From IMG/VR virus record IMGVR_UViG_3300048687_000061, positions 1-27,740 of that record: a DNA stretch of 27,740 nucleotides; one strand, given 5' to 3'. Source of the DNA: a virus. The position numbers were made by a program, and so were the translations under genes. Shown here in pieces: positions 1-27,740 of the stretch. Positions within the stretch are counted from its first letter, which is position 1. Every line of letters begins with the position of its first letter. The notes beneath the pieces are model-generated. The model had not been told where the DNA came from. It made no database searches and saw only the letters and a list, made by a program, of their open reading frames with translations.

Positions 1-201
1 TGGCACCTGGGCCGCTGGTCGACGGTGATCGGTGTGGTGGCGGTGGCCTGGGTCGTCGTCATCACGATCCTCTTCATGCTGCCGCAGGTCTCCCCGGTCA
101 CCTGGGAGACCTTCAACTACGCCCCGATCGCGGTCCTCGTGGTCCTCGGTTTCGCGGGCACGTGGTGGGCGGTGTCGGCTCGGCACTGGTTCCTGCGCTG
201 A
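1..201 (+). CDS. Amino-acid permease, C-terminal end (partial)
   Basis: The window opens inside this gene; only the last 66 codons are present, ending in TGA. The visible protein is hydrophobic, with two membrane-spanning stretches separated by a short loop containing SPVTWETFNYAP, followed by a helix ending ARHWFLR. The loop and last helix are typical of APC-superfamily amino-acid/GABA permeases of actinobacteria, which import amino acids or amines across the cytoplasmic membrane. Substrate cannot be judged from this piece. It is a normal chromosomal gene and marks host DNA to the left of the accessory region. Confidence 0.75.
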   Translation, partial: WHLGRWSTVIGVVAVAWVVVITILFMLPQVSPVTWETFNYAPIAVLVVLGFAGTWWAVSARHWFLR

Positions 202-221
202 CGCTCCGTCCGGCGCGCGGG

Positions 222-256
222 GACCGGGAAGCCGATACCCGATCGGCCTCCCGGTC
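222..256 (+). terminator. Hairpin terminator after the permease
   Basis: Inverted repeat with arms 222-236 and 242-256, one mismatch and a 5-nt loop, starting 20 bp after the permease stop. There is no U-run, as is usual for Streptomyces terminators. Confidence 0.6.
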
Positions 257-300
257 TCGTCGGGCTATGCTCAGGGGTGCGTCGGCTCAGGTCGGCGTGT

Positions 301-373
301 GGACCCTTAGCTCAATTGGCAGAGCAGTGGACTTTTAATCCATTGGTTGTGGGTTCGAGTCCCACAGGGTCTA
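301..373 (+). tRNA. tRNA-Lys (anticodon TTT)
   Basis: The cloverleaf can be folded by eye. Acceptor GGACCCT pairs with AGGGTCT (the first pair is a G-U), the D-arm follows, and the anticodon stem GTGGA/TCCAT closes a 7-nt loop with TTT at 334-336. The T-arm is GTGGG-TTCGAGT-CCCAC. The 3' CCA is not encoded. tRNA 3' ends are common integration sites for actinobacterial prophages and ICEs, and accessory DNA starts soon after this gene, so it is a candidate attachment site. No second copy of its 3' end is visible in the window. Confidence 0.93.
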
Positions 374-378
374 CGGGG

Positions 379-413
379 AAAGCCCAGGTCGGAGCAGATT
401 CGATCTGGGCTTT
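379..413 (+). terminator. tRNA-Lys terminator
   Basis: Inverted repeat AAAGCCCAG (379-387) / CTGGGCTTT (405-413), with extra TCG/CGA pairing inside and T residues at the 3' edge. It begins 6 nt after the tRNA. Confidence 0.75.
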
Positions 414-622
414 CGGCGTCTCCGGGGGCCTTGGAGATCGTTAGCTCGCACGCCGCTCGCACGAGTGGCTAATGATCATGCCGAAAATAAGGGTGCCCCC
501 GACCGGACGGGGTACCGGTCGAGGGCAGTTGGCGGCACCTGAGGCACGGCGCCGTCCCCCTCGCCCACTGCGCGGCCTCTCCAAGCTGGCAGCGGGGAGC
601 ACGTGTTCCCCCTGAGCGCGAA
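414..622. other. Non-coding stretch between tRNA and XRE gene
   Basis: No convincing gene on either strand. It contains a spaced inverted repeat, GATCGTTAGC at 436-445 and GCTAATGATC at 468-477 (9 of 10 matching, 22-nt spacer). Its position just downstream of the tRNA would suit an integrase arm site or an att-flanking structure, but nothing else supports that. Confidence 0.35.
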
Positions 623-640
623 TGTAGGCCTACGCCTACA
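623..640. promoter_or_regulatory. Palindromic operator-like site upstream of small XRE gene
   Basis: Perfect inverted repeat TGTAGGC (623-629) / GCCTACA (634-640) with spacer CTAC, in GC-moderate sequence 33 bp before the XRE start at 674. It is the size and symmetry of a dimeric HTH operator, so autoregulation by the downstream XRE protein is plausible. Inferred from position and symmetry only. Confidence 0.45.
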
Positions 641-673
641 GACTTTCGATCATGAACCGATGAACGTTGGCGG

Positions 674-907
674 GTGCCCTCTGCCTATCCGCCGCCCGAC
701 TGGGTGCTCGCCCGTCGGCGGGCCATGGGCGAGCAGATCCGGGCGGTGCGCCTCTCGGCACGGATGACGCAGGAGACCGTGGCCCTCGAGGCCGGTCTCG
801 ACCGGCCGTCGGTCGTACGGATCGAGGCGGGCCAGCAGTCCCCGACAGCGGACACCTTGATCCGGATCGCTCACGTGCTCGGCGTCGACCTGCGCGACAT
901 CGTGTGA
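674..907 (+). CDS. Small XRE-family transcriptional regulator
   Basis: 77 aa with a GTG start; almost the whole protein is one XRE/HTH_3 domain. The QIRAVRLSARMTQETVALEAGL segment gives helices 1-2, and DRPSVVRIEAGQQSPTAD carries the recognition helix and the family-typical E-x-G-x-x-x-P turn. TLIRIAHVLGVDLRDIV is the usual C-terminal helix. Such single-domain proteins are repressors or antitoxin-like DNA-binding proteins. No toxin partner is encoded on the same strand next to it. An internal ATG at 724 would leave a minimal domain; the ribosome-binding site for either start is weak. A palindrome at 623-640 may be its operator. Confidence 0.75.
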   Translation: MPSAYPPPDWVLARRRAMGEQIRAVRLSARMTQETVALEAGLDRPSVVRIEAGQQSPTADTLIRIAHVLGVDLRDIV

Positions 908-911
908 AGTG

Positions 912-943
912 GGCGGCGGCACTACCGCCGTCGTGCCGCCGCC
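912..943. terminator. Bidirectional hairpin between convergent genes
   Basis: GGCGGCGGCAC (912-922) / GTGCCGCCGCC (933-943), an 11-bp perfect stem starting 5 bp after the XRE stop. It lies between convergent transcription units. Confidence 0.65.
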
Positions 944-1066
944 CGCCCGCGCACGGGGTCTGGGTGCACGGGAGCGTGAAGCGGCCGCCCCGCACACGGG
1001 TGCAGAGCGGCCGCACGTCCCGCCGCCGGGGATCCGTGGTGATGTGCCGGCGGCGGGGGTCGATGG
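944..1066. terminator. Terminator of the leftward small-protein operon (hairpin 1019-1057)
   Basis: The hairpin has arms CCCGCCGCCGG (1019-1029) and CCGGCGGCGGG (1047-1057), an 11-bp perfect stem ending 10 bp past the stop of the leftward operon. The rest of this interval holds two direct copies of AGCGGCCGC (about 980 and 1006) and no convincing gene. Confidence 0.55.
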
Positions 1067-1252
1067 TCAACTACGCGGGCCCCACCCGACGGGCGCGGTT
1101 TGCCGAGGGCGCGGGACCACGGGGCACACGCGGTGTCGCTCGACGACGGCGCCCGCGCCCGAGTTGCTGAACACGTCGCCCGTCTCGATCTCGTCATCGG
1201 CCTTCAGCGGCTCGTCGCATCGCCAACAGAGTCGGCCTCTATCCGTGGTCAT
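1067..1252 (-). CDS. Small Cys-rich (zinc-ribbon-like) protein
   Basis: 61 aa; start chosen at ATG 1252 (MTTDRGRLCWRC), which overlaps the upstream gene by 14 nt. It has a CxxC pair (C9, C12) and a later HxxC pair (H40, C43), a spacing that could bind one zinc ion. An acidic stretch (DDEIETGD) and a GAGAVVERH segment lie between. Short proteins with this layout are common in Streptomyces accessory regions and usually have no assigned role. A longer reading from 1318 would add an Arg-rich run that looks like frame noise. Third gene of a leftward operon of overlapping small genes. Confidence 0.6.
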   Translation of the reverse strand: MTTDRGRLCWRCDEPLKADDEIETGDVFSNSGAGAVVERHRVCPVVPRPRQTAPVGWGPRS

Positions 1253-1409
1253 TGCGCACCTCGCGCACAGTCGTCGCGAGCGCGCGCCGGGTCGGGCACT
1301 GCTGCCAGTTGTACGCACAACGCGAGCACTTCACCACGTGGTCGAGCAGGGCCCGGAACGCGAGATCGGCCGGGGTATCGGCCAGCGTGGCCGGTTGGGG
1401 TGCGTTCAC
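1239..1409 (-). CDS. Small Cys-containing protein, 56 aa
   Basis: GTG start at 1409 overlaps the stop of the preceding gene in a GTGA junction, and the stop TAG lies inside the next gene. The N-terminal half is helical (ATLADTPADLAFRALLDHVV), followed by KCSRCAYNWQQC with Cys at 28, 31 and 38, then an Arg-rich helix. The double overlap with both neighbours and codon use like theirs support a real gene despite its size. Function unknown. A metal-binding or adaptor role alongside the adjacent Cys-rich protein is a guess. Confidence 0.6.
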   Translation of the reverse strand: MNAPQPATLADTPADLAFRALLDHVVKCSRCAYNWQQCPTRRALATTVREVRNDHG

Positions 1410-1612
1410 GACACTGCCTCCAGGCGTGGCCCGGTCGCCCGCAGCAGTGCGTCGAGGACGGGCAGCGCGTCCTTGCGGGACAGCACCAGCTCGATGTCGC
1501 CCTGGTGGTCGTCGACCGCGTACAACGACAGCGGGATGCGTACCTCGCCGGTCACCGGGTCGACGGCGGGCTGCTCATGACGACGGACTGACGCGTGCAG
1601 TAAAGCGCTCAC
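1406..1612 (-). CDS. Hypothetical 68-aa protein, first of a three-gene operon
   Basis: GTG start at 1612, preceded by GAGGGGG with a 5-nt gap, a good ribosome-binding site. The middle (TGEVRIPLSLYAVDD, GDIELVLSRKDALPVLDALLRA) predicts two or three beta strands followed by a helix. I do not recognise the family. It is followed by two overlapping small Cys-containing genes. Upstream lies an operator-like array of TGTACCCC half-sites (1667-1705) and then the divergently regulated but co-oriented 410-aa XRE gene. Confidence 0.65.
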   Translation of the reverse strand: MSALLHASVRRHEQPAVDPVTGEVRIPLSLYAVDDHQGDIELVLSRKDALPVLDALLRATGPRLEAVS

Positions 1613-1666
1613 GGGTACCCCCTCGGCTTGGCGGAGCCAGAACCGTAAGCGCCCGGACAGCAGAGA

Positions 1667-1705
1667 AGGGGTACAGAATGTACCCCTGTCCCAAGCTGTA
1701 CCCCT
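1667..1705. promoter_or_regulatory. Operator-like repeat: 21-bp inverted repeat plus a third half-site
   Basis: AGGGGTACA (1667-1675) and TGTACCCCT (1679-1687) form a perfect 9-bp-arm inverted repeat with a 3-nt spacer. A second TGTACCCCT lies at 1697-1705, 18 bp from the first. The array sits in the 96-bp gap upstream of the small-protein operon and directly after the 410-aa XRE gene. It is the obvious candidate binding site for that XRE protein and would control the three small genes. Confidence 0.6.
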
Positions 1706-1708
1706 TGC

Positions 1709-2941
1709 TCAGCCGGTGGGCACGCCCACCGCCGCGGCGAGCGTGCTCGCCTCCTTCCGCATCGCGCGCGGTGCCGACCGCCACAGCTCGGCCACGGCCT
1801 GCCGCGCCGACGGTGTGTACGACACGGTCTCGGCGCCGATCTCGTGCGCCATCTTCATCACGTGCAGGGCTGCCGTGCGGTCGCCGCGCTGCAGGTGTCC
1901 GCGCGCCACCTCGACCCACAGGCGGGCACGGCGCTCGCGCGACGGCATGACGTCGGGGTCGATGTCGTCGGCCAGGCCGATCGCTTTCGCTGACTTCTGC
2001 AGGTCGGTGGCCACGCTGACCGCGTGGAAGTCCACGTTGGCCCGACCGAACACGGTGCTGCTGTGCACGTAGTTGGCGGGCAAGGACTTGGCAACCTGGT
2101 CGCCCTTGTCCCAGTACCGCCAGGCATCGCCCTCGTGGCCCTCGCGTGCTTCCGTGACGGCGGCGTGCAGCTGCAACGCGCCATAGATGCCGCGCCAGTC
2201 CTCGGGTGCGCCGTCGAGGTGGGGGCGGATGAGGTCGGCGGCCTCGGTGACAACGCGCAGCGCTTCCTCCGGATAGCTGGTCTCGCGGAGGATGTTGCCC
2301 ATGTTCCAGGCGGCCGCCGCTATGGCCGCTGGCTGGTCGGCGTCCTGTGCTGCGGTGAGCGCGCGGTCGGCGACGACCCACGCCAGTTCGGCCGGCGCGA
2401 TGTACGCGGTGGCCTGCCCGGTGAGGCGGTAGATGTCGGAGAGCGCGACGAGCGCGGCGCGCCGCTGGTCGCCGTCGAGCGCTCGCACGGTGGCCTCGCC
2501 GTCGCGGATCAACTCGGGCAGCAGGGCGCCCACTTCACTGCGGTTGTACTCGCTCTTGTGCCACAGCGCCCACGCCAGGTCAGCACGGCCCTGCAGCAGG
2601 GCGGGGTCCTCGAGCGCGGTCGGCCGCGACGAGGGCGCGAGGGCCCGGTTCATCACGGCGGCCCACACCTCGGGCATGCCGGGGTGCGTAAGGCGGCCGA
2701 GGGGGACGGGCTGAGCGGGACCGCCTGTGGTGCCGGTGAGGACGGACAGATCGGAGACCTGCAGCGCGGCGGCGAGCTTCAGCAGCAGCGCGTGCGACCG
2801 GAGTTCACGCTCCCCGGTTTCGATCTTCTTCAGCCAGACCGGGCCGCGCCCGCATAGTTGGGCAAGCTGTGGTCGGGTGAGGCCGCGCGATACTCGCAGG
2901 GCTTGGATGCGTTCGCCGGTGCTGAGTTCGTCGTGGTCCAT
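1709..2941 (-). CDS. XRE-family regulator with long helical-repeat domain
   Basis: 410 aa; start chosen at ATG 2941 (MDHDELSTGERIQALR), preceded by GAGGGAG at the right distance. An in-frame start 15 bp upstream has no such site. Residues about 8-65 form an XRE HTH domain (IQALRVSRGLTRPQLAQLCG, WLKKIETGERELRS). The remaining 340 residues are Ala/Leu/Arg-rich helices without enzyme motifs, like the TPR-type ligand- or peptide-sensing domains of large Streptomyces XRE regulators. Such proteins usually control a small neighbouring operon, here the three genes at 1067-1612, through the TGTACCCC sites between them. Effector unknown. Confidence 0.8.
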   Translation of the reverse strand: MDHDELSTGERIQALRVSRGLTRPQLAQLCGRGPVWLKKIETGERELRSHALLLKLAAALQVSDLSVLTGTTGGPAQPVPLGRLTHPGMPEVWAAVMNRALAPSSRPTALEDPALLQGRADLAWALWHKSEYNRSEVGALLPELIRDGEATVRALDGDQRRAALVALSDIYRLTGQATAYIAPAELAWVVADRALTAAQDADQPAAIAAAAWNMGNILRETSYPEEALRVVTEAADLIRPHLDGAPEDWRGIYGALQLHAAVTEAREGHEGDAWRYWDKGDQVAKSLPANYVHSSTVFGRANVDFHAVSVATDLQKSAKAIGLADDIDPDVMPSRERRARLWVEVARGHLQRGDRTAALHVMKMAHEIGAETVSYTPSARQAVAELWRSAPRAMRKEASTLAAAVGVPTG

Positions 2942-2963
2942 GCCGCTCCCTCGCAAGAGGCTG

Positions 2964-2993
2964 TCCGTACAGAAAGCCTACGGCGCACGTCAA
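2964..2993 (-). promoter_or_regulatory. Candidate promoter of the 410-aa XRE gene
   Basis: On the minus strand TTGACG (2993-2988) is followed after 18 bp by TACGGA (2969-2964), which would place a start of transcription shortly before the ribosome-binding site. The -35 is good and the -10 is weak. Confidence 0.4.
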
Positions 2994-3025
2994 TACAGGC
3001 CCTGGCGTAACGGGAGACGACGAAA

Positions 3026-3058
3026 GGGCCCCGCCCTCCCGAAGGAGAGCGGGGCCCA
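3026..3058 (-). terminator. Terminator of the prophage late operon
   Basis: GGGCCCCGC (3026-3034) / GCGGGGCCC (3050-3058), with further CTCC/GGAG pairing inside, closed by a TTCG tetraloop on the minus strand and followed there by CTTTCG. It starts 3 bp after the last lysis-region gene and separates the phage block from the regulatory genes. Confidence 0.8.
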
Positions 3059-3060
3059 GT

Positions 3061-3333
3061 TCAGTGGCGCCAGGGGGTGACGTCGAGGTCGGACGGTGGT
3101 TCGGGTGCGGGGCCGGCCGGGGTGTCCGGGCCGACGCGCTGAGCCCATCGCCAGATGTCCACCACGTAGCTGGTCAGGAGCTTGCGTTGCTTGCGCTCGT
3201 CGGCCAGCTCGCGGTCGAGCCGCTCGGTGATCGCGGTGAAGTCCGAGCGGCGGTTCGTCGCGCGTGACTGTGTCCACGACAGGACGCCGACGACCAGCGC
3301 GACGCCGCCCCCGACCAGTGCCCCCACGTCCAT
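3061..3333 (-). CDS. Small membrane protein of the lysis region
   Basis: 90 aa. ATG at 3333 shares a TGATG junction with the upstream stop and follows AAAGGACAG. It has one N-terminal transmembrane helix (VGALVGGGVALVVGVLSW), then a charged coiled-coil-like stretch (DFTAITERLDRELADERKQRKLL) and a Pro-rich tail. Single-helix proteins with a cytoplasmic coil often accompany holin and endolysin genes in actinophages and may act as a second holin, antiholin or spanin-like factor. No lipobox or outer-membrane feature is present. The precise role is not established. Confidence 0.65.
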   Translation of the reverse strand: MDVGALVGGGVALVVGVLSWTQSRATNRRSDFTAITERLDRELADERKQRKLLTSYVVDIWRWAQRVGPDTPAGPAPEPPSDLDVTPWRH

Positions 3334-3758
3334 CAGCGTCTGTCCTTTCTCAGGTGCCACGGCAGCGGGTCGTCCATCCCGGAGACGAGCACGACGCCGA
3401 TGGTGAAGGCCCCCCAGCCACATGCGGATCCGACCGCCGCCGGGTAAGTGCTGGCCGCCGCGACGGTGAAGGCCCCGGCCCACAGGCCTGCCGGGACGGC
3501 GAGCGCTGTGTAGCCCGCGGCCTGGACGCGGGGGCAGTTGACGACGAGCCCGGCGGCGACGGCGGCCGCGCCGCACAGGACCCACATCCACCCGAGGGTG
3601 TCCATGGGGATGTAACGGGTGACGTCGGCGAGTCCGCGGCTGGTGCCGTATCTCGGGTTGCCGACGATGCCGAGCCCGCCGTACAGCGCCCAACCGGTGC
3701 CGACGGTGACGAGGAACGCGCGGCGACGCGAGAGCGCCGGCCGCGCCGCCGCGAGCAT
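3333..3758 (-). CDS. Four-helix membrane protein, lysis region
   Basis: 141 aa from ATG 3758; a GTG one codon earlier (3761) is also possible. Both starts overlap the stop of the holin-like gene. The N-terminus is basic (RPALSRRRAFLV) and four hydrophobic segments follow, including FLVTVGTGWALYGGLGIVG, WVLCGAAAVAAGLVV and FTIGVVLVSG. The YGTSRGLADVTRYIPMDTLGW loop lies outside the hydrophobic segments. No family recognised. The position between a holin-like protein and a second membrane protein suggests lysis timing or superinfection exclusion at the membrane, which is inference from position. Confidence 0.65.
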   Translation of the reverse strand: MLAAARPALSRRRAFLVTVGTGWALYGGLGIVGNPRYGTSRGLADVTRYIPMDTLGWMWVLCGAAAVAAGLVVNCPRVQAAGYTALAVPAGLWAGAFTVAAASTYPAAVGSACGWGAFTIGVVLVSGMDDPLPWHLRKDRR

Positions 3759-3946
3759 CACGACTCCGGTGTTGTGCTCGGCTTGTTGGGCACGGCCCAC
3801 GTGACACCGCACGCCGCGAGGACCGCGACCAGTGCGACGACGCCCTCCTGCGCGCTGATCACGCCGTCGTCGAGGGCGGTGACGAGCGAGGCGGCACCGG
3901 CCGCAACAGCTGCGGCGACGGCCTTCAGATAGCGCGAGACCTTCAT
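3758..3946 (-). CDS. Holin-like protein
   Basis: 62 aa; start at ATG 3946 with AAGGTGG upstream. Basic start (MKVSRYLK), a first hydrophobic helix rich in Ala (AVAAAVAAGAASLVTAL), a short acidic turn (DDGVISAQE), a second helix (GVVALVAVLAACGVTWAV) and a PNKP tail. Two short helices with a charged turn match the small actinophage holins that sit directly after an endolysin gene. It would assemble in the cytoplasmic membrane at the end of infection and release the amidase encoded just upstream. Confidence 0.75.
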   Translation of the reverse strand: MKVSRYLKAVAAAVAAGAASLVTALDDGVISAQEGVVALVAVLAACGVTWAVPNKPSTTPES

Positions 3947-3948
3947 CG

Positions 3949-4797
3949 TCAACCCACCTTCTTCGCGAGTTCGTCGACCTTCTTGGCGAGGGCGGCGACC
4001 TGTTCGAGGACGTCGAGCTGCCGCTCGTACAGCTCCTTGAAGTAGGACGAGGCCTTCCAGGTCGGGTTGGTCTTGAAGGTGCTGGCAGACGGCGGGGCAG
4101 GGATTTCGTCCCGGTCCCACACAGCGGCGCTGACCTGCTTGGCATCCATGTCGAGTTCTCCGCTGGTCGAGGGGGCGCCGCCCTTGGCGGCGGTGAGGAT
4201 GGCGGCCATCGGGAGGGCGCCCGGGTCACCGTGATCGTTCTCGGGGACGTGCTGGTGCCCGCAGTGACCCTTGAACGCGTTCCAGCGCGAGGCGGACATG
4301 CGCACCGAACTGTTGCCGTAGCTGGACGGGTACGCCTTGAAGGTCAGGCCGGAGGACAGCGGCACGCCGTGGTTGACGTTGGCCCATCGCGCGAATGCGC
4401 CGAGGTCGCGGATCGCCCAGTCCGGCAGGTCCGGGGTGTAGAGGTGCGCGTATCCGGCCTTCGCCCACCTGGCGTGGGTGCTCGGGTCGCAGGTGCCGAC
4501 GATCTCGACTTGGCACACGTTGAGCGTGTTCGTCTCGACGCCGCCGGCCTTGTTGACGAGGGCGCGCGCGGAGACGTCGAAGTCGAAGTGCTGGTACCAG
4601 ACGAGGCGCTTGGCCTTGAAGTCCGGCTTGGCGGTGAAGTTCGGCGCCGATGTGCCGCCGCTGTAGCCGGGCAGGCTCGTGCCCTCTGTGGTGTGCCAGA
4701 CGATGACGTTGGATTCCATCGCCGAGCCCGGGTAGCGGCTGCCGTACCAGTACGCCGTGCTGGCGCCGGGGTATCTCTGTGGACCGTTCTTGGCCAT
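3949..4797 (-). CDS. Endolysin, Amidase_2/PGRP-type N-acetylmuramoyl-L-alanine amidase
   Basis: 282 aa; ATG 4797 in a TGATG junction with the 99-aa gene. It hydrolyses the amide bond between MurNAc and the peptide stem of peptidoglycan. Amidase_2 signs are VIVWHTTEG (H35), the CGHQH segment (H181/H183) and HGDPG (D191), which fit the His/His/Asp zinc ligands, and GYAHLYTPDLPDW in between. After about residue 205 there is no recognisable wall-binding domain. Instead there is a linker and a short C-terminal coil (FKELYERQLDVLEQVAALAKKVDELAKKV), probably for oligomerisation. The gene is followed at once by the holin-like gene, a classic lysis pair. Confidence 0.88.
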   Translation of the reverse strand: MAKNGPQRYPGASTAYWYGSRYPGSAMESNVIVWHTTEGTSLPGYSGGTSAPNFTAKPDFKAKRLVWYQHFDFDVSARALVNKAGGVETNTLNVCQVEIVGTCDPSTHARWAKAGYAHLYTPDLPDWAIRDLGAFARWANVNHGVPLSSGLTFKAYPSSYGNSSVRMSASRWNAFKGHCGHQHVPENDHGDPGALPMAAILTAAKGGAPSTSGELDMDAKQVSAAVWDRDEIPAPPSASTFKTNPTWKASSYFKELYERQLDVLEQVAALAKKVDELAKKVG

Positions 4798-5096
4798 CAC
4801 ACACGCTCCGGCCAGTGCCAGGTGCCGCCGAGGTGCGTGATGTGCGACGCGTCCTCGGGCTCCAGATGCGCGCACCGGTTGAAGTTGACGCCCGTGGGGT
4901 TGAGCACGCACAGGTCGACGACCTCGACACTGCTGTCCCACTCCTGCGCTTCCCCGTCGGTGACATCCGGTAGCGCGCCGTCCGGCACTGCCGTGATGAT
5001 CGCGGCCCGGCACTGTGAGGTGTACTCGCCGCGCGGGGTGCCGTAGCTGACGTAGTGAACGATCCGCCCGACGGACGGGGTTGGCTGATCAGGCAT
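4797..5096 (-). CDS. Conserved-looking 99-aa protein before the endolysin
   Basis: ATG 5096 follows CAGGAGACTC, a strong ribosome-binding site, and the stop overlaps the amidase start. The sequence reads as a compact beta-rich domain: VGRIVHYVSYGTP, CRAAIITAVPDG, SVEVVDLCVLNPTG, HITHLGGTWHWPE. There are three Cys and no signal peptide or membrane helix. Proteins of this shape are frequent between tail and lysis genes in Streptomyces phages, and I know no assigned function. Tight coupling to the endolysin suggests it is made with it, as an adaptor, inhibitor or late minor structural protein. Confidence 0.65.
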   Translation of the reverse strand: MPDQPTPSVGRIVHYVSYGTPRGEYTSQCRAAIITAVPDGALPDVTDGEAQEWDSSVEVVDLCVLNPTGVNFNRCAHLEPEDASHITHLGGTWHWPERV

Positions 5097-5116
5097 GAGT
5101 CTCCTGACATGCGAAA

Positions 5117-5139
5117 GCCCCGGCCAACAGGCTCGGGGC
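5117..5139 (-). terminator. Hairpin between the tail-spike gene and lysis genes
   Basis: GCCCCG (5117-5122) / CGGGGC (5134-5139), followed on the minus strand by TTTCGC. It probably reduces read-through from the long tail operon into the lysis genes. Confidence 0.6.
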
Positions 5140-5158
5140 GGTGGGGTGGTTGAACGGC

Positions 5159-7030
5159 TCAGGCGACCTTGCGGACCCGCAGGTATGAGCCGGGCTGAAG
5201 GGTGAGCGTGCCTGCAGCAGCTGCTCGCCACCGCAAGCGCAGCGTTCCGGCCGCGGTCACGACGACGGTGCCGCGGACACGCACGAGGACGTCCGTGGTC
5301 GCGGCGGAGATCGAGGCGTTCGCCGACTCGGCGTTGGCCGCCGAGGCGCGGGTGAAGGAGACCGCTGTCGGCGAGGTGCCGACCTCAAGGTTCACGGCCG
5401 AGCTGGTGCCCCATGTGGCGGTGCCGCCGAGCGCGAACTTGGGGATCGCTGTGGTGGCCGAGGTGCGGACCATGCCCTCGATCTCGACGTGGTACGTGCC
5501 GGGGTACAGCCACTGCACCATGTCGGTGACGTCGGCGAGCGTCGTCGCCGTGGTGGTGCGTGCACTGGTCAGGGTGACCGGGTCGGGCTCGGACTGCGGC
5601 AGACGCAAGAGGCCGGCCTGGATCGTGCCGCCGTCGTTGCGGGCGGTGATCTCGCGGAGGATCGACGTGTCGTACTTGGTCCACGTGACGTTGCCGCCGT
5701 TGTTCTCGATGCGGATCCGCTCGAAAATGTTGGGCAGGCTGTCGTCCTGGTTCTGGTCGTCGATGAGCACGAGCCCATCGCCGGACCCCACGTTGACCCA
5801 TGCGGCCCGCACCACGTTGTTGAACGACTCGGCGCCGAACACGAATGCCTTGTTGCCCACGGCGCCGGTATCGCAGGTCACGTAGTTCAGATCGAACACG
5901 TTGGACTCGCCGTTGGCCACGTTGATCAGCGTGGCGAACTGCTCGAGGTTCGTGCCCCAGAACCGTTGGCTCGCGCCTCCGGCCGCGCCGTCGATGAGGA
6001 TGCCCGTGCAGCCCGCACCGTTGGCCCCGGCCTCGACCATGTTGAAGTTGTTCTGGTTCATGTTGCCGTCCACGCTCTCCACGTGGATGGCGGTGCCGCC
6101 GGTGCCGACGATCTCAATGAACATGCGGCTGAACGTGCAGTCCCCGGCGTTCTGCACAGGGCTGTTGTTGTAGAGGTGAATGCCCTTGCGGGTGCCCTCG
6201 ACCTCGATGTTGTCGAACACGGACCGGAACGGCATGTCCAGGTCCATGGCCCACCCGGTGTACGTCCCGTCAAAGAACCCGTACACGCGCAGGTCACGGA
6301 ACGAGGAGTCCCAGAACGAGCGGGTGTCGGTGGTCGTGACGGACGTCGAGACGATGCCCGACGTCGAGCCCATGATCTCGATGCCGAAGTTGGACAGGTG
6401 GCACTGTGCCCAGTTCGTGAGGACGACCGCAGCCTGCGTGTTGATGGCGGGCTTCAGCACGGTGGCGTGCTCGCCGCACCCGACCAGGCTGACGGTGAGC
6501 GGGTTGTCCTCGTTGGCCGTGCCTGAGATCTGCACCGGGGCGGTGAGGTTGAAGTCGCCGACGGACAGCAGGACGATGCCGCCGCCGTCGCTCTGCGCGT
6601 CGGTGATGGCCTGCATGATCTGCACTTGGTCGGCGGTGCCGTCGCACACGTACGAGGACGCGTTCCGCACGTCGGCCGGCGCCGTCGCCGAGGCCACCAC
6701 GCGGATCAGCTTGGTGAACGCGAACGGGCCGCCCCCGCCGCCGCCTCCGCCGCCGCCGCGGGCCTGGATCCAGGCGCGGGATTCCCCGCCCGCATCCACC
6801 CACATACCGGTGATCCCGTCGGGACCCGAGAAGCTGGGCAGTTGCCCGAACTCGTCGGCCACGATCTGCGTGACCGGGGTGTTCGTCGCGTCGAGCAGGT
6901 CGGTGTACTGGGTGCCCGCATCCGAGCTGTCCCAGAACGTCACGGTGGCCCCGCCCGCGACGCCCCACAGGCCATCGGAGGGACGCACCACAAAGTCCGC
7001 CAGGCCGGCGCCGAAGCTCTGTCGCGCCAT
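5159..7030 (-). CDS. Tail spike/fibre with beta-helix domain
   Basis: 623 aa; ATG 7030 in a TGATG overlap with the upstream tail gene. Residues 1-90 form an N-terminal anchoring part (FVVRPSDGLWGVAGGATVTFWDSSDAG, IVADEFGQLPSF) of a kind seen in actinophage fibres. Ten consecutive Gly follow (92-101). Residues about 105-470 look like a pectate-lyase-type right-handed beta-helix, with repeated short strands and Asn/Gly turns (GGGIVLLSVGDFNLTAPVQI, MNQNNFNMVEAGANGAGCTG). The last 120 residues are Thr/Ala-rich beta (TTATTLADVTDMVQWLYPGTYHVE) and probably trimerise. It should bind, and may depolymerise, a surface glycan of the host. Catalytic residues cannot be assigned by eye. Confidence 0.75.
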   Translation of the reverse strand: MARQSFGAGLADFVVRPSDGLWGVAGGATVTFWDSSDAGTQYTDLLDATNTPVTQIVADEFGQLPSFSGPDGITGMWVDAGGESRAWIQARGGGGGGGGGGPFAFTKLIRVVASATAPADVRNASSYVCDGTADQVQIMQAITDAQSDGGGIVLLSVGDFNLTAPVQISGTANEDNPLTVSLVGCGEHATVLKPAINTQAAVVLTNWAQCHLSNFGIEIMGSTSGIVSTSVTTTDTRSFWDSSFRDLRVYGFFDGTYTGWAMDLDMPFRSVFDNIEVEGTRKGIHLYNNSPVQNAGDCTFSRMFIEIVGTGGTAIHVESVDGNMNQNNFNMVEAGANGAGCTGILIDGAAGGASQRFWGTNLEQFATLINVANGESNVFDLNYVTCDTGAVGNKAFVFGAESFNNVVRAAWVNVGSGDGLVLIDDQNQDDSLPNIFERIRIENNGGNVTWTKYDTSILREITARNDGGTIQAGLLRLPQSEPDPVTLTSARTTTATTLADVTDMVQWLYPGTYHVEIEGMVRTSATTAIPKFALGGTATWGTSSAVNLEVGTSPTAVSFTRASAANAESANASISAATTDVLVRVRGTVVVTAAGTLRLRWRAAAAGTLTLQPGSYLRVRKVA

Positions 7031-7968
7031 CAGCTCATCACCCAACTCACGCTCTCGGGCAGCACGGAATCCTTGACTGCGATGGTCGGTTTCTGGGTGA
7101 TCCACACTTGGCCCGCGCGCTCGTGGTTGGCGGGGTAGATCGTGAGGCGGCCGATCTCGGCGCCGGTGATGTACGCGATGGCGTACACGTTCCGGGTGGG
7201 GTGCCGGTACCGCGACGGGATCATGGCGGGCAACCGGGCGTCCGTGGTGTTGCCGAGCGTCGACCCCTTGCGGTCCCACGTCCCGAGGCGCACGAACACC
7301 GTGCCGTTCACGAATTCGAGCGTGGTCTCAACCGTGATCTCCCACGCGGACAGCGGGGAATCGCACGAGATCACCCCGGAGCTTTCGTTGAGCACAGTCC
7401 AGGAGGTGCCCGTCCACAGCACCAGGCGGCCGGTGTCCGTCTCGTAGGCCTGCTCGCCGCGGATCGGGGCCGGGTTCCTCGTCGTCGACGTGCAGGGACG
7501 GCACCGTGCGCCCACATACGTTTCCGCGCGGGTCACGCTCACCGACGAGGCGCCGTTCAGCACGGTCACGTTGGCGAGCAGGATCTCGTACGTGCCGCTG
7601 TCGCCGGTCTGCTGCGTCAGCGCCGGCGCCCCGCCGCCGGGCGTGCCCGCCTTGACGACGGCGCGCACGGTCCATGCCGAGCGATCCAGGCGCAGCACGA
7701 CGCGATCCACGCGGGTGGAGCCGCTCGTGTTGGCGGTGACGGGCAGGTTGTCGGTGGTGCCGCCCGAGTACCAGCCGTGGCCGCGCACGCTGCCGTACAC
7801 GCCCGCGCGGATGTTGACCGACAGACCACCGCCTGCGGTGACCACGGCCGATTCAGTGGGGACGCCGTACACCCCGTCGTCGGAGAACCGGGCGGACAGC
7901 CGCTCGTACTCCGCATCTGTCACGTTGCGCGAGTTGTACGCGGGCGACGGCCATGAGTTCTGCGCCAC
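7030..7968 (-). CDS. Minor tail / receptor-binding-region protein
   Basis: 312 aa, GTG start at 7968 overlapping the previous stop by 1 nt (TAGTG). The first half (DAEYERLSARFSDDGVYG, GGLSVNIRAGVYGSVRG, TRVDRVVLRLDR) resembles the tail proteins that precede fibres in Streptomyces siphoviruses. QAYETDTGRLVLWTGTSWTV is a short strand-turn repeat common in phage fibre-associated proteins. The C-terminal 110 residues are beta-rich. It is likely a structural baseplate or fibre-base component linking the tail tip to the spike encoded downstream. Confidence 0.7.
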   Translation of the reverse strand: MAQNSWPSPAYNSRNVTDAEYERLSARFSDDGVYGVPTESAVVTAGGGLSVNIRAGVYGSVRGHGWYSGGTTDNLPVTANTSGSTRVDRVVLRLDRSAWTVRAVVKAGTPGGGAPALTQQTGDSGTYEILLANVTVLNGASSVSVTRAETYVGARCRPCTSTTRNPAPIRGEQAYETDTGRLVLWTGTSWTVLNESSGVISCDSPLSAWEITVETTLEFVNGTVFVRLGTWDRKGSTLGNTTDARLPAMIPSRYRHPTRNVYAIAYITGAEIGRLTIYPANHERAGQVWITQKPTIAVKDSVLPESVSWVMS

Positions 7969-9146
7969 TATCTCGCCTCCAGTCGTCCGAGTCGTCGGGC
8001 CAGGTCGCGCACCGAGCGCACCGTGGCTGTGGTGGTGGAACGGTCCGAGGACCCGATCACGGAGGTGACCAGCTCGCCCTCGTCGGGCGTGGCCTCGAGC
8101 CGGATCGTCTGCACGAGGTCGACGACCTCGAGGCCGGTGGGCAACACGACCGAGACCTTGTCGCCGAGCCAGTAGTCGCGGCCGGCCTTCAGGTCCTCGG
8201 TGTCGACCGTGAGGGTTTCGAGGCTGGCCTGCGGGTTGTCCTCGCCGAGCGCGCGCGTCCCGGCCTGCGTCAGCTCGGCCGGGGCGAGCGTGCCCGTCAT
8301 CTCGATGAGCTTCTCGACCCGGTACCAGTCCGCGGCGTGACCCGACACGACCTCGATGTACGTGCGCTCGTTGGCGGGTTCGCCCTCTGCGGGCTGCTCG
8401 GCAGGGTCGTTGCCGCCCTGCACCAGCTGCGAGGTGCCGGTCGGCGCGCCCATGGTGAAGGCGACCTTGCGCAGGTTGCCGAGCCCGCGCGAGAACCGCA
8501 CGGTCGCCGTGAGGTCCTGCGGTTGGTACACCTCGAACAGGATTTGATTACCGACCTGCCGCGTACGGAAGCCGAGCCCGTCCGTCGCAGCCGCCGTCCG
8601 GCACGCGTCGAGCAGCGGCTCGAACCGCGTGCCGATCGAGATCGTGCTGCCCACCGACGTGGCCCCGCCGAGGGCGAGGTGCTCGATCCTGCGCACGGCC
8701 AGCGCGCCGGGCCCACAGTTCTCGTTGACGAGGGTGCGGATCGCCGCGCCCGCGTTCACCGAGTCGAGCTGTCGCTTGACGTTGCTCGTCGCGGTCTGCG
8801 CCGAGAACGCCTTGGTCGGCTCCGGATAGGTGAGGTATCCGGCGACGCGCGCGAGATCGTCCGAGAACGTGGCGGTGACCGTGCCGTCCCCGGCGTCGCT
8901 CGCCAGGTCCCAAGAGAAATCCTGCGGTTCCTCGAACGGGCCCGCGCACCAGATCTCCCCGTCCCGGATGACGACCAGCCGGTTGCCGGGCTGCAGCAGC
9001 TGCTCGACGGCCGGCGTCGCGGGAAGCGTCACCGACCCCGACGCGGGTTGCAGGTGGTTGATGTCGCAGGACAGCTTGGTCCAGCCCGCGAGCGGGTCCC
9101 CGGACGGGATCAGATTCCGGTCGGTGACCAAGAGTTGGATCGCCAC
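7968..9146 (-). CDS. Siphovirus Gp37-like minor tail protein
   Basis: 392 aa, GTG 9146 with AAGGGGGTGCC upstream. MAIQLLVTDRNLIPSGDPLAGWTKL and NRLVVIRDGEIWCAGPFEEP are characteristic of the ReqiPepy6 Gp37-like family, a tail-tip hub-type protein in which two beta domains and an alpha/beta insert assemble around the tail axis. ARLGRLEAR closes the protein. Its place directly after the distal tail protein fits a Tal/gp27-like hub. No lysozyme or peptidase motif is evident. Confidence 0.75.
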   Translation of the reverse strand: MAIQLLVTDRNLIPSGDPLAGWTKLSCDINHLQPASGSVTLPATPAVEQLLQPGNRLVVIRDGEIWCAGPFEEPQDFSWDLASDAGDGTVTATFSDDLARVAGYLTYPEPTKAFSAQTATSNVKRQLDSVNAGAAIRTLVNENCGPGALAVRRIEHLALGGATSVGSTISIGTRFEPLLDACRTAAATDGLGFRTRQVGNQILFEVYQPQDLTATVRFSRGLGNLRKVAFTMGAPTGTSQLVQGGNDPAEQPAEGEPANERTYIEVVSGHAADWYRVEKLIEMTGTLAPAELTQAGTRALGEDNPQASLETLTVDTEDLKAGRDYWLGDKVSVVLPTGLEVVDLVQTIRLEATPDEGELVTSVIGSSDRSTTTATVRSVRDLARRLGRLEAR

Positions 9147-9156
9147 GGCACCCCCT

Positions 9157-10128
9157 TCACGCGGTCTCGTAGCGGGGGTTGAAACTCATGTCCACGGCCG
9201 ATCCGGCGCCGGCGCCCGCGAGCTGGAACGTCACCGGGGTCGTGCCCGGGGGCAGGGACCACAGCTGCGCCTCGGGCCAGTTCAGCCCGCCGATGCCGTT
9301 CGTGTCGTCGTGGAAGCGCACCCGGGGCGGATCGGTCGAGACGGTCACGGTCTGGCCCGCGAGCAGCCCGCCGTGCGGCGTCGCGGTCGCGTCCAGGGTG
9401 AAGCTGGCGCCGGTGTCCTCCCGGGTGAAGGTGATCGACGTGGCCGGGCCGGTGATCGTCCAGGTGGGCCACACGTCGACGTCGCCCGGGTTGCTGACGC
9501 TGGTGGCGCCGAGGACCTGCCCGGACGACACCGACGGGTAGGGCACCAGGAAGTCCTCTGGCTCCTCGGTGCCGTGCTCGCGGTGCACCCTCACGGCCAC
9601 GATGTCGAGCCAGTACGGGTCCTCGCACCACAGGGTGAGGACCGCCGAGTCCCACGTGATACCGGTGGCGGTCTGCCCGCGGCCGTCCCAGCCCTCTTGG
9701 TAGTGGACCGGGATGCGGCGCACGCTGCCCGACGGGCGGGCCACCTCGAGGGTGCCGGGCCCTTCGCGCAGGGTTCGGGTGAACGCCCGCGCGAGGGCCC
9801 GCCAGTTGTCGGTGAAGACGTTGTGGTCGGTGCCCTTGACGAGCAGGGGCCACACGATCGTCCGCGGCTGTGGCTGGACGTGCCGTAGCCGCGCCCCGCC
9901 CCGCGGGTGCGGGTCGGAGGTGAGCACGTAGGGGGCAGCGCCCAGACCGCTGACGCCCTCGGCGAGGGTGTACCAGTCGGCCGTCAGGTCGGTCATCGGC
10001 CATCGGGTGCCGGTGGGGTCGATGTACGTGATGGTCGCGTATCCGACCTCGGGCACCTCGATGGGCGGCGGAGTCTCGCCGCCCGGTTCCTCCGGGCCGA
10101 TGACCTGGGGTGCTGCGATGACGGGCAT
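9157..10128 (-). CDS. Distal tail protein (Dit-like)
   Basis: 323 aa; ATG 10128 immediately follows the tape-measure stop. After a Pro-rich N-terminus, residues about 25-190 carry the pattern of siphophage distal tail proteins (MTDLTADWYTLAEGVSGLGAAP, RTIVWPLLVKGTDHNVFTDNWRALARAF, SAVLTLWCEDPYWLD). A C-terminal jelly-roll-like beta region follows (TWTITGPATSITFTREDTG, VTVSTDPPRVRFHDD). Dit forms the hexameric ring at the tail tip on which the hub and receptor-binding proteins assemble. Gene order (tape measure, Dit, hub, receptor-binding proteins) supports the call. Confidence 0.8.
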   Translation of the reverse strand: MPVIAAPQVIGPEEPGGETPPPIEVPEVGYATITYIDPTGTRWPMTDLTADWYTLAEGVSGLGAAPYVLTSDPHPRGGARLRHVQPQPRTIVWPLLVKGTDHNVFTDNWRALARAFTRTLREGPGTLEVARPSGSVRRIPVHYQEGWDGRGQTATGITWDSAVLTLWCEDPYWLDIVAVRVHREHGTEEPEDFLVPYPSVSSGQVLGATSVSNPGDVDVWPTWTITGPATSITFTREDTGASFTLDATATPHGGLLAGQTVTVSTDPPRVRFHDDTNGIGGLNWPEAQLWSLPPGTTPVTFQLAGAGAGSAVDMSFNPRYETA

Positions 10129-13011
10129 CTACCGGGGCCTCCCCACGCGCTGCCGCGCCTCTTCCTGCCGCTGGATCAGCCGCAGGTCCGATGCATCGAT
10201 CACGCTGCTACGCGGATACACGTTGTACGTGACCTGCTGTCCACTGCCTGTGGATACCGGAGCGGACGGCGCAGCAGCGGGCCGGCCCGGTGCCGCCGCC
10301 CGACCCGACGGGATCGGCACCTTCCCGGCGTTGAGGTCCTCCATGAACTTGAGGCCGTACTTGGCGACGGACGCGGCCTTGACCATGTACTCGCCGTTGG
10401 AGCCCCACATGAGGATCGAGTCGGACGTCGCCGAGCCCGGCCCGCGCACCCGGCCCCCGTCGGGGTAGCCGGGGATCGGCCCGCCGGAGGCGCGCTTGAG
10501 CAGGCCGCCCGCGTTCCCGAAGTTGTAGCCCGACGCATACGGGCCGGGAGGCTTCTTGCCCATGGTGACGAACCGGGTCCGCTGCACCGTGGTGACGGTG
10601 ACGGTCCGATCCTTCAGGCTGGCGAGCGCCGCCTTGGCTCTACGGACCGCGCCCTCGAGCTGAGCGATATCGCCCTTCATCGCCGAACGCTTCGACGGCG
10701 GCACCGACTTGAGCGAGGCCTTCGCGTCGCGAACCTTCCGCTCCAGGTCGCTGAGGTTTCCCTGCAGCTTGGAGAGCTTGGACGGCGGGACGGACTTGAT
10801 GCCCCCCTTCGCCTTATTGATCTTGTCCTGAAGGTCGCGCATGTCGCCCTTGAGCATGGCCGTCTTGCTCGGCGTCTTCAGGATCTGCGCGGCGAGGGCC
10901 TGCGCCTGCTGCTTCGTGAGGCCCATCTGCATGGCCGTCTCGACCAGCTTCGCGCGGCCCCGCTCGTAGATCCCGATCGCACCCGACCATGAGCCGGTGG
11001 CCTCGCGGTTGGCGGCCGCGGCCTCGTCGGTCTTGGACGCCAGATCGGACAGGGACTGCGCGGCGTTGCGCTGCTTCTCCGTGTTGAGGGAGAGCTTCCC
11101 GCCCTGCATCGACAGGACGCCGGCGTTCTCGCGGCCTGCCTTGGTCGCTGCGTCGATGGCCGCCTCGAACCCGATCATCCCGCCGAGCCCGGCGCGCTGC
11201 ACGTCGTTGAGCGCCTGAATGCTCTGCCTCAACCCGTCCGCGGACTGCTTCTGCGCGGCGAGGGCGGCCTGCGTCCTCTGTGCCTGCGCACCGAACAGGC
11301 CCATCGACTGAGCGGCGAGTTCCTGTTCCAGGCGCTGCCCGGCGAGCGCGCTCTTGTAGTCGTCCAGCTGCGCGCGGACTTCCTTCGCTGTGAAGCCCTG
11401 CTTGCGCAGATTGGCGATGACGTTGTCCAAGGCCTGCGCCGCGAGGTCGGCCTTGCCCCCGGTCACCATGTTGGCCAGCGCCTTGTCGACGCCGTCGAGC
11501 GCTTCCTTCGCGTTCTTCACCGGCGTCGAGTCCATGCCGATCAGCCCAGTGAGGAACTGCTGCGTCTTGTCCAAGTTGCTGGGCCTGGACAAGGTGCGCA
11601 GGCTGTCGGCCAGCCCGCTCAAGTCCGAGCCGAACGCGCGGGCGGCCTCGCCCGACACCTTGCCCGTACGCGCCAGTTCACCCAGCGAGGTCGTCAGCTT
11701 GTCGACGTCCGGCGCCGCCTTCTGCCCACGGTCCGCCAGCGAGCCAAGAGCGATCAGCAGCAGCCCGATGCCGGTGCCGGCCAACGCCAGCTTCGCGCCC
11801 TTGGACAGTCCACCGATGGCCGCCGTCACGCCACGGATCGGACCCGGTGCAGCGGCGGCCGCGGTACGCATCGCGGACACCTGCAGGCCAAGAGCCAGCA
11901 TCGCCGCGCGCGCCGCATCGGTGCCCACCGCCGCGAGCCGTACGGCCTTGATGGCGATGGCCAGCTGCAGCAGCCCGGCGATGGCGTCCGGCGGGACCGC
12001 CGACACGATCCCGGACAGCGCGTTGATGACGTCGAGCATGCCGACGCCGACGTCGGACCCGGCCTGCAGCACGTTCAGCAGGGCGTCGCCGACGTTCTGC
12101 AGGGTGTCCCACACGGCGGGCCCGTTGGCGCGCGCGTAGTCGAGGAACTGCTGGATCCCGCCGCCGACCTGCCCCGTGTCGACCTTGGCGAGGAACTCGG
12201 TGAGCTTGCTGACCGAACGGGTCATCGTCCGGTCGGAAAAGTCGGTGAACTTGCGGGTCAGCCCGTCGAACCCCGGGGTGGAGATCGCACCGCCCACCAT
12301 GGTGATGAGCCGGTCGAACTGCGTCGACGCACCCTTGACGAGCCCGGACGTCTTGGGCAGCAGCGCGTTGGCGACCGCGATGCCCTTGGTGAACGGGCCC
12401 ATCACGTCGCCGCTGAGACTGTCGGACCAGTCCTGATAGTTGTCCTTCAGCAGGCCCACCGCGACGGCGGCCTCCCGGGTCGCCGGGGGCAGCGCCGCGA
12501 GCGCCTGCTGGTACTCGACCTGCGCCTTGACCGCCTCCGCCGAGTTCTTCCCCGACGACTGCACGGCCTCCTTGTACTTGTCCTGCGCCTGGACGGCCTC
12601 ACCGAGCGCCTTGACCTGCGGCCCGAGCGCGAGCCCGTACGCGGCCGCCGCCACGGCCACGGCGCCGAACTGCGTGGCCACCTGCGCCGCGGCACCGGCC
12701 AGCGCCGCCGAGGCCGGAATCGCCGCGGGCGCCAGCGAGATCAGGTTCGCCTTGAGCTTCTCGCCGAGCTTCCCGGCCGCATCCGAGACGGACGTGAACG
12801 AGGTGCGGCTGCCAGCCACCGTGCGGTCCAGGCGGCGGTGAGCGTCCGCCGTGCTGACGAGCGTGCCCTGCAGGTTGCGCAGGTTACCGTTCGCGTCGAC
12901 GGACAGGTTCGCCAGCCGCAGACGCAGCCGGTCAGCTGAGCTGCCCGCACCGTTCAGGACACGGGACAGTTCGTCACGACCGGTGAGGGTGAAGGAGAGA
13001 CGCTCAGCCAC
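10129..13011 (-). CDS. Tail tape measure protein
   Basis: 960 aa, GTG 13011 after GGGGAGG. The longest protein of the tail cluster, mostly helical and Ala/Lys/Gln-rich, with two hydrophobic stretches (about residues 90-130 and 400-425) that could insert in the host membrane during DNA injection. The region at about 714-800 has three tandem 29-residue repeats. The C-terminal part is Gly/Pro-rich (PGYPDGGRVRGPGSATSD) as in many tape-measure tails. It sets tail length, is chaperoned by the frameshifted proteins encoded upstream, and at about 0.15 nm per residue implies a tail of about 140 nm. No peptidase or lysozyme motif seen. Confidence 0.92.
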   Translation of the reverse strand: MAERLSFTLTGRDELSRVLNGAGSSADRLRLRLANLSVDANGNLRNLQGTLVSTADAHRRLDRTVAGSRTSFTSVSDAAGKLGEKLKANLISLAPAAIPASAALAGAAAQVATQFGAVAVAAAAYGLALGPQVKALGEAVQAQDKYKEAVQSSGKNSAEAVKAQVEYQQALAALPPATREAAVAVGLLKDNYQDWSDSLSGDVMGPFTKGIAVANALLPKTSGLVKGASTQFDRLITMVGGAISTPGFDGLTRKFTDFSDRTMTRSVSKLTEFLAKVDTGQVGGGIQQFLDYARANGPAVWDTLQNVGDALLNVLQAGSDVGVGMLDVINALSGIVSAVPPDAIAGLLQLAIAIKAVRLAAVGTDAARAAMLALGLQVSAMRTAAAAAPGPIRGVTAAIGGLSKGAKLALAGTGIGLLLIALGSLADRGQKAAPDVDKLTTSLGELARTGKVSGEAARAFGSDLSGLADSLRTLSRPSNLDKTQQFLTGLIGMDSTPVKNAKEALDGVDKALANMVTGGKADLAAQALDNVIANLRKQGFTAKEVRAQLDDYKSALAGQRLEQELAAQSMGLFGAQAQRTQAALAAQKQSADGLRQSIQALNDVQRAGLGGMIGFEAAIDAATKAGRENAGVLSMQGGKLSLNTEKQRNAAQSLSDLASKTDEAAAANREATGSWSGAIGIYERGRAKLVETAMQMGLTKQQAQALAAQILKTPSKTAMLKGDMRDLQDKINKAKGGIKSVPPSKLSKLQGNLSDLERKVRDAKASLKSVPPSKRSAMKGDIAQLEGAVRRAKAALASLKDRTVTVTTVQRTRFVTMGKKPPGPYASGYNFGNAGGLLKRASGGPIPGYPDGGRVRGPGSATSDSILMWGSNGEYMVKAASVAKYGLKFMEDLNAGKVPIPSGRAAAPGRPAAAPSAPVSTGSGQQVTYNVYPRSSVIDASDLRLIQRQEEARQRVGRPR
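10611..10871 (-). repeat. Three 29-aa repeats inside the tape measure
   Basis: Three consecutive 87-bp units encode segments starting SKTAMLKGDMRDLQ, SKLSKLQGNLSDLE and SKRSAMKGDIAQLE. Each continues with a K/R-x-x-A-K helix; the first two units end SVPP. They read as helical hairpins joined by Pro turns. The DNA identity is lower than the protein pattern, so they are old duplications. Confidence 0.7.
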
Positions 13012-13037
13012 CGGCCACCTCCCCTCGAGGGCGCGCG

Positions 13038-13609
13038 TCAGCGCGTGGCGGTGTGGCGGTTGATCCAGGCGACCGCCGACTCAAGGTCAGCGGCCGACAG
13101 GTTCTCGATCTCCCACGGGCGGATGTGCAGGTAGTGCGCGAGCAGCCACCGGTACTCGAGGATCAGACCTCGGAGTCCTCCAGGCCCTTTACCAAGTGGC
13201 CTTTTCCCAGCGCGTCGAGCGCGGCGTCGACGTCGCTCTGCGCGTACGCGAGCTTGCGCAGGTGCGGCAGCATCGCGTCGACCGCCGCGTCCTCGTTGTT
13301 GGCGAGCGCGTCGGTGACGAGCGACTCCAGGACCTCGTCGATCTCGGCACGCTCGATGCGCACGGACAGGCGCCGCCGCCACCCGGGCACGTCGAACGCA
13401 GCGAACGCGAGGTCCTTCTGCTGACGGCGGCGGAACGCCCACAGGACCGCGCGCATCGACGAGGGATCCTGTGCGCGCAGCTGGTCCTCGATCTGCCGCC
13501 ACGGAGTCCCGTTCAGGACCTCCTCGATGTCGGCCGACTCGATCGCCGACAGCTCGTCGGTGGACACCTGCTCAGTGGTGCCGTCGTCATGGCGGTACGT
13601 AACGATCAC
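13038..13609 (-). CDS. Tail assembly chaperone, -1 frameshift fusion (G-T type)
   Basis: Same start as the 148-aa chaperone. A -1 slip on GGGAAAA (13208-13202) after residue 136 joins a second frame of 54 codons, ending TATR-stop at 13038, to give about 190 aa. The second-frame part has a coherent protein sequence (LILEYRWLLAHYLHIRPWEIENLSAADLESAVAWI). It has no start of its own nearby, and such a C-terminal piece is typical of actinophage GT chaperones. In lambda-type tails a few percent of G-T fusion product recruits the tape measure and tail-tube subunits. It lies directly upstream of the tape measure gene as expected. Confidence 0.85.
13163..13609 (-). CDS. Tail assembly chaperone, unshifted product (G type)
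   Basis: 148 aa, GTG 13609. A short beta N-terminus (MIVTYRHDDGTTEQVSTDEL) is followed by a helical, acidic body (EIDEVLESLVTDALANNEDAAVDAMLPHLRKLA). After the slippery site the zero frame reads 12 further residues to a stop at 13163. The abundant short form coats the tape measure during tail assembly and is absent from virions in the systems studied. The gene sits between the gp10-like protein and the tape measure. Confidence 0.85.
   Translation of the reverse strand: MIVTYRHDDGTTEQVSTDELSAIESADIEEVLNGTPWRQIEDQLRAQDPSSMRAVLWAFRRRQQKDLAFAAFDVPGWRRRLSVRIERAEIDEVLESLVTDALANNEDAAVDAMLPHLRKLAYAQSDVDAALDALGKGHLVKGLEDSEV
13202..13208 (-). other. Programmed -1 ribosomal frameshift site
   Basis: Slippery heptamer G GGA AAA (X XXY YYZ pattern) in the zero frame, 36 bp before the zero-frame stop codon. 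After slippage GGG AAA is decoded and translation continues AGG CCA in the -1 frame. The downstream frame stays open to 13038. Confidence 0.88.
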
Positions 13610-13620
13610 GGAATCTGCTC

Positions 13621-14127
13621 CTACTCAAGGTCGCGGCGCACGTCGTCCGTGATCCGCTCAATCTCTCGGGTCATGCGGGGCATGCCCTCCCGGACGGTGC
13701 GCGACCACCAGCCAGTCGGCCGCGCCCACTGCGTCGACCACCGCTTGCGATTGCCGAACACCGGGTGGCGCACGCGGCCCTCGTCGATGACCCACGGCAT
13801 GTTCTTCAGGTCGCGCGGCAGGCGCCCCTTGTCCACCCACAGCCGCGCGCCGGGACTGGCCCCGGAGCGAACGCTGATGCGCACGCCGCCCGCGAGAGTC
13901 GCCCGGAGCGGCCGTGTGGTGGGCGAGGGGCCACCGCGCTTCTTGCGTCCCGAGCCCGGCAGCTGCACGCTGCGGATCGCCTGCTGCAGGTCCTTGTGCA
14001 GCGGCTCGGCGGCCCGCCGGATCCTGCGCGACAAGTTGCGCTGCAGCCTCGGCCCGCCGGCCGCCCGCATCCGCCGGGACAGCTCAAGGAGTTGCCCCGT
14101 GCCCAGGATCCGTACCGAGCTGGCCAC
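13621..14127 (-). CDS. HK97 gp10-like (neck/minor tail) protein
   Basis: 168 aa, GTG 14127, 3 bp after the major tail protein stop. It is basic and helical at the N-terminus (GTGQLLELSRRMRAAGG, LSRRIRRAAEPLHKDLQQAI), with a central beta region (LAGGVRISVRSGASPGARLWVDKG) and a tail of ERITDDVRRDLE. The layout fits the HK97-gp10-like family, which joins the tail to the connector. In HK97 itself the gene precedes the major tail protein; here it follows it. Identification rests on overall pattern rather than a diagnostic motif. Confidence 0.6.
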   Translation of the reverse strand: MASSVRILGTGQLLELSRRMRAAGGPRLQRNLSRRIRRAAEPLHKDLQQAIRSVQLPGSGRKKRGGPSPTTRPLRATLAGGVRISVRSGASPGARLWVDKGRLPRDLKNMPWVIDEGRVRHPVFGNRKRWSTQWARPTGWWSRTVREGMPRMTREIERITDDVRRDLE

Positions 14128-14130
14128 GGC

Positions 14131-14616
14131 TCAGACCGCGGCCGGAATGGAGACGTTCTCGGCGGGCTCGGACGTGATGGCGAACTGGCACATGATCTGT
14201 GCCGCGTTGTCCAGCTCACGCACCTTGGCCTGCGAGGTGACCGTTACCGGGTAGACGTCCATGGTCTGCGTCGGCACGTCGCCCTCGTCCATCCACACCA
14301 CGAACCCGGACGCTTCCCGCACGAGCAGGGTGCGCACGTCGTCGCCGTCCTTGGACGCCCAGAACGTGAGGCTGGAGTCGTCGGCCGTGATCTCGCCGCC
14401 GACCACCGGCGTGAACCGCGAGCCGAGCGCGGGCGTGGCCACGGTCTCGGACGTGGTCTGCCACCCGTCCATCGCGCCCGTCTCCGCCTCGAGGGCGGTA
14501 CCGGCGCTCAGCTCCGATCGCGTCGGGCTGTTCTTGTTCGCGATCGTCGGCACCCACAGCACGCGGGTGACGCCGCGCCGGTAGTAGCGGGTAGACGCCT
14601 GAATCGGAGTCGCCAT
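14131..14616 (-). CDS. Major tail (tube) protein
   Basis: 161 aa, ATG 14616. The sequence starts ATPIQASTRYYRRGVTRVLWVPTIANK and has alternating strands with a helix, as in siphophage tube proteins. SLTFWASKDGDDVRTLLVREASGFVVWMDEGD is the strand pair that usually faces the tube lumen and subunit interface. It is expected to be the most abundant tail subunit, polymerising on the tape measure. There is no C-terminal Ig-like extension. Confidence 0.8.
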   Translation of the reverse strand: MATPIQASTRYYRRGVTRVLWVPTIANKNSPTRSELSAGTALEAETGAMDGWQTTSETVATPALGSRFTPVVGGEITADDSSLTFWASKDGDDVRTLLVREASGFVVWMDEGDVPTQTMDVYPVTVTSQAKVRELDNAAQIMCQFAITSEPAENVSIPAAV

Positions 14617-14617
14617 G

Positions 14618-14794
14618 TCAGTCCTCTTCCTCGTCGCGCGGGCGGCCCTGTGCCGCGGCCGCCGTTTCCACGACCGGGGTGCCGTCGTCGCCGACGACCA
14701 CCCAGCCCATGCGCTTGTACGCCTTGACCTGAATCGGCTGCACCCAGATGTCCTGGTCCGGGAGTTCGGGGTAAGCCATCCGCACCAGATCCAT
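14618..14794 (-). CDS. Small protein between tail terminator and tail tube genes
   Basis: 58 aa, ATG 14794 after AAGGAGA; the stop is 1 nt before the tube protein start. It reads as a short beta domain with VQPIQVKAYKRMGWVVVGDDG and an acidic tail (PRDEEED). The motif resembles the other small protein at 15819-16040 and the short actinophage proteins annotated as DUF7302-type, often found in head-tail connector clusters. Role unknown. Confidence 0.65.
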   Translation of the reverse strand: MDLVRMAYPELPDQDIWVQPIQVKAYKRMGWVVVGDDGTPVVETAAAAQGRPRDEEED

Positions 14795-14805
14795 GGGCGG
14801 TCTCC

Positions 14806-15258
14806 TTACGTGAAGGCGCGCCCCACGAGCTGCAGCAGCAGCCGCACTTGCACGCCGTTGCTGGTCTGTTCCTGCACGAGCTGCGTGCCGCCGATCGCGA
14901 CCTCGGCCGAGCGCATGCCGAGCGACGGGTCCGCGCCGAGCAGCTGCTCCACAGGGGCCGCGATCTCGTACGCGCGCTGCCGCGCGGCCCGCACGTCGGT
15001 GTCGCCGCGCATCACGATGACGGCGACGACGAGCTGCAGCTGCTCCTCGCGGTCGGTGCCGAGCGTCGCCCAACCGCCCGACGTCTGCCCGGCCTCGAAC
15101 TCGCCCTCGGGGTTGCCGTCGAACCCGACGATCAGCCACTCGCGGGCGTCGCTGTCGGTGACCTGCGGGCCGTCGGTCACCATCACCCCGGCCAGGCCGG
15201 ACACGGCACCGGCACGGGCCGTCACCGCGTCGATCAGCTCGGGAAGTCGAGACGTCAT
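14806..15258 (-). CDS. Tail terminator protein
   Basis: 150 aa, ATG 15258 in a TAATG overlap with the connector gene. SRLPELIDAVTARAG, VMVTDGPQVTD, REWLIVGFDGN and REEQLQLVVAVIVMRGDTDVRAARQRAYEIAAPVEQLL follow the order of gpU-like tail terminators of actinophages: N-terminal helix, beta strands, long helix, final strands. The protein caps the growing tail tube and forms the interface to the head connector. Confidence 0.75.
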   Translation of the reverse strand: MTSRLPELIDAVTARAGAVSGLAGVMVTDGPQVTDSDAREWLIVGFDGNPEGEFEAGQTSGGWATLGTDREEQLQLVVAVIVMRGDTDVRAARQRAYEIAAPVEQLLGADPSLGMRSAEVAIGGTQLVQEQTSNGVQVRLLLQLVGRAFT

Positions 15259-15809
15259 TACGCCACCCCCGGAGGCAACTTGAACGGTTCGAGTAGCTCG
15301 CGGACCCGGTTCGGGACCGCGTAGCCGAGGCCGGGCACGACCTCGGTGACGCTGTAGTCGTCGCCCCCGGCGAGCACGGGCCCGCGGCTCGCGGTCTGCG
15401 TGCGCCACAGGTGCTGCAGCAGCATGCGGGCGGCGAGGTTGATAGTGGGCGGGACGGCGCCGCGGCCGGCCGTGTACGTGACCGTCCAGGGCCCGCCGTT
15501 GAACCACCGGCCGTTGCGCTTGCGCACGATGCCGGTGGCGCCGTCGAGGTGCAGCTGCGAGACGGGCAGGTCGTCGCCGTAGTCCAGCTGCGGGGACACG
15601 GACACGAGCGCAATGGCGGGCGTCTTGAGCAGGCACAGTGTGCTGCCCGTGCCGTCGATCGTCTCGGTGATCTCGCGTTCCTCGACGACGCCCACCACGT
15701 TCTCGATGACCGCGGTCAACCCCTCGATGTATGCCTGCAGCTCGAGGTTGCTGCTGTCGCCCGTGATGTTGAGCTGCTGCTTGGCCTCGTCGAGGTCGAT
15801 GAGCGCCAT
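15258..15809 (-). CDS. Head-tail connector/adaptor (gp6-like)
   Basis: 183 aa, ATG 15809. The start MALIDLDEAKQQLNITGDSSNLELQAYIEGLTAVIENVVG is the helical signature of gp6/gp15-like adaptors, which form a ring under the portal. The middle is beta-rich (SVSPQLDYGDDLPVSQLHLDG, WTVTYTAGRG) and RMLLQHLWRTQ is a conserved-looking helix. It lies between the capsid and tail terminator genes as expected. A separate head-closure (stopper) gene is not obvious downstream. Confidence 0.75.
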   Translation of the reverse strand: MALIDLDEAKQQLNITGDSSNLELQAYIEGLTAVIENVVGVVEEREITETIDGTGSTLCLLKTPAIALVSVSPQLDYGDDLPVSQLHLDGATGIVRKRNGRWFNGGPWTVTYTAGRGAVPPTINLAARMLLQHLWRTQTASRGPVLAGGDDYSVTEVVPGLGYAVPNRVRELLEPFKLPPGVA

Positions 15810-15818
15810 CCCGCCCCC

Positions 15819-16040
15819 TTACTGCTCGGTGCGGGTCTCGGCGCGCTTGGCACGGCCGCCGCCACGCGAACGGGCCGCGGCCTTCTCCGCGCCGCCCTGG
15901 TCCTTGCCGTCGTCGACCAGCTCGGCGCGCTCTCCGTCGGCCCACGCCTTGGCGGCCGCCGCGTCGACGTCGACGACTTCGCCCGCGGCCCACGAGAAAT
16001 CGGGACCCGCGATGGACTGCAGAATCCGGATACGCGGCAT
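15819..16040 (-). CDS. Small connector-cluster protein (DUF7302-like)
   Basis: 73 aa, ATG 16040. MPRIRILQSIAGPDFSWAAGEVVDVDAAAAKAWADGERAELV is a compact SH3-like strand pattern with a GEVVDV core, as in short actinophage proteins next to the major capsid gene. A basic, low-complexity tail follows (AAARSRGGGRAKRAETR). It may be a capsid-associated or connector accessory protein. The family assignment is from memory of the motif and is unconfirmed. Confidence 0.6.
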   Translation of the reverse strand: MPRIRILQSIAGPDFSWAAGEVVDVDAAAAKAWADGERAELVDDGKDQGGAEKAAARSRGGGRAKRAETRTEQ

Positions 16041-16063
16041 GTCCGCGCTCCTCTCGGTGCAGG

Positions 16064-16089
16064 GTGGCCCCGGCAGACGCCGGGGCCAC
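16064..16089 (-). terminator. Hairpin directly downstream of the capsid gene
   Basis: GTGGCCCCGGC (16064-16074) / GCCGGGGCCAC (16079-16089), an 11-bp perfect stem with loop AGAC, 13 bp after the capsid stop. In phage late operons such hairpins act as partial terminators or RNA stabilisers that raise capsid output. Confidence 0.65.
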
Positions 16090-16102
16090 GGTGCGGGCAG
16101 GG

Positions 16103-17350
16103 TCAGGTCGCCGAGTGGGCGTAGACGCGGAAGGCCGCAGAGTCGTCCGGCTTGGCGTCCAGGCGCGTGAAGCCGAGGAAACCGACCTGCAGGTAGTCGG
16201 CGTACCGCTCGTCGAGGCGCATCATCTGCCCGCCGGCCACCTGCCGGACCACGTAGGCCGCGCCGATGTCGCCGTAGCCGATCGACTTGGCGTTCGCGGC
16301 CGGGGCCGGGATGCCGTTGTCGATGAGCACACCGGCGCCCATCAGCGAGGACGGGACGCCCGCCTGCACGGAGGGCTCCCACAGCGGGCGGCCCTGCGAG
16401 TCCTTCAGCTTGCGGACCGTCTTGAGCGCGGTGTCGGACATGGCCCACTGCGCGCTCGCCCGGTACGCGGGGTCGATGGAGTGCTGCAGGTCCACGAGGT
16501 CGTCGTACGTGACCGCCGTGGTCTGCCCGGTCGCACCGGTCTTGCCCGCCGTGGCGTTGGTGAACAGGCCCTCGGGCTGGTTCGTGCCGGTGCCGGTGGC
16601 GAGGTGCGCGGCGACCGCGCGGCCGATGCGCTCGCCGAGCTTGCGCACCAGCCACGACTCGACGTTGAACACGTCGTCCTGCACCAGCTGCAGGCTGAGC
16701 CTGACCAGCTTGGAGGTGTACGTGTAGGCGCCGAGCGTCTTCTGACCGAGCGTGAAATCCTGCTCGGTGACCTGCGCGTTCTCGGCGAGGATCGCGCCGA
16801 CGTTCGCGGTGTCGTCGTTGGTCGGCCAGTTCAGCGGGTTACCGCTACCGGTGGTGATGAGGTTCGCGGCGCCGAGCAGGCCCCCGTACGCCTTCATCAC
16901 TTCAGTGATCTTGTTGAGGGTGTCGGTCGGGATGAAGAACCCGCCCGCGCTGCCCGGCGACGTCGCGCCGGCGCGCACCTCGGCCTGGTTCGACAGCATC
17001 AGCGAGCGCTGCTCCTGCGAGAGCCCGCCCATGCCGTGGCGCACGAACTGGCCGAACGCGTCGCGGTATGCGGCGTCGGTGTCGATCTCGCCGCGGTCCT
17101 CGCCGCTCTCGCCGCCGCCGGTGGCGATGACGGCCTGGTCGCGCTGCACGGTGTCGAGGCGGGCCGCTCGCTCCATGCGCTCGATGTCCTGCGACAGCTC
17201 GGTCAGTTCGGCCTCGGCGCGGTCCCACTTCTCGCGCTCCTCGGCGGTGAGCGCATCGCGGCCCTCCGCCTCGGCGCGCGCCTGGATCTCCTGCATCTGG
17301 GACCAGACGTTGGCCCGCTTCTCGATCGCTCGGGTGAGCAGAGTGCTCAT
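16103..17350 (-). CDS. HK97-fold major capsid protein with delta domain
   Basis: 415 aa, ATG 17350 after AAAGGAC. Residues 1-70 are a charged coiled coil (ANVWSQMQEIQARAEAEGRDALTAEEREKWDRAEAELTELSQDIERM shape), the scaffolding delta domain removed by the protease. From residue about 125 the HK97 pattern follows: GGFFIPTDTLNKITEVMKAYGGL, LGAYTYTSKLVRLSLQLVQDDVFNVESWLVRKLGERIGRAVAAHLATGTG, QPEGLF, YDDLVDLQHSIDP. It forms the icosahedral shell. No extra Ig-like domain is visible. The protease and portal genes lie immediately upstream. Confidence 0.95.
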   Translation of the reverse strand: MSTLLTRAIEKRANVWSQMQEIQARAEAEGRDALTAEEREKWDRAEAELTELSQDIERMERAARLDTVQRDQAVIATGGGESGEDRGEIDTDAAYRDAFGQFVRHGMGGLSQEQRSLMLSNQAEVRAGATSPGSAGGFFIPTDTLNKITEVMKAYGGLLGAANLITTGSGNPLNWPTNDDTANVGAILAENAQVTEQDFTLGQKTLGAYTYTSKLVRLSLQLVQDDVFNVESWLVRKLGERIGRAVAAHLATGTGTNQPEGLFTNATAGKTGATGQTTAVTYDDLVDLQHSIDPAYRASAQWAMSDTALKTVRKLKDSQGRPLWEPSVQAGVPSSLMGAGVLIDNGIPAPAANAKSIGYGDIGAAYVVRQVAGGQMMRLDERYADYLQVGFLGFTRLDAKPDDSAAFRVYAHSAT

Positions 17351-17430
17351 GGTGGCGGTGTCCTTTCACGGCACGCCAGACAGCCCCACGGCGGACGCCA
17401 GGGGGCTGCAGGGAATGGATGGTGGTGTGG

Positions 17431-18201
17431 CTAGCGCGACAGCCCGTAGCGGGCGGCCAGCGCGTTCATGCGCATCGACAGCGGCAGACCTGCGGGCTGA
17501 GTGGACACCGCCGGCTCAGCGGGCTTCTGCTCGTCGCGAGTGGACTCTCCCGGCTCGCGGTCGATGTGCACGAGGTCGAGCAGCTCGGGCCGGTGCCGGG
17601 CGGCGGCCTCGACGGCGGCGTAGTCGCCGCGCCGATCCAGCGCCCGGGCCACGGCCTTCAGCTCGGCCTCGGTCTCGGGGTAGGCAGGGAAGGTGACGGC
17701 GGAGACCTCGACGAGGCGTACCTCGCGGATTACGCGGACCTCGACGTCGACCGGGTCGGCGCCCTCGACCTCGATGGACTCCGTGTTCCACTCGTCCTTG
17801 ATGACGTAGAACCCGAAGCTCATCCCGGTGATGTTGCCGTTCCGAAGGTTCGCCTGCAGGTCACGCACGTACGACAGCTCGCCGTCCAGGGCGGAGTCGA
17901 CGGCCAGGCCGCGCTCGTCCTCGGACAGCGTCAGGGTGCCGGCCGACATGCGCGACACGACGTAGTACGAATCGTGGTCGATCAGCATGCGGGCGTCGGA
18001 CTCGGCGAGCGTCTTGGTGAACGCCCCCTCGGCGATCTCCTCGTAGAACCCCCAGCGCAGCGGGTTGCCGATCGCGGTCCGGGAGTTGAACACCGAGGCG
18101 TACCCGGAGAACCGGGGCTCGGCGCCGTCGGCGCGGATCGTCACCCCGGCCTCGCCGAGCGCCAGGTGGCGCCTCTCAGCGCTCGTCATCGTCGCGGGCA
18201 T
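17431..18201 (-). CDS. HK97-family prohead protease (U35)
   Basis: 256 aa. Start chosen at ATG 18201 because it follows a perfect AAGGAGG with a 6-nt gap; it overlaps the portal gene by 26 nt, and a second ATG (18189) is weaker. Family signs: RFSGYASVFN, a YEEIAEGAF motif, LIDHD with H76, and NITGMSFGF with S128, the likely catalytic His and Ser, followed by EVSAVTFPAYPET. The serine protease removes the capsid delta domain and itself during prohead maturation. The C-terminal 50 residues are low-complexity, probably the self-cleaved tail. Confidence 0.92.
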   Translation of the reverse strand: MPATMTSAERRHLALGEAGVTIRADGAEPRFSGYASVFNSRTAIGNPLRWGFYEEIAEGAFTKTLAESDARMLIDHDSYYVVSRMSAGTLTLSEDERGLAVDSALDGELSYVRDLQANLRNGNITGMSFGFYVIKDEWNTESIEVEGADPVDVEVRVIREVRLVEVSAVTFPAYPETEAELKAVARALDRRGDYAAVEAAARHRPELLDLVHIDREPGESTRDEQKPAEPAVSTQPAGLPLSMRMNALAARYGLSR

Positions 18202-19498
18202 CGTCCGCCTCCTTGTCGGCGTGTTCGGCCAGCAGGCGGCGAGCCTCGGCCATGAGCGCGGCCGCGCGCACCGGCGCCGGCGCATCGTCGGGCGCCAACG
18301 GGTTGGACCCGAGCGGCGCCATGTACGTGGGCTGCAGGTAGGTGTCGCCCTCGGGCCCCGCGATCGGGGGCAGTTCCTCGAGGGAGCGGATGTCGTTGGC
18401 GGACATGACGCCCGTGTCACGCATCGCCCGATAGAACGTCGCGCGCGACGAGCTGTCGCCGCGCAGCAGGCCCTGCAGCCGGTAGTGCGCGTACTCGCCG
18501 GGCGGCAGCAGCTCCTTGGTGATGCGCTGCTCGGTCGGCGCCAGCCACGTGGGGCCGAGGTCGAACGTCACCCAGCCCTGCGCCTGCTGCTCAAGGCCGG
18601 TGCCCCACGACGTGGACTTGGCGGTCTCGGACAGCAGGAACAACGGGACGCCGAACATGCGGCTGATCTCGGAGACTTGGAACTCGCGGGACTCCATGAA
18701 CTGCGCGTCCTTGAACGGCATCGTCACGGGATGGAACGAGGCGCCGCTGTCCAACACCGCTACTTCGTGGGCGTTCTCGATGCCGCCGGCCTTGGCCTGC
18801 CACCGCGCCTTCAGGGCCTGCGCCTGCTCGGCCTCCAGGCGCTGCTCGGTCTGCAGCACGCCGGACACCATGTTGCCGCGGCCGAACAGCTTGGCCGCGC
18901 CCAGCTCGGCGGCCTGCGCCAGCCCGATTCCGTTCCGGGCCAGCGCGACCGGCGACAGACCTTTCAGCCCGTCGTAGCCGATCCCGGGCAGATGCATCAG
19001 CTCACGCGGCGTGAGCCGGTGGACGTCGCCCCAGTCGTCCGTCGCGTAAAAGAACTTCCCGGACGGGTTCGCGTTCGACGGCCGTTCCCGGTCCACCATG
19101 ACCCGGTCCGGCGACACCGGCCACAGTTCCTTGACCTGCCCCGATGGCGCCCGCAGCTTCTGGATGTACCCGTTGCCCCACAGCACCTTGTGCACGTACG
19201 CCAGGCGCCACAGTTCAAGCGGCGTCAGCTCCGGGTGCGGGTCCTTCAGCAGCGGCGACTCGGTACGGTCCTTCGTCCCGTCCTTGTAGCTGTGCAGCGG
19301 CAGCGCCGCGGACACCCCGGCGATGACGGCGACCGACCGCCACACCGCCGGCATGTGGAGCGACGTCGGCTCGGACACCTGCACGCCGGCCTCGGACCGC
19401 GCACCGCCGAACCAATCGAGCAGGGTGGAGGAGGTGAGCGGCACCGCCGGATTCTCCAGAGACGAGCGCCGCTCGAACAGGCCGAACAGACCGCTCAT
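18176..19498 (-). CDS. HK97-family portal protein
   Basis: 440 aa, ATG 19498 in an ATGA overlap with a small membrane-protein gene. Portal features in order: MPAVWRSVAVIAGVSAALPLHSY near residue 50, HPELTPLELWRLAYVHKVLWGNGYIQKLR, LMHLPGIGYDGLKGLSPVALARNGIGLA, SREFQVSEISRMFGVPLFLLS, and AHYRLQGLLRGDSSSRATFYRAMRDTGVMSANDIR. It forms the dodecameric gate for DNA entry at the capsid vertex and docks the terminase. Confidence 0.94.
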   Translation of the reverse strand: MSGLFGLFERRSSLENPAVPLTSSTLLDWFGGARSEAGVQVSEPTSLHMPAVWRSVAVIAGVSAALPLHSYKDGTKDRTESPLLKDPHPELTPLELWRLAYVHKVLWGNGYIQKLRAPSGQVKELWPVSPDRVMVDRERPSNANPSGKFFYATDDWGDVHRLTPRELMHLPGIGYDGLKGLSPVALARNGIGLAQAAELGAAKLFGRGNMVSGVLQTEQRLEAEQAQALKARWQAKAGGIENAHEVAVLDSGASFHPVTMPFKDAQFMESREFQVSEISRMFGVPLFLLSETAKSTSWGTGLEQQAQGWVTFDLGPTWLAPTEQRITKELLPPGEYAHYRLQGLLRGDSSSRATFYRAMRDTGVMSANDIRSLEELPPIAGPEGDTYLQPTYMAPLGSNPLAPDDAPAPVRAAALMAEARRLLAEHADKEADDARDDDER

Positions 19499-19671
19499 GA
19501 TCCAGGCTCCTTACGGTGCGTGGCCGAGGGCGCGGCCAGCTTCTGCTCGACAGCCACGACGCCCACCAGGCCGCCCAGGATGAGCGCTGCAGGCACGTAG
19601 ATGACGGCGACGCCATAGAGCACGGCCAGGACGCACACGACTTCCACCACGGTCAGCAGCACAGTTCTCAC
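19495..19671 (-). CDS. Small membrane protein between terminase and portal
   Basis: 58 aa. GTG 19671 overlaps the terminase stop (GTGA), and the stop overlaps the portal start (ATGA). It has two hydrophobic helices (TVLLTVVEVVCVLAVLYGVAVIYVP and LILGGLVGVVAVEQ) and a basic tail. The double overlap shows it is translated with the packaging genes. A membrane protein here is unusual; possible roles are an early holin-like or exclusion factor, or membrane tethering of packaging. No family recognised. Confidence 0.65.
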   Translation of the reverse strand: MRTVLLTVVEVVCVLAVLYGVAVIYVPAALILGGLVGVVAVEQKLAAPSATHRKEPGS

Positions 19672-21149
19672 CACAGGTTCGGCACCCCCTCGTCCTCGAC
19701 CTCGACGCCGAGGCCCCACTTGGCGAGCGTCACCGCCACCAGCGGAGAGATGTCCACCGACACGACCCGGCGGGCCCACGCCCACGCGTCACCCAACGGG
19801 CGCTTCTGCGCGCCCGCGAGAGCCGCGGCGAGCGGCGCCTGGTCCAGGTGCGACAGGTTCTGTTCCGTGACCGCGTCGTAGAACTGGCCGCACGCGCTCG
19901 CGATCTCGCGGGCCTTGGGCTGGACGACCTCGATGCCGAGGCGGTCCTGCAGGTCGGAGATGAGCGATCCCGCCGGGCCGCCGCCATCGACGACCCAGCA
20001 GCGCGGCTTGTGCCGCTTGTGCAGCTCCACGGCCCGCTCAAGGATCCAGCCCGTACCGGGCCGGTGGTCGATGACCTCGACGTGCGTGCCGCCCCGCCAC
20101 GAGCCCGCCACGGCGATGGCCGCATGCGACCGCTCCGGCGTCATGTCGATGGAGAACACCAGCTCGTCGCCGGGCGTCGAGTCGGCGGCCGCCAGAGCCC
20201 GCCACGCGTCCTCGTCGATGACCTGCCACGTGTCCGCCGAGTCCGACGGGTAGTCGCCGACGCCGAGCCGTTCACGCTCAAAGATGCCGCCGTTACCGAG
20301 GGATGCTCGCTCGTTGCGTACGAACTCCGGCGTGATCAGGATGCCGAGCGACGGGTTCGCCTTGGCCCAGGTAGAGACGTCGTCGGGGTCGTCGTGGTCG
20401 GTGCACGCCGGGCCGCATTCGTCCCTGTGCGGATCCACCGACCACTCGAAGTAGGCGAGGCTCGGGTCCGGCGTACCGGACTCCAGAGCAGCCTCACAGC
20501 GCCGCCGCAGGCGACCCAGCTGCACGGACGGGGGGCCGATCCCTGCCGAACCCAGGTACCAGATCTGTGGGTTGGGGACGGCCGACAGTGTCGGCATCAG
20601 GGCGCCCATGGCGTCATCGCCGAGGATCATGTCCTCGTCGAGGATGATGCAGTCCCCTGTGAAGCCACGGGCCGTGGCTCCCGAGCGGGCAAGGAAGTGC
20701 AGCTTCTGCCCGTTGACCAGCTCGATGCTGGTCTCGGTGGTGTTGTTCAGGATCCGCTTGACGCGCTTACTCAGCGACGGCGTGCCGAGGATCAGGGAAC
20801 GGATCCGCTCGAACCCCACCCGGGCCGTCTTGAACTCGTGCGCTGAGTGGAGGATGACGCGCTCGCCGAGCAGGAACAGCCCGGCCAACTCCCTCGCTTC
20901 GATGATCGCGCCCTTGCCGTTCTGGCGCGCGACGTTCACCGCGACCTCGAACGCTGCCCATTGCCCGTCGGCACGCTCGCGCAGCCCGATGTCGAGGACG
21001 CGCTGCTGCCACGGGAACAGCTCAAGGCCCGCCAGCTTGGCCAGCTCGACCGCCTCACGCCCGGCAGACGACAGCCACTCGGACGGCACGGTGGACAGCC
21101 GCGGCGTCTGCACGCCCTCGACCACGTCAGGTTCGGCGAGCACGGACAC
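19668..21149 (-). CDS. Terminase large subunit
   Basis: 493 aa from GTG 21149, which follows GGGGTGGAG and overlaps the upstream gene by 23 nt; GTG 21143 is an alternative. The ATPase half has Walker A NVARQNGKG (about residue 73-80), the actinophage form with Gln in the loop, and Walker B CIILDE (about 167-172). FSIDMTPERSHAAIAVAG, CWVVDGGGPAGSL and VSVDISPLVAVTLAKWG carry the acidic residues expected of the RNase H-like nuclease. It cuts concatemeric DNA and drives it into the prohead through the portal. Tail fibre and lysis genes follow in the same direction. Confidence 0.93.
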   Translation of the reverse strand: MSVLAEPDVVEGVQTPRLSTVPSEWLSSAGREAVELAKLAGLELFPWQQRVLDIGLRERADGQWAAFEVAVNVARQNGKGAIIEARELAGLFLLGERVILHSAHEFKTARVGFERIRSLILGTPSLSKRVKRILNNTTETSIELVNGQKLHFLARSGATARGFTGDCIILDEDMILGDDAMGALMPTLSAVPNPQIWYLGSAGIGPPSVQLGRLRRRCEAALESGTPDPSLAYFEWSVDPHRDECGPACTDHDDPDDVSTWAKANPSLGILITPEFVRNERASLGNGGIFERERLGVGDYPSDSADTWQVIDEDAWRALAAADSTPGDELVFSIDMTPERSHAAIAVAGSWRGGTHVEVIDHRPGTGWILERAVELHKRHKPRCWVVDGGGPAGSLISDLQDRLGIEVVQPKAREIASACGQFYDAVTEQNLSHLDQAPLAAALAGAQKRPLGDAWAWARRVVSVDISPLVAVTLAKWGLGVEVEDEGVPNLW

Positions 21150-21393
21150 GGCGCTCCACCCCCTCTTGCAGCAGCTGGTCGACGTCGTCGTCCTCGACAT
21201 CGGGCGGAGCGAGCTTGCGCAGGGTCTCCATCACCGTGCGTAGCTCGCGGCCGGTGTTCGCGAGGGCCGTTGCGTTGCCGCCCTTGTCCATGATCGCGGC
21301 GAGCGTGAGGGCGAGTTGGGCCAGGCCGGGGGCAATGGCGTGGACGCCGAGGAGAGCAATTTCGCTGGAGATCGCTTCAGCGTTCGGACTCAT
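21127..21393 (-). CDS. Candidate terminase small subunit
   Basis: 88 aa; ATG 21393 with GGGGG 5 nt upstream, or GTG 21399 two codons earlier. All-helical: an N-terminal segment (ISSEIALLGVHAIAPGLAQLALTLAAIMD), then GGNATALANTGRELRTVMETLRKLA and an acidic/basic tail (DDDVDQLLQEGVERRVRARRT). The A-x-A-x-x-GRELR-x-x-x-x-LR pattern occurs in short proteins that precede TerL in actinophages. There is no canonical HTH, so DNA binding would be by an oligomeric ring. Overlap with TerL and the hairpin-rich region upstream support the call. Confidence 0.6.
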   Translation of the reverse strand: MSPNAEAISSEIALLGVHAIAPGLAQLALTLAAIMDKGGNATALANTGRELRTVMETLRKLAPPDVEDDDVDQLLQEGVERRVRARRT

Positions 21394-21664
21394 GATCACC
21401 CCCAGCGGTCACACAGCGTCACGTAACAGAGGGTGATGGGCGCCCGCTAAATCGCTGGCGTTGAGGCCAGCGGATTAGCGAGTACAGGCCCCGTGTGTAC
21501 AGCCGGGCGACAAGGGCGTTTGGGTCGCCCGGTCAATCGCTGAACTTTGGATCCACTCTCCCCCGTCGCGCGGCTCGATCGGCTCGCGAACCTTGATCGA
21601 TTTCGCTTTTCGATCTTCGTTCATCGAGCGCTGACGCTGCGTGCTCGGCCGCCGCGACGTGCTG
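21394..21664. other. Hairpin-rich non-coding region, candidate packaging (cos/pac) site
   Basis: It contains an imperfect inverted repeat, CGCTAAATCGCTGGC (21445-21459) with GCCAGCGGATTAGCG (21466-21480; 13 of 15 pair). A perfect 9-bp-arm repeat, CCGGGCGAC (21503-21511) / GTCGCCCGG (21524-21532), follows. Then comes a less GC-rich stretch at 21575-21632 with several CGATC/GATCGA words. It lies directly upstream of the small-terminase candidate, the usual place for phage cos or pac. A weak minus-strand reading frame (21475-21624) runs across it without a ribosome-binding site. Confidence 0.5.
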
Positions 21665-22102
21665 TCACCACGACCGTGAGGCCTGCGGCATGCCTGACTG
21701 CCGTGCCCCACGCCGTGCCCGGTACCACCGGGTCGCCACCCTCTGCATGGCCGGTGACCGCATGGCCTGGATGCGGGCCATCACGGTGGACTCGCCAGGG
21801 TCGACGGTGATCACGCGCGCTTCGAGTCGCTTGTACTTGGCCATGGCCTTGGGGCTCGGCATGGTGTGGATCAGGTAGACGTCGAGCCGGTCGAGGTGCT
21901 GTGTCGCCTCGTCGATGGCCGCGTAGCGGGCACGCTGTGCGACGCGTTGCTGCAGCTCGCCGTGGTTCCAGTGCGGTGCGCCTGGCCCGGTGAGGGCGAC
22001 AGTGATGCGGTCGAGGTCGATGACGATGTCCTCGGGCCCGGCGTGCGCCTCGATCCACGAGGACTTGCCCGCGGCCGGCGGGCCGGTCACGACGAACAGC
22101 AC
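21665..22102 (-). CDS. P-loop kinase-like protein (AAA_33 type)
   Basis: 145 aa, GTG 22102 six bp after the HNH gene, with AAGGTGG upstream. Walker A is GPPAAGKSS (residues 7-15), followed by IVIDLDR, where the Asp pair is the usual catalytic site of small nucleotide or polynucleotide kinases. VYLIHTMPSP corresponds to the second strand, and ARVITVDPGESTVMARIQAMR to the lid region. It probably phosphorylates a nucleic-acid end or small metabolite. In actinophages such proteins sit next to HNH and terminase genes, and end processing during packaging is a reasonable guess. Confidence 0.75.
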   Translation of the reverse strand: MLFVVTGPPAAGKSSWIEAHAGPEDIVIDLDRITVALTGPGAPHWNHGELQQRVAQRARYAAIDEATQHLDRLDVYLIHTMPSPKAMAKYKRLEARVITVDPGESTVMARIQAMRSPAMQRVATRWYRARRGARQSGMPQASRSW

Positions 22103-22108
22103 GGCGCG

Positions 22109-22393
22109 TCACCACCTTCGTGATGCCCGCTGTGGCTGGCATGCAGGCGTGCGGTTGCCCTTGGCGCTGTTGCACCGCCTGTGCGCCGCACGGGCGTTGG
22201 CGGGGTCGAGCAGGTCGCCGCCGCGTGACAGTGGCCGCTCGTGGTCCAGGGTGAAGCTGAGCGGGTGCCGGGCGTGCAGGCCGTAGTCGATGTTGTGGCC
22301 GCACAGCCAGCACGGCAGGTGCTGGGCTCTCAGCCACTCGACGAGGCGGCGGTACGGGCGCCCGTTGCGGGGGTTGCCGGCCACGGGCGCCAC
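22109..22393 (-). CDS. HNH endonuclease
   Basis: 94 aa, stand-alone HNH nuclease of the zinc-ribbon subtype. CWLC (C28, C31) and HRRC (H71, C74) give the structural zinc site; D50-H51 in FTLDHERPLSRGGD is the catalytic His; NARAAHRRCNSAKGN carries the conserved Asn. HNH proteins beside the terminase are required for packaging cleavage in several phage families, by working with TerL. Position upstream of TerS/TerL and in the same direction supports that use here rather than a homing role. Confidence 0.88.
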   Translation of the reverse strand: MAPVAGNPRNGRPYRRLVEWLRAQHLPCWLCGHNIDYGLHARHPLSFTLDHERPLSRGGDLLDPANARAAHRRCNSAKGNRTPACQPQRASRRW

Positions 22394-22399
22394 CTCCGG

Positions 22400-22651
22400 T
22401 CAGTCGTCGCCGAGGACCTCGGCGCGCGCCCGGTCGACCTTGCGGTTGAGAGCGGTGGTCATCCTGAACACGGTGAAGGTGAGCAGCAGGAAGACGACGA
22501 CGAGCAGCACCTGTGTGACCACGGAGACGACGGCGATGTTGCGCGTCGCGCTCGCGATGATCGCGGCAATGGCGATGCCTGCAGCCCAGCCGAGCCAGAG
22601 CTTGACCTTCTCGGCTCTCACGGCGGACTGGATCTCTCGGTAGCTGGCCAT
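22400..22651 (-). CDS. Small two-helix membrane protein
   Basis: 83 aa; ATG 22651 chosen because GGGGGG lies 4 nt upstream. An upstream in-frame ATG would add about a dozen residues with no ribosome-binding site. Amphipathic start (SYREIQSAVRAEKVKLWL), two transmembrane helices (AAGIAIAAIIASATR and VVSVVTQVLLVVVFLLLTFTVF) and a charged end (LNRKVDRARAEVLGDD). No family recognised. Stop-to-start spacing to the HNH gene is 6 bp, so they are probably co-transcribed. Confidence 0.6.
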   Translation of the reverse strand: MASYREIQSAVRAEKVKLWLGWAAGIAIAAIIASATRNIAVVSVVTQVLLVVVFLLLTFTVFRMTTALNRKVDRARAEVLGDD

Positions 22652-22740
22652 GGTTCCCCCCAGGGCTGTGTGTGTCTGAGGGGCCATGATGCGGGCTGTG
22701 CGGCCGGTGGGGAAGCGGTGCAGGTGAAGGGTGCGGGACG

Positions 22741-22783
22741 CGACGAGGCCCCCGCCGGGGGAACCGTAGCGGGGGCCTCGTCG
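22741..22783. terminator. Strong bidirectional hairpin terminator
   Basis: CGACGAGGCCCCCGC (22741-22755) / GCGGGGGCCTCGTCG (22769-22783), a 15-bp perfect stem with a 13-nt loop. It insulates the HTH gene from the operon downstream of it. Confidence 0.8.
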
Positions 22784-22839
22784 TGCCGTATCAGGGCACA
22801 GCTGTTCACCGAGATCGTGACACCGGCCTGACCTGCACG

Positions 22840-23052
22840 TCAAGCGGCGGCGGGGGTGTCGCGCTGTGTGGCGTAGGCCTGGACGTCGGAGAGGGAGAAC
22901 CAGCGTTGCCGTGGCGACGAGCCGGGGGCGGGAGTGAGGCGGCCGCGGCGGACGAGCTGGCGGACGCCGTCGAGGCTGATGCCGAGGGCCGTGGCGGTCT
23001 GGTGGGCGGTGAGGTAGCCGGGGCGCAACAGCTGTGACTCCATGGCCCCCAT
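22840..23052 (-). CDS. Excisionase-type HTH (helix-turn-helix 17) protein
   Basis: 70 aa from ATG 23052, or 67 aa from ATG 23043. GYLTAHQTATALGISLDGVRQLVRRGRLTPAP is the MerR/Xis-like winged HTH of short excisionase and regulator proteins, and RWFSLSDVQAYATQR is the family-typical end. It probably bends DNA at att sites or regulates transcription. It is isolated from any visible integrase. A terminator-like hairpin (23066-23094) ends only 14 bp before the first ATG, leaving no room for a promoter of its own. Confidence 0.75.
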   Translation of the reverse strand: MGAMESQLLRPGYLTAHQTATALGISLDGVRQLVRRGRLTPAPGSSPRQRWFSLSDVQAYATQRDTPAAA

Positions 23053-23065
23053 GATGCGGCAGAGA

Positions 23066-23094
23066 GGCCCCGCCGCGTGATGAGCGGCGGGGCC
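23066..23094 (-). terminator. Hairpin immediately upstream of the HTH gene
   Basis: GGCCCCGCCGC (23066-23076) / GCGGCGGGGCC (23084-23094), an 11-bp perfect stem with a 7-nt loop, followed on the minus strand by TCTCTGCC. It ends the 46-aa gene transcript or acts as an attenuator for the HTH gene. Confidence 0.65.
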
Positions 23095-23138
23095 AACTGC
23101 CGGGCGCTACCCGGCGCGCAGGTTCCAGTGTGGCGGCG

Positions 23139-23279
23139 TTACTGCTGCGGTGTACCCGGAACCGGCTTCTCCTCTACGGGGTAGTACCCGCCCCGCGAGG
23201 CCCGGTACTCGGTGGTGCTCTCGGTGTCGGTCTCCGCGCGCTCCGGGTCCCTGATCGGCATGTTGTTGTTCAGTGCCAT
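23139..23279 (-). CDS. Small 46-aa hydrophilic protein
   Basis: Starts at ATG 23279 with CAGGAG 9 nt upstream and ends TAA. The sequence begins MALNNNMPIRDPERAETDTE and ends GGYYPVEEKPVPGTPQQ: acidic, Pro/Thr-rich, probably disordered, without Cys or membrane helix. The good ribosome-binding site and ordinary codon use support it. It sits alone between a strong hairpin (23315-23355) and a second hairpin (23066-23094). Function unknown. A small regulatory or binding peptide tied to the adjacent repeat array is only a guess. Confidence 0.6.
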   Translation of the reverse strand: MALNNNMPIRDPERAETDTESTTEYRASRGGYYPVEEKPVPGTPQQ

Positions 23280-23314
23280 GATGTCGGCTCCTGTCTCGTG
23301 TTCGGGATGGGGAA

Positions 23315-23355
23315 CCGGGGCGGCCGGCTAGCTGCCAGGCGGACGGCCGCCCCGG
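23315..23355 (-). terminator. 12-bp hairpin abutting the GGTAGAY array
   Basis: CCGGGGCGGCCG (23315-23326) / CGGCCGCCCCGG (23344-23355), a perfect 12-bp stem with a 17-nt loop, ending at the base before the first repeat of the array. On the minus strand it follows the 203-aa gene and could terminate the cassette transcript, or be part of the repeat locus. Confidence 0.65.
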
Positions 23356-23443
23356 GGTAGATGACCGGGTAGATAGCCCGGTAGATGGCGGTAGATGAGC
23401 CGGTAGACACGCAGGTCAGGCGGCGGTAGACGGTGCGGTAGAC
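23356..23443. repeat. Array of seven GGTAGAY repeats, ~12-bp period
   Basis: GGTAGAT at 23356, 23368, 23380 and 23390 and GGTAGAC at 23402, 23425 and 23437 (start positions). Spacings are 12, 12, 10, 12, 23 and 12. Each is preceded by C or G, giving an 8-bp unit [C/G]GGTAGA[T/C]. All lie in the same orientation. The two right-hand copies are inside the last codons of the 203-aa gene and one straddles the region before its stop; the rest are non-coding. Iteron-like; see findings. Confidence 0.75.
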
Positions 23444-24027
23444 GTCTCCTCGGTGGCGACCGGGGAAGGGGCCAGATCCACGCGGCGGACGCCCCTCGTC
23501 GGGCCCTTCCCGCCGGCCTTCACCTTGGGGTGGACGGGGATGCCCAGGGCCTCCAACTGCGCGCGCAGATCGGACACCTGCCAGGAGGCCGTGAGGGCCT
23601 CGGTATCGGGGCGCTCCTGGAGGTGGTCGAGGACGGTGGATAGGTGCACCGCGGAGTCGCTGCCCATGAGGGTGAGCAGGAGGGCGCGCATCGTCTCCCC
23701 AGGGGTCGCCGTCGTGGAGGGTTCGGCGACCGGTTGCTCGGGCGTGTGGCCGGCCTTCCAGGCGGCCCGGCACCACAGGGCGGCGAGGAGTCCGAGGAGC
23801 CAGGGCAGCGCGCGGATGATGCCGTACGTGACGTAGGCGAGCAGGCCGACGAGGAGGAGCCGGGCGAGGGGGCCGAGGGCGGCCTTCCACCCGGTGAGGT
23901 CGTCGCGGCGACCCGCGCGGATCCAGGCCGTGAGGCGCGTGGTGCGGCGCTGCCAGACGACGGCGCTGCCGCGGGCGAGGCGGTCGGCGGCGTGCGCGCG
24001 GGCGGCTCGGACGAGGAGGCGCTTCAC
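23416..24027 (-). CDS. Membrane protein with C-terminal winged-helix-like part
   Basis: 203 aa, GTG 24027 overlapping the previous stop (GTGA). A very basic N-terminus (VKRLLVRAARAHAADRLARG, QRRTTRLTAWIRAGRRDDL) precedes two hydrophobic helices (LGPLARLLLVGLLAYVTYGIIRALP, WLLGLLAALWCRAAW). A soluble domain follows (MRALLLTLMGSDSAVHLSTVLDHLQ, DLRAQLEALGIPVHPKVKAGGKGPTRGVRRVDL) that reads like a small winged helix. The last codons overlap a repeat array. Last gene of the cassette. It resembles Streptomyces plasmid or ICE spread proteins in layout, without a certain family match. Confidence 0.65.
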   Translation of the reverse strand: MKRLLVRAARAHAADRLARGSAVVWQRRTTRLTAWIRAGRRDDLTGWKAALGPLARLLLVGLLAYVTYGIIRALPWLLGLLAALWCRAAWKAGHTPEQPVAEPSTTATPGETMRALLLTLMGSDSAVHLSTVLDHLQERPDTEALTASWQVSDLRAQLEALGIPVHPKVKAGGKGPTRGVRRVDLAPSPVATEETSTAPSTAA

Positions 24028-24533
24028 AGCAGGCCCGCCCCCTCGACGCTGCCGCGGAGCACAGCGCCAGCCTGGTTGATCAGGTCGGGCAGCCAGTTCA
24101 GCGCCGAGGCGACCCCGGCCGTGAGGCACAGGCAGACGCCGCAGAAGATCCCGCCGACCATGCGCTTGCGCTCGTCCTTACCTGCGGACCGGTACGCGAA
24201 GATCGTTGCGCAGGTGATCAGGAAGACGATCACGGCGCCCTCGGGGGTGAGCTGGCCGAGGCTCCCGTGCGTGATCGCGGCCTCGGAGGTCTTGCCGGTG
24301 GCGGCCTGAACTCCCTTGCTGCCGCCGGTGTTCGCAGCGCGCGCGGAGCATCCGGCGAGCCACCCGAGGATCCCGCCCGCGCACATCGTGGATACGGCGC
24401 CGAGCAGGGAGCCGAGCCCGAAGCTCTTGAGCTTGGCGGGGTCGCGGTCACCCTTCCACCAGGGGCGCAGGTTCGCCCACAGGACGACGAGGACGATCGC
24501 GACGCCCGCGAAGGTGAGGCCGGTGCCGGTCAT
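24024..24533 (-). CDS. Multi-spanning membrane protein of the Spd-like cassette
   Basis: 169 aa, ATG 24533 in an ATGA overlap. One N-terminal helix (LTFAGVAIVLVVLWANL), a charged linker (RPWWKGDRDPAKLKSFG), then three or four further hydrophobic segments (GSLLGAVSTMCAGGILGWLAG, GAVIVFLITCATIFAY, MVGGIFCGVCLCLTAGVASAL). The loop AANTGGSKGVQAATGKTSEAAITHGSLGQLTPEG resembles phage/plasmid membrane proteins of actinobacteria. No enzyme motif. Probably part of a membrane complex with the products of the overlapping genes. Confidence 0.65.
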   Translation of the reverse strand: MTGTGLTFAGVAIVLVVLWANLRPWWKGDRDPAKLKSFGLGSLLGAVSTMCAGGILGWLAGCSARAANTGGSKGVQAATGKTSEAAITHGSLGQLTPEGAVIVFLITCATIFAYRSAGKDERKRMVGGIFCGVCLCLTAGVASALNWLPDLINQAGAVLRGSVEGAGLL

Positions 24534-25093
24534 CGGTGGACTCCTGTGACGAAGGTGATCGGGTCGAACCAGTCGAGGACGCCGAGGCTCCCGATCGCGG
24601 TGGTGATCAGCGCGAGGCGGAGCAACCACCGCTTCCGTCGTAGGTCGAGCAGGTACGTGGCGGCGAGGGCGACGGCCGCGGTGGTGTAGGCGCCGCCGAT
24701 GGTGTCGGCCCGCATCTCGTGCAGGACGCGAGCCCAACCGGTGGCCAGGGACCAGCCGTTGAAGAGGGGTAGGACGCTGACAGCGCCGGCCGTGAAGGTG
24801 TGCCACGGTCGGATCCACTGCCACAGCCACGCCCAGTTGCGGCGCTCGCGGGGCTCGGTGTCGGGCGCGGGCTCCGGGGTGCGGCGCGGGGCCCTCTTGG
24901 GGCGCGGGGCGGGCTGGTCGGTGTTGCTGTCGAGGATGTCGTCGAGCCAGTCACGGGCGCGCGGCTCGAATCCTGCGGGCAGGTGCGCCGGAGTGGCCGG
25001 GAGCGCCTGCTCGTCGGCGTCGGGGCCTACGCCTGCTCTGCGGAGGAGGAAGCGGACCCTCTTCTCGTCGGGCCCGGGGCGGGTGTTGGTCAT
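24530..25093 (-). CDS. Membrane protein with cytoplasmic N-terminal domain, Spd-like cassette
   Basis: 187 aa, ATG 25093 in an ATGA overlap with the 458-aa gene. The first 90 residues are soluble and charged (RPGPDEKRVRFLLRRAGVG, PAGFEPRARDWLDDILDSN, then a Pro/Arg linker). Next come WLWQWIRPWHTFTAGAVSVLPLFNGWSL and further helices (GGAYTTAAVALAATYLLDL, WLLRLALITTAIGSLGVL), about three spans. The family is not recognised. Order and overlaps indicate a stoichiometric partner of its neighbours. Confidence 0.65.
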   Translation of the reverse strand: MTNTRPGPDEKRVRFLLRRAGVGPDADEQALPATPAHLPAGFEPRARDWLDDILDSNTDQPAPRPKRAPRRTPEPAPDTEPRERRNWAWLWQWIRPWHTFTAGAVSVLPLFNGWSLATGWARVLHEMRADTIGGAYTTAAVALAATYLLDLRRKRWLLRLALITTAIGSLGVLDWFDPITFVTGVHR

Positions 25094-26466
25094 GGGGTGG
25101 GCCTCTCGGCGAGGGCGTCGCGTACCTGCTCGGCGCGCGGCTGGCCAATGTGGAGTGCCTTCTTGAGGGCGCGGATCGAGGCGGGGCGGCCGCGGTGGGT
25201 GCGCCTGTACTCGGCGTCGAACTTGGTGGCGCGGTCGAGGAGTGCGGCGGGTACGTCGCCGTCGGGTACGCGGACGTGTACCTCGTCGCGGGTACGGTCC
25301 GCGGCGAGTACGGGTACGGGCGCGGCCATCGGGTTCGGGATGGCATCGGTCAGGGCGAGATCGAGGACGAGCCCCTTCGATGGCACGGCCTCTGTCTCGG
25401 GAAGTACGGGCGCCGGGTGTACCTGCGCAGGTGGGGCCGTGATGCGGGCAGCCATGCGTACCTGCGTCTCGGACACGGGTACGCCGTGCTGGGTACACAG
25501 CGCGGCGATCTCGGCGGGCGCCTTGGTGGGGTGCGCGGCGAGTACGCGGAGGACTGCGTCCATCGGGTCGAGGCGCCGGAGTTCGGCGCCGGCCACACCG
25601 AGTGGCGTGGCCGGGTGCGGCTCGTCGAGTACGGGCGTACTCGCCCACGGGGACACGAGAGGTACGGTCGCGAGTTCGTCCGAGGTACGGCGCGCGGCGA
25701 GTTCGAGGAGCAGCCGGTGGCGCTGCGCTCCGTCGGTGCCGGCGCCGGAGCGGGCCACGGCCGCAGCGAGGCGACGGCGGGCCCACGCGCGACGCTTGGG
25801 TCGTGAGGCGAGGCGCACGGCGCGCGCGGTGGCGCGGTCGCGGGTGATCTGCTCCGCGGTACGGTTCCGCGCGGCGAGCCCGAGCCGGGAGAGCAGCCGC
25901 TCGCGCAGCTCGCGGCCGATCATCGGCAGGAGACCGGACGACAGGGCGGCCGGGCGGGCGACGCGGATCTCCAGGCCCATGGCGAGGTGCCACAGCATGC
26001 CGGCCATGACGGGGCCGATGACGGCGCGGACGGTGCCGCCGACGAGCCCGGACTCGGCGTAACAGGGGATGACGAGTACGGCGGTGATGAGCCACATGAG
26101 GAGGCCGGGCACGCCGCCGGTGCCTGCCTGCTCGTCGGTGGTGGTCGCGGCCTTATGGGCGCGGGCCATGATGCCGCAGGCGAGGAGGGCGAGTTCGGCG
26201 GCGGCGAACATGGCGGCGCGCTCGGTGGCGTCGGCCATGTCGAGCCAGTTCTTGGCGAACCGCCAGCTGGTGTCGCCGCTGTAGGCGGTGCAGACGAGGG
26301 CGCCGGCCGCGGCGACGAGGACCGCGGCGGGCGGGCGGCGCGTGCCACGGAGGGCGCGGGCGACGCGGCGCAGCGCGACGGCGCCGAGGATGAGCCCCAC
26401 GACGGCGGCGACTATGGCCGGCCGCGGGTTGGCGACCGCCCACTCGGTGAGCTGGTCAACGATCAC
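25090..26466 (-). CDS. Large membrane protein, DUF2637/SpdB-like, with C-terminal HTH-like region
   Basis: 458 aa, GTG 26466 after CTGGAG. Residues 1-175 hold five hydrophobic helices (AIVAAVVGLILGAVAL, AVLVAAAGALVCTAYSG, AAMFAAAELALLACGIMA, GLLMWLITAVLVIPCYAES, AVIGPVMAGMLWHLAMGLEI), a layout like DUF2637 proteins of Streptomyces plasmids. A basic cytoplasmic part follows with DAVLRVLAAHPTKAPAEIAALCTQHGVPVS and, at the end, GRPASIRALKKALHIGQPRAEQVRDAL, both HTH-like. It is probably a membrane-anchored DNA-binding transfer or spread protein. The gene is also unusual for its density of GTAC tetramers (25122-25685). Confidence 0.65.
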   Translation of the reverse strand: MIVDQLTEWAVANPRPAIVAAVVGLILGAVALRRVARALRGTRRPPAAVLVAAAGALVCTAYSGDTSWRFAKNWLDMADATERAAMFAAAELALLACGIMARAHKAATTTDEQAGTGGVPGLLMWLITAVLVIPCYAESGLVGGTVRAVIGPVMAGMLWHLAMGLEIRVARPAALSSGLLPMIGRELRERLLSRLGLAARNRTAEQITRDRATARAVRLASRPKRRAWARRRLAAAVARSGAGTDGAQRHRLLLELAARRTSDELATVPLVSPWASTPVLDEPHPATPLGVAGAELRRLDPMDAVLRVLAAHPTKAPAEIAALCTQHGVPVSETQVRMAARITAPPAQVHPAPVLPETEAVPSKGLVLDLALTDAIPNPMAAPVPVLAADRTRDEVHVRVPDGDVPAALLDRATKFDAEYRRTHRGRPASIRALKKALHIGQPRAEQVRDALAERPTP

Positions 26467-26487
26467 TGGTGCTACTCCAGGAAGAGA

Positions 26488-26523
26488 GGCCGGGCCCGCT
26501 CGGGGGTGGTCGCAGGCCCGGCC
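26488..26523 (-). terminator. Intercistronic hairpin in the cassette
   Basis: GGCCGGGCC (26488-26496) / GGCCCGGCC (26515-26523), between the 57-aa gene and the 458-aa gene. It probably lowers or tunes expression of the membrane genes relative to the first gene. Confidence 0.55.
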
Positions 26524-26532
26524 GGTCGGGGG

Positions 26533-26706
26533 TCAGTTGGTGCCGGCCTGCTCGTTGCCGTGGGCGCGGGCCTCGGCGAGCTGGTCGCGGGCGGCGGCCT
26601 GCTGCACGGGGTTCTGCGCCTGTGCGTAGTCGGCAGCGGCCTGCTGCTGGAGGGCGGCGACGCGGGTGGCTTCATCGCCAGCGGACTGATCGGTACCGTG
26701 TGTCAC
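26533..26706 (-). CDS. Small Ala/Gln-rich helical protein, first gene of the cassette
   Basis: 57 aa; GTG 26706 preceded by AAGGAG with a 7-nt gap, the best ribosome-binding site in the cassette. The body is one long helix (EATRVAALQQQAAADYAQAQ, VQQAAARDQLAEARAHGNEQ) of heptad type, no Cys and no membrane segment. Likely a small coiled-coil factor or scaffold. No family recognised. It is transcribed from the divergent, palindrome-bearing promoter region at 26827-26872. Confidence 0.65.
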   Translation of the reverse strand: MTHGTDQSAGDEATRVAALQQQAAADYAQAQNPVQQAAARDQLAEARAHGNEQAGTN

Positions 26707-26742
26707 GGACCTGCTCCTTCGTCGTGGTTGCGGGTGGGTCCG

Positions 26743-26783
26743 CCCCGGCCCATGTGGAGCTGCAACTCCGGGCCGGGGTTTTT
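26743..26783 (+). terminator. Rho-independent terminator read on the plus strand
   Basis: CCCCGGCCC (26743-26751) / GGGCCGGGG (26770-26778) with an inner GGAG/CTCC stem, followed by TTTTT. The T-run shows it works rightward, against the cassette. It would stop antisense transcripts before the divergent promoter region. On the leftward mRNA the same stem lies in the leader of the 57-aa gene. Confidence 0.75.
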
Positions 26784-26826
26784 GCGTTGAGGGATTCCGG
26801 GGTGCGGCGATCCCACGACTCAGCAC

Positions 26827-26854
26827 GTTAGACCCTAGGGTCTAGCCCGTGCAA
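26827..26854 (-). promoter_or_regulatory. Candidate leftward promoter of the membrane cassette
   Basis: Minus strand: TTGCAC (26854-26849), then TCTAAC (26832-26827) after 16 bp or TAACGT (26830-26825) after 18 bp. The spacer and -10 are occupied by the first palindrome, so a bound regulator would block it. Confidence 0.5.
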
Positions 26855-26868
26855 GACCCTAGGGTCTA
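26829..26868. promoter_or_regulatory. Twin palindromic operators in a divergent promoter region
   Basis: TAGACCCTAGGGTCTA at 26829-26844 is a perfect 16-bp palindrome. AGACCCTAGGGTCT at 26854-26867 repeats its central 14 bp, and the match to copy one extends to the A at 26868. Centres are exactly 24 bp apart. A candidate plus-strand -10, TAGAGT (26867-26872), overlaps the right copy. Probably bound by the 97-aa HTH protein encoded downstream. Confidence 0.8.
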
Positions 26869-26909
26869 GAGTCGTCCTTGTCGCGCTCCACGGCACGGAG
26901 GGAGCGCCA

Positions 26910-27203
26910 GTGAGCGAGCAGGTCGAGGAGGTGCGTCGACTCTTGGAGGCCATCGAGCGTCTGGAGCAGATGCAGGACGACGAGGCGTGCGCGAGGGCTG
27001 TGACGCAGGTGCTCGACACCTGGCCGGATCACCACGCGCGCCTGCGGGAGCTGCGCCAGGAGCGGGTCCAGCGGATGAAGGATGCTGGGATGACGTGGGC
27101 ACAGATCGGCGAGGTTCTCGGCGTGCACTACACGCGGGCACAGCAGATCGCGAAGGGGATGCGCGGCACCAAGCGCCCCAAGAAGGATGACGGCGACGCG
27201 TAG
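26910..27203 (+). CDS. Small HTH regulator divergent to the membrane cassette
   Basis: 97 aa, GTG 26910 with GGAGGG upstream. The N-terminal half is a helical, acidic dimerisation-type region (EQVEEVRRLLEAIERLEQMQDDEACARAVTQVL). Then RLRELRQERVQRMKDAGMTWAQIGEVLGVHYTRAQQIAKGMRG is a clear helix-turn-helix of the sigma-region-4/HTH_23 sort, with W-A-Q-I-G as the first helix. It is well placed to bind the twin palindromes at 26829-26867, which cover both its own promoter and that of the cassette, as an autoregulating repressor with a Kor-like role. The name of the family is uncertain. Confidence 0.75.
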   Translation: MSEQVEEVRRLLEAIERLEQMQDDEACARAVTQVLDTWPDHHARLRELRQERVQRMKDAGMTWAQIGEVLGVHYTRAQQIAKGMRGTKRPKKDDGDA

Positions 27204-27221
27204 CTGTTGCGCAGGCCAGAC

Positions 27222-27259
27222 ACGACGGAGCCCCCGACGTAGGTCGGGGGCTCCGTCGT
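27222..27259. terminator. Bidirectional 17-bp hairpin terminator
   Basis: Arms 27222-27238 and 27243-27259, perfectly paired (ACGACGGAGCCCCCGAC with its complement), 4-nt loop GTAG. It lies between the rightward HTH gene and the convergent gene at 27280. Confidence 0.85.
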
Positions 27260-27279
27260 ACTCGTGGTGCTCTTGTTCC

Positions 27280-27740
27280 TCAACTCGCCAGCCTCTGAAG
27301 CGCGTTGGCGGCGTCCTGCTGTGCGCGGGCGAGGGCGAGCGCGCGGGAGGGGGGCCACGACGTGCCGCACCACCGGCAGGTGACCGTGCCCTCGCCAGGA
27401 CGCCGCGTCAGGACGGCGCCGCACCGGGTGTCCTCGGCGTCCAGGACCGTGGGGCACAGGCCCATGCGGACGGGACGCTCGGCCGGGTCGGTGGGCGCGA
27501 CGATCGAGCGGACGTCGCGCTCGAGGCCGCGGATCTCGGCGGCCATGTCGCCGGCCATCGGCCAGCTGGACGCGATCCATTCGAGGTTGATGGAGAGGGC
27601 GCGGGCGGCGACGGCGATGCGCCGGCCGATGTCGTGCTCGATGACGGGCTGGCCCCATCCGCGGTCGGCCTGCATGGCGGCGCGCCAGTCCTCGAGGACG
27701 CCGACGATGCCGCCGGGGCCGCGGAGGCTGAACGGGGCCT
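27280..27740 (-). CDS. Zinc-ribbon-containing protein, C-terminal part (runs off the window)
   Basis: The frame is open to the right-hand edge, so the start lies outside; an internal ATG at 27675 is not the likely start because coding sequence (PFSLRGPGGIVGVLEDWRAA) continues upstream of it. The N-terminal visible part is helical with GIVGVLEDWRAAMQADRGWGQP and DIGRRIAVAARALSINLEWIASSWP. The C-terminal part has CPTVLDAEDTRCG and CRWCGTSWPP, Cys pairs of a zinc ribbon, then an Ala-rich helix. Similar proteins are common in actinophages and may be regulators or adaptors. Confidence 0.6.
   Translation of the reverse strand, partial: APFSLRGPGGIVGVLEDWRAAMQADRGWGQPVIEHDIGRRIAVAARALSINLEWIASSWPMAGDMAAEIRGLERDVRSIVAPTDPAERPVRMGLCPTVLDAEDTRCGAVLTRRPGEGTVTCRWCGTSWPPSRALALARAQQDAANALQRLAS

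Follow-up and report, generated by a model that had tools for sequence, protein, structure and literature searches.

The plasmid proteins TraA and TraB combine membrane helices with a winged helix that reads short direct repeats at the clt locus (PMC3583192; PMC4170104). The clt of pWTY27 overlaps its binder's own gene, taking in the final 16 bp (PMC3583192). Among the Spd proteins, the membrane protein SpdB2 of pSVH1 interacts with TraB and also binds DNA, and the plasmid-encoded SpdA2 of pIJ101 has its site, sps, inside its own gene (PMC4170104). In type III partition systems, the winged-helix protein TubR is paired with a row of direct repeats, tubC (PMC5016525).

A repeat array that shares elements with each of these systems is present in a 27,740-bp IMG/VR virus record, the whole of which is referred to here as the window. 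The evidence supports a cis-acting, conserved array located at the 3′ end of a gene cassette for small hydrophobic proteins; a predicted winged-helix protein encoded by gene D of this cassette is its putative cognate binder. No description of the array or of the function of the gene D family was found in the open literature searched. A likely protein–site pair is thereby identified, from sequence alone, in the uncharacterised phage gene family phrog_5650, which is represented in more than 60 phage contigs.

The array shares with the clt/TRS loci of pSVH1, pIJ101, and pWTY27, which are recognised by TraB or TraA, both the short direct repeats and a membrane protein with a C-terminal winged helix, as predicted for gene D. 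However, the phage array is accompanied by neither an FtsK motor domain nor a motor gene, is much more regular (11–12 bp), is carried mainly by phages, and has repeats that change between lineages in step with the winged helix. Because the motor is missing, the array is not classed as a TraB/clt system; TraA/TraB on clt is nevertheless the closest working parallel, and by analogy, gene D and the array can act like the recognition half of clt. The phage cassette of small, putative membrane proteins resembles that of the Spd systems (SpdB2 of pSVH1 and SpdB of pIJ101), and the properties of SpdB2 suggest that a spread-type role would suit the gene D cassette. In contrast, the DNA binding of SpdB2 is described as non-specific, and a cognate repeat array is not described for it. 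The sps site of SpdA2 is a palindrome, whereas the phage site is an array of direct repeats. Compared with TubR/tubC, the array lies 3′ of the operon and not 5′, the phages have no match to a tubulin-like partner, and TubR is small and not membrane-anchored, while gene D is a predicted membrane protein.

The repeat array and its conservation among relatives

The window contains an HK97-type head and tail module, including capsid, prohead protease, portal, and tail tube genes. On its plus strand, GGTAGAY starts at positions 23356, 23368, 23380, 23390, 23402, 23425, and 23437, and the spacings of these seven positions (12, 12, 10, 12, 23, and 12) match exactly those of the periodic same-strand array reported in the first-pass annotation. 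Across the full window, 13 matches to GGTAGAY are observed against 2.2 expected, and the densest same-strand stretch of 88 bp holds seven units, compared with a maximum of two in 200 simulated Markov-1 windows. The neighbouring genes lie on the minus strand, where the unit reads [AG]TCTACC (Table 1). An eighth unit lies in the 23-bp gap in degenerate form; this is the conserved anchor CTGACCTGC, which includes the TGA stop of gene D and the place of which is taken by the full unit TCTACCTGC in a second clade. Two of the window units fall within the last codons of gene D (...TSTAPSTAA-stop) and five are non-coding, such that the array runs into coding sequence without breaking it, as had been claimed.

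Table 1. Features of the array locus in the window.
Feature	Position	Strand	Basis
Hairpin CCGGGGCGGCC...GGCCGCCCCGG, adjoining the array, independent	23315..23355	.	
Array, seven exact [AG]TCTACC units	23356..23443	-	Unit positions; offsets kept in ~85 other loci
Array units	23437-23443, 23425-23431, 23402-23408, 23390-23396, 23380-23386, 23368-23374, 23356-23362	-	
Anchor CTGACCTGC, degenerate eighth unit, holding the gene D stop codon	23411..23419	-	
Gene D, phrog_5650, 203 aa, proposed array-binding membrane protein	23416..24027	-	Prediction and co-variation
Gene C, phrog_16379, ~169 aa, hydrophobic, conserved beside gene D	24024..24533	-	
Gene B, hydrophobic, relative of Kromp gp83	24530..25090	-	
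Gene A slot, 458 aa, membrane protein	25090..26466	-	

Pattern scans of viral contigs returned 40 and 54 matching stretches. The pattern matches were pooled with relatives retrieved through the similarity of their gene D proteins, and duplicates were removed, yielding 89 array regions, which include a few double registrations of one array on an alternative anchor match and correspond to ~85 non-redundant loci. In most regions, the CTMC cores are located at −26, −14, (−3), +9, +21, +31, +43, and +54 relative to the anchor, with unit offsets moved by 1 or 2 bases in some. Each array-bearing phage record matched by the paired-unit pattern contains a single array locus; the units of phage VWB are too altered for this pattern, and the match in L073, an unrelated record, is a chance one. 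Among the 79 relatives picked by protein and not by repeat, at least three strict units are present in 62, and most of the remainder have an array with altered units or one that is displaced relative to the stop codon. AACTACA/G units are found in L139, L146, and L148, and CTCTCCG units in L125 and L131; the array is degenerate in L122, inverted in L152 and L153, and located entirely 3′ of the stop codon in L103, L142, L147, L149, L151, and L159.

The exact core pattern occurs in 4 of 393 Streptomyces genomes, and a gene D relative in 46 of 296. Thirty of these chromosomal relatives, mostly remote, were extracted; judged by eye, ~20 have an array and ~10 have no recognisable one (L179–L182, L184, L188, L190, L192, L195, and L196), the latter also differing in their C-terminal tail. 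The array-less relatives L179–L182, L184, L188, L190, L192, and L195 share a tail with AGQ/GQSNNNN-like runs coded by AAC repeats, the position of which approximates that of the array in other relatives and which is possibly another DNA-level element.

Several features point to constraint at the level of DNA. The non-coding units carry 1.2–1.4 bits per base versus 0.5–0.7 in the spacers. The in-frame units impose the serine codon TCT, which is used in 109 of 137 cases (80%) at the array end and is otherwise rare in gene D (15 of 402, 4%). Additionally, array and anchor together occur as the reverse complement in L152, L191, L193, and L194. The occurrence of the array past the stop codon or in inverted orientation in some relatives suggests that the site is one of double-stranded DNA. 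Two observations had been named in the first-pass annotation as refuting its reading of the array: related elements with intact cassettes that lack the repeats, and repeats conserved only where they are coding. The outcome favours the reading on this point, given the conserved non-coding units and the arrays wholly past the stop, although ~10 of the 30 mostly remote chromosomal relatives have no recognisable array.

Gene D, its cassette and linear plasmids

The N-terminal helix of the gene D protein is basic; a strongly hydrophobic stretch occupies residues ~51–93, and a winged helix is predicted at residues 109–181, with a mean AlphaFold pLDDT of 88 for the full protein and 82 for the winged-helix domain. 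Searching PDB sequences with an alignment of gene D gave no convincing match, and no similarity to the pIJ101 Spd proteins was detected; fold searches returned weak winged-helix neighbours, as well as VWB gp26 itself in the viral library.

The letters of the units co-vary with the winged helix of gene D, with a Mantel r of 0.54 and a partial value of 0.52 once the N-terminus, protein C, and the spacers are removed (p < 0.001; 0 of 2000 permutations as high), in a test that removes shared descent incompletely. The corresponding partial values against the unit letters are −0.05 for the N-terminus, −0.09 for protein C, and 0.12 for the spacers (p = 0.73, 0.92, and 0.07, respectively). The winged helix is closer to the array than the N-terminus and protein C are, and linked inheritance could inflate the correlation; however, the spacers, which are closer yet, show no significant effect. 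At the level of residues, GVR wings pair with RTCTACC units (mean CTCC fraction 0.09), wings in which L, A, S, or T follows GV pair with CTCC-type units (fraction 0.88–1.0), and VTVG[IV]H wings pair with AACTACA/G units. The rule is broken by some arrays, such as L115. The locus L072 combines an L139-like helix with a wing of the RTCTACC type and has RTCTACC/RTCTCCC units, which points to the wing as the putative specificity determinant. Based on the co-variation of unit letters and winged helix, gene D is the likely binder, and its product probably binds the array. The natural variants of unit and wing are ready material for a direct comparison of specificity.

Genes C, B, and A, located upstream of gene D, all encode hydrophobic stretches. 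The gene A slot holds three protein types in different phages, one of which contains DUF2637; this domain has matches in 11 of the 43 phages and on three linear plasmids, and the window gene A has no match to it. A distant match to pIJ101 SpdB (E=6.5e-6) is given by one gene A type of the phages. The location of the array at the 3′ end of a spread-like cassette, as first annotated, holds for small hydrophobic proteins, some phages having the distant pIJ101 SpdB similarity or DUF2637, and the apparent link of the cassette to Spd is a distant one. Gene A was also considered as the specificity factor and is disfavoured, since its three types share one unit and one type has different units; as these types do not track the unit, gene D is preferred as the candidate binder. 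The window gene A and VWB gp24, which belong to unrelated types, share a similar, short C-terminal segment (…LrIGQ..A..V…) of helix-turn-helix-like appearance, so that another of the cassette's membrane proteins may also bind DNA.

On the linear plasmids NZ_CP108096, NZ_CP109045, and NZ_CP109092, a homologue of gene D precedes an array of this kind, with a clear order of GntR regulator, DUF2637, two proteins, and gene D in NZ_CP108096 and NZ_CP109045. As linear Streptomyces plasmids carry the identical type of cassette together with the array, a plasmid-type function is plausible, and to this extent the earlier suggestion of such a function is borne out, although the TraB/FtsK motor was not found in the phages. 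A tyrosine integrase match is present in 25 of 43 phages, in 24 of them above the curated cut-off and with some of the records being fragments; these 25 phages therefore probably integrate, and many of the phages are temperate as judged from their gene content.

Proposed function of the array and its alternatives

We propose that the array is a double-stranded docking site for the cytoplasmic winged helix of gene D, in which one protomer would bind per [AG]TCTACC unit, such that 7–8 protomers would be arranged along ~90 bp (repeat ~11.4 bp). Because membrane association is predicted for gene D and the operon encodes hydrophobic proteins that resemble Spd, binding would tether DNA to the membrane, tying phage or linear-plasmid DNA to an Spd-like membrane complex. 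The docking-site explanation as a whole is favoured with moderate confidence, and membrane docking of DNA by gene D is likewise considered rather probable. Its most likely use would be a spread-type function in a multicellular host, in which DNA would be placed or passed at membranes or cross-walls in an Spd-like manner without an element-encoded FtsK motor; spread is suggested tentatively as the purpose, and a replication or packaging anchor would be other purposes. It is conceivable, if somewhat doubtful, that temperate Streptomyces phages possess a motor-less relative of the machinery for plasmid transfer and spread. In it, the array and a membrane-anchored winged-helix protein that co-evolves with it would attach phage DNA to a membrane complex, so as to position genomes at hyphal cross-walls or move them through these. 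If DNA does dock at the membrane, it becomes testable how phages deal with the multicellular growth and the cross-walls of Streptomyces, and the module would be common to viruses and large linear plasmids. In the motor-less scenario, the coherent switching of unit sequence between lineages would serve to mark self against non-self where several phages and plasmids share a host.

A partition centromere, in which gene D would be a TubR- or ParR-like binder segregating an extrachromosomal prophage or plasmid, is an unlikely alternative to docking. The pairing of a winged helix with direct repeats at intervals of ~11–12 bp is reminiscent of TubR/tubC (PMC5016525), and the weak fold matches include TubR. 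Selection for incompatibility would favour just such a coherent switching of unit sequence, and the cassette is found on linear plasmids. However, the array sits at the end of the operon and not at its start, the 25 phages with an integrase match probably integrate, and no match was obtained to ParB (ParB_N, 0 of 44 phage records), ParA (AAA_31, 0 of 43 phages), or the tubulin family (PF00091, 0 of 43 phages), a search that a very diverged TubZ could escape.

It is quite unlikely that the array represents replication-origin iterons or a membrane anchor of phage replication, with gene D as an origin-binding protein. Such a role would agree with the presence of one iteron-like locus per genome that overlaps the gene of the presumed binder, and iterons lie inside lambda O. 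Against it, AT content is 33% at the array and ~31% downstream, offering no AT-rich stretch, gene D has no replication-protein match, and the phages have separate replication genes, such as the polymerase and primase of VWB. The centromere and origin functions, both conceivable though improbable, are without the partner genes or the AT-rich element to be expected for them.

The reading of the array as a clt/TRS site of a TraB/FtsK-type translocase is very unlikely, despite the close similarity of the pWTY27 clt/traA locus, in which the repeats overlap the 3′-terminal part of the gene encoding a membrane and winged-helix protein (PMC3583192). As in that locus, short direct repeats overlap the gene of the presumed binder, and weak FtsK-like matches occur elsewhere on two of the linear plasmids. 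However, the searches for a TraB/FtsK gene and a ParB gene that had been advised in the first-pass annotation yielded neither: FtsK/TraB is matched in 0 of 44 phage records, full-length VWB and Kromp included, with pIJ101 TraB detected as the positive control. In addition, the gene D winged helix has no similarity to pIJ101 TraB by hmmsearch or hhalign. A clt with its motor is thus largely refuted for the phages, failing on the motor, while a motor-less clt-like site fits. Finally, an RNA or operator element that regulates the operon or the next gene is highly improbable: although the array is intergenic, lies on the transcribed strand, and is followed by a hairpin leader in a subset of loci, the genes downstream of it vary among loci, the operon start has no second paired-unit array, the orientation is not fixed, as the inverted arrays illustrate, and an Rfam search of the array gave no credible match, only chance matches far below the gathering scores.

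Flanking features

The hairpin annotated beside the array is present in the window but is a separate feature, since only 24 of 87 related loci have it 3′ of the array and since it occurs without the window-type array in a linear plasmid; it is accordingly ruled out as a part of the system. The hairpin CCGGGGCGGCC...GGCCGCCCCGG, a C-rich stretch, and GAGACAGGA..ATCATGGCACT together form a conserved leader at window positions 23281–23355, which is located 5′ of small genes in many phages and a linear plasmid, whether or not an array is present, and also at L005, L008, L015, L146, L184, L192, and L201. It has the look of a leader or terminator module that moves separately. A small excisionase/MerR-like helix-turn-helix gene lies at 22840–23052 of the window, between the array and the terminase region. 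The window also contains, at 22741–22783, the strong, terminator-like inverted repeat GAGGCCCCCGC...GCGGGGGCCTC.

Follow-up and report, generated by a model that had tools for sequence, protein, structure and literature searches.

A short-motif array inside the gene of a predicted membrane protein of actinobacterial mobile elements covaries with the protein's own helix-turn-helix

The array-bearing gene and its surroundings

The stretch of DNA analysed here, which we call the window, is the whole of the 27,740-bp virus record IMGVR_UViG_3300048687_000061, in which terminase, portal, capsid and tape-measure genes are present. On its minus strand, a gene at 25090-26466 encodes a predicted membrane protein of 458 amino acids with a C-terminal helix-turn-helix (HTH). 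No match to this protein reached the cut-off in Pfam, NCBIfam or PHROGs, and a profile search against the PDB gave nothing. Hydropathy points to several membrane spans within a hydrophobic N-terminal region (about residues 9-167; 25966-26442), which forms the conserved module of the family described below. A sequence pattern places an IGQ-type HTH at the C-terminus (residues 429-452, ASIRALKKALHIGQPRAEQVRDAL; 25111-25182), and we propose it as the reader of the array. A second, internal stretch also appears HTH-like (residues 300-342; 25441-25569); it is an unlikely reader because it occurs as well in two family members without GTAC arrays, L004 and L055.

The array itself occupies 25122-25688 on the same strand and consists of 18 oriented sites with a GTAC core and a consensus near CGGGTACG, distributed over several codon phases. 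Two further GTAC sites outside this main array, at 25859 and 26076, complete the 20 in the gene.

The gene heads a series of overlapping genes, all on the minus strand, whose products are small. It is followed by a gene for a predicted membrane protein of 187 amino acids (24530-25093), in which GTAC stays at background and whose relatives adjoin 42 of 118 family genes. The next two encode proteins of 169 (24024-24533; phrog_16379) and 203 amino acids (23416-24027; phrog_5650), both matching PHROGs of unknown function. On the other side, a divergent gene for a 97-amino-acid HTH protein lies on the plus strand (26910-27203). Between it and the array operon, the palindrome AGACCCTAGGGTCT occurs twice, at 26830-26843 and 26854-26867, and this doubled element looks like a repressor operator.

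GTAC excess within the gene

The original prediction described 18 GTAC tetramers packed into about 570 bp of this gene, in different codon phases but mostly as GTA followed by C, and proposed that the DNA word itself is favoured and not an amino acid. All of this held up. The 567 bp from 25122 to 25688 do contain 18 tetramers, compared with 3.5 per kb elsewhere in the window and at most 8 in any other stretch of that length. GTA accounts for 13 of the 21 valine codons in the gene's 3' half, each of the 13 being followed by C, while the remaining sites read CGT ACC, TGT ACC, AGT ACG and GAG TAC. The background is itself raised (112 GTAC in the whole window versus 47 in a dinucleotide shuffle), presumably through G-ending codons preceding the tyrosine codon TAC. 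Yet the excess goes beyond synonymous-codon nulls: 2000 shuffles of the gene's own synonymous codons gave a mean of 10.3 and a maximum of 17 tetramers, and codons drawn with the usage of relatives a mean of 2.9 and a maximum of 9, against the 20 observed. Own-codon shuffles together with the neighbour-gene control given below thus dispose of codon bias as an explanation.

The flanks of the tetramer are informative as well. In the array, the two neighbouring bases are both pyrimidines or both purines (Y-GTAC-Y or R-GTAC-R) at all 18 sites, whereas the rest of the window splits 42 to 52 in the same test (Fisher 3e-6 for the difference). Among the tails of the GTAC class of the family, tail meaning the part of a gene after the conserved membrane module, the most frequent six-base form is CGTACC/GGTACG and CGGGTACG is an enriched eight-base word. 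The GTAC tetramer is a mere core of a longer oriented site, roughly CGGGTACG, and we regard it as almost certain that the excess represents a functional site array.

Other explanations offered by the original prediction fared differently. A plain palindromic GTAC methylation or restriction motif is at odds with the orientation of the flanks, with the confinement to one gene and with the other words that relatives have in its place. An origin in a GTAC-biased genome does not fit either, as the density of CGGGTAC in the tails of the genes is 67 times that in the remainder of the GTAC-class loci. The suggestion of a spread protein-binding motif, on the other hand, comes close to the explanation we favour.

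Distribution of the family and its motifs

We collected 118 non-redundant full-length relatives from genomes and viral contigs, with plasmid homologues in addition. This unnamed family shares an architecture of predicted membrane part, linker and C-terminal HTH. The 118 members are found in phages and in FtsK-type and relaxase-type elements, and a sample of 295 Streptomyces genomes yielded family genes in 90; distant members reside on plasmids of Streptomyces, Kitasatospora, Pseudonocardia, Prauserella and Mycobacterium. Genetic settings vary accordingly, comprising phage structural genes, FtsK-like genes, relaxase genes and, on plasmids, the vicinity of ParA, and a tyrosine integrase is encoded in 28 of the 44 viral records.

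The GTAC excess is common to close relatives (L002, L052, L053, L054) and distant ones (L060, L067). With 21 sites, L002 keeps 16 of the 20 site positions of the window gene, and L053, with 24 sites, keeps 9 of 20; the sites of the array turn over in position while their number is maintained. According to the original prediction, homologues lacking the excess would count against it. Two members about 50% identical, L004 and L055, do literally lack it, but taking them as a refutation would be misleading, as a homologue that lacks GTAC usually carries a different motif, one matching a different HTH.

These other motifs emerged when k-mer counts in the tails were compared with synonymous-codon draws. 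Strongly enriched words, found in several reading frames and on either strand, include CGGGTAC, CGGATGC, CGGGTGC, CGGGTAG, CGGGGACC, GGACCGA and CGGAAC. A z of 7 is exceeded by 47% of the tails from the 118 family genes, compared with 0.1% of 1112 neighbour-gene segments and none of the 118 membrane parts. Most members bear a dense array of a short motif in the part encoding linker and HTH. Protein repeats do not account for it in the GTAC class, in which 27 of 34 tails have no self-repeat of 30 nt or more; the GGGACC-class tails do contain some internal repeats, with a median of 24% of the tail.

For the plasmid homologues L161, L164, L165, L167 and L171 no clear array was found, a verdict that does not extend to L169 and L173. 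The strongest array of the survey is that of L172:3306-5444, a remote homologue from a plasmid of Streptomyces olivoreticuli, in which 28 copies of GGGAACC contrast with 0.6 expected and use every frame and either strand.

Covariation of motif and helix-turn-helix

When motif density is tabulated against the class of the C-terminal HTH, the table is nearly block-diagonal: GGGTAC, GGATGC, GGGACC, GGACCGA, CGGAAC and TGACCA each accompany a single type of HTH. We examined this with a held-out test, in which the motif was learned from the other class members, tail relatives of at least 70% identity were excluded and the left-out gene was scored. GGGTAC was observed 336 times versus 27 expected, with 33 of 34 genes significant. 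Every left-out gene was significant for GCATCC (129 versus 15; 15 of 15 genes), GGGACC (456 versus 78; 20 of 20), the GGACCGA class (138 versus 41; 7 of 7) and TGACCA (41 versus 9; 8 of 8). The test was weaker for the MerR-like, APSYVH and LSRDL types, and in two small classes, the RAVLR- and GQMTA-type HTHs, it returned no significant motif. The HTH classes are sequence patterns picked post hoc, a freedom that the held-out step reduces without removing.

A comparison at the level of residues was possible for 49 IGQ HTHs with the pattern S-I-R-x-L-K...IGQ. Lysine or arginine as the sixth residue is paired with GGG and glutamine with GGA, which dominates in 11 of the 15 cases and is mixed in 4 (Fisher 5e-8); isoleucine or valine at the second position goes with TA and leucine with TG (Fisher 3e-11), and loss of R/K/H at the third position with a final G beside C (Fisher 5e-7), although these P values overstate the case because the sequences are related. 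Only 3, 4 and 2 independent pairs lie on well-supported branches; nearly all agree on average and none is opposite, and with so few of them significance is out of reach.

The motif covaries with the protein's own HTH. Some association is to be expected from co-inheritance, since HTH and array adjoin in one gene. A tree of the membrane module shows many changes of HTH class and places L067, which has an IGQ HTH and a GTAC array, among members with other HTHs.

DUF2637 counterparts

In phage VWB, a gene related to the downstream gene is present, and the place of the family gene is occupied by gp24. The membrane module of VWB gp24 is Pfam DUF2637 (PF10935) and unlike that of the family, whereas the HTHs are alike (LKRTK..IGQ in VWB gp24, LKRAK..IGQ in the family member L078). 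The second half of the VWB gene contains the word of L078, CGGGTGC, 15 times versus 1.0 expected. Both VWB gp24 and Kromp gp82 match PF10935, for which the window protein gave no match above the cut-off. The gene of phage Kromp gp82, a weak match (L175:3341-4297), has 20 copies of CGGACA versus 4.2 expected.

The DUF2637 proteins resemble the window protein in combining a membrane module, a linker and a C-terminal HTH, and in having mobile copies with arrays; they differ in the membrane module and in that the conserved chromosomal copy of Streptomyces is mostly without an array, L191 and L196 excepted. DUF2637 genes sampled on smaller contigs bear an array in most cases. Among six further plasmid genes of this type, a modest TATCCA excess is seen in L229 and L230 and at most a weak one in L232, with nothing clear in L227, L228 and L231; plasmid counterparts are situated behind ParA and ParB-like genes. 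In the chromosomal-type gene L191, GTTCACA is present in 9 copies that perhaps reflect a protein repeat, and its paralogues have no array.

Proposed mechanism and known systems

We propose that about 20 oriented sites have been written into the part of the gene encoding linker and HTH, by means of synonymous codons and a permissive linker, and that the gene's own product is their most likely reader, with its C-terminal IGQ-type HTH binding the sites. On the strength of the sequence comparisons, we hold this identity of the reader to be highly probable. The N-terminal part would be seated in the membrane while the HTH holds the array, and the DNA of the element would be docked at the membrane, or gathered in one patch, at a single locus. 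Such docking could help the DNA to segregate in hyphae, to spread through the mycelium or to reach a transfer machine. Elsewhere in the family, HTH and array have changed in step. We judge the explanation as a whole, an array within the gene that is bound by the gene's own HTH and docks the element DNA at the membrane, to be reasonably likely; for membrane docking in the service of segregation or spreading, we consider the case evenly balanced.

The closest precedent is SpdA2/sps of plasmid pIJ101, where the specific sites of a DNA-binding protein lie inside its own coding region (PMC4170104). A synonymous change of the sites and a deletion of the gene lower plasmid stability equally, and SpdA2 and its in-gene motif are required for segregational stability and not for transfer (PMC4170104). 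Because this precedent serves segregational stability, segregation is the leading function to examine. Several plasmid homologues near ParA can be counted in support of the proposal; the need for plasmid-like segregation is not obvious in the viral records, most of which have integrases.

Both systems involve a protein of Streptomyces mobile elements with sites within its own gene, proposed here from covariation, so that the principle of in-gene sites for a gene's own product is already known. The differences are equally clear. The sps element is a single conserved 12-bp palindrome, CGTCACGTGACG, present 1-3 times and paired with a small SpdA, whereas here 10-30 oriented sites are combined with a predicted membrane anchor, and the enriched words differ from that palindrome, are lineage-specific and change with the HTH. 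The membrane proteins SpdB and SpdB2 of Streptomyces elements (pIJ101, pSVH1), likewise encoded in overlapping gene runs, are another point of comparison. SpdB2 has been reported to bind DNA in a manner described as non-specific (PMC4170104). As a candidate relative, pIJ101 spdB was rejected: it has no array, and its product matches neither the family nor the DUF2637 profile.

Alternative explanations

The array might instead be a partition centromere for another reader, a ParB-like protein or another factor of element or host, and lie in this gene by chance. A cluster of sites beside or in the gene of a DNA-binding protein is indeed a feature of ParABS- and ParMRC-type systems. ParA is near on several plasmids, where the family gene or its DUF2637 counterpart lies behind it, and in some cases a ParB-like gene upstream could provide the reader. 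However, ParA was detected in none of the 44 viral records, the window among them, the window protein has no ParB-family match in Pfam or NCBIfam, and its predicted membrane anchor sets it apart from these systems. No neighbour gene is common to all array-bearing classes across the 118 loci. The upstream 97-amino-acid HTH gene, considered as a reader in its own right, has relatives in just 11 of them. With the motif tracking the gene's own HTH, in VWB gp24 too, we find a centromere for another reader unlikely.

A loading site for a DNA translocase of the FtsK/TraB kind, comparable to clt, would share with the array its clustered, short, element-specific repeats and a reader encoded nearby (PMC3583192). 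The motif is similar in length to the 8-bp TRS repeats of TraB from Streptomyces plasmids, and in pWTY27 TraA binds repeats that are partly within its own gene (PMC3583192). Some elements do have FtsK-like genes near the array (L060, L067, L119). In L060 the N-terminal part of this gene (L060:8643-10733) contains 7 more copies of CGGGTA(C), and the FtsK-like gene of L067 likewise carries CGGGTAC; both are among the few exceptional neighbour genes, and at these two loci the translocase gene may hold a continuation of the array. But the reader of clt is the translocase itself, and the 34 GTAC-class loci yielded an FtsK-like neighbour in just 3 cases; no such gene was detected in the window or in the records of L052, L053 and L054, although any of these four records may be a fragment. 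Arrays are found next to relaxases and in phages as well. Because the motif follows the HTH of a different protein, VWB gp24 included, and most GTAC-class loci have no FtsK-like neighbour, we lower this possibility to an improbable one.

Alternatively, the protein's own HTH could bind the array for autoregulation, repressing or blocking transcription of its own operon. The sites lie within the gene and upstream of the overlapping downstream genes, and the same covariation of HTH and motif would apply. Ten to thirty sites across hundreds of bases, none of them on the promoter side, would nevertheless be atypical for a repressor, as would a membrane anchor, and autoregulation appears improbable to us as well.

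A phage packaging signal is made less plausible by the array-bearing relatives beside relaxases and FtsK-like genes and on plasmids. An artefact of codons or composition, of protein repeats or of GTAC methylation or restriction, for which one could cite the enriched GTA codons, the palindromic tetramer and the internal repeats of some GGGACC-class tails, can practically be dismissed given the outcome of own-codon shuffling, the oriented flanks, the spread over several frames and both strands, the GTAC-class tails without long self-repeats, the unrelated words in other lineages and the mostly arrayless conserved chromosomal DUF2637 genes.

Implications for mobile elements

Beyond the window, we lean slightly towards a broader reading, in which phages, plasmids and conjugative or mobilizable elements of actinobacteria share a large class of proteins that are anchored in the membrane, bind DNA and have their multi-site docking locus within their own genes. 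Coevolution of HTH and array would proceed through changes of single bases and through the exchange of modules, and the arrays would act as identity tags of their elements, as one-gene centromeres or docking sites. Such coevolution would mean that the protein sequence of the linker is partly dictated by a DNA signal, with the overlapping signal shaping this part of the coding sequence in several frames. Dense, lineage-specific arrays that change with the HTH were not described in the papers covered by our literature search, mostly those outside subscription.

If the protein's own HTH reads the array, the window protein should prefer CGGGTACG and a protein of the L102 type CGGATGCG. A docking device complete in itself, with the DNA tether and the target of that tether supplied by one gene, would then be common to the temperate phages, the plasmids and the mobile elements of Streptomyces, in which the segregation and spreading of DNA in hyphae are poorly understood. 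In the paired changes of HTH residues and sites, nature would have carried out an experiment on DNA recognition, from which the incompatibility of elements could be predicted.

One Streptomyces genome offers a further observation on the location of these elements. In Streptomyces sp. NBC_01016, matching array-bearing copies of the gene (L002 and L003), whose protein is 83% identical to that of the window, lie near the ends of two contigs of 5.9 and 4.1 Mb, which suggests that the element sits in the terminal inverted repeats of a linear chromosome.
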